Source of the DNA: Psychrobacter arcticus 273-4
GTDB lineage: Bacteria; Pseudomonadota; Gammaproteobacteria; Pseudomonadales; Moraxellaceae
Assembly (NCBI RefSeq): GCF_000012305.1
Contig: NC_007204.1
Span: forward strand, 558,001-622,000
DNA: 64,000 bases
Reading direction: 5' to 3'
Shown: piece by piece, positions 1 through 64,000 of the stretch
How the letters are laid out: every line of letters starts with the position of its first letter
How positions within the stretch are numbered: the stretch's first letter is position 1
Position numbers and translations under genes: made by a program
The notes under the pieces: generated by a model
Seen by the model: the letters and a program-made list of their open reading frames with translations, nothing else
Database searches by the model: none
What the model was told of the DNA's origin: nothing

Positions 1-988
1 GATAAATTTTTGGTAGCTGACAATATAAGCCATGATTTTGTTGCTCCGCGTAATTTAGTAGATGTTGCAATGAATGAGTTTTTGAAGCATGCGCAAGATG
101 CGATATAACAGATTCCAGTTTATTGGCCCTTACGGCTTTTCTAGTTTTGTATAAGCTATGCTTTCTAATAAATCTTCCGGAGCGCCATGTTCTATAGCCA
201 CAGAAGTTAGCGCCTCTTTTGGTATTGGCTATCGTTGATCGTGATAAGGTCAGTTTGAGCTTTTGTTCTACAAAATCCGTTAGGAGCTTTCTGTAAGTCA
301 GCGCTTGCGCTCTGGTCAAGCCAAACAATAAGAAGTCATCCACATAACGACAATACCCGGCGGCTGGCTTCAGCACTCGTGTGGCGTAGTGGTCTACAGG
401 ATTCATGTATATCAGCGCAAACATTTGCGATAGTAGGTTGCCAATTGGTATGCCTTTGGGTTCGGGATAGTCCGCAAACAACATCATCAAATCGACCAAG
501 CGCTTATCCTTAATCTTTCTTTCTAATAATTTTCTGAGAGTCGGTCTGTCTATGCTGTAAAAGAACTTCTTTATGTCCAACTGTAGCGTATAGGTATTGG
601 GGCCGGCTCTTCTAAGTGCGTCTTGTGCATACTCAGCTGCTTTGTGTGTCCCAAGTCCGGTGCGACAGGCAAACGACTGGTCTATAAATGTTTTATCAAA
701 TATTGGCATGACTCTTAAATAGATTGCATATTGCACAACACAATCCCTAAATGCTGGGGCATATATCTCCCGCTTTTTTGGCTCATATACTATAAATTTA
801 AAATAAGGTCTTGGTTTGTAGGTGTTATTTGCCAACTCTTCTTGTAATTCATTTAGCTCGCGGCCTAGGCTTTTCTCAAACTGAAAACACCCACGTCGAC
901 CACCCTTACTTTTCTTTGCGCCCAAATAGCCTTCCCATAATGATTCGCCTGAGACTACGGATTCGTATAAGTTACCAATCCTTTTCAT
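1..988 (-). CDS. DGR reverse transcriptase (runs off the window)
   Basis: The reading frame starts at an ATG at 988, with AAGGA at 994-998 as ribosome binding site, and stays open for 329 residues to the window edge. It copies the template-repeat RNA with adenine errors during mutagenic retrohoming. Polymerase motifs are visible: LDIKKFFYSID at residues 137-147, GIPIGNLLSQ at 179-188 and the catalytic YVDD at 215-218. The SQ ending of the 179-188 motif is typical of DGR enzymes and unlike the QGxxxSP of group II intron enzymes. No maturase or endonuclease domain is seen in the visible part. The gene lies directly downstream of the template repeat, as in the Bordetella phage BPP-1 order target-avd-TR-RT. 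The C-terminus is not visible. Confidence 0.95.
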   Translation of the reverse strand, partial: MKRIGNLYESVVSGESLWEGYLGAKKSKGGRRGCFQFEKSLGRELNELQEELANNTYKPRPYFKFIVYEPKKREIYAPAFRDCVVQYAIYLRVMPIFDKTFIDQSFACRTGLGTHKAAEYAQDALRRAGPNTYTLQLDIKKFFYSIDRPTLRKLLERKIKDKRLVDLMMLFADYPEPKGIPIGNLLSQMFALIYMNPVDHYATRVLKPAAGYCRYVDDFLLFGLTRAQALTYRKLLTDFVEQKLKLTLSRSTIANTKRGANFCGYRTWRSGRFIRKHSLYKTRKAVRANKLESVISHLAHASKTHSLQHLLNYAEQQNHGLYCQLPKIY

Positions 989-998
989 AACAATCCTT

Positions 999-1047
999 AA
1001 AAAAAACACCCCGCCTGACTTTCGCTTACGCTACTAGAAAGGCGGGG
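999..1047 (-). terminator. Hairpin plus T-run between TR and reverse transcriptase gene
   Basis: On the minus strand the arms CCCCGCCTTTC and GAAAG-TCA-GGCGGGG pair as 5+7 bp with a 3-nt bulge. They are followed shortly by eight T residues at 999-1006. It looks like an intrinsic terminator but sits only a few bases before the RT ribosome binding site. It may end or process the template RNA, limit RT expression, or act as the structured spacer known to matter downstream of TR in BPP-1. Confidence 0.7.
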
Positions 1048-1124
1048 TTAAACCGATTTCGCTTAAAGCAGGAAAACGTCTCCCTTGGCACCAGTCGGCA
1101 GCTTGCCGATTTAGGTGATGCCGA

Positions 1125-1241
1125 GTCCGCCCGGACACCGATGTTGTTGTTGCTGTTCGTCCGAGAATTGTTGCAATTGACTGTCCAGACCCCAGCATTC
1201 GCGCTGTTGTTCCAGTTGCCGCCCACAATCGGGCACATATT
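1125..1241 (-). repeat. DGR template repeat (TR)
   Basis: This 117-nt segment aligns without gaps to 1693-1809 in the tail protein gene, at an offset of 568. In the 113-nt core (1125-1237) there are 15 differences, and every one is an adenine of the TR coding strand. Two more A substitutions follow at 1238 and 1241. TR is rich in AAC, AAT and AGC codons, which can mutate widely without creating stop codons. About 135 nt separate it from the RT start, similar to the spacer of BPP-1. Short open frames across it are not genes. Confidence 0.95.
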
Positions 1242-1268
1242 AAGACGCCTCCCTTTTTTTGGAGCACC

Positions 1269-1652
1269 TTATTGTTTTAGTGATTTAATCCAACCGCCGA
1301 TTATCTTACCGATCTCATCGATACTTGCTGATATCACAAGATAACGTTTGGCATTTAATTTTTGCACAGACATCTTTTCGGTTTTAGGATGACCAAAATA
1401 GGACAGCTCGAACGCAAGTCGGACTTGCATTCTTAGCTGCTCATGCTTGATGTCTAGATTGGTAAGCGTCGTCTTCTTGTGATAACGCTTTTGTGCTTCG
1501 ACAATGTAGTCATACATATCGTAAGCAGTTTGTCTTATTTTAAGCGCCAAGCCATGTTTCTCATGGCTTGGGAAATGATTAAGATAGATATTTAAAAGCT
1601 TCATAGTTTGTATGAACTTCTTATCTAAATTCGACTCACTATCTACTGCCAA
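1269..1652 (-). CDS. avd: Avd-like DGR accessory protein
   Basis: This 127-residue, basic and mostly helical protein lies between the variable gene and the template repeat, exactly where Avd sits in BPP-1-type cassettes. Avd proteins form a pentameric four-helix-bundle barrel that binds the reverse transcriptase and template RNA and are required for retrohoming. Length, helical pattern and position fit the four-helix-bundle family. The likely start is a TTG at 1652, with GGAG about 8 nt upstream. No ATG start gives a comparable length. The family call rests on context and pattern, since no profile search was run. Confidence 0.85.
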   Translation of the reverse strand: MAVDSESNLDKKFIQTMKLLNIYLNHFPSHEKHGLALKIRQTAYDMYDYIVEAQKRYHKKTTLTNLDIKHEQLRMQVRLAFELSYFGHPKTEKMSVQKLNAKRYLVISASIDEIGKIIGGWIKSLKQ

Positions 1653-1677
1653 CTCAAACTCCTTCGCTATCGCTCAG

Positions 1678-3144
1678 TCAAACAGAGTACAAGGCCGCCC
1701 GGACACCGAAGTGGTGGTCGCCGTTCGTCCGAGAAAAGTAGCAATGGACTGCCCAGACCCCAGCATACGCGCCGTAGCTCCAGTTGCCGCCCACAATCGG
1801 GCACAAATGCTCAATGCGGTTGTCGTAGAATCGATCATTACCGTACGCATTTGTCCCACCAGCGCCTCCAAGCTGCGGAATGCCTGCGCACGATGCTGAC
1901 CAAGCGAGTCCGCTGTTTGCGGTTGAGAACACTTGATTGGTTGTAGAGCCGATAGCAAAGTTTCTAACAACGCCTGTCAGCTCTCCGTAGCTTGCACCTA
2001 ATGAATCGTAACTAGCGGTCATTGCCGCCGTGCCCCACGCATCGGTCGCAAGAGTAGCGCCGCTGGTGAGCGCTGAAGCTTTAGCGCTGGTTCTTAATAC
2101 ATAGAAGCTACCTGCTGTTTGCGTGAGTCCTAGCGCAACTTCCCACATATTCCCGTTCAAATCAGCGACACCGCTGTATTGACCGTTATGAGTGGTCTTT
2201 GCAAAGGGTTGAGCTGAGCCTGTTTTTCCAGCTGTTAAATATCCAGTGCCTTCATACAATACGGCAGTGTCGTTGACGTCACGTAAAGCGTTGTTGTTAT
2301 TGCCTTTCGGAAAATTATTGACACCTGTTGCATCATACCAAGCACATGCTGCGCTACTTGTTGCAGCTTGCGCGTGAGCCATTGATAGTAATGACAATGC
2401 GCGCTGAATAAAGATAGTTGTTGCGAAAAACGCACTACCGCGTGTTTTAGCAGCATCAATTGCGCCAGCTAGGGTATTTGCTGGTGCGCCAGTTAAGCCG
2501 CTGAATGGCGCATTGGCGCTGGAAGACGATAACGGTATACCATTTTTGATAGAGCTTGCTTTGCCAGCATTATTGCTGCATTGATACTTATCAACAAAAA
2601 AGCCATCTTTGATTTGTCCATCATCATAAAACGCACGATGTAGCGCATACCCTGCTGCATTGGCTGCTACCACGTCTACAAAATCGTAAATAGACTTAAC
2701 ATCTAGCGCATTAACGCCATACTTTGCATAATTAGGACTGTTAACATGTCCCCATCGATAATAAAAGCGTGGCACGTAAACCATCACCGAGCCATCGCTA
2801 TACTGATAATTACCCCAGTTTTCATGACCTTTTATTGCCGTGCCTTGCATTTGCGACATACCAGTTGGTAGTTTATTGGTAATGCCAGTGCCAAATCCGA
2901 GCGCACCTTGGACTCCTATGTCGTTAAATTGGCTCATCAGCGTATCAGTAAATAGCTTTTGTGATATAGCTATGGTTGTTGATTGACCCAAATCGGATGT
3001 CACGCTAGGTATTGACGCTCTGACGTCTGCAAACTCAGCTACCACGGCGTCAAAATTGGTATTCACTTTGCCGTTGCTGGTCCGGGCGCTGTCGCCGCCG
3101 ATGCCGCTGGGCTCGGCACCAAGGTTTATTTTTTGTATTTGCAT
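1678..3144 (-). CDS. DGR-diversified tail protein with C-type-lectin-like end
   Basis: This 488-residue protein is the DGR target. The N-terminus, about residues 1-70 with NLGAEPSGIGGD and KVNTNFDAV, resembles the start of many phage tail fibre and tip proteins. The C-terminal half has the look of a formylglycine-generating-enzyme or C-type-lectin fold, with GVADLNGNMWEVALG, a Gly/Asn-rich core and a final GGNW...GVR motif. Variable residues lie in the last 40 residues and should form the ligand-binding face. The gene follows a gpM-like tail gene and precedes avd. It probably recognises the host receptor; that role is inferred from other DGR phages. Confidence 0.92.
   Translation of the reverse strand: MQIQKINLGAEPSGIGGDSARTSNGKVNTNFDAVVAEFADVRASIPSVTSDLGQSTTIAISQKLFTDTLMSQFNDIGVQGALGFGTGITNKLPTGMSQMQGTAIKGHENWGNYQYSDGSVMVYVPRFYYRWGHVNSPNYAKYGVNALDVKSIYDFVDVVAANAAGYALHRAFYDDGQIKDGFFVDKYQCSNNAGKASSIKNGIPLSSSSANAPFSGLTGAPANTLAGAIDAAKTRGSAFFATTIFIQRALSLLSMAHAQAATSSAACAWYDATGVNNFPKGNNNNALRDVNDTAVLYEGTGYLTAGKTGSAQPFAKTTHNGQYSGVADLNGNMWEVALGLTQTAGSFYVLRTSAKASALTSGATLATDAWGTAAMTASYDSLGASYGELTGVVRNFAIGSTTNQVFSTANSGLAWSASCAGIPQLGGAGGTNAYGNDRFYDNRIEHLCPIVGGNWSYGAYAGVWAVHCYFSRTNGDHHFGVRAALYSV
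1693..1809 (-). repeat. DGR variable repeat (VR)
   Basis: This is the copy of TR at the 3' end of the tail protein gene. Relative to TR, 14 codons are altered: Asn to Ser, Tyr, His, Phe or Asp, Ser to Gly, Thr to Ala, Ile to Phe and Asp to Ala. All changes are at template adenines. The last 16 coding bases, ending TCCGGGCGGCC, are nearly invariant and GC-rich. That fits the initiation-of-mutagenic-homing end of a DGR. The gene stops 15 nt after the repeat. Confidence 0.95.
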
Positions 3145-3152
3145 GACGATCC

Positions 3153-3491
3153 TTAAGTATTATTGAACTGCTCAAAATTGAGCGTGATTTGCCAATAGTC
3201 GCCTTTGCGTTGCGGTATCGATGCACCTGCGCAGGTGTATTGTTTGGTGTTGCCGTGTGGGTCGGTCCAGTAGAACGGCAGCACACCCGCATGCTCATCA
3301 ATGAATGCTTCGATGGGTTTGATGACGGTATCAAGTGCGCCGGTTTTGGTGCCTGACCAGTTTTTGGTTGTGTTATTGATGCCGGTTGATGAGTGCTGCG
3401 TGTAGCCGTCGCCAAACTGTGTTTTTTTGACTCTGTACTGTTTGTCAGCACTCGCACCCATATCAATCTGCCAGGGAAAAGTTTTTATCAT
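3153..3491 (-). CDS. Phage minor tail protein, lambda gpM-like
   Basis: This 112-residue protein fits the lambda M minor tail family in length, in the opening IKTFPWQIDMGAS, in KKTQFGDGYTQ and in the late FYWTDPHGNTKQYTCAG segment. Members form part of the tail tip below the tape measure. The chosen start is the ATG at 3491. A longer frame opens at a GTG at 3515, but that codon lies inside a terminator hairpin, so the ATG is preferred. In lambda, L, K, I and J follow, whereas here the DGR target begins 9 nt after this gene. Confidence 0.8.
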   Translation of the reverse strand: MIKTFPWQIDMGASADKQYRVKKTQFGDGYTQHSSTGINNTTKNWSGTKTGALDTVIKPIEAFIDEHAGVLPFYWTDPHGNTKQYTCAGASIPQRKGDYWQITLNFEQFNNT

Positions 3492-3504
3492 GTGATTGCC
3501 CACT

Positions 3505-3527
3505 AAAAAGCCCACTGGATAGTGGGC
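3505..3527 (-). terminator. Intrinsic terminator after the lipoprotein moron
   Basis: GCCCACT and AGTGGGC at 3510-3527 form a perfect 7-bp stem with a 4-nt loop on the minus strand. A run of five T residues follows at 3505-3509. It lies between the lipoprotein stop and the gpM-like start. Confidence 0.8.
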
Positions 3528-3552
3528 GTATGGTTGATTGGTTTAGGGTTGG

Positions 3553-3945
3553 TTAGAGAGTAGGTAGCAGTTGAAAGTTACCATTCATATCTGCGCGTAT
3601 GCGATATTTTTTGACATCACCTTTATTTAAACTGACATCGATAGCATCGGTCACAGACGGACATAAGCCGCCGCGCGTATCAAACGATATGATATGACGG
3701 CCGTTAGGAATGTGCAGAGTGACTGCGTCGGACGGCTTGAGCTTGGCCGCAACATTATCATCGATAGACAATTTCATGGCGCAAGCTGATCCAAGTACGC
3801 CGCTGTCCCGCGTAACAGTGACCATTGCAGTATCAGCAGCAGATGCGTTGTACAATGCTGACGATACTGGGCGAGTAGTGGTAGCAGGGTTGGTTGAGCA
3901 CGCGCTTATTAAAATAGCAGCACTAGCAGCAAATAAAGTCTTAAT
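3553..3945 (-). CDS. Small predicted lipoprotein, moron-like, apparent ATT start
   Basis: The reading frame encodes about 130 residues beginning MKTLFAASAAILISAC, a lipoprotein signal with Cys at residue 16. The only start candidates after the in-frame stops are ATT triplets at 3945 and 3948, placed 8 and 5 nt after GGAG at 3954-3957. No ATG, GTG or TTG serves until deep inside the protein, where a TTG at 3855 would remove the signal peptide. The mature part has no family I recognise. The gene has its own promoter and terminator within the tail operon. It may be a lysogenic-conversion or superinfection-exclusion lipoprotein, but the sequence does not prove this. A base error at the start codon is also possible. 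Confidence 0.7.
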   Translation of the reverse strand: MKTLFAASAAILISACSTNPATTTRPVSSALYNASAADTAMVTVTRDSGVLGSACAMKLSIDDNVAAKLKPSDAVTLHIPNGRHIISFDTRGGLCPSVTDAIDVSLNKGDVKKYRIRADMNGNFQLLPTL

Positions 3946-3969
3946 AATAATATCTCCAAAGTGTGCAAA

Positions 3970-3997
3970 ATATTATCATACCGACTTTTGTTGTCAG
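3970..3997 (-). promoter_or_regulatory. Sigma-70-type promoter for the lipoprotein gene
   Basis: On the minus strand CTGACA (3992-3997) is separated by 16 nt from TAATAT (3970-3975). An overlapping TATGAT is an alternative -10. It lies just upstream of the lipoprotein ribosome binding site and downstream of the tape measure stop, so the lipoprotein can be expressed without late transcription. Confidence 0.65.
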
Positions 3998-4010
3998 CGT
4001 CTAACAATTG

Positions 4011-7000
4011 CTAGCGTTTGGCGTATGTTTTATCTAACGTCCCGTTAGGCCGCATCATTTTCATGACCTCGCTACTGACGACTGCTGCCAGACCTTGCCC
4101 GATTTGCTTGCCGTACTGACTGTTTGATTCGACATTTGAGTTGCCGTCCATCGACACGGTCACATTGACGTTGATATTTGGCGCGCTAGATTGACGATCA
4201 TAAGTACCATTGTGCATCGCCTCAAGCTCAGGGCGATATTTTCGGGTAGTGGGTGCGTTTGCGACAAACTCATTTGCGTGAACAAGACCCGCAGGATCTG
4301 AATCGCGACCGGTTGCCGTAAAGCCACCGGTTTGATAACCTGGTAACTCCAATGTCATTGATGATGCAGCGCTAATGATGCGGGCAAACTCAGTAGCGAT
4401 GGTTGCGGCGCCTGCTATTTTTTGAGATAGCGTTGCGCCCTCGGCCATCGCATCACCCCAAGCTTCATACATGTTCAGACCGGCAGATGCCATAACAAAG
4501 GATTGCTGACCGGCAAACATGAGTTTGTACGCAAGATTTTGTTCACCAAGCATGGTTTTAAATGAGCCTGCGAGACTAGCGGCTGTCTGTTCAGCAGTGG
4601 ATAGCGTGAGTTGAGTTGCTGCCATCACAAACTCACGTTGAGCATCGAGCTTGGCTTGTTGATAGCTGACAGTCAAGTTAAGCTCTGCTTCTTCGGCGGC
4701 TTTTATGACGTCTAACCGACTTTTATATTGCTGTGCAATAGAGTAATTTGCGCCGGTGCCATTCATATCTGCTTGCTGAGCATTGAACCCATCACGCGCG
4801 CCTTTTTGCAACTGACCGGTATCGTATATCTGAGCGCCAGCCATTGCGTTGCGCAAGTCAGACTTTTGCGAAGGATTAATATCAGTACGCATATCAAGGG
4901 CACGGCGTTGATCCGCATAAGATTGCCGTAAGGCTGCTAAATCTGATTGGCCAATGCTAGTTAGTTGGCGCAGTTCGCTTTCAAACGCATAACGACGTTC
5001 ATCAAGTGCCAGTTGTTCAGCTTGATTCAGCGCGTCAATCTTAGCTTTGCGCAGCTCTTTATCCATTTTGATTGTTAATTGGATTTCGCGTCGCTCAAGG
5101 GCATACTGATTGCGAATACGCTCAGCGTCTGTTTGCTCAGATTGCTGTGCGTATTGCATTTCTTGATCGTGAGTGAGCTGCATTTGTGCAAGCTTGGTAT
5201 TAGCGACATCGATAGCATCATCGATGAACGCTGTGCGCTCATCATCATTAAAGCCGCTTGCATTAATCTTGTCGATTTGGTTGGCAAGCTGCATTTCAAT
5301 ACGAGTGGCTGCGTTTGCATACTCCATTCGAATGGCGGTGCGGTCTTTAGATTGCTGCTCAAGTATACGAGCTTGCTCTGAGGCAGCGCGCTGTTGTTCT
5401 TGCGCCAAGGCATTATTCTGTTGTTTGATATATTGAATATCAGCACCACCAGCTTTTGTCGCTTTTTGACCATAAACAGATACATGTAGATGGCCGCCAG
5501 TCGCATTCTTAGATGGGTTGGCATATTCATTTAATACTTTGACGCTATAGCCGTATTGAGCGGCGGCTTTTTTGATGATAGCGGCGGCGGAGGCGGCTTG
5601 ATTAGCATTCTTAAGTACAACATCAAAAGCTTGTCCTGATGCGTGCTTGCTATTAGTCCCCTTGTGGTAAGTGTCATTCAAAGCGCTAAAATATTTAAGG
5701 TCATTACCAAGTAGCGACTGCGTGACTTCAGCAAATTCAGCGGTATAACCGCGTACTTTACCACCAGCGATAGCTTCGTTAGCTTTAAGTTTAAGCCCGC
5801 TAAGTGCGGTGTTGCTGACGTAAGCAGCGCCTAATTCTTTGGCAGCTTTTAGTGCGGCTTTATCAGCTTTGGCTTTATCTTCAGCTGCCTTTTTAGCGGC
5901 TTCTTGTTGCTCCTGTTGTTCTTGTCCAGTTTTCCCAAGCTCTTGATTTATTTCAGCGAGTCGCTTTTTTTGTTCTATCAAAGCATCAACGGTTGCATTG
6001 CTGATGCCGCTGCCAAGTTCATCAACACCTTTTAATAAATCAGCATAACTTGACAGGCTGTCACGTATGTCTTGATCGACCATACGATTCATTTCACCGG
6101 CAGCTTTGATGTTACTACCCATTTTTATGGCTATTTCAAGACCACTATCTGCGATACCGACACCGTCCAATAGTGTGCTTATGATGGCGGCGACACCGCC
6201 AATAGAGCTGCCAACAGCGTCAAATGTAGCTGCCACGCCAATGCCGACTTTAGCGACCCCCTTGAATCCTATAGCTAAGTTTTGACCTGCTAGATAGGCG
6301 GCATCGGATGCGGTTTCAGTACCAGTCAGCTTAGTAGCGACATCCGCTAAGACAGGGATAAACCCTTTCACGAATTGTGTTTTTGCGCCATCAACGGACA
6401 ATTCCAACAAGTCGGTGGTAGCTTGAAGTTTTTGTGTGGCTACTATTGTTTCGTCGTCCATTACAGCGCCAGCATTTGCTGCGGCTTTTGCCCAGACATC
6501 AAAACCTTCGCCGCCATTAGCTAGCAATGGGATTAATGTAGTTGCGTCACTAGCCATGGCCTCCATATAAAAGGTCATTTCGTTTTGACCGATCTTGGCT
6601 TTCTCTAGGCTGTCATAGTATAACTGTAGGGCTTGTGGACCTGATAGATTGCGGAATTCGTCGGCAGTGACACCGATTTGTGGGGCGATATTCTCAAAGA
6701 AGTCAGCCATACCGCCGCCGCCAGTACTAAGAAAGTCACCTATCTTGTCTGACGTGTCTTGAAATATCGCGCCCAGAGCATCTTGTTCGATGCCCATTTT
6801 TTTCGCGCCAACAGTATATTTTTGAATTTCTTGTACAGATGAGTTTGCAACGTTGGCGGTGTGTTGAAGCTCATTAGCGAGTGCAACTTGCTCAACGACC
6901 AAGGCGGTAGTGGCGGCAGCAGCGACGCCGATAGCTGCACCTACTGCTGGTCCCATTTTATTTGCATATTCGCGCATATCGCTAAAAGCGGCGACGGTTT

Positions 7001-7082
7001 GTGTGCGGGCGTCTGCAATTGATTGGTTGAATGCGGCGGAGTTGGCAGCTAGTACGATTTCGAGGTAGGATAGGACTGCCAT
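4011..7082 (-). CDS. Tail tape measure protein with internal M15/VanY-like peptidase segment
   Basis: This 1023-residue protein follows the tail chaperones and has the lambda gpH-like pattern. There is an N-terminal start of the AVLSYLEIVLAAN type, hydrophobic segments near residues 43-65 and 255-320, long charged helical regions with many Gln, Glu and Lys (about 540-800), and the conserved C-terminal GGFTATG, AGLVHANEFV region. Residues about 425-540 look like a zinc DD-peptidase, with SKHASGQAFD near 477 and GGHLHV near 529, the H-x(n)-D...HxH layout of M15/VanY enzymes. It should set tail length and may cut peptidoglycan during DNA entry. ATG at 7082 follows GGAG. Confidence 0.93.
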   Translation of the reverse strand: MAVLSYLEIVLAANSAAFNQSIADARTQTVAAFSDMREYANKMGPAVGAAIGVAAAATTALVVEQVALANELQHTANVANSSVQEIQKYTVGAKKMGIEQDALGAIFQDTSDKIGDFLSTGGGGMADFFENIAPQIGVTADEFRNLSGPQALQLYYDSLEKAKIGQNEMTFYMEAMASDATTLIPLLANGGEGFDVWAKAAANAGAVMDDETIVATQKLQATTDLLELSVDGAKTQFVKGFIPVLADVATKLTGTETASDAAYLAGQNLAIGFKGVAKVGIGVAATFDAVGSSIGGVAAIISTLLDGVGIADSGLEIAIKMGSNIKAAGEMNRMVDQDIRDSLSSYADLLKGVDELGSGISNATVDALIEQKKRLAEINQELGKTGQEQQEQQEAAKKAAEDKAKADKAALKAAKELGAAYVSNTALSGLKLKANEAIAGGKVRGYTAEFAEVTQSLLGNDLKYFSALNDTYHKGTNSKHASGQAFDVVLKNANQAASAAAIIKKAAAQYGYSVKVLNEYANPSKNATGGHLHVSVYGQKATKAGGADIQYIKQQNNALAQEQQRAASEQARILEQQSKDRTAIRMEYANAATRIEMQLANQIDKINASGFNDDERTAFIDDAIDVANTKLAQMQLTHDQEMQYAQQSEQTDAERIRNQYALERREIQLTIKMDKELRKAKIDALNQAEQLALDERRYAFESELRQLTSIGQSDLAALRQSYADQRRALDMRTDINPSQKSDLRNAMAGAQIYDTGQLQKGARDGFNAQQADMNGTGANYSIAQQYKSRLDVIKAAEEAELNLTVSYQQAKLDAQREFVMAATQLTLSTAEQTAASLAGSFKTMLGEQNLAYKLMFAGQQSFVMASAGLNMYEAWGDAMAEGATLSQKIAGAATIATEFARIISAASSMTLELPGYQTGGFTATGRDSDPAGLVHANEFVANAPTTRKYRPELEAMHNGTYDRQSSAPNINVNVTVSMDGNSNVESNSQYGKQIGQGLAAVVSSEVMKMMRPNGTLDKTYAKR

Positions 7083-7096
7083 TATATTTCTCCATT

Positions 7097-7128
7097 AAAA
7101 AGCCCTATCATTTCTGAAAGGGCTTTTT
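7097..7128. terminator. Bidirectional-looking terminator before the tape measure gene
   Basis: AAAAAGCCCT at 7097-7106 and AGGGCTTTTT at 7119-7128 form a 10-bp stem with A and T tracts on both sides. It lies only about 15 nt upstream of the tape measure start on the minus strand, so late transcripts must read through it. Confidence 0.7.
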
Positions 7129-7211
7129 ATTTGCGTATTTTAATTGGTTATTAATGTGGCCATTCTAAGTCGCTAGTGTCAAAGCTGAATTGCTGGTTGG
7201 CGTATCTAAAA

Positions 7212-7231
7212 AAGCCCACCTAGGTGAGCTT
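7212..7231 (-). terminator. Intrinsic terminator after the zinc-ribbon gene
   Basis: On the minus strand AAGCTCAC and GTGGGCTT pair around CTAG with one G-T pair, followed by six T residues (7208-7213). It lies 23 nt after the zinc-ribbon gene stop. Confidence 0.75.
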
Positions 7232-7253
7232 TCATTAAAAAAGTATAGATTAA

Positions 7254-7784
7254 TTATTTTAAAATACAGAAGTCATTATATGCTTTTTTAAATTCAACAG
7301 TGCCGTCGTCAATGTTATAGATGCCTAACTCTGGAATTAGATAGTAGTCTTTAAAACCACTATAGGCATTGAAGCTATTCTTACCATTAACCTGACTACA
7401 AATAGTGGCTGGAAATTCTTTACTAGCTTTAACGTATCTTATTGACCCAAACTCAGCAGAGGCAGGGTCTTTCATACTTTGCTTAATAAGCATCTGGCTA
7501 TAAGATGCCGCTGCCCAAGCACGCTTATCGAAGTTATCCTGATCCAAATCAAACGTTTCCAACGTCTCAGATAGCGATACTTCTTCCACCTCAGCGACTG
7601 GTTCAGATGGCGTATCGTTAGCCGCGCCGCTAAATACTGACCAAAGGACTGGTATGCCGATAAAAATCAGTGCAAGCCATGTGATAATTGAAGTTTGCTT
7701 GTTTTCTGCACCACAATTGGGGCAACTCTTAGCGTTTTTGCTGATTTGATTGCCACAATCTTTACACTGAATGAGATTAGCCAT
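7254..7784 (-). CDS. Zinc-ribbon single-pass membrane protein, moron-like
   Basis: This 176-residue protein has an N-terminal zinc ribbon (CKDCG near residue 7 and CPNCG near 21), one membrane segment at about residues 33-52, an acidic linker and a C-terminal domain of about 100 residues containing KDPASAEFGS. Zinc-ribbon plus membrane plus C-terminal-domain proteins are common in prophages and host genomes, but their function is unclear. ATG at 7784 follows AAGGA by 9 nt. The gene sits between the tail chaperones and tape measure with its own promoter and terminator, so it is probably expressed in the lysogen. Confidence 0.75.
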   Translation of the reverse strand: MANLIQCKDCGNQISKNAKSCPNCGAENKQTSIITWLALIFIGIPVLWSVFSGAANDTPSEPVAEVEEVSLSETLETFDLDQDNFDKRAWAAASYSQMLIKQSMKDPASAEFGSIRYVKASKEFPATICSQVNGKNSFNAYSGFKDYYLIPELGIYNIDDGTVEFKKAYNDFCILK

Positions 7785-7817
7785 GCCCAATCCTTACCAA
7801 TAATTTTATAAAAACAT

Positions 7818-7846
7818 ACTATAACCTATCAGCAAAGGTTGGGCAA
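7818..7846 (-). promoter_or_regulatory. Promoter candidate for the zinc-ribbon gene
   Basis: On the minus strand TTGCCC (7841-7846) and TATAGT (7818-7823) are 17 nt apart, just downstream of the tail chaperone stop and upstream of the zinc-ribbon gene. Confidence 0.55.
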
Positions 7847-7849
7847 TTA

Positions 7850-8541
7850 TTAAGCAACGTCAAACATCTTAGCCATCTGTTGCGTCTCCCTTTCCAGTTT
7901 AGCGATTTGCGCTGCCTTAGCGCGCTTTTCTATCTGCTCAGCGGGTAGTGGGTTGGGATTGAATGAAAGGATGTCGTACAGGCTTCCTGTGTAGCTGGTT
8001 ATTCCAGCTTCTATTTTTGCAGTTTGAATATCACTACGATAGCCGCCCCACGGATCGATATTATAGTATGCCATCCATTCCGCTAGCTCCTCATTGGATA
8101 ATGTGGCTGATAGTTCAGCCACAGTCTTGCCCAGTTGAATTGCAAGCTTAAATAAGAAGCGGCGGTTAGGACGGCTTAAGAGTTTTTTTCAGCCGCCTCT
8201 ACTTTATCAGGACCGACGCCATTTATTTCATTGTATCTTTGGAATACAGGCATAGTGACGTAAGCTGGCCATTCGCTAATGACAGGAATTTGATCATCGC
8301 CAAATAAGCGTTTGCCGTTTTCATCCACGACTGCATGAGCAAAGGTGACAGCGCGTTGGGGATAATCTTTAAATTCGCTATCTGCACCAAATGCGGCTTT
8401 CTCAAAAGCTTCGCGCTCGGCAACATTGTGGATTTTGATATTGACGTTACCACCCAGATGTTTGTGCGGCATACTAATATGACCAGTTGGCAGTTCAGCG
8501 ATACAGGCAGCAATAAGGGCAGCAGTTAATTGTTTTGACAT
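7850..8541 (-). CDS. Tail assembly chaperone G-T, made by -1 frameshift
   Basis: The T frame (7850-8182) encodes a DUF4035/gpT-like domain with RPNRRFLFKLAIQLG, ELAEWMAYY and DPWGG. It has no good start of its own, since the first in-frame candidate is an internal GTG at 8122. It is open in the -1 frame back to a slippery A AAA AAC (8182-8188) near the end of the upstream chaperone gene. Slippage there gives a fusion of about 230 residues, 120 from G and 110 from T. In lambda the rare gpGT product binds the tape measure and recruits tail tube subunits. The join is 8541..8182 then 8182..7850. Confidence 0.85.
8176..8541 (-). CDS. Tail assembly chaperone G
   Basis: This 121-residue acidic protein lies between the tail tube and the T frame, the usual position of lambda gpG-type chaperones. 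It is the main product when no frameshift occurs. The last codons are GCT GAA AAA AAC TCT TAA and contain the slippery heptamer. It should coat the tape measure before tail tube assembly and is not part of the mature tail. The ATG at 8541 follows a short spacer after the tail tube terminator. Confidence 0.85.
   Translation of the reverse strand: MSKQLTAALIAACIAELPTGHISMPHKHLGGNVNIKIHNVAEREAFEKAAFGADSEFKDYPQRAVTFAHAVVDENGKRLFGDDQIPVISEWPAYVTMPVFQRYNEINGVGPDKVEAAEKNS
8182..8188 (-). other. Programmed -1 frameshift site A AAA AAC
   Basis: In the G frame the bases read G-AA AAA AAC, so the heptamer is in the correct phase for simultaneous -1 slippage. The new frame opens into the T domain with no stop. 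The G stop codon follows six bases after the site. Confidence 0.85.
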
Positions 8542-8580
8542 AGTCTTATCCTAAGTTTTCAATGGGGTTATATATAAATT

Positions 8581-8605
8581 CAAAGCTAGCATCGCACTAG
8601 CTTTG
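8581..8605 (-). terminator. Hairpin after the tail tube gene
   Basis: A perfect 9-bp stem (CAAAGCTAG with CTAGCTTTG) encloses a 7-nt loop just after the tail tube stop. The T-run on the minus strand is weak, so it may be a partial terminator or a stabilising 3' hairpin for the abundant tail tube message. Confidence 0.5.
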
Positions 8606-8614
8606 TTTGATTCG

Positions 8615-9037
8615 TTATACGGTCGTCGTGATGAGATTAGAGATGGTCAGCGACCCTTTCATACGCAGTTTTTTCTCTTTATCAGTTGATTCTTCCCACT
8701 TCATTAGCTGGGCAGTAAAGGTTTTTTTACGAGCTAACTTTACAAACTCGTATTCAAAGTCTTTATAGCCGTTGGTTGCCCACATTGCATCCAATGCCAT
8801 ATGCGTCGGATCAGTGGGGTCATAGACGACTTCAAAGTCAATCTGCGAGTTTTTCTTAAAGTCTACAACGACAGTAACCTCTTCTTGATCATCTGTTGCA
8901 GTGATCGTGTCGCTAGTCTTTTCAGCCTTTGGTGGTGCACACTCTTGTAACAGGGGAATTTTGGTGAACGTAAGGCCGTCACCAATCAGATCCATGTTTA
9001 ATCGGTAAAAACTGTCTACGATATTTTCTTTAGCCAT
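8615..9037 (-). CDS. Major tail tube protein
   Basis: This 140-residue acidic protein lies between the tail completion protein and the tail chaperones, where siphophages encode the tube subunit. It lacks cysteine-rich or membrane features and has the alternating charged beta pattern of gpV-like tube proteins, with a long acidic loop around residues 35-60. It should polymerise as hexameric rings around the tape measure. The call rests mainly on gene order and size. Confidence 0.75.
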   Translation of the reverse strand: MAKENIVDSFYRLNMDLIGDGLTFTKIPLLQECAPPKAEKTSDTITATDDQEEVTVVVDFKKNSQIDFEVVYDPTDPTHMALDAMWATNGYKDFEYEFVKLARKKTFTAQLMKWEESTDKEKKLRMKGSLTISNLITTTV

Positions 9038-9058
9038 TGCGGTGATCCTTGTGATTGA

Positions 9059-9418
9059 TTAAAAAATAGTGCCCCAGATTCGGATATCAGCAGTCTGGCG
9101 GTACAGGTCAGGGTCGGGGAATGGGCTGCGGCCGTCAAAAGCCGCGCCTTCGATGTTATTACTTATCTGTTTAAGTGCCAGCTTCATCGTGTCGTTGGCT
9201 TCGCCATAAGTAGTTGCGTATACGTCGATTTGGATAGGCACACGCTCGTGCCCAGTGTGTCCATCGTCGGTAGTAATATCGATAGAAGTTATCGGCGTAT
9301 AAACGATGTATGGCTTGCCTTTGACTATAGCGGCAGCAGTCTCTGGTACTTTCAATGGATAAACTCGACCGGCGACGATAGGGTCTAGCACTGATTTGAT
9401 AAGTTTGGATGCGTCCAT
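9059..9418 (-). CDS. Tail completion protein, DUF3168-like
   Basis: This 119-residue protein has the DUF3168 pattern: an N-terminal helix, GRVYPLKVPETA, PYIVYTPI, then VPIQIDVYA with an amphipathic helix. Related proteins such as SPP1 gp17 cap the tail end that joins the connector. It lies directly before the tail tube gene and just after the HK97 gp10-like gene, which fits that role. Confidence 0.8.
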   Translation of the reverse strand: MDASKLIKSVLDPIVAGRVYPLKVPETAAAIVKGKPYIVYTPITSIDITTDDGHTGHERVPIQIDVYATTYGEANDTMKLALKQISNNIEGAAFDGRSPFPDPDLYRQTADIRIWGTIF

Positions 9419-9435
9419 GTTTATCGCTCATATCA

Positions 9436-9903
9436 TTAGTCTTGAGTAAGTTTATCGATGCGTTTAGTGAGCTCTTCACTGAATAGTTGGATAGCTAGCT
9501 CAACGTTCTGTTCAAAAGCGGGTCTTAAATAAGGAGTCGCTACCATCCTACTGTTGCCGCGCTCTACAAAATGCCAGTAATAAGGGTAAGGTTTGCCACG
9601 ACTCTTTTTGACTCGGACAGTGACGGACGGTAATTTGCTTTTCTTCATCCGTTGTCTTCCAATGGATTTTTTTAATGTTCCGGGTTGGATAGTGAACGTT
9701 TGACCATCGTTGTATTTTAATTGGTGAGCTGCTTCAGACTTATTGGCATTTTTCTTAGCGGCTTTCATGATGGGCAGTGCTGCCTTCATCAAAGCACCTT
9801 CTAGCGTTTTTTTTTGCATTGATAGAGTTAACTCTGCCAAGGCGTTATCAAGCTCACTGAGCCCTAAAACTTCAAATTCAATATTCATCAAATCGTTAGA
9901 CAT
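9436..9903 (-). CDS. HK97 gp10-like head-tail joining protein
   Basis: This 155-residue basic protein has the gp10 pattern: an N-terminal helix, TLEGALMKAALPIMKAAKKNA, LKKSIG, then YYWHFVERGN and PYLRPAFEQN. It should take part in head-tail connection or tail terminator assembly. The ATG at 9903 is chosen because it overlaps the upstream stop by 8 nt. Longer extensions lie inside the previous gene. Confidence 0.88.
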   Translation of the reverse strand: MSNDLMNIEFEVLGLSELDNALAELTLSMQKKTLEGALMKAALPIMKAAKKNANKSEAAHQLKYNDGQTFTIQPGTLKKSIGRQRMKKSKLPSVTVRVKKSRGKPYPYYWHFVERGNSRMVATPYLRPAFEQNVELAIQLFSEELTKRIDKLTQD

Positions 9904-10228
9904 TGGACACCTTACATATGATAATTTTTTTATTATCAGCTGGTACCGGCATGACAGTAATGACCTCATAGACTTGATTGTCAGCAAGGTTTTTTATTTT
10001 GTCGGTCTGATTGATGTCAGTGTTTAAGTCAACATGCAGTTTTGCGCTGATCGTCATGCCTTCTGTATGGGCTTGGATGACAGCGTTGGCAGATAGTGGC
10101 AGCCATTCGCAAAACGTTTGACTGACTTCGCCAAAGCTAGATATCGTGTCGCCATAATCATCTTCGGTTGCAGTGGCTCTCAAAATACCAATAGGCGTGC
10201 TAAGCCGACCGCGACTAATTTTTGCCAT
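9896..10228 (-). CDS. Phage head closure protein, SPP1 gp16/H-T-join-like
   Basis: This protein of about 110 residues has the head closure pattern: early basic residues, TPIGILRATATEDDYGD, EWLPLSANAVIQA and VYEVITVMP. It should plug the connector after DNA packaging. The ATG at 10228 lies next to the upstream stop at 10230, giving tight translational coupling. The longer open frame upstream lies within the previous gene. Confidence 0.85.
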   Translation of the reverse strand: MAKISRGRLSTPIGILRATATEDDYGDTISSFGEVSQTFCEWLPLSANAVIQAHTEGMTISAKLHVDLNTDINQTDKIKNLADNQVYEVITVMPVPADNKKIIICKVSNV

Positions 10229-10229
10229 G

Positions 10230-10538
10230 TCATACTCCCATCTTGCGATATTTATTGAGTAGTCTCTCAAGCGCGTGATTCATATGCAGTTGCTCAGTTT
10301 GTTGCGCCTCACGATTTTGGTATAAGTCACCGATGACCAGCAGGGCTGCATGGCGTAAAGATTCTGATAACTCACCAGTAGGCGTTAGGCAAATATCCTC
10401 TGTCAGCTCGCGGTCGATTTCATCTGCGATGAGGCGGTGAGCGGTAGGTATAAGACCGGCAATATACGCATCATCTATGGTATGCATGACGCGAAGGTGT
10501 GATTTGGCTTGGTCAAGCGTGATAGATGATGTGATCAT
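10230..10538 (-). CDS. Head-tail connector protein, HK97 gp6-like
   Basis: This 102-residue helical protein begins with a SSITLDQAKSHLRV motif and has DDAYIAGLIPTAHRLIADEI, matching HK97 gp6-type adaptors that form a ring under the portal. It is the first gene after the capsid protein and a terminator hairpin. Confidence 0.88.
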   Translation of the reverse strand: MITSSITLDQAKSHLRVMHTIDDAYIAGLIPTAHRLIADEIDRELTEDICLTPTGELSESLRHAALLVIGDLYQNREAQQTEQLHMNHALERLLNKYRKMGV

Positions 10539-10565
10539 GGATGATGCCTATATTGATTGGAATAA

Positions 10566-10614
10566 ATAAAAAATGTATGAGCAGCGTGCTCTGTAGAAGA
10601 TTTGCAGCTGCTCA
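10566..10614 (-). terminator. Terminator hairpin after the capsid gene
   Basis: TGAGCAGC (10578-10585) and GCTGCTCA (10607-10614) form a perfect 8-bp stem. On the minus strand it is followed by an AT-rich T-tract. It separates the highly expressed capsid gene from the connector gene. Confidence 0.6.
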
Positions 10615-10651
10615 CCATTTTCAATTATCTAAGTGATAAATTTTTATTAAA

Positions 10652-11905
10652 TTAGACTACGGGGCCTACGTTAACGAGGTCACCCGTCACAGCAGCATCA
10701 GGCATGACCACACCAAAGGCAGCTCGCATCTCAGCACGAATAGTTACCAAGTTTTTGCGGAAGTTGTCGCTATCTTCAGTAGACAGCTCAACAGTGACAT
10801 CTTGGCGGATATAGCCTTCAGTCGCCATAGTAATATTACCAGCCCAAAACTTACCAATTGCCATTGCTGGTGACTGCATAACTTTCAAGCCCCAAAGTAC
10901 GGGCTGAACCGCTGCGCCTGGTGAACCAAAGATATAATGGCCGTCAGTACCTTTGACTTGTTCGATTCCAGCCCAGTCTTGCGGATTTAAGATAACGGTC
11001 TCAGGAGGCAAAAAGTTAGCGTAAGCTTTGGCTTTTGCGGTGCTAATCGTGTCAATTGCATTGTCGTTTGACACAATAGTTAAGCTATTACCAACTTTCA
11101 TCAGACCTTTGAAACTTTTGGTATCGCCATTGATGACCAGATATTCAAGTTTCAAGCGCACACCGTAAGCCATACGACCTTCGATATAAGCAGCTAGTGC
11201 TGGAGCGTCATCTAACACCTGATTACTGACTTGTATCCAATGCGCAATAACGTCAATCTCTAGCGAGTCAACGCCAAACGTAAGGCTTGACTCAGGCTTA
11301 AGCATACCTTCTGGCACGATGTCAGCCATAAATGTGACAGCGCTTTCACGCACATAAGGGATAAGCGGTGCAGTCGTTGGTATCCAATTGATCATAGTGA
11401 CGATGGTCAGAGGATCTTCAGTCGCGGCGACCATCTTAGCATCGTTGATATTGCCAGCCGTGTTGATTGTGCCTAGCAGTACCGTATTACGCGCAGAGAC
11501 GCCATCAATCTGTACTTTGCCGCGTGAATGCTTAATCGCTTTGATTTCTTGCGAGATGCCTTCGTTGCGAGAGAGTAGGCCACCGATACTATTAGGGTCA
11601 AGATCGCCGTCTTGTACACCGCGCACCATTTTTTGTTCAAGCTCTTCAAAGCGGGCAGACAATTCACCGACGTCTTTGACGCTATCCTGCAAATCTTTAA
11701 TAGCAGCGTTACGGCTTTCAGTGTCTGCTTTATCGTCGGTAAGTAGCTTTTGCTTATCTTCGATGAGCTTATCGAGCGTTGTTAAGCGAGTTTTTAGCTG
11801 ACCAGCAAGCTTTTCATATTCATCTTTAGAGCCGCCAGCATCACGGGTCACTACACCCATGCTAGCAATGGCACAGACTAAGGCTGTTTTCTTGATATCA
11901 CGCAT
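10652..11905 (-). CDS. Major capsid protein, HK97 fold
   Basis: This 417-residue protein has an N-terminal coiled-coil scaffolding-like delta region (about residues 25-105, rich in Lys, Glu, Asp and Leu) and an HK97-fold body. The body has motifs such as the VAATEDPLTIVTMINWIP-like segment and a late GYIRQDVTVELSTED. The upstream protease should remove the delta domain. The ATG at 11905 is preferred over an upstream start because AAGGA lies 8 nt before it. The gene is flanked by protease and connector genes, as in HK97. Confidence 0.93.
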   Translation of the reverse strand: MRDIKKTALVCAIASMGVVTRDAGGSKDEYEKLAGQLKTRLTTLDKLIEDKQKLLTDDKADTESRNAAIKDLQDSVKDVGELSARFEELEQKMVRGVQDGDLDPNSIGGLLSRNEGISQEIKAIKHSRGKVQIDGVSARNTVLLGTINTAGNINDAKMVAATEDPLTIVTMINWIPTTAPLIPYVRESAVTFMADIVPEGMLKPESSLTFGVDSLEIDVIAHWIQVSNQVLDDAPALAAYIEGRMAYGVRLKLEYLVINGDTKSFKGLMKVGNSLTIVSNDNAIDTISTAKAKAYANFLPPETVILNPQDWAGIEQVKGTDGHYIFGSPGAAVQPVLWGLKVMQSPAMAIGKFWAGNITMATEGYIRQDVTVELSTEDSDNFRKNLVTIRAEMRAAFGVVMPDAAVTGDLVNVGPVV

Positions 11906-11982
11906 AATATTTTCCTTTAGGCAAAAAATAGCCACCGAATGGCAGCTTTAGTTAGGGTTTGATTGGGGTTAAAAAAGATGGG

Positions 11983-12729
11983 TTAAGAGTCTAAAAAGGC
12001 AAACGGGTCGTTATCTTTGCTAGTATCATCAGCGCTGGTGCCCATGATGCTGTCGAGTTTGGTAATAAAATGTCGTGCGTCGGCTTGGTCGAGCCCTAGC
12101 TTAGTCAGCATGTCGCAAGCATCACGCTCATCGGCTAGATTGTTAATGGTCTCAGACTGTCGGTTGACGCGGGCACTACGGTCGCTTGGCTCATCAACGA
12201 CACTGATTTCAAATAAATCTGCGCGCTTGATAAGAATGTGACCCTCTTGCTCTTCATAATCCATTTCAGTTGGGTTGTAAAAACAGATAGACAAGCCATC
12301 AACAGTCAGGTGTCGCATCATGGCGCCGACTGCGGTTGCCAATGGCAAGCCTTGGGTTAGTTCGCCTTTGACGCGCAGCCCGATGTCGTCTTCCTCAAAT
12401 TCTACCCACCGACCAACACGCATGGCAGCATTAAGGTCAAACATGTTGCGCCAACCGTGGTTGTAGTACATATGCACTGTTTTAGCGTCATTTTCGAATG
12501 CAGTAATCATATCCGAGAACGCGCCACGGGCGAATTTTTCGCCATGTAAGTTGATGCTGTCCCATTTGACCGCGTAGCCTTCAAACGTGTAAGTTGCGGC
12601 GCCGTCTTTGCCAGGCTCAGCAAATCGTATCTTAGTATCAATGATAGGCATGCGGCGCGTACTGACAGATTGCAGCAGCTCACTGCGACCATCTCGACAT
12701 CTCATCGTTTGCAGTGAGTGCTTATTCAT
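11983..12729 (-). CDS. Prohead protease, HK97 family
   Basis: This 248-residue protein has the U35/S78 protease pattern: FEGYAVKWDSINLHGEKFARGAF, then MYYNHGW with the likely catalytic His, and DGLSICFYNP with the likely catalytic Ser in the SxCF position. It should mature the capsid. The ATG at 12729 overlaps the portal stop by 8 nt; any longer start lies inside the portal gene. The C-terminal tail is acidic. Confidence 0.92.
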   Translation of the reverse strand: MNKHSLQTMRCRDGRSELLQSVSTRRMPIIDTKIRFAEPGKDGAATYTFEGYAVKWDSINLHGEKFARGAFSDMITAFENDAKTVHMYYNHGWRNMFDLNAAMRVGRWVEFEEDDIGLRVKGELTQGLPLATAVGAMMRHLTVDGLSICFYNPTEMDYEEQEGHILIKRADLFEISVVDEPSDRSARVNRQSETINNLADERDACDMLTKLGLDQADARHFITKLDSIMGTSADDTSKDNDPFAFLDS

Positions 12730-13957
12730 TGCTGGTATCCTTTGTTTGATTTGGTGGTGGCTGTTTGGCGACGACACTAAGCGGTGCAAAGCCCAATTGC
12801 ATATAAAGGTTGTCGCCGCCTTCTTGTGGCTTCCAACCTTCAGCGCGACGTATCTCATTCGGTGTGCGCTGACCTGTCGATATTTCAGTGTTATACATTG
12901 CAACCCGTTCTTTTCGACTCGAACGCAAGATAGCATCAGCATCAATCTCAAACTGGTACCGGTCCCAATCTTTCCTCGGTACTAATGAAGTCAACATCGA
13001 TAATTCAAGCCGCTCAAGATAGGGCCGCAAGTTAAACTTATGAAAAGCTTCGATGATTGAGGCAATACCGCTGCCCCAATTCGTTGATTGAGTGCTGTCA
13101 TTAATCAAAATACTTGGCACCCCAAACATACGGGCAATCTCTTCTAAGCTAAAGCGACGAGTGGCCAATAATTCAATATCACTTGGCGTCAAGCTTATGG
13201 CTTCAAACTTCATATCAAGTGGTAGTACTGGCATAAAAGTTTCATCACCGCTAGTCAACGATGCCATTTCGTTACGAAGTGCGGTACGCTGTTCAGCAGT
13301 AGGGTTGCCTTTTGTCATCAATGCGCCAGTGGGCTTAGCACCATTACGCATGAGCGACGTGATTTTGTCGTCTGATGCATCAGCGACAGCGACTGCTTTG
13401 GTGGCATGTTGCAGCGGCGAAAGGCCTTTTATGCCGTTGCCAAATAGCTTTACATGCCAGATGTCAGATTCTTTAAAGTCTCGACTGAATGCAGAGGTGA
13501 TTTGATGACGATATATAAGCTCATCATTTTTCAGAATGACTGTCATGTTAGAAGAGTTGATAATATCTAAGCTAATGATACGAGAGTTTTTTTCGCCTAT
13601 TCGAGTAATTCTGACATAGGCATTACCATCACTGACTAGGTTCAGCATTAGCTGCTCCATAAACTCAATACGGTTTTGACGCTTATTGGGTTTATATCTG
13701 AGTAGCTTAATGAGATCGTGATCCGCTTTAGCGTCTAGCGTTCCGTCTTTATCTTTGGTATACATCTCGATGGGCATACTAGCGATGGTTTCAGCCAGTA
13801 GTCTTATCGATGCAAAGACAGCAGTGACTGTCATAGCGCTGTCAAAGGTGACAGGCTTAGCGGTTTTAGTAACTGTTCTAACCGCGTTTTGATTACCGTC
13901 CACGGGGTCACGCGGCGCGTAACCAAACCATGCGGCGACGCTTTGTATGATTGCCAT
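12722..13957 (-). CDS. Portal protein, HK97 family
   Basis: This 411-residue protein shows the HK97 portal pattern, including YKPNKRQNRIEFMEQLMLNLVSDGNAYV-like motifs, LFGNGIKGLSPLQHA, FGVPSILIND and LLATRRFSLEEIARMFG. It forms the twelve-fold DNA entry ring. It is placed between terminase and protease and overlaps the protease start, a standard HK97 order. Confidence 0.95.
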   Translation of the reverse strand: MAIIQSVAAWFGYAPRDPVDGNQNAVRTVTKTAKPVTFDSAMTVTAVFASIRLLAETIASMPIEMYTKDKDGTLDAKADHDLIKLLRYKPNKRQNRIEFMEQLMLNLVSDGNAYVRITRIGEKNSRIISLDIINSSNMTVILKNDELIYRHQITSAFSRDFKESDIWHVKLFGNGIKGLSPLQHATKAVAVADASDDKITSLMRNGAKPTGALMTKGNPTAEQRTALRNEMASLTSGDETFMPVLPLDMKFEAISLTPSDIELLATRRFSLEEIARMFGVPSILINDSTQSTNWGSGIASIIEAFHKFNLRPYLERLELSMLTSLVPRKDWDRYQFEIDADAILRSSRKERVAMYNTEISTGQRTPNEIRRAEGWKPQEGGDNLYMQLGFAPLSVVAKQPPPNQTKDTSNE

Positions 13958-13958
13958 G

Positions 13959-15704
13959 TTATCCCCTAAAGCTTACAAAGTCGGTTAAGTAGTCGCCCAG
14001 CTGCGATTCAAAATCTTTACTAGGCAAATCGCCTGTCTCGTCATAATACTGGGCGCGGTTGGTCGCGATGATGGCAGCGACAGCGCCATCAATTTTATTG
14101 GCATCTGATTCCTTACGAGGGAAGACATTGTCATTGGCGTCTTTTTTGACAGTGACGTTGCCCATACACCAGCGCAGTATAGGATTGCCATCATGATGCA
14201 CGCGCTTGGATGTTAATAGCGCTTGTAGATGTTTCATCGGTTCGCTGAGGTAAGCGACACGCTGCGGCACCTCAACCATATTGAGACCTTGCTCATTAAG
14301 ACGCATGGCTAAATAGGTCGCATTAAAAGGATCGTAACCCGTTTCCTGCATGTCATACTGCGTTGAATCGTGAATGATATCGCGTTCGATTTTTTCAAAG
14401 TCAGTAATGTTGCCATCAGTGACTGTGAGCCAACCTTGGCGCTCCCATTCGATAAAACGTTTTTGATTTGCGTTGTTGGCGTTGTCCAACTGTGCGCGGT
14501 TAATGTAGAAGTTAGCAAATAAGTAGTAATGAGATTCATCATCTATTTTTTTGACAAATAGTTTGATACGCGCTGCCAAATCGACTTTGGACGCCAAATC
14601 AAGACCGCCAAAGCATGGGTATTTATCAAAAAGCCCAGCAACTAAAGTCTTGTCAGCGGCGTCATCCCAATCTTGCATGTTGAGCCAACCGCTACGAGCG
14701 GCGACCCAAACGCATAAATGCTTGGTTAAGAAGTCAGCTTGTGCATCAGGGCTGATCGCAGCACGCTGATATTCCGCTTGTAATGCATCTTTATGTACTG
14801 ATATGCCATAGTTTGGGTTTGCCTTGCGCCAGCTTTGTGGGTCACGCCAATCATCAGCCTCATCTATCGTATAGATAATGCCAAAATAACGGTCATGTGA
14901 CTCAAGTCCTGATAAAACTTTAGTGACTAGCGTCCGCTGTTCATAGCAGACCCCATCTAAGATAAACCCCGCCGTCGTAATAGCGAATAGGAGTGGTTGC
15001 TCACGTGCGCCCATACCGGTGGCCATTACCTCATACGTATCATTTGATTTGTGAGCGTGTAGCTCATCGATGAGAGCGCCTTGAACGTTTAGACCGTCAA
15101 GATTGCCACCATAATCGCGGCTGACGGCTTTAAATGTTGATGCAGTAGCAATAGAGCTGACAGCGTGAGCCGACACCTCTATGCCCATCGCTTTTTGCAT
15201 ATCGGGGCGTTTGCGTACCATGCTTTGCGCGGTTTCAAAAACTATTCGTGCTTGGTCGCGGGTGGTAGCAGCTGAGTAAACTTCTGCACCCATCTCACCG
15301 TCTGCAAATCCGAGATATAATCCGATGCCAGCAGCCAGTGTAGACTTAGCGTTTTTCCTAGGTACTTCGACATATGCATAGCGGAAACGGCGTTTGCCAT
15401 CAAAATCGACCCAGCCAAATAAATTGGCGATGATAAATATTTGCCAAGGCTCAAGTAGTATTAGTTCGCGCCGGTTTGCTAGCTCACCTTTGACGTGTGG
15501 CAGTAGCTCTATGAATCGGCAAGCTTTTGCGGCCAGCTGACTGTTGAATTCAAACTCAAATGCGGATTCATTCTTTGCGCGGTCGAGATCCGTCAAGTGA
15601 CGTTGGCATGCTTGGCGCACGTATACACAAGCGTCAGTCGTACCGTCAACTACATCTGTGGCGTATTGCGTAGCGATATTAGCGTAAGCAATAACGTCCG
15701 ACAT
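13959..15704 (-). CDS. Terminase large subunit
   Basis: This 581-residue packaging motor has an EPWQ adenine-binding motif at residues 85-88, a Walker A-like VPRKNAKST near 114-122, a Walker B ALIDELHAH at 210-218 and a C-terminal nuclease part with GGLDLASKVDL. The order small subunit, large subunit, portal is conserved. It cuts concatemeric DNA and pumps it into the prohead. It starts 6 nt after the small-subunit stop. Confidence 0.96.
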   Translation of the reverse strand: MSDVIAYANIATQYATDVVDGTTDACVYVRQACQRHLTDLDRAKNESAFEFEFNSQLAAKACRFIELLPHVKGELANRRELILLEPWQIFIIANLFGWVDFDGKRRFRYAYVEVPRKNAKSTLAAGIGLYLGFADGEMGAEVYSAATTRDQARIVFETAQSMVRKRPDMQKAMGIEVSAHAVSSIATASTFKAVSRDYGGNLDGLNVQGALIDELHAHKSNDTYEVMATGMGAREQPLLFAITTAGFILDGVCYEQRTLVTKVLSGLESHDRYFGIIYTIDEADDWRDPQSWRKANPNYGISVHKDALQAEYQRAAISPDAQADFLTKHLCVWVAARSGWLNMQDWDDAADKTLVAGLFDKYPCFGGLDLASKVDLAARIKLFVKKIDDESHYYLFANFYINRAQLDNANNANQKRFIEWERQGWLTVTDGNITDFEKIERDIIHDSTQYDMQETGYDPFNATYLAMRLNEQGLNMVEVPQRVAYLSEPMKHLQALLTSKRVHHDGNPILRWCMGNVTVKKDANDNVFPRKESDANKIDGAVAAIIATNRAQYYDETGDLPSKDFESQLGDYLTDFVSFRG

Positions 15705-15710
15705 AGTTTT

Positions 15711-16184
15711 TTAACCCTGTTTAAAATCCTTAAATTCGTCATCACCAAACAACCCTGGCTGGGAGACATCGACTTTGATACTGGAGCGTGCAGCTGGGGA
15801 TAGGCCGAACTCTCGACCTAATGAGATAAGCTGTTTTTGTAGTGTGTTACGGATGCTGACCAATGCGGTCTGAACTTCAAAGCCGTTTGGAGTAGTACCA
15901 ATCCAGTCTTTAATATTTTCGAGCTTGGAGCAGACGTCACCATAACGCGCTGAGGTCTCAGCATAAGCCCCAAACAAGTCGCCATCGATAACTGACAGTA
16001 ATCCAAGCGCGACCAGCTGCGGGGCGATTTTGTCCCACTGCTTACGCGACTTGGCGTCTAACCAGTCGGGGCAGGGTGGTACTGCTATTGTTGGCTGTGC
16101 AGCATTGCTGGCAGCCTCACGGTCACTACGGACACGGCTGCCTTGCAACACTTTGAGCTGCGTCGGTTTGCGTGGACGGGCCAT
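15711..16184 (-). CDS. Terminase small subunit, P27 family
   Basis: This 157-residue protein has the P27 pattern: MARPRKPTQLKVLQG, PPCPDWLDAKSRKQWDKIAPQL, the helical DGDLFGAYAE region and a C-terminal FGLSPAARSSI motif. It recognises phage DNA ends and stimulates the large subunit. The ATG at 16184 follows AGGTGA. Confidence 0.94.
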   Translation of the reverse strand: MARPRKPTQLKVLQGSRVRSDREAASNAAQPTIAVPPCPDWLDAKSRKQWDKIAPQLVALGLLSVIDGDLFGAYAETSARYGDVCSKLENIKDWIGTTPNGFEVQTALVSIRNTLQKQLISLGREFGLSPAARSSIKVDVSQPGLFGDDEFKDFKQG

Positions 16185-16212
16185 GGTGTCACCTGATAAT
16201 GATTATTATTTG

Positions 16213-16228
16213 AGGGGGTATACCCCCT
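16213..16228. other. Perfect 16-bp palindrome upstream of terminase
   Basis: AGGGGGTATACCCCCT lies 29 nt before the small terminase start, between HNH and terS. The position fits a terminase recognition or cos-type site, but nothing in the sequence proves it. Confidence 0.4.
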
Positions 16229-16288
16229 AAAGAGTTTTGACCACGTGAAAAAAAGCTTGGGGGCGATGGTCTCTGGGGGGAATCATGT

Positions 16289-16735
16289 TTACTTTTTACC
16301 CCACCCTCCCTGCCTAAGCTGGGCGATATCGTAGTCAGATAATTTATTATCGACTGTCGTTGTTTTGATTGAGTGACATGGATAGCACAGTGGCTGCCAG
16401 TTTGTCTGATCCCAAAACAATTCCTGATTGCCGCGATGCGGTAGGATGTGATCGACTACATCAGCACCTTTAGTGATGTCTTGTGTTATGCAGTGTCTGC
16501 ATAATGGTTCATCGTTTAGAAATAGTAAACGAGCTGAGCGCCATCGGACATCGTAGCCACGTTGGGAGGCGGACAGTCTATGGTCGATACGCTTAAGCTT
16601 GGCGGGTTCGGCTTGCTTGATTTGGTTTGGCGCTTGGCGTTTAGCTTTAGGCTTATGTATCCTGCACACACCATTGCCGACCGCGCGAGCATTGCAACCT
16701 GCATGGCTGCAAAGCGTGGTGGGCATCAAGGGCAT
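16289..16735 (-). CDS. Phage HNH endonuclease
   Basis: This 148-residue protein has CRHC at residues 79-82, DH at 95-96, Asn 112 and CYPCH at 117-121, the zinc-bound HNH layout. An extra Cys/His cluster occupies the N-terminus (residues 9-27). HNH proteins next to terminase often aid cos cleavage in HK97-type phages. A start four codons later is possible. Confidence 0.9.
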   Translation of the reverse strand: MPLMPTTLCSHAGCNARAVGNGVCRIHKPKAKRQAPNQIKQAEPAKLKRIDHRLSASQRGYDVRWRSARLLFLNDEPLCRHCITQDITKGADVVDHILPHRGNQELFWDQTNWQPLCYPCHSIKTTTVDNKLSDYDIAQLRQGGWGKK

Positions 16736-16746
16736 AAGGATTGTCC

Positions 16747-16779
16747 AAAAAGAAAGCCCACTGCGGGGGCAACGGGCTT
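16747..16779 (-). terminator. Terminator between the Q-like gene and HNH
   Basis: On the minus strand AAGCCC (16774-16779) pairs with GGGCTT (16754-16759), followed by a T-rich tract. It resembles the terminator just after lambda Q that antitermination overcomes. Confidence 0.6.
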
Positions 16780-16861
16780 AACTGGTGATGTTTGATTGTC
16801 TGCTTTATGATTGGGCAGGTACTTCGAATATGAGAAATAATAGGTCAAACTGTTCCATTAT

Positions 16862-17263
16862 TCAAGTAGGCTCTGAGTAGCCTACTAGCTGTAACTGTAT
16901 CTTAGCCCTTGCTGCTGCTGCGTTCAGGCTCATATTATTCAGGATAAAATTAATGTAATCAGACATCTGATGCCGTGACCATGTTGCTTTAGACATTCCA
17001 GCAAATGCTGCTCGTTCATTATTACTTAAAGCGTAGCCGGTTGTCTCGTTGATTGGGTACTGCCATTCTACTAAAGCGGTGCGTACTATCTTGTTTATAT
17101 ATTTACTGGGTATCTCTGTAGTTAGTAGCGCGGTGTAAGCAGTCACCAAACGAGGTTGGACAGACTCAGGGAAGCCATCGTTTAGATAGTGATAGCAATC
17201 TGATTGCAGGTCGCTTAGGTTTGCGTAAGCTTCGGCTGCTGCTCTTAAGTATTCTTGTCTCAT
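16862..17263 (-). CDS. Possible Q-like late antiterminator
   Basis: This 133-residue protein lies between the replication origin and the late genes, the position of lambda Q. It has a helix-turn-helix-like stretch, FAGMSKATWSRHQMSDY, near residues 87-103. This resembles the DNA-binding part of the antitermQ family. No zinc-finger cysteines are seen. A terminator just downstream and several more within the late operon support an antitermination role. The sequence alone does not prove the family. Confidence 0.5.
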   Translation of the reverse strand: MRQEYLRAAAEAYANLSDLQSDCYHYLNDGFPESVQPRLVTAYTALLTTEIPSKYINKIVRTALVEWQYPINETTGYALSNNERAAFAGMSKATWSRHQMSDYINFILNNMSLNAAAARAKIQLQLVGYSEPT

Positions 17264-17615
17264 GATAAATATCCCCCGTTATTTATAGCCAATATATATA
17301 CAGGTGCAGGGTTGTGTCAAAGGTTCAGGGTTGTACTTTAAACCCTGAACCTCTACAGACCTTGTAAATACTAACTTATAAGAGATAGGTGCATAGGTTG
17401 TATAGGTAGTAGGGTTATAATTCCGCACGGGATAAAAATTATATAGTGATTAATATTAGATATATTTAAGTTATTTATTTATTTCCCGCGCGCACACAAG
17501 CAAAAACCCTGCAACGTATGCTACAGGGTCTTGTATCGCTTGGTATTATTGGCTTGTAGAGGTGCAGGGTTTGTATTTAACTATGAACCTAACCCTACAA
17601 CCCTGCACCTACTTA
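17264..17615. other. Candidate phage replication origin with iterons
   Basis: This 352-bp gene-free stretch holds at least five copies of a 12-mer, AGGTKCAGGGTT, at 17302-17313, 17321-17332 and 17560-17571 on plus and 17341-17352 and 17599-17610 on minus. Degenerate copies lie near 17386 and 17404. An 8-nt spacer separates a perfect 12-bp inverted pair at 17321-17352. The centre (17412-17485) is very AT-rich and could unwind. The region lies directly downstream of the helicase gene. Confidence 0.7.
17501..17532 (-). terminator. Terminator candidate after the helicase gene
   Basis: On the minus strand ACCCTG (arm around 17525-17530) pairs with CAGGGT (around 17506-17511), then TTTTTG. The arms also resemble the 12-mer iteron core, so the site may serve both roles. 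Confidence 0.5.
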
Positions 17616-19316
17616 TCACTTTGGATCATAAGTCGCGTTGATTGCTGACTTAAATTTTTGAATGTGGGAGCCTAACCAGTCTTGTTGGGTGCTACATTTA
17701 CCAGATGGATGTTCATGTGGCATATTGATAGCGATAATTGTTGATTGTTTGGCGCTCATCATATTTGGTGTTTTGTATTTTAAGCGGGTTTTGTGCTCAC
17801 GTCTACCAATATATGTCATTACTTTGGTTTCAGTAGTTGGCCTCTCACCGTTACGGTGGCACCAGTTGCGATATACAAAATATAAGTCAGTGCTCAGGCA
17901 GCTACAATAAGGAATATCAAACTCCTCTTTTACCCAGTCATCGTAGAAAACTTCCCAATTAGGTTGGCTCAACCGGATAAGCTGATTTTTACTGGCAGTT
18001 ATGATTGCAGGTGTATGTGCTGTCTGGTCTTTTAAATCAGTTAACATAAGCAAAGTGTAGAAAGCCCGTAACATCTTAGCATCTGCGTCCGTTAAGGCTG
18101 TCGCGACATCATTTAGAATGGGTTCGGGAATCTTTTGTTGTGGATAGCAGACGACATGACGCCTATCATTTTGCTCAAGCGATAGCGGCTTCATATTATT
18201 TGATAAGAAGACGGCATTGACGAAGTTGTCTTGTTGCCAACCGCTCATAAATTTTTTGCTAATATAAATTGTATTTCCGGTAATGAGTTGTTTAACCATG
18301 CCCATTTGACTGTGACTATCGTTACCGCTAAATATCTCCTCAAATAGTGCGTAAAGCTTATCCGATACCCAATCATTGTAGCTAGAATCAAGCTGACCTT
18401 GCCCCAGCGTGACAGCATAGTCGCCATAGATGCGAGTCATAACACGGTCAAAGAATAACGACTTACCAGCGCCTTGTATCTCACCATGAAAGATAAGGGC
18501 GGTATCAAGCTTGGTACCAGGTTGTTGTAACGGTATAGCTAACCATCTAAGCACCCACTCATAGACTTCTTTACTGCCTTCGCAGAGGTGTAGTAGTAGG
18601 TCGGTGATCGGCTTGCACATGGCAGCAGCGTCACTTAGCTCAGTCTCAATCGGCTTTAATGGTAGACCGTCAAATGTATTGATAGCGATGTCTTTGTCGT
18701 GTTTGGGTGATTTGGTACGTGTTGGGTCAAACCAGATGTTATCCGCCTTGATAGTAATGCGTGCCTCTGACTTAAGCCAAATCTCATACTCATTAGGACG
18801 CGCTAGCTTGATGGTATCGACTGGCAAACGAATACGCTCAACGTCATCCCATACTTCTTTGGTACCGTAAATAAGGAAGTAACGCTGAAACATCGATTGA
18901 GCTTCAACAGCCATCATCACATCAAGGTCTTTGGCGACTTCTGACTTTGCAATCTTACGATGCTTCGTTTCCCACCAACGCGCCGCTAATTTCTTATTGC
19001 CAATTTCATTAGCAAACTGAGTCTTGGTGTATTCAATCTTTTGCTCAGTGTCATAGACTTTGTTAGTTACTTTGCCGATATCGGTGATTTGGGCGTAACG
19101 CTTGATCATATTGGCCAAGCGCATTTCTTGCTCAACATCAGCGGGTACATTGCCGTTATGCTGTGGTATAGGCGCATCAGTAGTGCTGTGATCATCATTA
19201 GCAGCTTGGGTCACTATTGATTGGTTCGCCAGTGCATGCTTGATTTGACGGGCTACTTCATTAAGTCCAGAAGCGGCAGCGAGGTCGTTGAAATCTGAAT
19301 GTTGTTTGCCTTGCAT
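17616..19316 (-). CDS. Phage SF3-type replicative helicase
   Basis: This 566-residue protein has Walker A GEIQGAGKS at residues 278-286, FEEIF near 326 as Walker B and NDRRHVVCYP near 392 as the SF3 motif C/arginine region, matching DUF5906-like helicases that follow phage primases. The first residues, HSDFNDLAAASGL, look like the final strand-helix of a TOPRIM domain, so this gene may once have been fused to the primase. It starts at 19316, sharing one base with the upstream stop. Confidence 0.9.
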   Translation of the reverse strand: MQGKQHSDFNDLAAASGLNEVARQIKHALANQSIVTQAANDDHSTTDAPIPQHNGNVPADVEQEMRLANMIKRYAQITDIGKVTNKVYDTEQKIEYTKTQFANEIGNKKLAARWWETKHRKIAKSEVAKDLDVMMAVEAQSMFQRYFLIYGTKEVWDDVERIRLPVDTIKLARPNEYEIWLKSEARITIKADNIWFDPTRTKSPKHDKDIAINTFDGLPLKPIETELSDAAAMCKPITDLLLHLCEGSKEVYEWVLRWLAIPLQQPGTKLDTALIFHGEIQGAGKSLFFDRVMTRIYGDYAVTLGQGQLDSSYNDWVSDKLYALFEEIFSGNDSHSQMGMVKQLITGNTIYISKKFMSGWQQDNFVNAVFLSNNMKPLSLEQNDRRHVVCYPQQKIPEPILNDVATALTDADAKMLRAFYTLLMLTDLKDQTAHTPAIITASKNQLIRLSQPNWEVFYDDWVKEEFDIPYCSCLSTDLYFVYRNWCHRNGERPTTETKVMTYIGRREHKTRLKYKTPNMMSAKQSTIIAINMPHEHPSGKCSTQQDWLGSHIQKFKSAINATYDPK

Positions 19317-19516
19317 TAGTTGATGACCTCGCTATAAAACAGTGTTACAAGTAAAACAATTGACCATAAAGTTACAGCATAAACTTGATAACGGTATAGT
19401 CGTTTGCCGACTCGTATTTTGTGTTGGTTAGTTATAAATGCGTAGGCTTGTAGCCCGCAGATATGGATGATAGCGACTAAGTATAGGTAGACGCCTATTT
19501 TTTCTAATAAGCTCAT
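19316..19516 (-). CDS. Small two-pass membrane protein between primase and helicase
   Basis: This 66-residue protein has two hydrophobic segments, at about residues 7-30 and 46-62, with basic residues between them. It overlaps the primase stop by 4 nt (ATGA) and the helicase start by 1 nt, so translation is likely coupled. No known family is recognised. Its position interrupts what appears to be one TOPRIM domain. Confidence 0.7.
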   Translation of the reverse strand: MSLLEKIGVYLYLVAIIHICGLQAYAFITNQHKIRVGKRLYRYQVYAVTLWSIVLLVTLFYSEVIN

Positions 19517-20529
19517 GCTGCGTCCTTATCGATATCTGACATATCAAAACTGGGTACAACTAACTCGCCATTAACTGCCAGTGCCGCCAGTTTGGCATCG
19601 CGTATGCCAGCATTGTATTCAACAAGGGGTTTTGGTTCTTTACCGGCTGCGATGTCTTTATCACGCATCTTGATAGCAGTGGCGCTGTCATCATCAGCAC
19701 AGATGATAATGCGGTGATCAGGATATTGAGCACGGATTGATTGAGTGACAGGAATTAGGTTGTGGGCGTTAAAAGCAACGATGACAGGCAGACTGTAGCT
19801 CATTGCATCAAACACAGTAGCGCCAGTGGCGTAGCCCTCACATATCAGTATGATACCCGCGCTGAACATGGCAGGGCTGCCAATGGTGAAGTAAGCACCA
19901 CTGACCAAGCCGCCTTTTAAAAACAGCTTATCGCTATCAGGTGCAATGGTCTGTACGTTGACCAGTGTTATTTGTTGTTTATCAGCATTGTGGTAATACA
20001 TGGGAATGATTAAATTATCATTAGCGTCTTGGCTTAATCCAATGGCTGAGACATTTTTGCGCAGTAAATAAGGATGATCGTCAGCAGCAGGTTTGGCGTT
20101 ATCCCAGATGCTTTGAGCGCGACTGGCAGCATCGATGCGAGCCTGGCGCTTTTCGGCTTTCTCAACTGCCTCACGCTCGACTTGCTGTGATTGCCATTGG
20201 ATGCGCTGCTCATCAGTCACTTCGCTGCTTGCGTCAAGACCGATAGCACCTGCGATTAGCTTATTGGTTTCATGCACATCAAGACCGGTAAACTCTTTAA
20301 CCAGCATAAAGCCATTGCCAGCGCCGCACTGCGAGCAGATCCAAGTGCCTTCGCCGCGCTTGTCATCACAGCGAAATCGGTTTGAGCCACCACACATAGG
20401 GCACGCTTGATGCTGATGTGCAGGTTTGCTAAAAGCAATGCCAGCAGCAGGGAATATCGTCGAGACGTAGTTGCCAACCGCTCCGGCGCGTATGGCTTCA
20501 AAATCTAGTGGAGTACGTTTATCTGACAT
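19513..20529 (-). CDS. Phage DNA primase with zinc finger and TOPRIM
   Basis: This 338-residue protein has a P4-type zinc finger (CPMC near residue 43, CSQC near 65) and a TOPRIM core with ICEGYATGATV (the acidic Glu) and IICADDDSA (the acidic pair). It should make primers for phage replication. The usual last TOPRIM element, DFND, is missing here and appears at the start of the downstream helicase gene. Confidence 0.92.
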   Translation of the reverse strand: MSDKRTPLDFEAIRAGAVGNYVSTIFPAAGIAFSKPAHQHQACPMCGGSNRFRCDDKRGEGTWICSQCGAGNGFMLVKEFTGLDVHETNKLIAGAIGLDASSEVTDEQRIQWQSQQVEREAVEKAEKRQARIDAASRAQSIWDNAKPAADDHPYLLRKNVSAIGLSQDANDNLIIPMYYHNADKQQITLVNVQTIAPDSDKLFLKGGLVSGAYFTIGSPAMFSAGIILICEGYATGATVFDAMSYSLPVIVAFNAHNLIPVTQSIRAQYPDHRIIICADDDSATAIKMRDKDIAAGKEPKPLVEYNAGIRDAKLAALAVNGELVVPSFDMSDIDKDAA

Positions 20530-21022
20530 TATTCTTCTCCATATCTCTCTTGGCGATTTCCATAATAGTTTGGACTTGGCTCATTAATGCATGAGCGACT
20601 TTTTCCATTGCTTTGAACTCATCTGGTGTAATAATTCCGTCGGCATATGCTTGTAGTATTATTGCTAAAGCATCCGCTGACTTACGACCAAGCTCGCCAA
20701 TGTCTGTCATTATTTCGCTTTCGTCGTTAGGGTCAGGCAATAAAAACCATCCTGCTCTACCATGAGCACAACAGATAGCATCCATGATTAGCCCTGAATT
20801 TGGCGCTGCATTTAGCAGTTGCTCGATAAGTAAAGGCGGACAAGTGTGAGAAGTGCGGTTTGGATTAACTTGTAGTGCAGCTGTATTGTAGTTAAGACCA
20901 AATGTCTCACAGATACCGCCTAGTGTGCCACGCGGCTTCATGGCAGCTTGATAGACCGCTGCTTCCAAATCCAATACGCAGTTTTCAGCACGCTCTGCTG
21001 CTGTATATTTTTGCTTCGACAT
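20519..21022 (-). CDS. Phage regulatory protein, CII/CP76-like
   Basis: This 167-residue protein resembles the CII-like family PF06892: an N-terminal helical DNA-binding part with AVYQAAMKPRGTLGGICETFGLN, ALQVNPNR, then a segment with GRAGWFLLP. It is placed next to Cro at the head of the lytic operon, where regulators of lysogeny or replication occur. It overlaps the primase start by 11 nt. Confidence 0.8.
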   Translation of the reverse strand: MSKQKYTAAERAENCVLDLEAAVYQAAMKPRGTLGGICETFGLNYNTAALQVNPNRTSHTCPPLLIEQLLNAAPNSGLIMDAICCAHGRAGWFLLPDPNDESEIMTDIGELGRKSADALAIILQAYADGIITPDEFKAMEKVAHALMSQVQTIMEIAKRDMEKNNVR

Positions 21023-21063
21023 ATTGCCCCCGTTATTGTCGTTCTTTTATTTTGGCTTTAGCG

Positions 21064-21318
21064 TTAAGCTAGTTGTTGTTGATTACTTGGATCGTTTGCT
21101 GGAGCGGGGAATATGTCAGGACGAAGCTCATAGCTAGGAATATTCGTTTTTTCACTGATTTTTGAGACATATCGTGCAGAGGCTTTGCCATCTCTGTTTA
21201 GCCACTGCCAAACGTTCTGTTGTTTAGTGCCGATTAGGTTTGCAAGCTCAGTTTGACCACCAGCTTTTTTAACTGCTTTGGCAAGAGCTTGTTTAGGTGT
21301 GATTGTTTTACTACTCAT
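21064..21318 (-). CDS. Cro-like repressor (YdaS/Cro family)
   Basis: This 84-residue protein has a helix-turn-helix of the ALAKAVKKAGGQTELANLIG, KQQNVWQWLN type, as in YdaS/Cro proteins. It is the first gene of the minus operon and diverges from cI, as lambda cro does. It should repress the same operators that lie between the two genes. Confidence 0.88.
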   Translation of the reverse strand: MSSKTITPKQALAKAVKKAGGQTELANLIGTKQQNVWQWLNRDGKASARYVSKISEKTNIPSYELRPDIFPAPANDPSNQQQLA

Positions 21319-21326
21319 GATGTAAA

Positions 21327-21418
21327 TCCTTTGTTGTTAATTTTATTGTATTTAATCATTTGTTGTTAATTATGTCAAATCTTTTGTTGTTAGCTTTGCA
21401 ACTTCATTTGTTTTAAAT
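21327..21418. promoter_or_regulatory. CI/Cro operator array and cro promoter
   Basis: TTTGTTGTTAA-like sites occur at 21330-21340, 21359-21369 and 21383-21393, with a degenerate copy at 21407-21417. Spacings are 29, 24 and 24 bp. A minus-strand promoter has TTGACA (21373-21378) and TAAATA (21349-21354), 18 nt apart, with one operator between them. The repressor-binding role is inferred. Confidence 0.8.
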
Positions 21419-21445
21419 TAATAGTAATTACGGAGGGCAACAGTT

Positions 21446-22120
21446 ATGGCACTTGGACATCGAGTTAAAGAAGCGAGAGAGTTTAGAAGTCTTAAACAAG
21501 GGGAGCTTGCTGAACTTATTGGATGGACTCAGCAAGCACTATCTACACTAGAAAATAGAGATAGTAAAAAAAGTTCATACTCGGCTCAAATATCAAAAGC
21601 ACTTGATATCGATATCGATTGGCTTATAAGTGGCGCTGGTGAAATGATTAACACGAAAAAAGAGGCTAAATCCGCTAAAAAATTAATTAAGTATGTACCT
21701 GTGAAAGGGTCTGCCCAGATGGGGGATAACGGTTTTTGGTCGGAGTTAGATTATATGGGCGCTGGCGGCGATGGATACTTAGAAGTAAATAATGCCAGTG
21801 ATTCGGCTTATGTTATACGTGCTGTAGGCGATAGCATGTTTCCCGCTATTCGTTCAGGCTGGTATATAGTCTTTGATCCTAGCAGAGAGGCGTGCTCAGG
21901 TGAATATGTGCATATCGTTTTGAAAGATGGTCGCAATATGGTTAAAGAGTACGTGAGCTGCCAACATGGTATTGTTAATTTAATATCAGTAAATGGAATG
22001 GAAAGAATATCTTTTAATTGTGAAGATGTTGATGTGTTAAATCCTTTTGTTGAGATACAACCGCCAAGTCGATTGCGTGATGATTTAGATTTATTTGATA
22101 CTAAGTGTGAGGAGATGTAA
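21446..22120 (+). CDS. CI-like repressor with XRE HTH and S24 peptidase domain
   Basis: This 224-residue protein has an XRE helix-turn-helix at about residues 15-40 (LKQGELAELIGWTQQALSTLE) and a C-terminal S24/LexA-type self-cleavage domain with GDSM (Ser 130) and a Lys at 167 in GRNMVKEY. It should keep the prophage silent until RecA-triggered cleavage in the SOS response. ATG at 21446 follows GGAGG. It diverges from the Cro-like gene across the operator array. Confidence 0.95.
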   Translation: MALGHRVKEAREFRSLKQGELAELIGWTQQALSTLENRDSKKSSYSAQISKALDIDIDWLISGAGEMINTKKEAKSAKKLIKYVPVKGSAQMGDNGFWSELDYMGAGGDGYLEVNNASDSAYVIRAVGDSMFPAIRSGWYIVFDPSREACSGEYVHIVLKDGRNMVKEYVSCQHGIVNLISVNGMERISFNCEDVDVLNPFVEIQPPSRLRDDLDLFDTKCEEM

Positions 22121-22122
22121 GA

Positions 22123-22248
22123 ATGAGCTCAAGACCATGGATAGAGTATTGGGCTGAACATTACTTTGCGTATGCTAAGCCAGTCTCAAAAGACAACCCT
22201 TTAAAGCGCGGATGGTGCGTATATATTGAGGTTTACGAGTTTGATTAG
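22123..22248 (+). CDS. Hypothetical 41-residue protein
   Basis: A short frame follows cI by 2 nt, with GGAG upstream of the ATG. It encodes an aromatic-rich peptide with three Trp and five Tyr residues (opening MSSRPWIEYW). It would be cotranscribed with cI in the lysogen. No family is recognised, and its expression is unproven. Confidence 0.5.
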   Translation: MSSRPWIEYWAEHYFAYAKPVSKDNPLKRGWCVYIEVYEFD

Positions 22249-22273
22249 CGATATCCTTTGAATTTTTAAACAT

Positions 22274-22370
22274 ATTTTGTTGTTTGTCTTTATTTATTTT
22301 CAATTTAAACAACAAAAGATTTGACATTAATAACAACAAATGATTAATATATACCCGTAATCAACAAAAC
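22274..22370. promoter_or_regulatory. Second operator array and early plus-strand promoter
   Basis: AACAACAAA-type sites lie at 22308-22316 and 22332-22340, an opposite copy TTTGTTGTT at 22276-22284 and a degenerate one near 22360. TTGACA (22321-22326) and TAATAT (22345-22350), 18 nt apart, form a strong promoter with an operator between. This block is nearly identical to the cro promoter block, so CI probably shuts both, like lambda OL and OR. Confidence 0.8.
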
Positions 22371-22382
22371 GGGTATAACGTC

Positions 22383-22658
22383 ATGTCAGATAAATATAAA
22401 CCTGAACGCGATATTGATACTGTCACCGTAACTTCAGTTAAAGGTGATAACAATCATAAAGTACAAACGCCGCGTGCTCAATACGAGAACAATCGCCTCC
22501 AAAACATACTTGCTGAGCGAAATCAGCAGCTTCAAACTGTCGAACAACAACTGACTAATACACAACTTAGCTATAAGCATGCGTGCAAAAACACTCGTAT
22601 GCTTATGGCTTTGTGCGTTTTGTTGATCGTTGTTATGTCGTTGGGCGGTGAGCAATGA
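22383..22658 (+). CDS. Early phage protein with coiled coil and membrane anchor
   Basis: This 91-residue protein has a charged N-terminus, a Gln-rich coiled coil (about residues 32-62) and a C-terminal hydrophobic segment (about 72-87). It is the first gene of the early plus-strand operon, 33 nt after the promoter's -10 box. I do not recognise its family. A membrane-anchored early protein could act in exclusion or host interference, but that is a guess. Confidence 0.65.
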   Translation: MSDKYKPERDIDTVTVTSVKGDNNHKVQTPRAQYENNRLQNILAERNQQLQTVEQQLTNTQLSYKHACKNTRMLMALCVLLIVVMSLGGEQ

Positions 22659-23611
22659 GCCAATTAATCAGCACTTTTCAGATTCGCTTTGATGACGAAA
22701 CCAAAGCTGAAATCGGCGAATTAAAAAACAAGCTGGACGAAGTTAATAAGAACTTAAGCGCTAGAGACAGTGGCTTATGGTCTGAATCTAAGAAAAAGTC
22801 TAATAGCCGAATTGGACAAATTATAGCGGGCGCTATTTCTAACCAAATAAAAGAAATGTCACGTCCAGATGGTTTGCTAAAAACCATGCAAGCGGACGCG
22901 GCAAATGATGCGCCACACCCTGCGCTTAAGCAGATGGGTCAGTGGGTGTTTGAAGGGCAAGATGAAAAATATCAATCGGCCGCCGTCGACGGGGATGGCA
23001 GGGCTTTTCTTTATCAATATAAAAAATCAGCACTAAGACTTGGGGAGGCGAAAAGATACTTCATCGATTCGGGTTGCGATATGCACCAAATAGATGGGGT
23101 CTTTGACACTACCGACTGGCAAGATAGCGCGATTGACCGCGAAACTGTCAACGATGTCGATTATTTAAGCGAAAGCGTGCCTACTATCCAAGGCATGGAA
23201 GCTAGCTATATCATAGTCGATGAATTGCAATCTGCATTGCTATCAAAATCAGTACCCCAAATCACTCAAGCTGATATGCCGCTTATCTTTATCAAAAACC
23301 TATCTGACGTTTTAATCCAGCGCATGCATAGCATGGATCGTTTTAGCGAGGATGACTATGCGATTGGCGGTGATAAATTAATAGCGTGGGATATTGTTAT
23401 TGATAGGAACGCAAAAATTGGGTTTTTAACTGCACTTAATGAAGAGAAAACCAATTTCACTTTTTGTTTCTTATCTCAAGACACGTGGCTATTACAAAAC
23501 ACAGTAAGCGTATCTTATACCGCATCAAATGTGAGAAACCGTGAAGTCCGCACCATCACCGAAGACCAACTGCCAGCATTCCGCGCGGCACTGGAGGCTT
23601 GCTATGCGTAA
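22655..23611 (+). CDS. Hypothetical early phage protein, 318 residues
   Basis: The largest unknown of the early operon overlaps the previous gene by 4 nt (ATGA). The N-terminus is a charged helix (about residues 12-40), followed by a mixed alpha/beta region with no motif I recognise. No catalytic signature or membrane segment is visible. The intact frame and coupling indicate a real gene. Its function is unknown. Confidence 0.75.
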   Translation: MSQLISTFQIRFDDETKAEIGELKNKLDEVNKNLSARDSGLWSESKKKSNSRIGQIIAGAISNQIKEMSRPDGLLKTMQADAANDAPHPALKQMGQWVFEGQDEKYQSAAVDGDGRAFLYQYKKSALRLGEAKRYFIDSGCDMHQIDGVFDTTDWQDSAIDRETVNDVDYLSESVPTIQGMEASYIIVDELQSALLSKSVPQITQADMPLIFIKNLSDVLIQRMHSMDRFSEDDYAIGGDKLIAWDIVIDRNAKIGFLTALNEEKTNFTFCFLSQDTWLLQNTVSVSYTASNVRNREVRTITEDQLPAFRAALEACYA

Positions 23612-23957
23612 TATCGCCAACATCAAGCCGAGCGCTATCCTAGTATCGCTTATCCAAAGCGCCAAGCTTAGCAACACTGTCAGCCGTATCGCCTTGCGCG
23701 ATGCCAACATACAGTGGCGGGCTCATATTTCCAAGCCAAGCCAACTACGCGACCAGCAAACCATGCTCGATGTCGCTGCGCAATTACGCCTGATCATTAG
23801 GCAAGTCTCACAGAAGCAGTGCGGTATTAAGAGAATGAGTTGGTCAACACTCGTATATCTCGAAGCCGATTTGCGTAGCGCATACGCACAAAACATCAAC
23901 CTTGAGCCGCTACTTGACATTGTAGCCGCCAATAGCGAACACAGCGAGGTAGCGTAA
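23604..23957 (+). CDS. Hypothetical early phage protein, 117 residues
   Basis: The frame starts at ATG 23604 with GGAGG about 7 nt upstream and overlaps the previous stop by 8 nt. It encodes a basic, largely helical protein with no recognised motif. An upstream in-frame extension lies wholly within the previous gene. Function is unknown. Confidence 0.7.
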   Translation: MRNIANIKPSAILVSLIQSAKLSNTVSRIALRDANIQWRAHISKPSQLRDQQTMLDVAAQLRLIIRQVSQKQCGIKRMSWSTLVYLEADLRSAYAQNINLEPLLDIVAANSEHSEVA

Positions 23958-24475
23958 TGTCTATAAGTAAGCGTAAATCGGGCCCTTTACTGATTAATGT
24001 CAGTGGTGCGGCGCATATCGGTGTAACGACGGCATGCGACCGTGTGCAGCGCTGCTTGAATGCTCAAGGCATCCTCACCGATGTACTCAGTCTCGAGCGC
24101 AGTATCGATGTTGTGAATTTTGATGATGATTATGTCCTTGGCAACTACATGCATTTAGACGTCATCTTGTTTGACAAGCATCGCAATACTGACTCAGCAA
24201 TCAAACGTCGTCTAATTCAGCCGCTTTGGGAAGAAGAAGGCATCACGCCGGATATCAGTATCTTACTCACTTGCTCCCTTGCTAATTATCAGCGTCAAGT
24301 CAGTCAGCGTAGTGATAAGCATAAAAAAGTGGCTCAGCATGAGACGTATCTGACGACTGACAAAGTGCACTACGGCACACGCAATCATCATGTCGTCGAG
24401 ACGGATGGTAAAAACGGTCAGTTATATGCAGCCGGTACGATTAAAAGCTTGATATTGCGGGAGTTAACGCGATGA
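23957..24475 (+). CDS. Hypothetical early phage protein with degenerate P-loop
   Basis: This 172-residue protein begins with a strand followed by GAAHIGVTT (about residues 17-25), which resembles a Walker A loop but lacks the key Lys. Later parts have alternating strands and helices as in kinase-like P-loop folds. It could be a non-catalytic relative of nucleotide kinases. It shares one base with the previous stop (TAATG). Confidence 0.65.
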   Translation: MSISKRKSGPLLINVSGAAHIGVTTACDRVQRCLNAQGILTDVLSLERSIDVVNFDDDYVLGNYMHLDVILFDKHRNTDSAIKRRLIQPLWEEEGITPDISILLTCSLANYQRQVSQRSDKHKKVAQHETYLTTDKVHYGTRNHHVVETDGKNGQLYAAGTIKSLILRELTR

Positions 24476-24684
24476 GTAAAACATTATCTCTAACGCGCAG
24501 AGCGCACCTATTTATCAAAGACGGCCAATTTTTTATCAAGCTGCAACGTCAAAATCAAAGAGATCCAAAGCGCGATGATTATTACATTGTCAAAAAATTT
24601 GAGCTAGAACGTTTAAAAGAGATCCGCGATTGGGCCGATGCAATGATTAAAGCAAGTGAGACAAGTAATGACAAAAAAGATTAA
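24472..24684 (+). CDS. Small hypothetical phage protein, 70 residues
   Basis: A small basic protein overlapping the previous gene by 4 nt (ATGA) and the next by 17 nt. It has many Lys, Arg and Gln residues and no recognised domain. The tight packing in the early operon supports it as a true gene. Confidence 0.65.
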   Translation: MSKTLSLTRRAHLFIKDGQFFIKLQRQNQRDPKRDDYYIVKKFELERLKEIRDWADAMIKASETSNDKKD

Positions 24685-24886
24685 AAGAATCACCTTTGCA
24701 GCGAATGGCTACGGTTTGAGCTGGTTGGAAGTAGACACGCACAGCTGGGAAATCGTAGGCGCGTGTGGTGCTGGTAGTCACTTAATCGGTCGGGCATGTC
24801 GCCTGGCTGACCGTGGCATGAAAATAGAATATCGCTACGGTATCGGCTACAAGCGTATCGAAGCGAACGTTGAGAAGATGGGGTAA
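24668..24886 (+). CDS. Small hypothetical phage protein, 72 residues
   Basis: The ATG at 24668 is chosen over an upstream GTG. The protein has beta-like alternating segments with several Gly residues and ends in YRYGIGYKRIEAN. It overlaps the previous gene by 17 nt. No family is recognised. Confidence 0.65.
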   Translation: MTKKIKRITFAANGYGLSWLEVDTHSWEIVGACGAGSHLIGRACRLADRGMKIEYRYGIGYKRIEANVEKMG

Positions 24887-24889
24887 GTT

Positions 24890-25405
24890 ATGAGTATAAA
24901 AAATATTGAAAAGCAGCCAGTTATTTTAAATGCTCAAGAAGTTAGAGCAATTTTACATGGCGGTAAGACGCAGCATAGGTCAGTCATTATTCCGAAGGTG
25001 GAAGGTGTTGGGTTGCGCTTCATTGACTACGGAAAAGGCTGGAAAGCGTATGAAACGGATGATTCAGACACAACACTACCCTCTGATGATTTGTTGGTTA
25101 AATGTCCTTATGGTGCGGTAGGCGATATTTTAAATCTACAAGGCGCAAGCAGTGGACGAATGATCAGATTAGGTCTAAAAATAACTGCTATCCGAATAGA
25201 GCAATTGCAGGACATATCACATAAAGATGCTGTTGCTGAAGGCGTAAATCATTTTGATATTGAAGCGCCTTTGCGGGATCAACCTTTATCAGTAGCGCAG
25301 ATTGTATTTTCGAGTCATTGGGATGCTAAGCAACTTGATGATGACACGGGTTGGGATTCAAATCCGTGGGTTTGGGTTATTGAATTTGAAGAGGTGGCAG
25401 ACTAA
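24890..25405 (+). CDS. ASCH/PUA-like phage protein
   Basis: This 171-residue protein has the pattern often seen in phage ASCH-like proteins: PVILNAQEVRAILHGGKTQHR near the start, CPYGAVGDIL in the middle, a strand with ITAIRIEQLQDI and a final NPWVWVIEFE. ASCH folds are predicted to bind RNA or modified nucleotides. The biochemical role is not known. It belongs to the early plus-strand operon. Confidence 0.7.
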   Translation: MSIKNIEKQPVILNAQEVRAILHGGKTQHRSVIIPKVEGVGLRFIDYGKGWKAYETDDSDTTLPSDDLLVKCPYGAVGDILNLQGASSGRMIRLGLKITAIRIEQLQDISHKDAVAEGVNHFDIEAPLRDQPLSVAQIVFSSHWDAKQLDDDTGWDSNPWVWVIEFEEVAD

Positions 25406-25605
25406 TGGCTGATGATGCTGATCGCGCAAACGACTATGTTGACTTAACAATGGCTCACTGCCTAAGTCGCGCACCAAAATTTGATAAACCGTCGCTGACA
25501 GAATGTATGGAATGCGGCGAAGATATCCCCGCTAAACGCCAAGCGATGGGCGGGGTTACGCTCTGTGTGGATTGCCAAAGCGTGTTTGAAAAAAGGGGTA
25601 AGTGA
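25405..25605 (+). CDS. TraR/DksA-type C4 zinc-finger protein
   Basis: This 66-residue protein has CMECGEDIPAKRQA and CVDCQSVFEKR, the TraR/YbiI small C4 zinc finger. TraR-type proteins bind the RNA polymerase secondary channel and mimic DksA with ppGpp. Length matches the family. It overlaps both neighbours by one base. Confidence 0.9.
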   Translation: MADDADRANDYVDLTMAHCLSRAPKFDKPSLTECMECGEDIPAKRQAMGGVTLCVDCQSVFEKRGK

Positions 25606-25718
25606 TGCTTATTTATATGAATACTTTATTTGCCATCGTAGGCGCATCGATAGCGCTAGGCATGCTTATCACCAGCATCATTTGGTTGCTAGTGGTTGAA
25701 TTTAGAAAAGAGGAGTGA
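25605..25718 (+). CDS. Tiny membrane protein, 37 residues
   Basis: A short frame encodes a peptide with one hydrophobic helix (about residues 7-31) and a charged end, EFRKEE. It overlaps the TraR-like stop by one base and ends just before the excisionase gene. The coupling supports translation. The function is unknown. Confidence 0.6.
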   Translation: MLIYMNTLFAIVGASIALGMLITSIIWLLVVEFRKEE

Positions 25719-25723
25719 TTAAG

Positions 25724-26113
25724 ATGGCTAATACAACTAATATTCCGCAAATTATTGACCAGCTTATCGAAGTAATACAAAATGGTGGCGGGTTGATTGA
25801 TTGGGTACAGGCTGAGCGCTTTGAGCAAATCACTGGTATCAAGCAATCAACGTTACGCGGCAAGCATGAAATGTGGCCAGAAGGCATTGTCTGGGCTAAG
25901 TTTGATGATGGTCGCCTCTATTATAGTATTGCGGGGTATAACAATTGGGCAAGTCAGCAAGCAGCAAATCGCTGCCCACAGGCGTCACCGAAAGAAACGG
26001 TACTATCCGTATCTGGTGGATGTGGCACAAAAAGAGGCGCTGGCAAACGCTTGAAAAGCTCCCCGCAACTGATCGGGGCTACACCACCGCGTCTGTTATC
26101 AGAAATCGCTTAG
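25724..26113 (+). CDS. Excisionase-like protein
   Basis: This protein of about 129 residues has a winged-helix-like N-terminal half (VQAERFEQITGIKQSTLRGK, WPEGIVWAKFDDGRLYY), typical of small phage excisionases beside tyrosine integrases. The second half of the frame overlaps the integrase start by about 170 nt and has low-complexity character, as in overlapping xis-int pairs. It should direct prophage excision. Confidence 0.7.
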   Translation: MANTTNIPQIIDQLIEVIQNGGGLIDWVQAERFEQITGIKQSTLRGKHEMWPEGIVWAKFDDGRLYYSIAGYNNWASQQAANRCPQASPKETVLSVSGGCGTKRGAGKRLKSSPQLIGATPPRLLSEIA

Positions 26114-27093
26114 CAGACCATGCCAAATGGGGCACACTTACTGAAGATATCATCAATGAGTTATGCGGTAACGATGATGCCCCAAAAACCACTCCTACCT
26201 TTTTAGATTACGCTAGGCTTTACCTGAAACAGTCAGATGTCAGTAAAGCCACCTTGCGTGAATACGCAAAGTCCCTCGATAGATACTGGATACCGCCCTG
26301 GTACCAACGCGAAATCCATACCATTACCGCAAAAGAAGTCCGCACATTGATAGCGGACATTATTTGGTCTAGCGAAAAGACGCGTAATAACAATCTGATC
26401 CCCTTGCGTGGGGTTTTTGGTATTGCATTAGATGATAGCGTCATCCATACCAACCCAGTCGATAAGATAAAAAACACCAAGCATCAATCACCGCCACCGG
26501 ACCCATTTAGCCGTGATGAAATGGAGCGTCTGCTTACCTGGTTGCATGACAAACACGGTAAAGATGAAGCGGTATATTGGCTATATTTTGAATTGGCATT
26601 CTGGACAGGTATGCGCACAGGCGAGCTGCTCGCACTGACTTGGGATGATATCGATTGGGATGCGGGACTAATCAAAGTCAGTAAAGTCATGAGTGATGGT
26701 GAGCTGGTTAATCGTACCAAGACAGCTGAATATCGTGATGTGTTTTTTAATGCACGCAGTGAAGATGCGCTGAAGCGATTAAAACGTATCAAATCAGCTG
26801 TGAGTGATCGTCTTTTTATGTCGCCGCGCTTTATTAATAGTGCTTGGCAAACAGATAAGACGCCAAGACGGGCGCTGACTGAAGCGATGAAAGCGACCGG
26901 CATACGACATCGTGCTACTTATACGACGCGCCATACTTTTATAACTAACTGTTTAACGGATGGATTGAATATATACTTTGTGGCCAAACAAACCGGCCAT
27001 AGCGTGAGAACGCTTGAGACTAGATATGCGCGCTGGATCGATGTATCGAAAGCGCGTAGTGAGATTGCTAAATTAAATACGGGGAGTAGGTAA
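25945..27093 (+). CDS. int: Tyrosine integrase
   Basis: This 382-residue recombinase starts at a TTG at 25945. The N-terminal part resembles a DUF3596/arm-binding domain, then a SAM-like core domain, then the catalytic domain with Arg 224 in GMRTGELLAL, Lys near 259, TTRHTF around 328-332 (Arg 329), His 352 and Tyr 361. Box II normally reads HxxR but here is YTTR, so Tyr replaces the usual His. It should recombine at the adjacent tRNA-Pro site. Confidence 0.95.
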   Translation: MGKSASSKSLPTGVTERNGTIRIWWMWHKKRRWQTLEKLPATDRGYTTASVIRNRLADHAKWGTLTEDIINELCGNDDAPKTTPTFLDYARLYLKQSDVSKATLREYAKSLDRYWIPPWYQREIHTITAKEVRTLIADIIWSSEKTRNNNLIPLRGVFGIALDDSVIHTNPVDKIKNTKHQSPPPDPFSRDEMERLLTWLHDKHGKDEAVYWLYFELAFWTGMRTGELLALTWDDIDWDAGLIKVSKVMSDGELVNRTKTAEYRDVFFNARSEDALKRLKRIKSAVSDRLFMSPRFINSAWQTDKTPRRALTEAMKATGIRHRATYTTRHTFITNCLTDGLNIYFVAKQTGHSVRTLETRYARWIDVSKARSEIAKLNTGSR

Positions 27094-27094
27094 G

Positions 27095-27322
27095 ATGTTT
27101 ATTAATCACAAGCGGTGCCCAGACTGTGGAAATAGGCTCAGAAAGAATGATTGGCGGTGCAGGGATTGCGAGAGTCAAAGCTTAACCAATTGGCCACTAA
27201 CTCTAACAATCTGGTTTGGGTTTATGGCTTTGATAGGGATTCTTGTACTCAACTTCTTAGAAACAGCATGTAAGAGCAGCCTTATACAGCAGATTGCTAT
27301 AAATTGGGGCATGAGCTGTTGA
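27095..27322 (+). CDS. Small zinc-ribbon membrane protein
   Basis: This 75-residue protein has CPDCG and CRDCE (zinc ribbon, about residues 8-27) and one membrane helix (about 36-53). The start follows the integrase stop by 1 nt, so the two genes are coupled. It has a layout similar to the zinc-ribbon moron at 7254-7784. Function is unknown. Confidence 0.65.
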   Translation: MFINHKRCPDCGNRLRKNDWRCRDCESQSLTNWPLTLTIWFGFMALIGILVLNFLETACKSSLIQQIAINWGMSC

Positions 27323-27344
27323 TTTGTGCCAAATTTGTGCCAAA
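27323..27344 (+). repeat. Tandem 11-mer near the attachment site
   Basis: TTTGTGCCAAA is present twice in direct, adjacent copies between the last prophage gene and the tRNA terminator. It may be an integrase arm site, or part of the attachment region. Confidence 0.5.
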
Positions 27345-27379
27345 AAAATAACTCAACGACCTAAGCCGTTGAGTTATTT
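27342..27379 (-). terminator. Terminator of the tRNA-Pro gene
   Basis: AAATAACTCAACG (27346-27358) and CGTTGAGTTATTT (27367-27379) form a perfect 13-bp stem with an 8-nt loop. On the minus strand a T-tract follows. It can also end transcripts from the integrase side. Confidence 0.85.
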
Positions 27380-27388
27380 AGTATTTCT

Positions 27389-27465
27389 TGGTCGGAACGG
27401 CAGGATTTGAACCTGCGACCACTACACCCCCAGTGTAGTGCGCTACCAGACTGCGCTACGCCCCG
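27389..27465 (-). tRNA. tRNA-Pro(GGG)
   Basis: The minus strand folds into a cloverleaf: an acceptor stem CGGGGCG/CGTTCCG with two G-T pairs, D stem GCGC/GCGC, anticodon stem CTACA/TGTAG with loop CTGGGGG (anticodon GGG), T arm GCAGG-TTCGAAT-CCTGC, and an encoded CCA end. The prophage lies directly beyond its 3' end, the typical use of a tRNA as attachment site. Confidence 0.97.
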
Positions 27466-27476
27466 AATGACTGACT

Positions 27477-27504
27477 ATTTTACGCAAAATTATGTATATT
27501 GCAA
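27477..27504 (-). promoter_or_regulatory. Promoter of the tRNA-Pro gene
   Basis: On the minus strand TTGCAA (27499-27504) and TAAAAT (27477-27482) are 16 nt apart, 11 nt upstream of the tRNA 5' end. Confidence 0.7.
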
Positions 27505-27523
27505 GGGCTATTTATATTAGCCC
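27505..27523 (-). terminator. Hairpin after gatB
   Basis: GGGCTA and TAGCCC pair around a 7-nt loop downstream of gatB on the minus strand. The following T content is low, so it is only a weak terminator candidate and overlaps the -35 region of the tRNA promoter. Confidence 0.35.
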
Positions 27524-27579
27524 AAATCTACAATCGTATTTTGCCTATAACAGTCAGCATAACCAATGAGCCGTTCTCC

Positions 27580-29109
27580 TTAATCCAAAAGCTCTTTTAG
27601 GATTTGGTTGACTTGCTGCGGGTTAGCACTACCGCGACTGGCTTTCATGACTTGACCAACCAGGCCGTTAAAGGCTTTTTCTTTGCCGCCGCGATACTCT
27701 TCAACCATTGCTGTATTCTTAGCAATGACCTCTTCAACGATGGCTTTGATAGCACCTGTATCGGTTTCTTGCTTAAGACCTTTTTCTTCGATGATTTTAT
27801 CTGCCGCGTCATCAGCATCGCCGCCCGCGCGTTCATACAAGGCGCCAAATACTTTTTTAGCCAATTTACCAGATAAGGTATCGTCTTTAATACGTGCTAG
27901 CATGCCAGCCAATTGCTTGGCGCTGATAGGGGAGTCGATGATATCTTTGTCATCTTTATTCAGTGCACCAAGTAGGTCGCCCATGACCCAGTTAGCAGCC
28001 ATCTTAGCATCTTGCTGATCAATCTCAGCAACGACATCTTCAAAGTAATCAGCAATTTGACGACTACCAGTCAAGATACGAGCGTCATATTCCGAGAGAC
28101 CAAGCGCCTCTTCAAAACGCGCGCGACGGGCAACCGGTAGCTCTGGCATCGCTGCACGAATGCTATCAACCGTGAGCTGCTCAATGCGCACAGGTAGCAA
28201 GTCAGGATCAGGGAAATAGCGATAGTCGTTGGCGTCTTCTTTAGTACGCATAACACGAGTTTCATCGCGCTCGGGATCATAAAGCATCGTTGCTTGCACG
28301 ACCTTGCCACCATCCTCTAAGATATCGATTTGACGTTCGATTTCACGATTAATAGCACGCTCGATAAAGCGAAATGAGTTTAAATTCTTCAGCTCAGTAC
28401 GAGTCCCCAATTCTGCACCAGGCTTACGAATAGAGACGTTACAATCACAGCGGAATGAGCCTTCTGCCATGATGGCATCTGAGATGCCTAGCCAAGTCAC
28501 CAGCTGATGAATGGCTTTGATATAAGCAAGCGCTTCATGAGCTGAGCGCATATCAGGCTCAGAGACAATTTCAATCAGCGGCGTACCAGCACGGTTTAAA
28601 TCGACGCCAGTCATACCATCGACGGCATCATGAACGGATTTTCCAGCATCTTCTTCTAGATGCGCGCGGGTAATCCCCATGCGTTTAGGGTATTCGTTCT
28701 TTTCACCTTCATTGACAACGACATCAATATAACCCTCGCCAACGATAGGGTTTGCCATCTGGGTGATTTGATAGCCTTTTGGCAAATCAGGGTAAAAATA
28801 GTTTTTGCGGTCAAAAGTATTGAATAAACCAAGCTCAGCGTTAACACCGATACCGAATTTTAGCGCACGATCGACCACACCAGCATTTAGTACTGGCAAG
28901 ACACCCGGCAAACCCAAGTCAACGATACTGGCTTGGGTGTTTGGTTCGTGACCAAAGTCAGTCGGTGCGCTAGAGAATATCTTACTTTCAGTATTAAGCT
29001 GGCAGTGAATCTCGATACCGATGACCACTTCATAACCATCAACGAATAGCTCTGGACGAACATCGTGTTTGCGAACGGCATTGTTGTCAGTAGTAGGTGC
29101 TGTGTTCAT
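27580..29109 (-). CDS. gatB: Aspartyl/glutamyl-tRNA amidotransferase subunit B
   Basis: This 509-residue protein has the GatB catalytic core ([23 protein letters not shown]) and a C-terminal helical YqeY-like tail (about residues 400-509) that binds tRNA. It transamidates mischarged Glu-tRNA(Gln) and Asp-tRNA(Asn). The ATG at 29109 shares one base with the gatA stop. A longer open frame upstream lies inside gatA and is not used. Confidence 0.97.
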
Positions 29110-30605
29110 TATACCGTCTCCTTCGCGATGGTAGAGTGTTGCAAATGATGATCTGTATGCTGCTGGAATAAATGAGCAGTAGAGAGCAATTTGCTTTCTT
29201 GCCAATATTGTCCAATCAATTGCAAACCAATAGGTAAGCCTGCTGAGGTTAAACCAACCGGCTGACTAAGCGCAGGTAGACCCGCTAAGTTGACACCAAT
29301 GGTATAAACATCACCCAAATACATCGTTGCAGGATCGAGGTCTTCACCAAGTTTATAAGCCGCTGTTGGTGCGGTTGGACTGGCGATCACATCACAATTG
29401 GCAAAGGCATCTTCGAAGTCTTTGACGATGAGGCGGCGAACTTTTTGTGCTTTGATGTAATAAGCGTCAAAGTAACCAGCGGATAGCGCATAAGTACCTG
29501 ACAAAATACGGCGCTGTACTTCAGGACCAAAGCCTTCAGAACGCGAACGCGTGTATAAGTCAATCAAGTCTTTTGGGTTTTCACAGCGATACCCAAAGCG
29601 TACACCATCGAAGCGTGATAGGTTCGATGATGCTTCAGCCGGTGCCAGCATATAGTAAGTGGCAAGAGTAATCTCTGGATCAGTGATAGTCACCTCTACA
29701 ATGGTCGCGCCAAGCTCTTCGTATTTCTTTAACGCTGCACGAGCCGCTTGTTCGACTTCAGTATCAAGTCCTTTACTAAAGTATTCTTTAGCAACACCAA
29801 TACGCAAGCCGGCAAACGGTTTATCACCAGCGCTGGCAGCAGCGTCATTTAAATCTTGTACATAATCAGGCATGTCGTATTTGATAGAAGTGGCATCGCG
29901 TGGGTCATGACCAATCATTGGTTGTAACAGATAGGCACAGTCCATGGCACTACGTCCCATACTACCGGCTTGATCAAGACTGGAGGCATAAGCAATCATA
30001 CCGAAGCGAGAGACGCGACCATAAGTAGGTTTGATACCGGTTAAGCCGCAAAATGAGGCAGGCTGACGAATTGAGCCACCAGTATCACTGCCCGTAGCGA
30101 CTGGTACAAATCCCGCCGCCACTGCTGCTGCACTACCGCCTGATGAGCCACCAGGCACGTGTCCTATGTTCCAAGGGTTGTGCACAGCACCGTAATATGA
30201 GCTTTCGTTGTCCGAGCCCATGGCAAACTCATCCATATTGAGCTTACCAAGACTGATCATGCCCGCTTTATCGATGTTAGTGACGATGGTCGCATCATAA
30301 GGAGAGATAAAGTTGTGCAGCATCTTAGAACCGCAGGTGGTCAATACGCCTTGGGTACAAAAAATGTCTTTATGCGCCATTGGCACGCCAAGTAATGGTC
30401 GCTTATCACCTTGCACGCGCATCTCGTCCGCCGCTTTTGCTTGTGTGCGTGCTGTCTCAGAGGTATGAGTGATAAAACTGTTAATCTTACTATCAAGGGC
30501 GTTGATACGTTTGATATAGTGGTCAGTCAGCTCAAGGCTGCTAAATTGTTTGTCTTGCAGACCAGTAATGAGCTGCTGGGTACTTAAGAGATGAAGTTCA
30601 GACAT
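29109..30605 (-). CDS. gatA: Aspartyl/glutamyl-tRNA amidotransferase subunit A
   Basis: This 498-residue amidase has the Ser-cisSer-Lys triad visible as Lys in [15 protein letters not shown] and [11 protein letters not shown]. It releases ammonia from glutamine and passes it to GatB. It lies in the order gatC-gatA-gatB, consistent with one minus-strand operon. Confidence 0.97.
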
Positions 30606-30670
30606 AAGGTGTCGTCCGTCAAAATGTTAATAGCATAAAATAAGATAAGAATTCAGAGAGCGACAGCCGC

Positions 30671-30985
30671 CTATTCAATCACTTGCGGTACCAAATACAA
30701 GCCATCTTCCACGGCAGGGGCGACCGATTGATTGCGCTCGCGGTTAATATCGTGTTTGGCGACATCAGCACGCAGGTCTTGACAGGCTTCATGAATATTC
30801 GATAAAGGTTTGATGTCAGTGGTATCAACATTGCCAAGCGTATTCATCAGCTTTAATATTTTGGTAATATCAGCAGCGTAGCTATCGGCAGTATTTTCAT
30901 CGACACCTAAACGGGCAAGGTTGGCAACTTCTAAGATTTCTTCACGGCTGACAGTGTTGTCAGACGTTAATGGTTGCTGTGACAT
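30671..30985 (-). CDS. gatC: Aspartyl/glutamyl-tRNA amidotransferase subunit C
   Basis: This 104-residue protein has the GatC pattern: helices with EILEVANLARLGVDE, ITKILKLMNTLGNVDT, then LRADV and the late GLYLVPQVIE. It is the belt that links GatA and GatB. It heads the operon, divergent from mreB. Confidence 0.95.
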   Translation of the reverse strand: MSQQPLTSDNTVSREEILEVANLARLGVDENTADSYAADITKILKLMNTLGNVDTTDIKPLSNIHEACQDLRADVAKHDINRERNQSVAPAVEDGLYLVPQVIE

Positions 30986-31171
30986 AGTGTCTCCAGTTAC
31001 GGACAGTTTTTGTTAAAGTAGAATATGACTAAAACAGATAAGCGCTAAAATAAGCGACTTATATAAAGATGTAGGTATACAGTGGGTTTATTATAAAGCA
31101 TCTGACCGAAGTTTACAGAGCAGGACACTTGATTGCGGCACAATCTTTACTCAGATCGTTACTCAAAGCGG

Positions 31172-31216
31172 CTTTACTAAGTACTCCTTTACTAAGTACT
31201 CCTTTACTAAGTACTC
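31172..31216 (+). repeat. Three tandem copies of a 15-mer
   Basis: CTTTACTAAGTACTC is repeated exactly three times, then a partial CTTTATTA. Copy number could vary by slippage. It has no obvious coding use. Confidence 0.85.
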
Positions 31217-31517
31217 CTTTATTAAAAAAGGATTAACCAGATAACCGATTTCGTAAAGTTGACCGGATAGTAAAAAATTGACTGTCAATTACACCCCATT
31301 CAATGACGAAATACGTTACAGTGGGTAGCTGCTGCTAAGCAAATCATCAAGCAAAGTACTTAGTAAATATTATAAGACGCTAGCTGCTTGTTAATGATTG
31401 AATTAAAGGGTGTTTCATTAAAGCGGCTGGTATGGTCTGTGATTTCAAACTTTGTAACAACTTTTAGCGAATAAGAGTGAAATCCTAGCGTACTGATGCA
31501 AATATCTGTGTTTTTTT

Positions 31518-31550
31518 TGAGCCAAATCGGTATAATTTAGCTCAGTTTTT
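31518..31550 (+). terminator. Terminator-like hairpin in the mreB leader
   Basis: TGAGCCAAAT and ATTTAGCTCA pair with one mismatch and precede GTTTTT on the plus strand. It overlaps the TATAAT box at 31531, so the two cannot act together. It could be an attenuator or the end of an unseen small RNA. Confidence 0.4.
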
Positions 31551-31611
31551 TCATTTCATCATTATAGCTTCGGTTTGACTTGTTACGATGATAAACTCTC
31601 GCCACAGGTAA

Positions 31612-32727
<1,116 letters not shown>

Positions 32728-32729
32728 AT

Positions 32730-32757
32730 CATTGTTTATCAAGCATTGTTTATCAAG
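32730..32757 (+). repeat. Two tandem copies of a 14-mer after mreB
   Basis: CATTGTTTATCAAG is present twice, followed by CATTGTTAT. It is a short tandem repeat directly after the mreB stop. Confidence 0.75.
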
Positions 32758-32830
32758 CATTGTTATATCGGCAATGTTAGATAAGGCTGAAGTTAAAGAT
32801 AAATAGGTATGAAAAAAGGTGGATGAATAA

Positions 32831-32863
32831 CATTAAAGGTAGCCAATAAGGTTGCCTTTAATG
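32831..32863 (+). terminator. Hairpin between mreB and mreC
   Basis: CATTAAAGG-TAGCC and GGTTG-CCTTTAATG form a long stem with two imperfect pairs and a short loop. The T-tract is weak. It may reduce downstream transcription or protect mreB mRNA. Confidence 0.45.
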
Positions 32864-32984
32864 TTGTTAATAAAAGCTATCTATCGCTAATAGATACTTA
32901 GCATTTTTTGATACAATCATCTTTTATATAGTGCTATTCAGTGCTGGCAACTGCTCACATTAAAACCTCTACATTAGACGAACT

Positions 32985-33845
32985 ATGACTCCAAGTATTT
33001 TTGCTCGCCAGCCACTCGTGCTTCGTATGACTGCTGTTTTATTGATAGTGGCATTGATACTGATGTGGTTTGATAGCAAAAATCCAGAATGGTTCAATCC
33101 TATACGCTCAAGCAGCCACGCCGCGATGCAGCCTATTTATGAGCTGTCATTGCTACCCAGTTATGCCAAACACTGGTCAAGCGGTAGTCTGCAATCAAAA
33201 GAAGCGCTGCGCCGCGAAAATATGCAGCTCAAATCGCAGCTTATTCACGCCCAAGCCAAATTACAGCAGCAAGATTATATCTTGGCGCAAAACGCCCGTT
33301 TGCAAGGTATTCTATCGACCACGAGTCCAGAGCAATTTGATTTAAACTTGGCACAAGTGATTGGTACCGACACCAATCTTTTGCGTCAAATTGTGGTATT
33401 GAATAAAGGTGCTCAAGATGGGGTGCAAGTTGGACAAACAGTCATCGATGAAGACGGCATCTTAGGGCAGATTATTAATGTCTATCCTAATACCAGCCGT
33501 TTATTACTAATTACTGATGAGCGGCAGTCCGTCGCCGTTACTGTCAAGCGGACTGGTCAGCGCGCTATTGTCACTGGTCAAGGCATACCTACCTCATTGA
33601 GCCTTGAGTATGTTTTTAAAACCTCAGATGTGCGTGTCGGTGATGAACTGGTATCATCTGGATTAGGTGAGCGTATCCCTGCAGGCTATCGCGTTGGTCG
33701 TATCGCGCATATTGAAGACACGCAAGCAGATAATTTTAGAAGTATTAAAGTCACTCCTGCGGCAAACTTTGTTAATAATGCTTATGTGCTGATATTGCAA
33801 GACAAGCTGGCTAATAAAGATAATATTGGCATCACTGAGCCTTAA
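32985..33845 (+). CDS. mreC: Rod shape-determining protein MreC
   Basis: This 286-residue protein has one membrane helix near residues 9-26, a coiled coil (about 65-105) and a beta-rich periplasmic part with VIDEDGILGQIINVYPNTSRLLLITDE. It links MreB to the wall enzymes RodA/PBP2. Length fits the family. Confidence 0.96.
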   Translation: MTPSIFARQPLVLRMTAVLLIVALILMWFDSKNPEWFNPIRSSSHAAMQPIYELSLLPSYAKHWSSGSLQSKEALRRENMQLKSQLIHAQAKLQQQDYILAQNARLQGILSTTSPEQFDLNLAQVIGTDTNLLRQIVVLNKGAQDGVQVGQTVIDEDGILGQIINVYPNTSRLLLITDERQSVAVTVKRTGQRAIVTGQGIPTSLSLEYVFKTSDVRVGDELVSSGLGERIPAGYRVGRIAHIEDTQADNFRSIKVTPAANFVNNAYVLILQDKLANKDNIGITEP

Positions 33846-33992
33846 TAATAATTATTCGAAATAATAATTGTCCGATATTTAGCCGTCATCTCATTTAAGC
33901 GCGCTGTTTTGTTTTACGCCTCGTTTTTTATTCCCTGCAATGCTCAATTTATCATTAAGTAGCTGCTAAACATCCGCCAAAGGTAAGTATTC

Positions 33993-34478
33993 ATGGCATA
34001 TCCTGATTCTGATCATGCAAATGGGCTGCTGCATGCCGTGATTGTACTGAGTTTTATTATTGCCTCATCGCTCAGTGTTTATCCATTAAGCCCTAGTATG
34101 GCCACATTGCGTCCTATGATCATGATCATGATACTGATTTATTGGTTATTATTTCAGCCACGTTATGTGGGCATTTTTAGCGCCTTTACCATTGGCCTTA
34201 TTGCTGATTTACTGATGGATACTCATTTAGGACAACAAGCTTTTTCTGCTGTGGTAGTGGCGCTCATGATAAAGGTCACCAGTATTTATATCAGACAGCT
34301 AAACACGGTTAGTGCATGGATAATAGCCAGTTTGGGATTGTTTGTGTTTCAAGCGAGTTTATGGATGCTACAGATGTTTGTGCAAAATGTCTTTGTTGCC
34401 CAATCTACTTTTTCTTTATTGATGAGCATCATCAGTTGGCCATTGGTGCTTTTGACGTTACGAAAATTTGTACGCTAA
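33993..34478 (+). CDS. mreD: Rod shape-determining protein MreD
   Basis: This 161-residue protein is very hydrophobic, with about five membrane segments, and follows mreC as usual. It has the family's RPMIMIMILIYWLLF and GLIADLLMDT-like loop motif. It is part of the elongasome. Confidence 0.93.
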   Translation: MAYPDSDHANGLLHAVIVLSFIIASSLSVYPLSPSMATLRPMIMIMILIYWLLFQPRYVGIFSAFTIGLIADLLMDTHLGQQAFSAVVVALMIKVTSIYIRQLNTVSAWIIASLGLFVFQASLWMLQMFVQNVFVAQSTFSLLMSIISWPLVLLTLRKFVR

Positions 34479-34617
34479 TCAGGGTAGTTATTGCAGCGAT
34501 TATCAACACAAGTATTTTAATTAAAAATGATTTTTACAAGCATCTACTATAAACGACGCTCGTTTACTTTGGGCTAAGCCTATCAATACCCAATTTTTAT
34601 ACAATAAGAGAGTAGCC

Positions 34618-35313
34618 ATGGATATCATCTTAGCATCTGGCTCGCCGCGTCGTCGCGAGTTACTAAGTAGAGCGCAACTAGAGTTTACTATTATCAGCGT
34701 CGATATCGATGAAACGCCTTATCAGGATGAGTTGCCCAAAGACTATATTGTCCGTATGGTCGCCGCTAAAGCAGAGGCAGCAGCCACGCAGCTAAATATA
34801 CAGTTAAAGAATAATGAAGCTCACTCATCTAAGTCACTCCTATCTCAGCCCATTATTTTATTGACCTCTGATACGATTGGCGTATTACCAGATGGCAAAA
34901 CAGTCTTGATCAAACCAAGCAATCGCGAAGATGCTTATCATATGTGGCAGCAAATGTCTGATAGCACTCATGAGGTATGGACGGCTGTACAAGCGACGCA
35001 ACTCTCATTGCATTCTAAACATACGGATGAATTCGATACTGAGCCAGTATGGCAAATCATCAATCAGAAACAAATCATTGAACGTACAGAAGTAACTTTT
35101 ATAGCGCTTACCCCAGAGATGATGAGTGATTATTGGGACGGTGGCGAGCCTGCTGATAAAGCAGGTGGCTATGGTATACAAGGACTGGGTGCGGCTTGGG
35201 TTAGCCGTATCAATGGCAGCTATACCAATGTGGTGGGCTTGCCGCTTGCACAAACACTGGCATTGATTAAAGAGATGACCAACACTGCTATGCTTGAAAA
35301 CTTTGATGCCTAA
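34618..35313 (+). CDS. Maf-like nucleoside triphosphate pyrophosphatase
   Basis: This 231-residue protein has the Maf signature SGSPRRRELL near residue 7, VDIDETPY, LTSDTIGVLPDG and GEPADKAGGYGIQG. Maf enzymes hydrolyse dTTP/UTP or modified nucleotides. It is longer than usual (about 200), with insertions near residues 62-78 and 125-150. It sits between mreD and rng as in many relatives. Confidence 0.93.
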   Translation: MDIILASGSPRRRELLSRAQLEFTIISVDIDETPYQDELPKDYIVRMVAAKAEAAATQLNIQLKNNEAHSSKSLLSQPIILLTSDTIGVLPDGKTVLIKPSNREDAYHMWQQMSDSTHEVWTAVQATQLSLHSKHTDEFDTEPVWQIINQKQIIERTEVTFIALTPEMMSDYWDGGEPADKAGGYGIQGLGAAWVSRINGSYTNVVGLPLAQTLALIKEMTNTAMLENFDA

Positions 35314-35524
35314 ATAAAAGATACTTAATAAAGCTTAAATGCTCAAAAAGCTAGAGTAGGGGTATTTATTGATTCAGCTCTGCTTAATATTTAGTTGAGT
35401 ATTAATTCCACTGCACATAATGACACGGTTGTGTCATGGGCAAAAGCAAGTGGCATTTGTTACACTGTCAGGCTACCAAACTATGAATGCTTCACCAGAA
35501 AGCTAAGTGATAAGAGAAAACACT

Positions 35525-37111
35525 ATGTCCGAAGAGCTGCTGATTAATATTAGTCCCATGGAATCCCGTGTCGCCGTATTAGATAACGGTATCTTGGGCG
35601 AGATTTATATTGAGCGTCATCATAAGCTGGGTTTGGTTGGTAATATTTACTTGGGCACAGTGGTGCGTGTTCTGCCGGGTATGCAAGCAGCCTTTGTCGA
35701 TATTGGTCAATCACGTACCGCATTCTTACACGTTAATGATATGCAGCGCGAACCACGTCCAGTCGCAAAAAGCAGCAAGATTGAAAAGACTGATGATGAG
35801 CGCACAATTATAGAGGCGACTGCTGATGATCTAGCCGTCACGCCGCCTGTAGTAAGTACGCAAAGTACAGAAGCCGTACTGATTTCGAAAACCCTTATCC
35901 AGCATCGTCTGCATGAAAGCCAACGTATTTTGGTACAAGTGACCAAAGATCAGCTGGGCAGTAAAGGCGCGCGCTTAACCACCAATATATCGCTACCATC
36001 ACGCTATCTGGTCTATTTGCCATCGAGTGATCATATCGGCATCTCGCAGCGTATTGATGGTGAAGATGAGCGTACTCGCCTCAAGACTGAGCTGAATAGT
36101 CTTATGCAAACCGTCAATCTTAAAGGTGGACTGATTGCGCGTACGGCAGCTGAACGGGTACCTGTCGATAAGCTCGAAGAAGATATTTACTATCTTTTGC
36201 AATTATGGCGGACGATTTGTGCCCGTCACCAAGAGATGAAACAACATCAAAGCTCTGAGCTTATTTATCAAGAATTGTCACTACCGCTACGCTCTATTCG
36301 TGATTTGGTACATGCCGATACCGAAAAAGTGATTATTGATAATGCGCAGATATATGAGCAGGTTAGATACTTTGCCAAAGAATTTGTCCCTTTTGTTTAT
36401 GATAGAATTGTGCATTACACAGCTGAGCAGTCGCTATTTGATGTTCACCGTGTCGAAGATGATTTACGTGATGCGCTCAAACGCCGCGTTGATTTAAAGT
36501 CTGGTGGCTATCTGATTATTGATCAAACCGAAGCGATGACAACTATAGATGTTAATACTGGCTCATTTGTTGGTGGACGTTCACTAGAAGATACCGTCTA
36601 TAAGACTAATCTAGAAGCCACGCACGCGATTGCCCGTCAGCTGCGCCTGCGTAATCTGGGTGGTATCATCATCTTAGACTTTATTGACATGCTTGAGCAG
36701 CAGCATAAAGATGATATCCTTGAGAGCTTGCAGTCACAGCTGGTACAAGATTATGCCAAAACCAAAATCACCCAAGTCAGTGAGCTTGGTTTGGTTGAGA
36801 TGACTCGTAAGCGTACCCGTGAGTCGCTTGGGCAGCAGCTATGTGAGCCGTGCTCGACCTGTCAAGGACGTGGTTTTGTCAAAACAGCTGAAACCGTCTG
36901 CTTTGAGATATTCCGTGAAATTATGCGTTGCGCTCGTACTTACAACTCTCCCAAAAAGTTTACCGTTGTCGCCCATGCAGCTGTGATTGATTTATTACTG
37001 ACTTCAGAGTCGGATACCGTAGCAGATTTAGAGTATCTACTCGGTAGAGTGATTACCTTTGATGTCGAAAATTTATATACCCAAGAGCAATATGATATTG
37101 TGTTGGACTGA
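35525..37111 (+). CDS. rng: Ribonuclease G
   Basis: This 528-residue endonuclease has an N-terminal S1-like RNA-binding domain (GNIYLGTVVRVLPGMQAAFVDIG), acidic DNase-I-like motifs (TTIDVNTGSF and ILDFIDM) and a Zn-link CEPCSTCQGRG. It matures 16S rRNA 5' ends. It lacks the long acidic C-terminal tail of RNase E. The start is the ATG at 35525; a frame open from 35507 also exists. Confidence 0.95.
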   Translation: MSEELLINISPMESRVAVLDNGILGEIYIERHHKLGLVGNIYLGTVVRVLPGMQAAFVDIGQSRTAFLHVNDMQREPRPVAKSSKIEKTDDERTIIEATADDLAVTPPVVSTQSTEAVLISKTLIQHRLHESQRILVQVTKDQLGSKGARLTTNISLPSRYLVYLPSSDHIGISQRIDGEDERTRLKTELNSLMQTVNLKGGLIARTAAERVPVDKLEEDIYYLLQLWRTICARHQEMKQHQSSELIYQELSLPLRSIRDLVHADTEKVIIDNAQIYEQVRYFAKEFVPFVYDRIVHYTAEQSLFDVHRVEDDLRDALKRRVDLKSGGYLIIDQTEAMTTIDVNTGSFVGGRSLEDTVYKTNLEATHAIARQLRLRNLGGIIILDFIDMLEQQHKDDILESLQSQLVQDYAKTKITQVSELGLVEMTRKRTRESLGQQLCEPCSTCQGRGFVKTAETVCFEIFREIMRCARTYNSPKKFTVVAHAAVIDLLLTSESDTVADLEYLLGRVITFDVENLYTQEQYDIVLD

Positions 37112-37300
37112 CATTATGGACTGAGCTTCTCGACTGAATTTTATATTAAGACTTGATATCGAATCATGGAAATTGAGTGCATTTGGTTGAATGGTTTAGC
37201 GTTGCTAGTTAGTAAGCCAATCGATTAAAAATTGAGAGAATTTGGTTTAAAAACCAATATTTATAGTAAATAGTTCTGTATATCATTGTAAATAAGCCTC

Positions 37301-37328
37301 TTGCAATCGTCTGATTATTATGTATAAT
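37301..37328 (+). promoter_or_regulatory. Promoter of the S10 operon
   Basis: TTGCAA (37301-37306) and TATAAT (37323-37328) are 16 nt apart, giving a leader of about 275 nt before rpsJ. Confidence 0.7.
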
Positions 37329-37550
37329 ACACACCACTGAATTATATATGCGCAGCCAATCAAACAGCTGGCGCTATGACAGCTAGAGCATCGTTTCTAG
37401 CACTATTTCATTATGCCTTTGCTGACATCCTATAATGGAAGGGTCGGCGGGGCTTTAAACTATTTTGCTTTTGGCACGCTATAAGTTCCGTTAAAGAACT
37501 CATTCTGGTTAAGAACAGAAGGCCGCTTTAAGTGAATATTTAACCAAACG

Positions 37551-37590
37551 GCTTTTGCTCATATCCTTGCAAAGCAAGAATGGCAAAAGC
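37551..37590 (+). promoter_or_regulatory. S10 leader hairpin, possible L4 target
   Basis: GCTTTTGC and GCAAAAGC (8 bp) enclose CTTGC-AAA-GCAAG (5 bp), a stacked double hairpin ending 22 nt before rpsJ. In E. coli the S10 leader hairpins are controlled by ribosomal protein L4. Here that function is inferred from position. Confidence 0.5.
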
Positions 37591-37611
37591 ACATATTAGG
37601 AGCTTGCTGGC

Positions 37612-37923
37612 ATGGCTAACCAGAGAATCCGTATCCGTCTTAAGTCTTTTGATCATCGTCTGATTGATCAATCTGCACAAGAGATCGTTGATACTGCAAA
37701 GCGCACCGGTGCGCAAGTTTGTGGTCCTGTACCGTTGCCGACTCGTATTGAGCGCTTCAACGTTCTAACTTCACCACACGTAAACAAAGACGCTCGTGAT
37801 CAGTACGAAATCCGTACTCATAAGCGTATGGTTGACATCGTTCAACCTACCGACAAAACTGTGGATGCGCTAATGAAGCTTGACTTGGCGGCGGGTGTTG
37901 ACGTTCAAATTGCTTTGGGTTAA
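37612..37923 (+). CDS. rpsJ: 30S ribosomal protein S10
   Basis: This 103-residue protein has the S10 pattern [14 protein letters not shown] near the start and [13 protein letters not shown] late, with normal length. It forms part of the 30S head and is also a partner of NusB in antitermination. It is the first gene of the S10 operon, with AGGAG upstream. Confidence 0.99.
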
Positions 37924-37971
37924 TGCACATAAACACCCAACCCATTAATATAAGATATAAAGAGGTCTAAA

Positions 37972-38610
37972 ATGGCGATCGGTTTAGTCGGTAAAAAATG
38001 CGGCATGACCCGTGTCTTCACTGAAGCAGGCGCATCTATCCCTGTAACAGTAGTTGAGATCAGTGCGAACCGTATTACTCAAGTAAAAAATACTGATGTA
38101 GATGGCTATCAAGCCATTCAAGTTACCACAGGTACCCGTCGTGACAGCCGCGTAACAGCCGCACAAAAAGGTCACTTCGCTAAAGCTGGCGTTGCCGCTG
38201 GTCGTGGTGTTTGGGAATTTCGTGCCAATGACAGCGATCTTGAAGGTCGTGAGATTGGTGGTGAGATCCTAGCTGACTTGTTCGAACAAGGTCAGATGGT
38301 TGATGTCACAGGAAGCAGTAAAGGTAAAGGTTTTCAAGGTCCTGTAAAACGTCATAACTTTAGCATGCAAGATGCTACTCATGGTAACTCAGTATCTCAT
38401 CGTGCACATGGTTCAACTGGTCAAAACCAGTCACCAGGTAAAGTATTCAAAGGCAAAAAGATGGCGGGTCAGATGGGTAACAAGCGTGTTACTGTTCAAG
38501 GCCTAGAAGTGATTTCGGTTGATGCCGAAAAAGGGTTACTTGTCATCAAGGGTGCTATCCCAGGTGCCACCGGTGGCGATGTCATCGTACGTCCGTCAGT
38601 CAAAGCCTAA
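37972..38610 (+). CDS. rplC: 50S ribosomal protein L3
   Basis: This 212-residue protein has the L3 start [13 protein letters not shown] and the central [23 protein letters not shown] loop that approaches the peptidyl transferase centre. Its length is normal. It follows rpsJ in the S10 operon. Confidence 0.99.
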
Positions 38611-38624
38611 GCAAGGGGATTAAC

Positions 38625-39227
38625 GTGGATTTAAAAACAGTTACAGGGGCGGCAGTTGAGCTTTCTGATACGGCTTTCGGTCGTGAATTCAACGAAGCAC
38701 TAGTGCATCAAGTCGTCACCGCATATCTTGCTGGTGCTCGCCAAGGTACACGCGCTCAAAAAACCCGTGCCGAAGTTTCTGGTGGTGGCATTAAGCCATG
38801 GCGCCAAAAAGGTACTGGTCGTGCTCGTGCAGGTTCTATTCGTAGCCCAATCTGGCGTGGGGGCGGTCGTGCATTCGCGGCTAAGCCACAAGATTGGTCA
38901 CAGAAAGTTAACCGTAAGATGTATCGCGGTGCGATGCAGTGTATCCTAGCCGAATTGATTCGCCAAGAGCGTCTGATTTTGGTTGAAGAGATAAGCGTTT
39001 CTGGTCCTAAGACCAAAGAGCTGATCGCAAAGTTAAATGAGCTTGGTGCACCTCGTGCATTGATCGTCACTAAAGAAGTTGACGAGAACTTATACTTAGC
39101 TGCTCGCAACATCCCACATGTCAATGTACTTGATACAAGTGAAGTGGATCCAGTGAGCTTGATTGCTTTTGACAAAGTAATCATGTCAGTTGAAGCTGCG
39201 AAACAATTTGAGGAAGCACTAGCATGA
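38625..39227 (+). CDS. rplD: 50S ribosomal protein L4
   Basis: This 200-residue protein has the Arg/Gly-rich extended loop ([31 protein letters not shown]) that lines the exit tunnel. In E. coli it represses its own operon. The frame begins at GTG 38625 and overlaps rplW by 4 nt. Confidence 0.98.
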
Positions 39228-39574
39228 ACAACGCAAGACTTTATCAGATCCTAAGAGGACCTGTATTCTCAGAGAAATCTCAAATGCTTGGCGACTCACT
39301 TGGTGTGCAGGTATTTAAAATTGACTCTAAGGCTACTAAGCTTGAAGTTAAGAAAGCAGTTGAGATGATGTTTGAAGGTGTTGAAGTTTTAAAAGTAAAC
39401 ACATTGAATGTTAAAGGTAAGACAAAGCGTTTTGGTAAAAGTATCGGCCGTCGTAACGACTATAAAAAAGCCTATGTTACCTTAAAAGCTGGTCAAGATG
39501 TACAAATGGCTGATGCTGGTGAAGAGGTCGCAAATACGACTGCTTCTACTAGTGAAACAGCGAATAACGAATAA
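39224..39574 (+). CDS. rplW: 50S ribosomal protein L23
   Basis: This 116-residue protein has the L23 core ([35 protein letters not shown]). An extra acidic and Thr/Ser-rich tail (about residues 95-116) makes it longer than the roughly 100 residues of E. coli. It sits at the tunnel exit, the docking point for trigger factor and SRP. Confidence 0.98.
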
Positions 39575-39585
39575 GGATTACACTC

Positions 39586-40413
39586 ATGCCTATCGTAAGA
39601 GCAAAGCCAACATCACCAGGCCGTCGTTTTGTTGAAAAAGTAGTGCATCCACACCTTTATAAAGGTCGTCCGTTTGCAGCGCTTCTAGAATCAAAAAGCA
39701 AGACCGGTGGTCGTAACAATAATGGTCGTATCACTACTCGTCACATCGGCGGTGGTCATAAGCAACATTATCGTATTATCGATTTCAAACGTACTAAAGA
39801 CAATATCCCAGCAACGGTAGAGCGTATTGAATACGATCCTAACCGTACTGCTCATATTGCTTTGCTTAAGTACGCTGACGGCGAACGTCGTTATATTATC
39901 GCTGCTAAAAAGCAAGCAGTTGGCGATACTGTAATGTCAGGTGAATTATCACCAATTCGTCCAGGTAACTGTTTACCGCTGAAAAACATACCACTAGGTA
40001 CTGTGATCCATAATATCGAACTTAAAATCGGTAAAGGCGCACAGATGGCTCGTGCTGCGGGTGCTAGCGTTCAGCTACTAGGTCGTGACGGTATTTACGC
40101 AATTCTTCGTTTGCGTTCTGGCGAAACTCGCCGCGTACACGTAAATTGCCGTGCTGTTATCGGTGAAGTTTCTAATACTGAAAACAACTTGAAATCACTT
40201 GGTAAAGCCGGTGCTTCACGTTGGAGAGGTATTCGTCCTTCTGTTCGTGGTGTCGCGATGAACCCGGTTGATCACCCACACGGTGGTGGTGAAGGTCGTA
40301 ATAAAGGTCGCCATCCTACTAGCCCTTGGGGTCAGAAGTCTAAAGGACTTAAAACGCGTAACAATAAGCGTACTGACAGTATGATCATCCGCCGCCGCGC
40401 CAAGAAGAAATAA
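39586..40413 (+). CDS. rplB: 50S ribosomal protein L2
   Basis: This 275-residue protein has the [10 protein letters not shown] start and the late [19 protein letters not shown] loop, with the essential His near the peptidyl transferase centre. Length is normal. Confidence 0.99.
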
Positions 40414-40425
40414 AGGAAGAATTTC

Positions 40426-40701
40426 ATGCCTCGTTCATTGAAAAAAGGTCCATTCATAGACGCGCATTTATTTGCTAAAGTTGAAACTGCATTAGAAACC
40501 AACTCACGCAAACCAATTAAAACTTGGTCGCGCCGCTCGATGATTCTGCCACAAATGGTTGGCCTAACTTTATCTGTTCACAATGGCCGTACTCATGTAC
40601 CGGTTATCGTGAGTGAACAGATGGTTGGTCATAAACTAGGTGAATTTGCCCCGACTCGTACATATCGTGGTCACGGCATTGACAAGAAAGCTAAGAGATA
40701 A
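40426..40701 (+). CDS. rpsS: 30S ribosomal protein S19
   Basis: This 91-residue protein shows the S19 pattern [14 protein letters not shown] and [13 protein letters not shown], with ETRTYRGHG-like end ([11 protein letters not shown]). It lies in the 30S head near the A-site finger. Confidence 0.99.
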
Positions 40702-40711
40702 GGTGCTTACC

Positions 40712-41041
40712 ATGGAAGTAACTGCAAAATTACGCGGTGCCGCCATATCGGCACAAAAAGTTAGACTCGTTGCTGATGAAGTTCGTGGCAAATCTATTGA
40801 GCGTGCTTTGGATATCCTAACGTATAGCAATAAAAAAGGCGCGGTTTTTGTTAAGAAATGTCTTAACTCAGCCATCGCCAATGCTGAAAACAACAACGGT
40901 TTAGATATCGATACCCTTAAAGTATCAACCATCTACGTTGATGAAGGCATTACGCTAAAACGTATCCTACCACGTGCTAAAGGTCGCGCTGATCGTATCA
41001 GCAAGCGTACCTGTCACATCACTATAAAGGTAGGGGAATAA
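40712..41041 (+). CDS. rplV: 50S ribosomal protein L22
   Basis: This 109-residue protein starts at ATG 40712 ([18 protein letters not shown]). Upstream extension falls within rpsS and is rejected. The late [17 protein letters not shown] segment forms the tunnel beta hairpin, the usual macrolide site. Confidence 0.98.
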
Positions 41042-41044
41042 GTT

Positions 41045-41773
41045 ATGGGACAAAAAGTACATCCAATCGGAATTCGTCTTGGTGTTGTAAAAAAGCATAA
41101 CGCAAACTGGTATGCTAGCCCTAAACAATACTCAGAATACCTAATCAACGACATTCAGGTTCGTGAATATCTGCGCAAGAAACTAGATAGTGCTATGATT
41201 AGCAAGATCATGATCGAGCGTCCTACTGGTGCTGCTAAGATTACCATCGCCACTGCGCGTCCTGGTATCGTTATCGGTAAGAAAGGCGAAGATATTGAAA
41301 GACTTCAAAAAGAATTGACCAAAATGATGGGCGTACCTGCTCAGGTCAACATTGAAGAAATCACCTCGCCTGATCTTGATGCTCATTTGGTAGCGGAAGG
41401 TATCGCAAGCCAGCTTGAGCGTCGTGTTATGTTCCGTCGTGCTATGAAGCGCGCCGTACAGAACAGTATGCGTTCAGGTGCTAAAGGTATTAAAGTTGAG
41501 CTGTCTGGCCGTCTTGGCGGTGCTGAGATTGCTCGTACTGAATGGTACCGTGAAGGTCGTGTGCCACTGCATACACTACGCGCTGATATCGACTATTCGT
41601 CAGTACGTGCAGAAACCACTTACGGCACTATCGGTGTAAAAGTTTGGATTTTCCGTGGTGAAATTCTTGACGGTATGAACAGTGTTTATAACCCCGTTAA
41701 AGAAGAGCAGACTCGTGCGCCAAAACGCCGTGGTCGTGGAAACGGAAACCGTCGAAACACAGACAGAGGTTAA
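41045..41773 (+). CDS. rpsC: 30S ribosomal protein S3
   Basis: This 242-residue protein has the KH domain with [16 protein letters not shown] and the start [13 protein letters not shown] basic Arg/Gly/Asn-rich tail (about residues 218-242) extends it. It is part of the mRNA entry helicase site. Confidence 0.98.
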
Positions 41774-41776
41774 ACT

Positions 41777-42190
41777 ATGTTACAGCCAAAACGTACCAAG
41801 TTTCGTAAAATGCACAAAGGTCGTAACACTGGGCTAGCTCATCGTGGAAGCACCGTTGCATTCGGACAAATTGGTCTAAAATCTTTGACTCGTGGTCGTA
41901 TGACTGCCCGTCAAATTGAAGCAGCACGTCGTACCATCACTCGTAAAATTAAGCGTGGTGGTAAGATTTGGATTCGTGTTTTCCCAGACAAACCAATTAC
42001 CAATAAACCATTAGAAGTACGTATGGGTAAAGGTAAAGGTCCTGTAGAATATTGGGTATGCGAAATCAAACCTGGTAAAATACTATATGAACTTGAAGGG
42101 ATTTCAGAAGAGCTTGCTCGCGAAGCGTTAACGCTTGCTGCATCAAAACTGCCCTTTAAAACTACCATTGTTAAGCGGACGATAATGTAA
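41777..42190 (+). CDS. rplP: 50S ribosomal protein L16
   Basis: This 137-residue protein has the L16 pattern [16 protein letters not shown], with [13 protein letters not shown] and a late [19 protein letters not shown]. It binds near the tRNA elbow sites. Its stop shares one base with the rpmC start. Confidence 0.98.
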
Positions 42191-42387
42191 TGAAGATCAG
42201 TGAATTACGTGATAAATCATTAGAAGAACTGACCCAGTTACTTGATGAAAAGCAACTTGATGCTTTCCGTATTCGTATGGCTAAAGCAACTGGTCAGTTG
42301 GGGAATACCCATGAAGTACGTGTCAATCGTCGTGCGATTGCCCAGCTTCAGACTTTGATTAACGAGAAACAACGAGGCGACTCATGA
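42190..42387 (+). CDS. rpmC: 50S ribosomal protein L29
   Basis: This 65-residue helical protein opens [18 protein letters not shown] and has the [24 protein letters not shown] helix pair of L29. It overlaps rplP by 1 nt and rpsQ by 4 nt. Confidence 0.98.
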
Positions 42388-42659
42388 GCGATAACAATCA
42401 AGCAACGAGCAATGCTAGTGTTCTGACAGGACGAGTTGTCAGTGACAAGATGGACAAGTCCATCACGGTTTTGATTGAGCGTCTGGTTCGTCATCCTTTA
42501 TATGGCAAGCAGCTTCGTCGTTCTACTAAGATCAAAGCACATGATGAGAATAATGTTTGCCAACAAGGCGACCTTGTCCGCATCAAAGAAACGCGTCCAA
42601 TCTCAAAAACCAAGTCTTGGACTTTGGTTGATGTGGTTGAAAAAGTAGAAAAAATCTAA
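42384..42659 (+). CDS. rpsQ: 30S ribosomal protein S17
   Basis: This 91-residue protein has the S17 pattern [20 protein letters not shown] and [19 protein letters not shown]. It is the last gene before a 181-nt gap with the spc promoter. Confidence 0.98.
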
Positions 42660-42664
42660 GTAAA

Positions 42665-42693
42665 TTGCATTAAAAGCCAGAAGCTGTTAAAAT
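42665..42693 (+). promoter_or_regulatory. Promoter of the spc operon
   Basis: TTGCAT (42665-42670) and TAAAAT (42688-42693) are 17 nt apart, in the gap between rpsQ and rplN. The position matches the separate spc promoter of enterics. Confidence 0.65.
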
Positions 42694-42840
42694 AGCTGCC
42701 TTTTTAAGGACACTGATTGCGCCGAGCGTATATCACTCACATTAAGAGTAGCAGCGGTTATTAATATTAAAATGCCGACTACTCATACTGTGCTAGCGGC
42801 AGCAACTGGTTTTTATTGCTCATACGTGTGGAGTAACGCT

Positions 42841-43209
42841 ATGATTCAGGTTGAATCTATGCTGGAAGTTGCAGATAATAGCGGTGCAAGACGAGTTCAG
42901 TGCATTAAAGTACTGGGTGGCTCTCATCGTCGTTATGCATCAGTTGGCGACATTATTAAAGTAACGGTTAAAGAAGCCATTCCTCGCGGTCGTGTTAAAA
43001 AAGGCGACGTGATGAATGCGGTAGTTGTACGTACCAAAAAAGGCGTTCGTCGTCCTGATGGTTCGGTATTACGTTTTGACGACAATGCTGCGGTATTGTT
43101 GAACCAAAACAAAGCGCCGATTGCAACTCGTATTTTTGGACCGGTAACTCGTGAACTACGTGGTGATCAGTTTATGAAAATTGTATCACTAGCACCAGAA
43201 GTATTGTGA
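42841..43209 (+). CDS. rplN: 50S ribosomal protein L14
   Basis: This 122-residue protein starts at ATG 42841 ([18 protein letters not shown]), the usual L14 N-terminus. An open frame upstream from 42772 is not part of L14. It heads the spc operon. Confidence 0.98.
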
Positions 43210-43217
43210 GGTAATCC

Positions 43218-43535
43218 ATGTCAAAATTACGTAAAGGCGATACAGTTATCGTGATTGCTGGGAAAGACAAAGGCAAGCAAGGTACTGTACAAGCTGTAAA
43301 AAACGATCGTATTAAAGTTGAAGGCATTAATATTGTCACTAAACATCAGAAGCCAAATCAGGCAACTGGCGTTGAAGGTGGCATTCTTAAGCAAGAAGCT
43401 TTTCTGCATATCTCAAATGTCGCAATTTTAAATGCGCAAACCCAAAAAGCTGATCGTATTACTTATCAATTCGGCGAAGACGGCAAGAAACAACGCGTCT
43501 ATCGTTCGAACGGTGAAGTAGTGGCGACTGCGTAA
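43218..43535 (+). CDS. rplX: 50S ribosomal protein L24
   Basis: This 105-residue protein has a KOW motif (RKGDTVIVIAGKDKGKQGTV) and the ITKHQKP-like loop (NIVTKHQKPNQ). It helps start 50S assembly. Confidence 0.98.
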   Translation: MSKLRKGDTVIVIAGKDKGKQGTVQAVKNDRIKVEGINIVTKHQKPNQATGVEGGILKQEAFLHISNVAILNAQTQKADRITYQFGEDGKKQRVYRSNGEVVATA

Positions 43536-43556
43536 GACACTAAGGGTGTAATGGTA

Positions 43557-44093
43557 ATGGCAAGATTAAAATCTTTATATAACGAAGAATTAAAACAGCA
43601 AATCAAAGAAGAGCTTGGTTTAGCGAATGTGATGCAAGTGCCTAAAATCACTAAAATCACACTAAATATGGGTGTAGGCGGCGCGTCTCAAGACAAGAAA
43701 TTGCTTGAAGGTGCAGTAGCTGACATGACCGCTATCGCTGGTCAAAAACCTGTAGTCACCAAAGCGCGTAAATCGGTTGCTGGCTTTAAAATTCGTGAAG
43801 AATGGCCAATTGGCTGTAAAGTAACGCTACGCGGTGAGCAAATGTACGAATTTTTAGATCGTCTCGTTGCCATTGCAATTCCTCGTATTCGTGATTTCCG
43901 TGGTTTTTCTCCTAAAGCCTTTGACGGACGTGGTAACTACTCATTGGGTATCAAAGAACAAATCGTATTCCCAGAAGTAGACTTTGACAAGATTGATCGT
44001 ATCCGTGGTATGGATGTCACAATCACCACGTCAGCTCAATCTGATGAAGAAGGTCGTGCGTTGCTTAAAGCTTTCGGCTTCCCATTTAAATAA
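43557..44093 (+). CDS. rplE: 50S ribosomal protein L5
   Basis: This 178-residue protein begins [19 protein letters not shown] from the ATG at 43557. An ATG two codons earlier is also possible. It has the L5 motifs [13 protein letters not shown] and [19 protein letters not shown]. It binds 5S rRNA. Confidence 0.98.
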
Positions 44094-44105
44094 GGTAAAG
44101 ACGTT

Positions 44106-44411
44106 ATGGCAAAGAAGAGCATGATTAACCGCGAATTAAAGCGCGAAAAAATGGTTGCTAAGTACGCTGATAAGCGTATCAAGCTAAAAGAAACTATCAG
44201 TGATATGACTGCAAGTGACGAAACTCGTATGGAAGCGATGCTAGAGCTACAAGCTTTACCACGCAACGCATCACCAGTACGTCTGCGCAATCGTTGTGCT
44301 ATCACGGGTCGTCCTCACGGTTACTTCCGCAAGTTTGGCTTATCACGCAATATGCTGCGTGAGCGTGTCATGCAAGGCGATGTGCCTGGTGTTCGTAAAG
44401 CAAGCTGGTAA
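44106..44411 (+). CDS. rpsN: 30S ribosomal protein S14, zinc-independent form
   Basis: This 101-residue protein is the long S14 type, ending [20 protein letters not shown]. The paired CxxC motifs of the short zinc form are missing. It is part of the 30S head. Confidence 0.98.
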
Positions 44412-44422
44412 GGGGTAACTAT

Positions 44423-44821
44423 ATGAGTATGCAAGATACCGTTGGGGATATGCTAACCCGTATTCGTAACGCACAAATGGCTAATAAAGTATCGGTAGCA
44501 ATGCCGAGCTCTAAGCTACGCAAATCAATCGCTGATTTGTTGGTTAACGAAGGTTACGTTGCTAGCGCTGTTGTTACTGAAGAAAACAACAATAAAGCAA
44601 CTTTAACCATCGTATTAAAATACTTCGAAGGCAAAGCTGTCATCGAAACGATTCAACGTTTTAGCCGTCCTGGTTTACGCCAGCATCGCGGTAAAGACGC
44701 TATCCCTACTGTTAAGCAAGGTATGGGTGTTGCTATCGTATCAACCAGCCAAGGTATCATGAGCGATCGTGCTGCACGCGCTGCTGGTATCGGTGGTGAA
44801 ATCGTCGCATTTGTAGCGTAA
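44423..44821 (+). CDS. rpsH: 30S ribosomal protein S8
   Basis: This 132-residue protein has the start [16 protein letters not shown] and the end [32 protein letters not shown]-like conserved strand. It binds the central 16S domain and in E. coli represses the spc operon. Confidence 0.98.
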
Positions 44822-44927
44822 GCTATACGACGATAAAGTCTATTTGACGTTTGTTAGACCTCTATCAACCTAATAATGATTAATTATTTAACATTGGTAG
44901 GTGTCTAACGCGCTCAACTATGCTAAG

Positions 44928-44957
44928 CTAACACGCTTTTTAGCCTGTTAGTTTTTT
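44928..44957 (+). terminator. Attenuator-like hairpin between rpsH and rplF
   Basis: CTAACA and TGTTAG pair around a 12-nt loop, followed by six T residues. It lies in an unusual 175-nt gap inside the spc operon and may lower downstream transcription. Confidence 0.4.
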
Positions 44958-44996
44958 CGCTAATATAAAGAAGTTAATTTTCTAAGGAATACTCCT

Positions 44997-45530
44997 ATGT
45001 CTCGTGTGGCTAAAGCCCCAGTGACGCTGCCAAACGGCGTAAGCGTTACTTTGAACGATCGGCAGGTCGAAGTTAAAGGCAAGAATGGCAATATGTCTTT
45101 ACGCCTGCATGAATTGGTCGAGCTGAAACAGGAAGATGATCTAATCATTTTCTCACCTACAGTCGATTCAAAAGAAGCTATGATGCATGCTGGCACCATG
45201 CGCTCTTTACTAAACAACTTAGTAATAGGCGTTAACGAAGGCTTTGAAAAACGTCTTCTGTTAATTGGTGTTGGTTATCGTGCACAAGCTACTGGTAATA
45301 AAGTAACGCTAAACGTTGGTTACTCACACCCAGTAGAATATACGTTACCTGAAGGTGTATCAGCTGAAACCCCAACGCAAACTGAAATCGTTTTAAAATC
45401 AAACGATAAGCAGCAGCTTGGTCAAGCAGCGGCTAATATCCGCGGTTTCCGCCCACCTGAGCCTTATAAAGGTAAAGGTATTCGTTATAGTGACGAGCAT
45501 GTGATTCGCAAAGAAGCCAAGAAAAAATAA
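44997..45530 (+). CDS. rplF: 50S ribosomal protein L6
   Basis: This 177-residue protein has the L6 pattern [16 protein letters not shown] and the late [14 protein letters not shown]. It is near the GTPase centre. Confidence 0.98.
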
Positions 45531-45541
45531 GGTGAGTTGAA

Positions 45542-45892
45542 ATGTTTGATAAAAAAGCAGCTCGTCTACGTCGAGCTAAGAAAACCCGCGCGCATATCCG
45601 CTTTTTAGGCGTTCATCGTCTAACGGTTAATCGTACGCCAAGACACATCTATGCCCAGATTATCTCTCCGAACGGTGGTGAAGTGATTGCACAGGCGTCT
45701 ACCTTAGACAGCAGCTTGCGTTCAGGCGCGACTGGTAACGCTGATGCAGCGACGTCTGTAGGCCAAATGATCGCAGAACGCGCAAAAGCAGCTGGCATCA
45801 CTAAAGTTGCATTTGACCGTAGTGGTTTCAAATATCATGGTCGAGTAAAAGCTTTAGCTGAAGCTGCTCGCGAAAACGGATTGGAGTTTTAA
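45542..45892 (+). CDS. rplR: 50S ribosomal protein L18
   Basis: This 116-residue protein has the [17 protein letters not shown] start and the late [26 protein letters not shown]. It binds 5S rRNA with L5. Confidence 0.98.
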
Positions 45893-45894
45893 TC

Positions 45895-46410
45895 ATGGCT
45901 AGAAATGATAAAAATGATAAAAATGAACAGACTGACGGTCTAGTCGAACGCTTAGTTACCGTTGATCGCGTTGCAAAAGTTGTTAAAGGTGGTCGTATTT
46001 TCTCTTTCACTGCGTTGACCGTAGTGGGTGATGGCAATGGCCGTGTTGGTTTTGGTCGTGGTAAAGCACGTGAAGTGCCAGCTGCTATTCAAAAAGCACT
46101 AGAAGCTGCCAAACGTAATATGATTACTGTTGAGCTAAATGATGCAACTTTGTATCATCCGATCAAAGCACGTCATGGTGCTAGTAAAGTCTATATGCAA
46201 CCTGCATCTGAAGGTACTGGCGTAATCGCTGGTGGCGCAATGCGTGCTGTATTAGAAGTTGCTGGTGTCAAAGATGTTTTGACTAAATGTTATGGTTCTA
46301 CCAACACTGCTAACGTTGTTCGTGCAACGTTTAACGGTTTACGTGATATGTCAACTCCAGAAAAGATGGCAGCGAAACGTGGTAAATCTGTAGACGAAAT
46401 CTTGGGTTAA
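45895..46410 (+). CDS. rpsE: 30S ribosomal protein S5
   Basis: This 171-residue protein has the S5 core [21 protein letters not shown] and [20 protein letters not shown]. It contributes to decoding accuracy and mRNA helicase activity. Confidence 0.98.
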
Positions 46411-46430
46411 CTTAGACTAGGTGAGTTACG

Positions 46431-46610
46431 ATGAAAAAAATGAAAGTCACTCAATTCAAATCGGGTGCCCATCGCCTCAAGAGCCACAAAGCGAGCTTGA
46501 AAGGATTGGGTTTACGCCGTATTAATCATACTGTTATAGTGGAAGATACTCCTTCAACTCGTGGTATGGTCAATCGCGTTAACTACTTGGTAAAAGTGGA
46601 GGAAGCGTAA
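46431..46610 (+). CDS. rpmD: 50S ribosomal protein L30
   Basis: This 59-residue protein reads [19 protein letters not shown], then [13 protein letters not shown] and [12 protein letters not shown], the L30 pattern. It sits between rpsE and rplO, sharing one base with rplO. Confidence 0.97.
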
Positions 46611-47050
46611 TGGGTCTTAGATTAAATGAATTATCACCAGGTGTTGGCGCAAAGAAAACTGCCCAACGTCGTGGTCGTGGTATCGGTTCAGGCCTTGGCA
46701 AAACCGGTGGTCGTGGTGTAAAAGGTCAGAAATCTCGTTCAGGTTCTAGCGTTCGCTCAGGATTTGAAGGTGGTCAAACGCCTTTATATCGCCGTCTACC
46801 AAAATTTGGTTTTACCAGTAAAATGGCAATGACGACTGCTGAAGTTCGTCTGTCTGAACTGAACCAAATCGAAGGCGATGTGGTTAGCATTGAAACTTTG
46901 AAAGCTGCCAACCTTATCCGTCGTGACATGAAACGTGCGCGTGTCATGTTGTCAGGTGAAGTCACTAAAGCTTATACCTTTAAAGGTATCAAAGTGACTA
47001 AAGGCGCTAAGCAAGCAATCGAAGCTGCTGGTGGTAGCATCGAGGAGTAG
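46610..47050 (+). CDS. rplO: 50S ribosomal protein L15
   Basis: This 146-residue protein has the L15 Gly/Arg start [20 protein letters not shown], with [19 protein letters not shown]. It is a late 50S assembly component. Confidence 0.98.
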
Positions 47051-47054
47051 TAAC

Positions 47055-48401
47055 GTGTCAAAGCAATCAATGTCATCGACTGGTATACCGCTCAATCCAT
47101 TTGCCTTTATACGTAAGTATGACGAGCTATGGACGCGTTTGTTATTCTTAATCGGCGCATTGATTGTTTATCGTTTAGGGTCACATATTCCGGTACCGGG
47201 TATCAATCCGGTTAACTTGGCTGATCTGTTTTCGCGCAACGAAAATACCATTCTGAGCATGTTTAACCTGTTCTCAGGTGGTGCACTAGAGCGTATGTCC
47301 ATTATGGCACTTGGTATCATGCCATATATTTCAGCATCGATTATTGTACAGATGATGTCTGCAGTATTGCCATCGCTAGAAGCCCTCAAAAAAGAGGGTG
47401 AGGCGGGACGACGCAAGCTAAACAAGTATACCCGTCAAGGGACGCTTGCATTGGCTTTAGTACAGTCATTAGGGATGTGTGCTGGTTTAATCAGCCAAAA
47501 TCTTACTTTATCTTCTGGTCTGACTTTTTATATTCCAGCGGTTACTTCATTGGTAGCCGGCGCTATGTTCTTGATGTGGCTTGGTGAGCAGATTACAGAA
47601 CGCGGCGTGGGTAATGGTATCTCAATGCTCATTTTTGCGAGTATTGTGGCTGGTACGCCGGGTATGATTTCGCAGTCTATTGAGCAAGTCAACCAAGGTC
47701 AAATGAACTTGATTGTCCTCTTTATCTTTGCACTGTTAGGTGTCGCGGTTACTGCGGGTATCGTTTATATTGAACGTGCCCAGCGCCGTGTTCCTGTCAA
47801 TTATGCGCAAAAACAACAGCAAGGTCGCAAGATTTACGCTCAGCAGCAATCACATTTGCCGTTGAAACTAAATATGGCAGGGGTTATTCCTGCTATTTTT
47901 GCCAGTTCATTATTGTTGTTTCCTGCAAGTTTGGGGCAGTGGGTTGGTCAATCAACCGATCCTACTCTGACGCAAAAGATATTGCAAAATATGGCATTGG
48001 TGTTGTCCCCAGGACAGCCGCTATATCTGGTTCTATTTGGTGCAATGATTATCTTTTTCTGTTACTTCTATACGGCGTTGGTATTTAGTCCGCGTGAAGT
48101 TGCTGAAAACCTTAAACGTAGTGGTGCGTATATCCCAGGTATTCGCCCAGGACAACAAACTCAGCGTTACCTCGATCATGTATTAAACCGATTGACCTTT
48201 ATTGGCGCGATGTATATGACGGTTATTTGTTTAATGCCAATGGTCGTTCAGTCATCGTTTGGTGTGCCGTTTCAACTTGGTGGTACGTCGTTACTGATTA
48301 TGGTGGTTGTGGTGATGGACTTCATTTCGCAAATCCAAGCGCATTTGATGACCCATCAATATCATGATCAGACGTTAATTCAATCGCCCACTCAACTTTA
48401 A
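47055..48401 (+). CDS. secY: Preprotein translocase subunit SecY
   Basis: This 448-residue membrane protein has ten predicted helices and SecY motifs such as [17 protein letters not shown], the GINP plug-side loop, [13 protein letters not shown] and a late [12 protein letters not shown]. The start is a GTG at 47055 with GAGGAG upstream; longer frames run into rplO. Confidence 0.98.
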
Positions 48402-48432
48402 ATGAGCGGTACGATATTTCAAGGAATATGCT

Positions 48433-48549
48433 ATGAAAGTTCAAGCATCAGTTAAGAAGATTTGTGGTAGCTGTAAAGTTGTGCGCCGTAAAGGCCGTGT
48501 ACATGTAATTTGTACCGCAGAACCTCGCCACAAGCAACGTCAAGGTTAA
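48433..48549 (+). CDS. rpmJ: 50S ribosomal protein L36, zinc form
   Basis: This 38-residue protein has the L36 pattern [19 protein letters not shown] with Cys 11, Cys 14, Cys 27 and His 33 as zinc ligands. It directly follows secY. Confidence 0.97.
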
Positions 48550-48613
48550 TGATTTAAGCAAGTTAGACTTAAGTGTCTGGCTTTCTAATTAAATTAATAC
48601 TTGAAAAATGACG

Positions 48614-48635
48614 GCGGATGCGATATCATCCGCCA
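48614..48635 (+). terminator. Hairpin after rpmJ
   Basis: GGCGGATG and CATCCGCC form a perfect 8-bp stem with a 6-nt loop, but no T-run follows. It may be a stabilising or rho-related 3' structure of the spc mRNA. Confidence 0.4.
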
Positions 48636-48731
48636 CTTGCCGTAGTTTATGCAAAATCTTTTATAAAATGCTCAATGAATAGATTGGTTTACCAACTCGA
48701 AGCAGCGATTATAATTATAAAAGCTTTAGTA

Positions 48732-48779
48732 TTGACAGCAACAAATCTGAAAAATAACACCTTATTTTAACTGATAAGG
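48732..48779 (+). promoter_or_regulatory. Alpha operon promoter and switch-like leader
   Basis: TTGACA (48732-48737) and TAACAC (48755-48760) are 17 nt apart. Two mutually exclusive hairpins follow: AAAATAA/TTATTTT at 48751-48768 and CCTTAT/ATAAGG at 48760-48779. In E. coli the alpha leader pseudoknot binds S4. The link here is inferred. Confidence 0.45.
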
Positions 48780-48806
48780 GTATTTTTCTTTAATGGAGAG
48801 AAATCA

Positions 48807-49163
48807 ATGGCTCGTATTGCCGGCGTAAACATTCCGGATAATAAGCATGCTGTTATTTCACTAACTTACATCTTTGGTGTAGGTCGTACCACTGCTCAGA
48901 AAATCTTAGAAGCAGTTGGCATTGCCCCTAGTACTAAAGTCAGTCAGTTAGATGATACACAGTTAGATGCTATCCGTGCACAAGTTTCAGAATACATGAC
49001 TGAAGGTGATCTTCGTCGTGAAGTGTCAATGAATATCAAGCGCTTGGTTGATCTTGGTTGTTACCGTGGCATCCGCCATCGTCGTAACCTACCAGTTAGG
49101 GGTCAGAACACCAAGAACAACGCTCGTACTCGTAAGGGTCCGACACGCCCTCTCAAAAGATAA
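48807..49163 (+). CDS. rpsM: 30S ribosomal protein S13
   Basis: This 118-residue protein has the S13 pattern [30 protein letters not shown] and the late [14 protein letters not shown]. It forms an inter-subunit bridge and heads the alpha operon. Confidence 0.98.
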
Positions 49164-49183
49164 TTAACTTAGGAAGCTAAAAG

Positions 49184-49573
49184 ATGGCAAAAGACACTCG
49201 CAGTCGCAAAAAGGTGGCTCGTCGTTCAGTATCGGAGGGCATTGCCCATATCCATGCGTCTTTTAATAACACCATTGTTACGATTACCGATCGTCAAGGT
49301 AATGCATTGGCTTGGGCCACTTCAGGTGGACAAGGCTTCCGTGGTTCACGTAAATCTACACCATTTGCAGCTCAGGTTGCAGCTGAAGTCGCTGGTAAAG
49401 CGGCTCAAGAATATGGTGTTAAGAATATCGATGTTTTGGTTAAAGGACCAGGACCGGGTCGTGAGTCTGCGGTAAGAGCACTAGGTGCATTGGGTTATAA
49501 AGTTAATAGCATCTCTGATGTAACCCCAATCCCACACAATGGTTGCCGTGCGCCGAAAAAGCGCCGCGTCTAA
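49184..49573 (+). CDS. rpsK: 30S ribosomal protein S11
   Basis: This 129-residue protein has the S11 pattern [19 protein letters not shown] and [11 protein letters not shown]. It contributes to the 30S platform. Confidence 0.98.
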
Positions 49574-49621
49574 TATTAAAGACGAAGCTTTTTATAATAA
49601 GAGCTTATAGGAGACATAACA

Positions 49622-50263
49622 ATGGCCCGCTATATTGGACCAAAACTCAAATTATCACGTCGTGAAGGTACTGACTTAGGACTTAAGTCTGGTGTTAAGC
49701 CATACGACGTAAAAACGAAAAAATCGGCTCGTCCACCTGGTCAACATGGTGTCAGTCGTAACAAAAGCTCAGAGTACTCTCTACAGTTACGTGAAAAGCA
49801 AAAAGTTAAGCGTATCTATGGTGTATTAGAGCGTCAGTTTGCAAACTACTATAAAGAAGCTGCTCGTAAGCGTGGCGCTACTGGTGAAAACCTGTTAGCA
49901 ATGCTTGAAAGCCGCCTTGATAACGTAGTATACCGTATGGGCTTTGGCTCAACGCGCGCTGAAGCACGTCAGTTAGTTAGCCATCGTACTGTTATGGTGA
50001 AAAAAGCTGGCCGTGATGAGTTTGTTCGTGTGAACATTCCATCAATTCAGTTGCAAGATGGTGATGTCATCGCTATTCAAGAGAAGTCTCGCGAGCAATT
50101 ACGTATTAAAAACGCAATTGAGCTGGCTACCCAACGTGGTATTCCAGAATGGCTAGATGTTGATCACAGCAAATTACAGGGCACGTTTAAAAAAGCGCCT
50201 GATCGTATTGATCTACCTGCTGAAATCAACGAAAGCTTGATCGTTGAGCTATACTCTAAGTAA
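49622..50263 (+). CDS. rpsD: 30S ribosomal protein S4
   Basis: This 213-residue protein has the S4 start [19 protein letters not shown], an S4 RNA-binding domain ([22 protein letters not shown]) and a slightly long C-terminus. It starts 16S assembly and in E. coli represses this operon. Confidence 0.98.
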
Positions 50264-50344
50264 GTAACGTACTGCTCGATGCTGTTCACATGGCATTGAG
50301 CAATTAGCGTTAATTAAACCAGTTTAATAAATCGAGGTGACATC

Positions 50345-51352
50345 ATGATGCTAAATGCAACTGAGTTTCTAACGCCGAACGCCATCAACGTGGATACGGT
50401 TAATGAAACGATTGCGAAAGTCACGCTCGAACCGTTAGAACGCGGCTTTGGGCATACCTTGGGTAATGCCTTACGTCGCATCTTATTATCTTCATTACCT
50501 GGTGCTGCAGTCATTGAAGCTGAGATTGATGGTGTTGACCATGAATACTCAACGCTTGAAGGACTACAAGAAGATGTACTTGATTTGCTTTTGAACTTAA
50601 AAGGCTTAGCAATCACCCTTCATGACCAAAATGAAGTATTTTTGACCTTGGATAAACAAGGTCCAGGCACTATTACTGCTGCAGACATCACGTTACCGCA
50701 CAATGTAGACATCATCAATCCAGAATTGGTATTGGGTACATTGAGTGACCGTGGTCATCTAAAGATGCGTTTGCGTGTAGTAATGGGTCGTGGATATGAG
50801 CCAGCAAACCAACGCCGTGAAGATGGCGATACTAAAGCTATTGGACGCTTAAAGCTTGATGCAAGTTTTAGTCCTGTGCTTCGTGTTGCTTATCAGGTTG
50901 AGAACGCACGTGTAGAACAACGTACTGATCTTGATCGTCTTATCATTGAGCTTGAAACAAATGGCACTATAGATCCAGAAGAAGCAATTCGTAAAGCAGC
51001 CACTATATTACAACAACAGATTTCTATCTTTGTTGACCTAGAAGCTGAAGAAGCGCCTGAGCCTGTGAAAGAAAAAGAAGAGGTTGATCCGGTGCTATTA
51101 CGCCCTGTGGACGATCTTGAACTAACGGTTCGCTCAGCCAACTGCTTAAAAGCTGAAAACATTTACTATATCGGTGATTTGGTACAGCGTTCAGAGACTG
51201 AACTTCTAAAAACCCCAAATCTTGGTAAGAAATCATTAACAGAAATCAAAGACGTACTAGCGTCTAAAGATTTGGAGCTTGGTATGCGCCTGGATAACTG
51301 GCCACCAGCTGATTTACGTGTTGATGATCGCTTTTCTTATCGTAGCCGTTAA
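50345..51352 (+). CDS. rpoA: RNA polymerase subunit alpha
   Basis: This 335-residue protein has the NTD ([22 protein letters not shown]), the linker rich in acidic residues (about 235-250) and the CTD with [22 protein letters not shown]. It assembles polymerase and contacts activators and UP elements. GAGGTGA precedes the double ATG; the first is chosen. Confidence 0.98.
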
Positions 51353-51371
51353 ACTTTAAGGATTTTTGACT

Positions 51372-51731
51372 ATGCGCCATCGTAAGAGTGGAGTCAAGCT
51401 GGGTCGTACCGGCAGTCATCGTAAGGCAATGTTTCAGAACATGACTAACTCATTATTTGAGCATGAACTGATCAAAACAACTTTACCAAAAGCAAAAGAG
51501 TTACGTCGCGTTGCTGAGCCATTGATCACTATGGCTAAAGAAGACAGCGTTGCTAACCGTCGCTTGGCATTTAGCCGTATGCGTAGCAAAGCTATGGTAG
51601 GCAAATTATTTGGTACTCTTGGTCCTCGTTACCAAGCTCGTCCAGGTGGTTATTTGCGTATCGTAAAATGCGGTTACCGTGATGGTGACAATGCGCCTAT
51701 GGCTTATGTAGAATTGGTTGATCGTGACTAA
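51372..51731 (+). CDS. rplQ: 50S ribosomal protein L17
   Basis: This 119-residue protein opens [20 protein letters not shown] at ATG 51372, with AAGGA upstream. It is the last gene of the alpha operon, followed by a strong terminator. Confidence 0.98.
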
Positions 51732-51757
51732 TTTTATAGTAACCAAAATATGTACAT

Positions 51758-51789
51758 AAAAAAGCTCCAATTCAATTGGAGCTTTTTTT
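51758..51789 (+). terminator. Terminator of the alpha operon
   Basis: AAAAAAGCTCCAATT and AATTGGAGCTTTTTTT form a strong stem with a T-run, 27 nt after the rplQ stop. Confidence 0.9.
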
Positions 51790-51814
51790 CGTCTAAAATT
51801 TTTGTATGATTGGC

Positions 51815-51949
51815 TATAGTCGGTGAAAAGTAATATCGATACAACAGGTACTACTGGTGCAAATTTTTCTTGCTTGCTGTGCCTACGCAGACAGAGGCTG
51901 CAAAAAATTTACACCAGCAATACGGTAGCGACTTTAAAGTATTTCAACT
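51815..51949 (+). repeat. 135-bp dispersed repeat, copy A
   Basis: Identical to the reverse complement of 61714-61848 at 133 of 135 positions; the only change is a GG/CC dinucleotide. An internal inverted repeat (51854-51868 with 51903-51917) could form a large hairpin. No ORF is encoded. The last bases supply the stop codon of the convergent minus gene at 51944. Confidence 0.9.
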
Positions 51950-52567
51950 ATACAATAATGAATCCACATCAGCGGCACCTTGCCGGATTACTTCAGGCTG
52001 GCTACTGGTCATATCAACGATGGTCGTGAGCTTTGTGGTTTTGATGCCAGCATTGATTAGCCCATCTATCTGATTACCCAATAATTCTTCGATCTCAAAA
52101 GGGTCATCTAGTATGTTATCTCGGTTTGGCAATATTAATGAGCTGGTCAAAATAGGCTCATCCATCGCCTCTAATAACGCTTGAGCTATAGCATTGCTTG
52201 GTACGCGAATACCAATGGTTTTTTTCTTCGCATGCGCCAGTTTCTTTGGTACATCTTTGGTAGCATTCAAAATAAAGGTAATAGGTGCGGGTGTATGTGC
52301 TTTAAGCTGTTTAAATTGTACATTGTCTACCGCAGCGTAATTGGCAATCTCACTTAAATCACGACAAAGTAAGGTAAATTGATGCTTATCATCAAGCTCA
52401 CGAATATGTTTAAGCTTCTCTAACGCGTCTTTTGCGCCTAAGCGACAGCCAAAAGCATAACTAGTGTCAGTCGGATAAATGATTAATTGATCCTTACGTA
52501 ATAAGTTTGCTACTTGTTCAATCAGCCTCGGCTGCGGATTTTCTGGATGAATATAAAATACTTGCAT
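51944..52567 (-). CDS. YciO-like Sua5/YrdC family protein
   Basis: This 207-residue protein has the YrdC fold pattern: LIIYPTDTSYAFGC near residue 29, HQFTLLCRDLSEI, APITFILNAT, IGIRVPSNAIAQALL and LTSSLILP. YciO/TsaC-type proteins make threonylcarbamoyl-AMP for tRNA t6A, or have an unknown related role. The sequence variant looks closer to YciO. The C-terminal stop lies inside dispersed repeat A. Confidence 0.88.
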   Translation of the reverse strand: MQVFYIHPENPQPRLIEQVANLLRKDQLIIYPTDTSYAFGCRLGAKDALEKLKHIRELDDKHQFTLLCRDLSEIANYAAVDNVQFKQLKAHTPAPITFILNATKDVPKKLAHAKKKTIGIRVPSNAIAQALLEAMDEPILTSSLILPNRDNILDDPFEIEELLGNQIDGLINAGIKTTKLTTIVDMTSSQPEVIRQGAADVDSLLYS

Positions 52568-52763
52568 GACAGTTCCTTATTTTATAATTATTAGATTTTG
52601 GTTGTTTTAGAAATCGTGATGATAAGAAGTTGATTAGCATAAATCTTACTTGCTTTGCTGGTGCTCAAAATGCTGCTTTATTGAGTAGTATAGCGCAAAG
52701 CAAATATAAGTTTATGGTCAAGGCGTTACTATGAGTAGAGAATCGTTAATATAGGCATATAGC

Positions 52764-53561
52764 CTAAGATATTTTGCAAACTTTTAATAATGCGTGCAGC
52801 AAGGTTTTAGCGTCAGGTGGTAGGGTATCCGGTTTTTTGAGATAGGTTTGGGCTTGCTGGTAAACATCCTCAGAAAAAGCACTATTACTAGTATCAAAAT
52901 CTGCAAAGAGATTGTCTTGTGACACTTGAAAAGAGCGCCCACAGGCTAATGTAAATAAACATTCTAGAGCTTGAGGCTTAATCTCAACGCGCTCAAACAG
53001 CTGCTGCTGCTGCGCTGAACGTCCATCGGCTGCATACCAATAACCAAAATCAGGGAGTAGTCTGCGCTGCGGACCTGCCACGCAAAAATGGCTGACTTCG
53101 TGCAAAGCACTGGCAAAAAATCCATGGGCAAACTCAATTCTTGCGGGTCGATGCTCTTGTGCCGGGAAGTATTCTGGCTCGCCCACACCACGAACCAATA
53201 TCACTGGTTTATCGATAAATAAATGATTGAATAATAAGATTAACCAGTCTGTCATTGCTTGTTCGATATCTTCAGCTGAAGGTTTACCGTGTAAAGCAAC
53301 CTCAGCTAAGTTATGTTGAGCCACTCCACGTTTTTTGACGTCTGTAACGAATGCTTTAGAGGTGTGGGTAGATTGCTGGTTAACCAGATACTGCCACTGT
53401 GATGACAGTTTTTTTAATTGGGAATCTGTTTCAAAATTGATACTGTCATCAACGAGGTTGATTTTTTTACTTTGGTGTTCATCTAGATACGATAATAAAT
53501 TTTTGCGCTCAATACTAGATAGTAAGCTTGAAAAGTCAGGCTGAGTGATAGACGACATCAT
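52764..53561 (-). CDS. epmC: Elongation factor P hydroxylase, EpmC/YfcM-like
   Basis: This 265-residue protein has ALHEVSHFCVAG (iron-binding His) and PDFGYWYAADGRS, the YfcM signature. It hydroxylates lysylated EF-P. It is longer than the roughly 180 residues of E. coli, with a charged N-terminal extension of about 80 residues. The start could be either of two adjacent ATGs at 53561 or 53558. Confidence 0.88.
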   Translation of the reverse strand: MMSSITQPDFSSLLSSIERKNLLSYLDEHQSKKINLVDDSINFETDSQLKKLSSQWQYLVNQQSTHTSKAFVTDVKKRGVAQHNLAEVALHGKPSAEDIEQAMTDWLILLFNHLFIDKPVILVRGVGEPEYFPAQEHRPARIEFAHGFFASALHEVSHFCVAGPQRRLLPDFGYWYAADGRSAQQQQLFERVEIKPQALECLFTLACGRSFQVSQDNLFADFDTSNSAFSEDVYQQAQTYLKKPDTLPPDAKTLLHALLKVCKIS

Positions 53562-53694
53562 AAGTGAAAGTTTAACCAATAAAGAATAGCAGAGCAGGGT
53601 GTTCTATCTATTTAAGCAAGTAATAAGTAAAATATATTCAATACCAAAAAATTTAACATACTAGCGCTAGCGCAATAAGGCGCTTTCCGTTAGT

Positions 53695-54333
53695 ATGGCA
53701 GGCAATATTATACACCGTTTTCGATCAATGAGGCCGCGCATGTCAAGTACCCAAGATAACAAGTCATTAGCGCTTCAGGCTAGTAAATTGCAAGTGCCTA
53801 CGTCAACCAGCATGCCTGATAATATCTCCTTAAATAAATGGGAAGACACAGGTTTTGAGTGGGAAGGTGAAGTAGTCCCTAGCTCTTTTGAGCGTCTTGT
53901 TACTGTGTTGAACACCGAGCATGAGCAATCCAATATCTTGCTCAACATCAACTTATATCGCCGTAATAACGTATTACATCTGGCTTTTACCTTAACAGGT
54001 GAAGTCTGGTTAACTTGCCAGCGTTGTTTGCAACCAGTGGTTATCGAACTAACAGATGATTACAATATTGCGTTACTTGATGACGAGAGCCAAATACGTT
54101 TAATTAATGAAGAGCAAGATTACTTATTGCTTGAAGAGATAGTCACTGAGCAATCACCAGAGCGATTATTGCCGCTTAAGAAGTTAATTGAAGATGAGAT
54201 ATTGCTCAAAACGCCAATGGCACCAAAGCATGACGACTGTGAAATGAGTGTTGAGCAGTTCGGTGAGATACCTGAAGAAGAAGAAACTGAAAATCCTTTT
54301 GCTGCTTTAGCCTCTTTAAAAGGCAATTTGTAA
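53695..54333 (+). CDS. yceD: YceD/DUF177 protein
   Basis: This 212-residue protein has the DUF177 CxxC-containing segment (VWLTCQRCLQPV) and a late acidic PFAALASLKG end. YceD proteins act in 23S rRNA accumulation and are always followed by rpmF, as here. The start is uncertain, with ATGs at 53695, 53731 and 53740 possible. Confidence 0.9.
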   Translation: MAGNIIHRFRSMRPRMSSTQDNKSLALQASKLQVPTSTSMPDNISLNKWEDTGFEWEGEVVPSSFERLVTVLNTEHEQSNILLNINLYRRNNVLHLAFTLTGEVWLTCQRCLQPVVIELTDDYNIALLDDESQIRLINEEQDYLLLEEIVTEQSPERLLPLKKLIEDEILLKTPMAPKHDDCEMSVEQFGEIPEEEETENPFAALASLKGNL

Positions 54334-54665
54334 CGCTATACATTGCATCAATAAAAGATATATTAGAATAGTTTCTACTGTCTTTTTGCCAGCTTTATGC
54401 AGAAGAGTGAAAAGCAGGGCTTTATTAATCCGCTAAACATGCGTATAATGTCCCGTTTATTGCATTCTAGTAATCTACTGCTGGCAGGTAGAAGCTGATC
54501 TTGCAAACTAACTATAGATTTTAGACGTAATCAGCACTTTAATACGTGGCAATCTATTTAACTAATGATGCGTAAGACTTAGGTTGTTGTGATTATATAG
54601 CCTCTGTCAGTGTCGATTAAAGCTGAATTTTAAGCTTATCCCCTTTTAAGTATAGGAGCTATATC
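54334..54665 (+). other. yceD-rpmF intergenic region
   Basis: This 332-bp AT-rich stretch contains a TATAAT at 54444-54449 with a weak -35. rpmF may therefore have its own promoter in addition to yceD read-through. I see no gene and no strong hairpin. Confidence 0.5.
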
Positions 54666-54848
54666 ATGGCCGTTCAAAAAAGTCGTAAAAGTCGTTCTCG
54701 TCGTGACATGCGCCGTTCACACCATCGTATGGAAATTGCTGAGATAAGCATTGATGCTACTACTGGTGAAAAACATCGTCGTCATCACATGACCAAAGAT
54801 GGTTTCTATCGTGGTCGTCAGTTGTTTAAAGTAAGTCAAGACGCTTAA
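54666..54848 (+). CDS. rpmF: 50S ribosomal protein L32
   Basis: This 60-residue protein begins [20 protein letters not shown], the L32 pattern. The zinc-binding cysteines are missing. It sits between yceD and the fab genes, as in many bacteria. Confidence 0.98.
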
Positions 54849-55340
54849 TTTATTGTTGTTTGATGGCTGCTAAAGATTATGATGGTTTTTATGACTGTCG
54901 AAGTTCTTTATAAAGCTATAATCCAGCCATTGGTTTGAGCTAACGAAAGCCAAGTTATTTCGCTATCATATATTATGTGGCTAGATAACTTGGCTTTTTG
55001 TTATTGGTTTTCTAGTAGCTAGTTTCTAGTGCTCTTTTTTTAATACGGTTTATTGAACGATAGCTTTTGATAAATGTTTGTCATACTTAATCTGTCATGC
55101 AAGGCATATTTAATGTGCTCATCATAAATCGCGTTATAAGACTTATGAGAGTAAGACGCATAATTAAGTTTCTGGCAGCTATGCTAATGGTCGATGTCAG
55201 TGTATAGTTTCATAAGCGCACATTGTCTTAAAGGACTAGTGACAGTGAGCGCTATATAAAAATATCCTATATAGTCTTTAACTCTACAATGAACCCCATT
55301 CATGCTAGGGGTGTTTCCAATCAAATAAGGAATATTGGTT
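54849..55340 (+). other. rpmF-fabD intergenic region
   Basis: This 492-bp AT-rich stretch holds the rpmF terminator at 54947-54999, then no recognised gene. A weak hairpin ACCCC/GGGGT sits near 55292-55313. The fabD promoter is not clear. Confidence 0.5.
54947..54999 (+). terminator. Terminator after rpmF
   Basis: AAGCCAAGTTAT (54947-54958) and ATAACTTGGCTT pair over a 25-nt loop, then TTTTTG. The long loop weakens it but arms and T-run are clear. Confidence 0.65.
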
Positions 55341-56309
55341 ATGGGCTCTGTACCCGATATGATAAAAAAACAACCAACCCGTATTGCAATCTTGTTTCCC
55401 GGACAAGGCTCACAAGTCGTCGGTATGACAAGCGAGCTTGCTGAGATCTATCCTGAAATTATTGAGACTTTTACTGAGGCAAGTGCGGCACTTGGGGAGG
55501 ATTTATGGGCAATCTGTCAGGACGAAGACAAGCTCAATCAAACTCAATATACGCAGCCCGCATTGCTAACGGCTAGCATCGCTATTTGGCGCATCTTACA
55601 ACAAAAAATAGAAAGTAAGCCTTGTTACCTAGCAGGTCATTCTCTTGGTGAATATAGTGCCCTATGCGCCGCTGGCGTGCTGTCACTTGCTGATGCTGTA
55701 AAACTGGTACATAAGCGTGGTCAGTTGATGCAAGACGCTGTAGTGGGTATTGATACGGCTATGGCAGCAGTACTGGGTTTGGAAGATCATCGAGTCGAAA
55801 ATTTGTGTGAGCAAGCCACTGAGCATGTAGATAATGCGATTGTTGGCGCAGCAAATTTTAATAGCCCAGGGCAGGTTGTCGTTTCTGGTAATGCCGCAGG
55901 CGTTAATGCGGTCATCGATAAAGTACAAAATACTGGTAAAAAGGCCATTCCATTAAAGGTAAGTGTGCCATCACACTGTGCCTTGATGGAGCCTGCTAGT
56001 AAAGCGTTGGCAGCAGAGCTTGCCACTATCAAGTTTGATCAGGCGACGATTCCTGTGATTCAGAACCGTCATGCGCGCGTTGAAACCAGTGCTATAGGTA
56101 TCAAAGAGGCGTTAACTGAACAATTAAGTCAGCCAGTACTGTGGTCAAAAACGATGCAAGCGCTGGCAGATAAACAAATTAATATTTTAATCGAGTGTGG
56201 TAGTGGTAACGTCTTGAGTAATTTGGCGAAGCGTCAAGCGCATCCCATTATAAGCTACCCGACTGACAAGCCCGCTCGTCTAGATAAATTGCTGGAGGTA
56301 TTATCATGA
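55341..56309 (+). CDS. fabD: Malonyl-CoA:ACP transacylase
   Basis: This 322-residue protein has IAILFPGQGSQVVGM near the start, the nucleophile motif GHSLGEYSALCAAG and QNRHARVE with late catalytic-side VSVPSHCALM. It loads malonate onto ACP. ATG 55341 follows AAGGA; a later start at 55359 is possible. It overlaps fabG by 4 nt. Confidence 0.96.
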   Translation: MGSVPDMIKKQPTRIAILFPGQGSQVVGMTSELAEIYPEIIETFTEASAALGEDLWAICQDEDKLNQTQYTQPALLTASIAIWRILQQKIESKPCYLAGHSLGEYSALCAAGVLSLADAVKLVHKRGQLMQDAVVGIDTAMAAVLGLEDHRVENLCEQATEHVDNAIVGAANFNSPGQVVVSGNAAGVNAVIDKVQNTGKKAIPLKVSVPSHCALMEPASKALAAELATIKFDQATIPVIQNRHARVETSAIGIKEALTEQLSQPVLWSKTMQALADKQINILIECGSGNVLSNLAKRQAHPIISYPTDKPARLDKLLEVLS

Positions 56310-57034
56310 GCCGTACAATCACATTAGTAACAGGCGCAAGCCGTGGTATTGGCAAAGCCATCGCCAAACGTTTTGCTAAAGAAGGACACTTTGTCATTGG
56401 TACTGCCACCACTGAAAAAGGTGCGGCACAGATTGATGAATATCTGAACGATAGCGGTGGTATTGGTCGAGTGTTAGATGTACGCGATACCGCACAAATC
56501 GACAAGCTATTTGAAGAGATAGAAAGCGTTTATGGCGCCGTGCAAGTATTGGTCAATAATGCCGGTATTACCCAAGATGGCTTATTGATGCGTATGAAAG
56601 ATGAAGATTGGGATAATGTGATTGATACCAATCTGACCTCTGTGTATCGTATGAGCAAACGTGCTATTCGCGGCATGATGAAAGCACGCCGCGGTCGTAT
56701 CATTAATATTACCTCTGTGATTGCTCAAATGGGAAATGCTGGTCAATCTAACTATGCCGCGACCAAAGCTGGTGTAGAAGGTTTTAGCCGTACGCTAGCA
56801 CGCGAAATAGGCTCACGCCAAGTAACAATTAACTGTGTCGCGCCAGGTTTGATTGAAACCGATATGACGGATGAGCTGGATGAGCGCTTATTGAATTCAA
56901 TGTTAGATGCCGTGCCTATCAGCCGTCTTGGTCAGCCAGAAGATATCGCGGCAGCCGTACTGTTTTTAGCAAGTGATGAAGCCAGCTATATTACTGGTGC
57001 AGTTCTGCCTGTTAATGGTGGCATGTATATGTAG
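56306..57034 (+). CDS. fabG: 3-oxoacyl-ACP reductase
   Basis: This 242-residue short-chain dehydrogenase has TGASRGIGKAIA for NADP, NNAGITQDGLL, the catalytic SNYAATKAG (Tyr, Lys) and NCVAPGLIETDM. It does the first reduction of fatty acid elongation and is coupled to fabD by ATGA. Confidence 0.97.
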   Translation: MSRTITLVTGASRGIGKAIAKRFAKEGHFVIGTATTEKGAAQIDEYLNDSGGIGRVLDVRDTAQIDKLFEEIESVYGAVQVLVNNAGITQDGLLMRMKDEDWDNVIDTNLTSVYRMSKRAIRGMMKARRGRIINITSVIAQMGNAGQSNYAATKAGVEGFSRTLAREIGSRQVTINCVAPGLIETDMTDELDERLLNSMLDAVPISRLGQPEDIAAAVLFLASDEASYITGAVLPVNGGMYM

Positions 57035-57346
57035 CAGTTTGCTATCAGATTTTGCCTAAGCACGATATCAATCAGTGCTGAATCTCAAGCGTTACATACT
57101 TATAATAAAAAACTGTGTGAACGAGTGTAAACTCTAATAAAGAGTGCTATAATGTCGAATACTTTTAAGTCAAAGCCCTGTATGATAGCAAGACTTTACT
57201 AGATATTAGTCAAGATATATCACTTGTTATAGTACACTCAGATGGCCATATGGATCTGAAAATCCCATTTATATACAATGCTATAGTAGTTAACCACACG
57301 ACTATGGTAGTTTGTCAAAATAATAGATCAAAAAGGAGAAATCTAC
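57035..57346 (+). other. fabG-acpP intergenic region
   Basis: This 312-bp stretch has two -10-like boxes (TATAAT at 57148-57153 and TATAGT near 57228) with poor -35 partners, suggesting separate acpP transcription. AAGGAG precedes acpP. No gene is seen. Confidence 0.5.
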
Positions 57347-57583
57347 ATGAGTAATGATACCGAGCAAAGAGTTAAAGCTGCCGTAGCTGAACAATTAGGT
57401 ATGAATGTTGAAGACATCAATAACGATGCCTCATTTATGGAAGACTTAGGCGCTGATTCATTGGATTTAGTTGAGTTGGTTATGTCATTTGAAAGCGATT
57501 TTGGCATCACGATTCCTGACGAAGATTCAGCAGAATTAACGACTGTTCAAAAAGCAATCGACTACGTACAAGCACAGCTATAA
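57347..57583 (+). CDS. acpP: Acyl carrier protein
   Basis: This 78-residue acidic protein has the phosphopantetheine site [11 protein letters not shown] (Ser 38). It carries acyl chains in fatty acid synthesis. It follows fabD and fabG and has a strong AAGGAG site. Confidence 0.98.
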
Positions 57584-57610
57584 TTAGCCACTTGCTCAGT
57601 AAGTCTGATA

Positions 57611-57645
57611 GAGCCGCTTATCTTAATAGATAGGCGGTTTTTTTA
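57611..57645 (+). terminator. Terminator after acpP
   Basis: CCGCTTATC and GATAGGCGG pair with one G-U, followed by a run of seven T residues. Confidence 0.85.
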
Positions 57646-57679
57646 TGTTTGTTATTTCTCTTTGACGTTATCGCACTCA

Positions 57680-57713
57680 TAGCCAATGTTAACAGTAGTG
57701 TTAACATTGGCTA
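57680..57713. repeat. Perfect 15-bp inverted repeat
   Basis: TAGCCAATGTTAACA and TGTTAACATTGGCTA are exact complements around GTAG. No T-run follows in either direction. It may be a protein binding site, a small RNA hairpin or a mobile-element relic. Confidence 0.8.
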
Positions 57714-57873
57714 CGCCAAATCAACATTACTCAACATACTCTTACTGTTCATCGCTCATACCTTTGCTTATACTCATAATGGTAAGCAAAAAAGGGTGGT
57801 AACCGATATGGGCTATCATCGTAATAAACAATAACGATGCATAATAAGTAATAATATTTTAAGGAGCAGTTAT

Positions 57874-58380
57874 ATGGGTATGTTCAGTTTTGCGAAAGAC
57901 ATTGGTGATAAGATTTTTAATCGTGATGACGTCAAGCATGATGCTAAAGTAGAAACCAAGGCAGATGCCAATACGCCAGTACAGAGTACTGAGCCTTCAG
58001 CGCAATCAGTAGCCAATATTTTACTTCGTCGTATTCAGCAGCAAAACCTAAATATCAGCGATTTAAAAGTTAAGTACAACGGGTCAACCGATACTGCAGA
58101 GATTAGCGGTAAAGCTAAGACCCAAGCGGATCGTGAAAAAGCAATCATTGCCATTGGTAACGTACAAAACGTCGCTAAAGTCATTGATAATATCGATATT
58201 GAAGAGCAGTCACCTGAGTCGACCATGTATACTGTAAAAACTGGTGACAGCTTATCTAAAATTGCAAAAGACGTTTATGGTTCAACTGGCGATTATATGA
58301 AGATATTTGAAGCCAATAAGCCTATGCTGTCTGACCCAGACAAGATTTATCCTGGTCAAGTACTACGTATTCCTAAATAA
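57874..58380 (+). CDS. BON and LysM domain protein, Kbp/YgaU-like
   Basis: This 168-residue protein has a BON domain (about residues 45-110) and a C-terminal LysM (TVKTGDSLSKIAKDVYGS, about 120-168). This is the layout of the E. coli potassium-binding protein Kbp. It lacks a clear signal peptide, as Kbp does. ATG 57874 follows AAGGAG. Confidence 0.9.
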   Translation: MGMFSFAKDIGDKIFNRDDVKHDAKVETKADANTPVQSTEPSAQSVANILLRRIQQQNLNISDLKVKYNGSTDTAEISGKAKTQADREKAIIAIGNVQNVAKVIDNIDIEEQSPESTMYTVKTGDSLSKIAKDVYGSTGDYMKIFEANKPMLSDPDKIYPGQVLRIPK

Positions 58381-58423
58381 GCATATCGTTTAATTATTAT
58401 ATAATTAACATATGTCCTACGAG

Positions 58424-58451
58424 AAACACCTCATGATAAGAGGTGTTTTTT
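58424..58451. terminator. Terminator after the Kbp-like gene
   Basis: AAACACCTC and GAGGTGTTT flank a 6-nt loop, then a strong T-run on plus. It also faces the end of queG on minus. Confidence 0.85.
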
Positions 58452-58485
58452 TTATTTAAAAATTAGGGAATTAAAAATTAAGCTT

Positions 58486-59703
58486 CTATTTGCTAATAAA
58501 TAAGATATCCAATTTATGATGCTGTTCGGCTATTGCCCAATCTATATGCTCGTCAAGCATAGTGTTATGTAGCCCAAGTTTTACTTGTAATGCTTCAATG
58601 ATTTCTTTATTGCCAGTGGCATTGCCAAGACCGATGGCGATATTGCGCAGAAAATTCACATAACCGGTGCGTCTGAGTGGGCTACCTTCGGTCTTTTTCA
58701 TAAACTCTGCTTCTTGCCATTGCCACAATTCAAGCAAACTGCTGCTATCCAGACGATGCCTTGGCGCAAAATCCTCTACTGGCGTAAGGTTGGCATAGCG
58801 GTTCCAAGGGCAAATCAGCTGACAATCATCACAACCAAAGATACGATTGCCAATAGCACGGCGGTATTTAGTATCAATGATGCCGTCATGTTCAATCGTA
58901 AGATAAGAGATGCAGGCTGACGCATTAAGCTCATAAGGCGCGACGATGGCTTGAGTAGGGCAGATATCAATACAAGCACTGCAGCTGCCACAATGCTCTT
59001 TGACTGGCTCGTCATCGGGTAATTCAAGGCTCATAAACAGCTCTCCGAGTACAAAGAACGAGCCTGCTTGTTTGTTTATCAGTAGTGTATGCTTGCCAGT
59101 CCAGCCAAGACCAGCAGCATCAGCGATAGGTCGCTCAAAAATAGGTGCTGAGTCACTAAAAGGTCTAAAAATAAAATCAGTGTCAGCGCCAATATCTAGA
59201 TGTCGCCATTCAGGAAGCATGGCTTCTATTTTTAGTGCTAACTGCTTAAGGCGACTGCGCATGGTTTTATGATAGTCGCGCCCTCTGGCATAACGGGCAA
59301 TGATACCTTGGTTAGGATAATCGTTATCAGTCACAGCCCGCGGTGTTGGGGTTTGAGTGAGATAATCCATACGGACACTGATAATGGTTTTTGCGCCTTC
59401 TACCAGTTGCTCAGGGTGCGCACGCAGATGATGATTGCTGTGCATAAACTGTAATTGCGCTTCATAGCCTTTCGCTAACCACTGCTTTAATTGTTCAGTC
59501 TGCTTAACAAACAGAGGGTGATGCACAGATAAAAAGCCACAATCTGCAAACCCTAAGGACTGTGCTTCTGCTTTAATCCAGCGTTTAATATCTGCCGTCG
59601 TGGCAAAATCATGCGTGTTATTGATAGCAATCTTCTTAGCAGAGGTGCTAGTAAGTACTGATGACAGCTGCGCGGGCAAGGTTGCTTGAGAGTTGTTGCT
59701 CAT
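58486..59703 (-). CDS. queG: Epoxyqueuosine reductase
   Basis: This 405-residue cobalamin-dependent iron-sulphur enzyme has two 4Fe-4S motifs (CGSCSACIDICP at about 238-249 and CDDCQLICPW at about 291-300) and the substrate-binding DTDFIFRPFSDSAPIFERPIADAAGLGW-type region. It does the last step of queuosine synthesis in tRNA. It diverges from the next gene. Confidence 0.96.
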   Translation of the reverse strand: MSNNSQATLPAQLSSVLTSTSAKKIAINNTHDFATTADIKRWIKAEAQSLGFADCGFLSVHHPLFVKQTEQLKQWLAKGYEAQLQFMHSNHHLRAHPEQLVEGAKTIISVRMDYLTQTPTPRAVTDNDYPNQGIIARYARGRDYHKTMRSRLKQLALKIEAMLPEWRHLDIGADTDFIFRPFSDSAPIFERPIADAAGLGWTGKHTLLINKQAGSFFVLGELFMSLELPDDEPVKEHCGSCSACIDICPTQAIVAPYELNASACISYLTIEHDGIIDTKYRRAIGNRIFGCDDCQLICPWNRYANLTPVEDFAPRHRLDSSSLLELWQWQEAEFMKKTEGSPLRRTGYVNFLRNIAIGLGNATGNKEIIEALQVKLGLHNTMLDEHIDWAIAEQHHKLDILFISK

Positions 59704-59915
59704 ATCTGACGATCAATGATAATGTGAATATAGATATGATAAGCCAGTGAGCGAAGAGCGCAAGTGTCAAAGTGAATAAATCTATGTTTATATGGATTAA
59801 ATATAATAAATTGACCTTAAAACTGATGGCAGAAAGTACCTACATCAGTTTTAGTTTGTACTAACGATAAGTTGAAAATTCACCCCAATCTTATAAAAAT
59901 CACCGAGGGTCAGCC

Positions 59916-61688
59916 ATGGACGTGCAAACTAATTTATTTTCGAAAAATACGATGCCTATCGCACTATATAGTAGTGAACAGCTCTATGCGATGGAACAAG
60001 CATGGTTTGCACAAGGCAATGGTAGCTTTGGGCTAATGCAACAAGCGGCTTGGCAAATGGCACAGCATATTGAATCGCTTTATGAAAAAAAATGTCTTAA
60101 TAAGCAATTAACTAAGCAGGGAATAACCTCTCGTTTTAATACTAGTCAACGCCGCGCCAGTATTTGGGTCGGAATAGGCAGTAATGGCGGCGATGGATGG
60201 CTTATCGCGTATTACTTACAGCAAAGGGGCTGGCAAGTACAAGTGATAGCCGTTGGCTTTGAGAAACAAGATTTTGTTGTAAAAGGTAATTTAGAAATTT
60301 CTGCTGACGAAAATAAAAAATCAATTACTGCTGCGGCAAGGGCGTTACAGTTAGCACTATCTGTTGATTGTGAGTATCAATGTTTTAAAAGTAGCGACAA
60401 TAATACTAATGATACAAGCGTGAGGGCTTTGCAAGCCAATGTCTATATCGATGCGTTATTTGGCATTGGATTCAATCGTGCACCGAACAATATGTATCAA
60501 CAGGCAATTTGCGCTTTTAACGCAGCAGCAGAGAATGCCCAAGCATTGGTCATCGCGGTTGATATCCCAAGTGGCTTGGTTGCCTCTACTGGTCAAGTAT
60601 TTGAGCGTATAGCGATAGTAGCAGATACGACATTATGTTTGATAGCACGCAAATTTGGTTTGCATACCAAAGACGGACTCGACTATAGCGGCGCAGTTAT
60701 TGACATACCGCTGATACCTTATCAGGTAAATAATGAGAAGCTAATACCCGTTGCGACACTCATTACTTCCGCTCATTCTTTAAAGCCACGCCGTCAAAAC
60801 AGTTATAAAGGCAGCTATGGGCATGTATTGGTCATCGGCGGCAATCGCATTGAGGGCTCACAAGGCATGGGCGGAGCAGCCATACTGTCTGCGTCAAGTG
60901 CGATGGCAACAGGTGCAGGTAAAATCACTGTCGCTTGTCATGAGGTATTTCATGGCGCTTTATTAACCTCGCTACCAGATGCGATGACTATCGACTTACA
61001 CGATAAAGATGGAATAAACCGTCTTATTGGGCAAGCCAGCGTTATTGCTATCGGCATGGGACTGGGCCGTGATGAGAAGGCAAAAATAGTATTTATAAGT
61101 TGTATTGAAGCTGCCATAGCCGTAGGTAAGCCGATAATAATTGATGCTGATGGTCTCTATCATTTGGCATCATTGCATAGTAAGAATCACAAACTGATAG
61201 CTGAGCTAAAAACACACAGCGCCACTCATCAAGTGTGTTTAACGCCGCATAGTGGGGAAGCTGCTAGGTTATTAAATAAAAAGATAAACGAAATAGAAAA
61301 TGATAGATTAGCCGCGATAAAGCAGTGTGCAGCGATTTATGGCGGTGATTGGGTGCTAAAAGGGGCAGGGTCATTGGTTCTGGAGCAACAATCAGGGCAA
61401 GCGCATATTTATGTGTGCGGTGTGGGCAATGCTGGCATGGCGACTGCTGGTATGGGTGATGTACTCGCAGGCGTAATTGCTGGACTATTGGCACAGGAAG
61501 ATTTAAAACATGAACTGCGCAGCTTACACCAAGCGGTCCTTATTCATGGTCTAACGGGAGATATTTTAGTCAACCAGACGAGCAGTAACGATGATAATTC
61601 ATTATTGGTAGGGCAGCGAGGTCTGCAAGCTCAGGATATGCCAGCGGCTATCCGTCATGTGATGCAGCTCATAACAGACAGTCTTTAG
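59916..61688 (+). CDS. nnr: Bifunctional NAD(P)HX epimerase and dehydratase
   Basis: This 590-residue fused protein has an N-terminal YjeF epimerase domain (about 1-270, with GIGSNGGDGWLIAYYL) and a C-terminal kinase-like dehydratase domain (about 275-590, GNAGMATAGMGDVLAG, with the catalytic Asp). It repairs hydrated NADH and NADPH. Length suits the fused family. Confidence 0.95.
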   Translation: MDVQTNLFSKNTMPIALYSSEQLYAMEQAWFAQGNGSFGLMQQAAWQMAQHIESLYEKKCLNKQLTKQGITSRFNTSQRRASIWVGIGSNGGDGWLIAYYLQQRGWQVQVIAVGFEKQDFVVKGNLEISADENKKSITAAARALQLALSVDCEYQCFKSSDNNTNDTSVRALQANVYIDALFGIGFNRAPNNMYQQAICAFNAAAENAQALVIAVDIPSGLVASTGQVFERIAIVADTTLCLIARKFGLHTKDGLDYSGAVIDIPLIPYQVNNEKLIPVATLITSAHSLKPRRQNSYKGSYGHVLVIGGNRIEGSQGMGGAAILSASSAMATGAGKITVACHEVFHGALLTSLPDAMTIDLHDKDGINRLIGQASVIAIGMGLGRDEKAKIVFISCIEAAIAVGKPIIIDADGLYHLASLHSKNHKLIAELKTHSATHQVCLTPHSGEAARLLNKKINEIENDRLAAIKQCAAIYGGDWVLKGAGSLVLEQQSGQAHIYVCGVGNAGMATAGMGDVLAGVIAGLLAQEDLKHELRSLHQAVLIHGLTGDILVNQTSSNDDNSLLVGQRGLQAQDMPAAIRHVMQLITDSL

Positions 61689-61713
61689 CTATTCGAAATA
61701 GTTTTAAATACTA

Positions 61714-61848
61714 AGTTGAAATACTTTAAAGTCGCTACCGTATTGCTGGTGTAAATTTTTTGCAGCCTCTGTCTGCGTAGGCACAGCAAGCAAGAAAAAT
61801 TTGCACCAGTAGTAGGTGTTGTATCGATATTACTTTTCACCGACTATA
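61714..61848 (-). repeat. 135-bp dispersed repeat, copy B
   Basis: Inverted copy of 51815-51949 (133/135 identical). It lies between the converging ends of the NAD(P)HX repair gene and the DUF4124 gene. AAGTTGAAA-like words lie at both edges. Confidence 0.9.
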
Positions 61849-61857
61849 AGTTGAAAA

Positions 61858-62346
61858 TTAACTACAATACTGGGTAATGGCCTGTTGGACACGTTCACGC
61901 TTAAGCTCAATCTCACGACCATCTAGATATTGACGTTTGCCATTGGCATCCATCTCGTAGATACGTCCGCCAACATTTAGATTGGTTAGATTATTACGTA
62001 ACGACTGGCAACGCTGGGCATTCGCTTGAGCTTCTTGCTCTTTGATACGTGCTTCTAACTGGGCGACGCGCTGTTCTTCTGCGCTTTGCGGTGCACTTTG
62101 ATTGGCTTCGGTTTTGCCTGCTAGCTGTCCAGCATTGCTCTGCCTACCGTCACTACGAAACTCAATAACCTCGATATTTCTACCATTTTGCGGCGCATAT
62201 TGACTGTATTTGACTTCACCATGTGCGCCAATAGATTTGTATACCTGAATGGCATGAGTAGCGCTCATTGGTAGCATGAACATACACGCAGTGCTAACGC
62301 TGATAAGTAGTTTGGCAGCGGTGCTTATCGTAGACGCTTGTGCCAT
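61858..62346 (-). CDS. DUF4124 envelope protein
   Basis: This 162-residue protein has a signal peptide (about 1-32, ending ATHA), a DUF4124 segment (IQVYKSIGAHGEVKYSQYAP) and a C-terminal coiled coil (about 90-135). DUF4124 proteins are envelope proteins of unknown role. Its stop lies 10 nt beyond repeat B. Confidence 0.88.
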   Translation of the reverse strand: MAQASTISTAAKLLISVSTACMFMLPMSATHAIQVYKSIGAHGEVKYSQYAPQNGRNIEVIEFRSDGRQSNAGQLAGKTEANQSAPQSAEEQRVAQLEARIKEQEAQANAQRCQSLRNNLTNLNVGGRIYEMDANGKRQYLDGREIELKRERVQQAITQYCS

Positions 62347-63123
62347 GGTAACAGCCCTCTTAATGAATAAAAAACGCAGGTATAGATAAGCTAAGGATAA
62401 TGGTTAAGATACTCGATAACAATATAAATACATAATTGCTTGATTCTAGCAAATAATACTTATGAATGTACATTGTTTAATAACTAATAGTTGGGGATGG
62501 GGTTTAGAAGTTTTTCTTGACAATAGCTCACAAACCATCGAATATAATAGCAGTTGATTGGTCAGTGAGCGGCTTTTATGATATTGCCGTGGCACTTGAA
62601 AATAAGGACTAAGGGTTGCTTATCGGTAGCTTGCTTAGCCTTATTATCTTTGTGACAATGATATAAAATAAATAGCGGTTGTAACCATGCTATTCAAATC
62701 TATATTTATTGTCTCCGGACTTATCTGTCTACAATGACTAAGATAAACTTGTTATTACTGTGTCTCATAAGATTTTGCTGTTATAAAAAATAGAGTGTCA
62801 TGTGTGTTCTTAACATCTCCTCATCAAACATGTTATAAGATTTCGCAATCATATAACGTGATATAAGCTATAAAATATAAGCTTTGAGATTTGTTTTATC
62901 ATTCTGTACCCATCTATTCATCATTAGCGCAAGCTCGTATGCATTGCAAATAAGAAGCTTCTTTTATAGATGCACTCGCATCTTGTCACTGTATATCGAT
63001 AAAATCCTGTCGCAAAGCTGACCTTAAATATATTGCTATGTGTGAGTAGTATGCTGTCTTATAGCACAGCGTAACTTAGACGTAGTGGGCACATATTCTT
63101 GCCACAAAAAAAAGGTGACGACA
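62347..63123 (+). other. Long leader upstream of the acetolactate synthase gene
   Basis: This 777-bp gene-free stretch holds TTGACA (62517-62522) and TATAAT (62543-62548), but with a 20-nt spacer. A 12-codon peptide at 62800-62838 has few Leu, Ile or Val codons, so a classical leader-peptide attenuator is not evident. Only weak hairpins are seen near 62830-62860. Confidence 0.5.
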
Positions 63124-64000
63124 GTGACGCAAACCACGCAAAGTCCGAATATGACTGGACATACCCAAACGGGTCATGCTGCCAAAAACTTCGAAGAAAA
63201 GCAGCAACCTCTTGCTGAAGGTAGCAATGAGCCTGTGATGCTATCTGGCGCTGAGATGTTGGTGCAAGCACTAACGGATGAGGGCGTCAAATACATTTTT
63301 GGCTATCCAGGCGGTGCGGTACTTCATATTTATGATGCCTTGTTTCAACAAGACAATGTTGAGCATATTCTGGTGCGTCATGAACAAGCCGCAGGTCACA
63401 TGGCAGATGCTTATTCGCGAGTAACTGGCAACACTGGTGTGGTGCTAGCGACTTCAGGTCCTGGTGCTACCAACACCGTGACGGCTATTGCCACTGCTTT
63501 TATGGATTCTGTACCGATGGTGATCATCGCAGGTCAGGTACCTAGCAGTTTAATCGGTGAGGATGCCTTCCAAGAAACAGATATGATCGGTGTGTCACGC
63601 CCCATCGTGAAGCATAGCTTTCAAGTTCGCCATGCCAGCGAAATTCCAATGATTGTCAAAAAAGCCTTTTATATTGCACAATCTGGACGTCCGGGTCCTG
63701 TTGTAATCGATGTGCCAAAAGACATGACTGCGCCTAGCGAGAAATTTGCTTATGAATATCCAAAAGAGGTGTTTATTCGCTCATATCAGCCGTCATTAAA
63801 AGGTCATAGTGGTCAAATCAAAAAAGCGGTTGAAACCCTACTTGCTGCCAAACGCCCGATTGTTTACTCCGGTGGTGGTGTTGTTTTGGGTAATGCCTAT
63901 AAAGAGTTAACGGCTCTTGCGCATCGTTTAAACTTACCAGTCACCAATACTTTAATGGGCTTGGGTGCCTTTCCTGGCTCTGATGAGCAGTTCTTGGGTA
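63124..64000 (+). CDS. ilvI: Acetolactate synthase large subunit (runs off the window)
   Basis: The visible 292 residues show the thiamine-diphosphate enzyme pattern: [14 protein letters not shown], then the catalytic-Glu motif [25 protein letters not shown] and [13 protein letters not shown]. It makes acetolactate for Val, Leu and Ile. An N-terminal extension of about 38 residues precedes the usual start. GTG 63124 follows AAGG; a GTG at 63115 or an ATG at 63238 are alternatives. The gene may equally be called ilvB. Confidence 0.93.

Follow-up and report, generated by a model that had tools for sequence, protein, structure and literature searches.

Diversity-generating retroelements (DGRs) mutate one chosen gene through error-prone reverse transcription, and the route by which the cDNA enters the variable repeat (VR) is, to our knowledge, unsolved. 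A reverse transcriptase (RT) gene next to an imperfect repeat in Psychrobacter arcticus 273-4 raises the question of whether this cassette is such an element, whether it still diversifies its target, and what its sequence may say about that route. The analysed stretch of 64,000 nucleotides (NC_007204.1, 558,001–622,000) is referred to as the window, and coordinates are window positions unless marked 'genome'. The gene order, the restriction of mismatches between the template repeat (TR) and VR to adenines, the presence of Avd, the RT match and the fold of the target together identify the cassette as a DGR, very probably of the BPP-1 type, a known kind, in a lambda/HK97-like Psychrobacter prophage.

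The cassette is held by a 35-kb prophage at tRNA-Pro, bounded by an integrase gene and att repeats. These bounds bear out the earlier note, which had spoken of a Psychrobacter-like prophage, and so does the closeness of the host to Psychrobacter: a 6-kb stretch of its ribosomal-protein region is 93% identical to P. faecalis at the nucleotide level.

3153..3515, minus strand: minor tail protein (gpM-like), upstream neighbour of the target gene, from profile matches
4011..7082, minus strand: tail tape measure protein
25945..27093, plus strand: prophage integrase
27388..27415, no strand assigned: right att repeat, 28 bp long, which overlaps with the end of tRNA-Pro; its left counterpart is at genome 550056

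The tail genes that flank the cassette on both sides are shared with Psychrobacter phage Psymv2 (about 80–87% at the nucleotide level), in which no RT is annotated and the place of the cassette is taken by an unrelated 287-aa gene, orf41 (annotated as a tail fiber protein). A relationship between orf41 and the target protein was considered and rejected (best E 0.058). With dnaA at genome 955, the target gene is oriented against replication in the lysogen, an orientation described as less efficient in the accessible part of work in E. coli (PMC12875486); it was counted against an explanation by an active DGR.

The proposed order of target, VR, avd, TR and RT, as in BPP-1, was confirmed on the minus strand.

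1678..3144, minus strand: target gene in the tail module, 488 aa, with VR coding for the C terminus and a fold predicted to be that of DGR variable proteins
1692..1808, minus strand: VR, encoding target residues about 446–485, from the TR/VR alignment
1692..1709, minus strand: IMH-like 3' terminus of VR, in which 15 nt match TR exactly and are followed by CCT (ACT in TR)
1269..1652, minus strand: avd, 127 aa, TTG start, from Pfam, PHROG and NCBIfam searches
1124..1240, minus strand: TR, between avd and the RT gene, from the TR/VR alignment
1..988, minus strand: RT, 355 aa in the genome with its last codons left of the window, from frame and profile evidence

An alignment check placed 16 of 16 TR/VR mismatches over 117 nt at TR adenines, just as the earlier note had claimed for the repeat core, and VR variation outside TR adenines, which it had named as evidence against its own reading, did not appear. 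The chance of such a distribution, given 32 A in 117 nt, is 3e-11. One of these mismatches (TR 1126 A, VR 1694 C) recurs throughout the family, TR having GACT and VR having GCCT at 66 of 73 non-redundant loci, and 15 of the 16 are therefore likely to be mutagenic. The same GACT/GCCT difference provides the IMH/IMH* asymmetry characteristic of the 3' ends of DGR repeats. When the genome was searched with TR, the matches were TR, one VR and otherwise only a stretch of 14 nt, and remote extra VRs were rejected.

Avd matches the Pfam bAvd profile (66.2 bits, cut-off 40) and PHROG 3206, and scores 79.2 bits with NCBIfam, just below the cut-off of 80. A PDB profile search with Avd alignment A2 was used only to find entries holding both chains, because A2 contains BPP-1 Avd and the search would be circular as proof of Avd. 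The target protein has no Pfam or NCBIfam match. Its predicted fold, with residues 1–32 and 46–68 poorly modelled, is that of the Thermus aquaticus DGR variable protein TaqVP, at a sequence identity of only 20% (Z 28.8 over 299 residues with PDB entry 5vf4); scores are lower with Mtd (Z 11.6) and Treponema variable protein 1 (Z 10.4), and formylglycine-generating-enzyme-type proteins match at the level of Mtd (Z up to 10.7). The model thus points to a C-type-lectin-like target with VR at its C terminus, comprising the last 40 or so residues, as is characteristic of DGRs.

The RT frame stays open to genome 557921, giving 355 aa counted from the ATG at 988, which is more likely to be the start than the GTG at 1009 because AAGGA just precedes it. 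The claim that the parts are intact holds for the open frames of target, avd and RT, with the qualification that the RT is cut by the left edge of the window and its last codons lie outside. Both of the RT motifs reported from the letters, YVDD and IGNLLSQ, are present.

TR and the RT gene are separated by a spacer in which 14 of 33 predicted pairs show compensatory changes (10 loci), consistent with the structured RNA found at this position in DGRs. The hairpin at its 3' end was not listed by a simple terminator scan, the loop exceeding the limit of that scan.

989..1123, minus strand: TR–RT spacer, predicted structured RNA, from compensatory changes
999..1047, minus strand: terminator-like hairpin with 8-bp arms and an 8-T run, at the 3' end of the spacer just before the RT gene

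That the RT is instead of the group II intron, retron or defence type, with the repeat incidental, is practically inconceivable. NCBIfam does list group_II_RT_mat and five other models, all far below their cut-offs, and no RT model named DGR matched in the Pfam, PHROG or NCBIfam profile searches. The RT does match PHROG 1423 'Reverse transcriptase' (E 8e-92). However, avd and the TR/VR pair already contradict such an origin; the motif [IVL]GxxxSQ, which the window's RT carries, occurs in 41 of 42 DGR rows versus 1 of 7 control RTs; and PDB 8ub7 is the best match among solved structures (E 7e-45; the best group II-type RT reaches 4e-18). This RT comes from entries in which Avd is present as well and which we take to be the BPP-1 complex. 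A grouping with group II introns or retrons, the other outcome named beforehand as contrary evidence, was accordingly not seen. In the RT tree, 39 of the 42 DGR rows, including BPP-1, form a weakly supported group (81/54) apart from the 7 controls; the other three (L012, L013 and L014) lie beside the controls. A DGR that is complete in sequence may also be a fossil, with homing ended and VR frozen in this lineage, although we consider this improbable. Both near-identical locus pairs in the window's clade (L017/L018 and L008/L009) have identical VRs, which favours a fossil, as does decay within the family: an ORF in L097 joins the start of avd to the end of the RT, and only RT ends are left in L053, L056 and L081. 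Backbone-matched VR variation is found only in more distant relatives, outside that clade. Against a fossil stand the open frames, the intact RT motifs, the retention of TR, spacer and IMH, and the 314 of 330 mismatches at A in 20 TR/VR pairs from relatives and the window, although these loci include two duplicate pairs. Where the avd regions of relatives are near-identical, their VRs show 125 differences at TR A and 3 elsewhere (nine differing pairs drawn from 15 loci, not all independent), and in 74 loci a fixed interior of 80 nt has 963 mismatches at A and 57 at the other three bases combined. That the phage diversifies its receptor-binding tail protein, which the earlier note thought probable, is a matter of inference.

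In the mechanism proposed for this DGR, the TR–spacer RNA would be bound by Avd and RT, and cDNA copied from TR with errors at adenines would replace VR. The 15-nt IMH would fix the 3' limit of transfer, and the GACT/GCCT mark would ensure that it runs from TR to VR. Homing would be helped by the stem-loop that follows VR, which would keep the sense strand open for pairing with the cDNA, and the new C terminus would alter binding by the tail protein.

1660..1679, minus strand: stem-loop with a GATA loop and two tandem G.A steps (GACTGAGC-GATA-GCGAAGGA), overlapping the target stop codon

Published post-VR stem-loops are described, in the available part of PMC3240598, as hairpins 4–34 bp after VR with a GC-rich Watson–Crick stem of 7–10 bp and a 4-nt GRNA loop. 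The GATA loop, 20 nt after VR, conforms to this description, whereas the stem does not: two Watson–Crick pairs adjoin the loop, A.G and G.A follow, and the 8 pairs continue in this 2+2 alternation. An invariant tandem G.A step interrupts the stem (GA-NN-GRNA-N'N'-GA) at 47 of 73 non-redundant loci, including the window, and ordinary Watson–Crick GRNA stems are found at 17. The motif is not a common genomic repeat (GAGCGATAGCGA has 2 copies in the 2.65 Mb of the genome, and the second lies far from the prophage), nor is it general to DGRs, as Watson–Crick stems of at least 6 pairs are present in each of 8 further phage DGRs (L215–L222, taken from 120 phage records in which an RT matched). A single origin of the G.A class was also rejected: on the RT tree (63 rows) the label has to change 12 times, with 8 changes forced by well-supported branches, and on the target tree (47 rows) 6 times, with 4 forced. 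These many changes imply exchange or repeated switching of the stem class; 3' ends may have recombined.

On the complementary strand a tandem G.A step becomes TC facing TC, which should not pair, and the G.A stem should therefore fold on the sense strand (or the mRNA) only. This argument from comparison of loci speaks against a symmetric cruciform. The window's stem is not predicted by DNA folding (-0.8 kcal/mol, z -0.14), which fails as support. A rival reading gives the motif no role in homing and makes it a hairpin in the mRNA, or part of the ribosome-binding context, of avd. A sense-only stem suits mRNA as well as it does single-stranded DNA; RNA folding favours the sense strand (-3.8, versus -0.6 for the antisense), the AAGGAG that precedes avd in the window overlaps with the 3' arm, and loss of the motif together with avd fits. 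We nevertheless regard this reading as rather unlikely, since the motif corresponds in position and spacing to the stem-loop needed for homing in BPP-1 (PMC3240598, in the part available), relatives carry the Watson–Crick GRNA stems there, and some hairpins, such as that of L049, have by eye no ribosome site in the arm. There is a slim chance that the conserved sequence forms no stem and is a direct repeat (AGCGA-T-AGCGA) or a protein site. The inner pairs C-G and G-C are common to 36 of the 47 G.A-class loci, as a repeat would have it, but the variants GAAC-GATA-GTGA and GAGT-GATA-ACGA keep the pairing and break the repeat, and 24 of the 47 have outer arms of 4 bp or more, versus 15% for swapped flanks (the window reaches only 3). 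Opinion is evenly balanced, on this sequence evidence, as to whether the recognition stem-loop in this DGR family is a one-strand hairpin on the cDNA-pairing strand and not a cruciform.

According to the accessible part of the 2011 BPP-1 study, its own cleavage assays do not tell whether hairpins form on both strands, and a 2026 study, in the portion available, proposes that the stem-loop keeps a single-stranded target open. A natural stem restricted to one strand would make the strand question in DGR homing directly testable, and may reveal the DNA strand that is read by the machinery. Screens that look for perfect inverted repeats would, on this view, overlook the G.A class.

The cassette shares with BPP-1 (mtd–avd–TR–brt) its gene order, adenine TR/VR differences, TR–RT spacer and a GRNA-loop element 3' of VR, with RTs 34% identical. 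The BPP-1 stem is an 8-bp Watson–Crick helix, whereas that of the window alternates two Watson–Crick with two G.A pairs; no T-run hairpin was seen before the RT gene in BPP-1, and in the fold comparison the target is nearer to TaqVP than to Mtd. Within the phage collection, the RT is matched best by that of Pseudomonas phage Bise (OR683401; 54.7% identity, and 57% for Avd), whose DGR likewise has the GACT/GCCT mark and a T-run before the RT. Its post-VR stem, unlike that of the window, is ordinary Watson–Crick, and its target is similar only C-terminally (31% over residues 255–484). The nanoarchaeal DUSEL4 DGRs, as described in the available part of PMC4372165, also have a constant IMH/IMH* base difference with A in the template and a constrained hairpin loop, but differ in their three-base GRA loops and TGGAAT/TGGGGT marks.

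The diversity-generating retroelement (DGR) lies on the minus strand of the window, which spans genome positions 558001–622000 of a 2.65-Mb chromosome. Its parts are as follows.

3144..1678, minus strand, target gene
1808..1692, minus strand, variable repeat (VR)
1652..1269, minus strand, avd
1240..1124, minus strand, template repeat (TR)
from an ATG at 988 and running out of the window, minus strand, reverse transcriptase (RT)

In the genome, the RT frame is open as far as 557921. A repeat search blind to adenines recovered a 117-nt repeat at 86%, and the TR base is adenine at 16/16 mismatches (chance probability 3e-11; 16 of 32 TR adenines changed), which bears out the adenine-only changes claimed in the earlier note. 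Used as a query against the whole genome, TR returned itself, one VR and a 14-nt match. The RT matches PHROG 1423 (E 8e-92), and its top Protein Data Bank match is 8ub7 (E 7e-45), found in entries that also contain Avd; the best group II-type RT among these matches ranks behind it (4e-18).

The 488-residue target protein matched no Pfam family. An AlphaFold2 model built from 46 aligned sequences has a mean pLDDT of 82.9 and is poor at residues 1–32 and 46–68. The predicted fold is closest to TaqVP (Foldseek E 1.4e-12, Z 28.8), followed by Mtd (Z 11.6), PvdO (10.7), Treponema variable protein 1 (TvpA; 10.4) and formylglycine-generating enzymes (Z 9 to 10). Judged from the model, TaqVP alone is clear of the general fold shared by the other matches.

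Relatives were drawn from IMG/VR and genome scans, two of the lists being the best 80 matches; among the matches listed, DGR loci occur in Psychrobacter, a Sulfurovaceae MAG and many uncultured phages. A TR/VR pair was present in 119 of 166 loci (102 + 64, excluding loci on already-used contigs). Three poor pairs (L098, L013 and L208) were dropped, the remaining 116 loci were reduced to 74 by merging those alike in sequence after VR, and removal of L079, a duplicate of L078, left 73. Because the pair search scores adenine mismatches as free, the mismatches within a constant 80-nt interior stretch served as a control: across the 74 loci there are 963 at A and 57 at other bases.

Eleven locus pairs have equal-length avd regions at least 90% identical. 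Two (L017/L018 and L008/L009) are identical throughout, and VR differs in nine; of their differences, 125 fall at TR adenines and 3 at other positions. The nine stem from 15 loci, three of them falling within L075, L077 and L083, and in L071/L106 and L080/L082 the stretch after TR aligns only with gaps. In L075/L083, all 1664 of 1664 compared backbone bases are identical and 19 VR adenine sites differ. The Psychrobacter clade holds none of the nine pairs. The base-for-base identical 13-kb DGR stretches L008 and L009 are both on NZ_CAJHBI010000012.1 (Psychrobacter sp. 72-O-c), 34,795 bases or about one phage length apart, which reflects either double lysogeny in tandem or an effect of the assembly; this strain carries a third DGR, L010.

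The TR/VR homology ends in GACT in TR and GCCT in VR in 66/73 loci, and A to C occurs at 282 of 1977 other TR adenines, so the difference at TR 1126/VR 1694 is probably a fixed IMH mark. Such a mark is known in kind from BPP-1 and nanoarchaeal DGRs (PMC3240598, PMC4372165).

The published element past VR is a GC-rich stem of 7–10 bp with a GRNA loop, 4–34 bp downstream (PMC3240598). The copy in the window, GACTGAGC-GATA-GCGAAGGA (1679..1660), has two tandem G.A steps. This G.A class (GA-NN-GRNA-N'N'-GA) comprises 47/73 loci; 17, including BPP-1 and the Pseudomonas phage Bise, have a Watson-Crick stem, and nine have neither by the rule used. The loop starts 19–22 nt past the VR end in 43 of the 47. 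Mononucleotide shuffles yielded the G.A motif in 0.14% and the Watson-Crick motif in 0.26%, and the motif was found in 0/74 loci on the reverse complement and 0/74 in the stretch after TR. The inner pairs covary (CG/GC 36, CG/AT 7, TA/GC 3 and CG/GT 1 among the 47). Outer arms of at least 4 bp form with a locus's own flanks in 24/47 versus 15% of swapped flanks, and arms of at least 3 bp in 29/47 versus 32%; the outer arm in the window pairs over 3 bp. When the loop plus two Watson-Crick pairs were the sole fixed positions, a mirror-pair tally over 80 of 82 loci, related ones each counted, gave G.T 27 versus A.C 9 and A.G 133 versus C.T 14.

Steps of the form 5'-GA-3'/3'-AG-5' are expected to form stable sheared pairs in DNA. 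A DNA energy model gives the stem in the window only -0.8 kcal/mol (z -0.14), which counts against the stem, and favours the sense strand in 42/47 loci, but by a mean of about 1 kcal/mol. The stem-loop may have a role in the mRNA; for the copy in the window, an RNA model gives -3.8 on the sense and -0.6 on the antisense strand. The 2026 E. coli work ties homing to single-strandedness of the sense strand, the complement of the cDNA, and suggests that the stem-loop makes this state last longer (PMC12875486); the 2011 study reports no orientation effect (PMC3240598). A sense-only stem fits the 2026 proposal. With dnaA at genome position 955, the target opposes replication in the lysogen, the less favoured orientation, and diversification may take place mainly during phage growth.

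Among the 102 loci, 37 had no TR/VR pair and 34 were examined; leaving out 12 that ran off the contig end and L061, with only 130 nt, gave 21. The motif is present in 7/7 with an avd or RT remnant downstream of the target versus 3/14 with neither found within the available 1.3–5 kb (Fisher 0.001). In L097, a single open reading frame (ORF; 6299–6622) joins the avd start to the RT end, and in L053, L056 and L081 RT ends alone remain downstream of the target; all four retain the stem-loop. They point to decay by deletion, which would freeze the tail protein. Two Psychrobacter genomes, G034 (L123) and G004 (L124), carry a target-gene relative with no RT match, GCCT mark or stem-loop. In L216 (Dulem virus 37), the gene ahead of avd (1602–2681) and a short ORF (3207–3422) at the predicted TR (3209–3323) are annotated as calicheamicin/enediyne biosynthesis proteins and are probably a misannotated DGR target and TR.

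RNAalifold on 10 loci folded the TR–RT spacer with 33 pairs, 14 of them with compensatory changes. The TR-to-RT distance was measurable in 52 of the 61 loci given, and at least five T stand immediately 5' of RT in 10 of the 52: eight of the Psychrobacter clade (L008 and L009 being identical), L044 and Bise. Clade members below five T are L010 (four) and L017 (interrupted run; outside the 52). A terminator-like hairpin with T8 (999–1047, minus strand) lies between the TR spacer and RT in the window. The T-run could end the TR RNA ahead of RT.

A literature search turned up no report of a DGR in Psychrobacter or in Moraxella, and a term search of the main text of the 2021 survey (PMC8144416) did not find Psychrobacter named. 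Titles and abstract openings among the matches listed, subscription literature aside, reported no G.A stems in DGRs. Across 105 genomes of the genus, including that of the window, an RT at least 76% identical occurs in three, and seven further genomes give weak matches only (E 2e-4 to 1.5e-6). Compared over 6 kb, the host's ribosomal-protein region shares 93% nucleotide identity with that of P. faecalis.

The prophage spans approximately 35.4 kb bounded by a 28-bp repeat (genome 550056 and window 27388) that overlaps the end of tRNA-Pro. PHROGs matched 9 of 10 proteins scanned, namely integrase, repressor, terminase, portal, major head protein, tape measure, central tail fibre J, a gpL-like minor tail protein and endolysin; the tenth, a 132-residue ORF between the RT end and the gpL-like gene, had no PHROG match. 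The gpM-like and gpL-like genes on either side also occur in Psychrobacter phage Psymv2, which carries an unrelated gene, orf41, at the cassette site; the site is therefore probably a place of tail-protein exchange.
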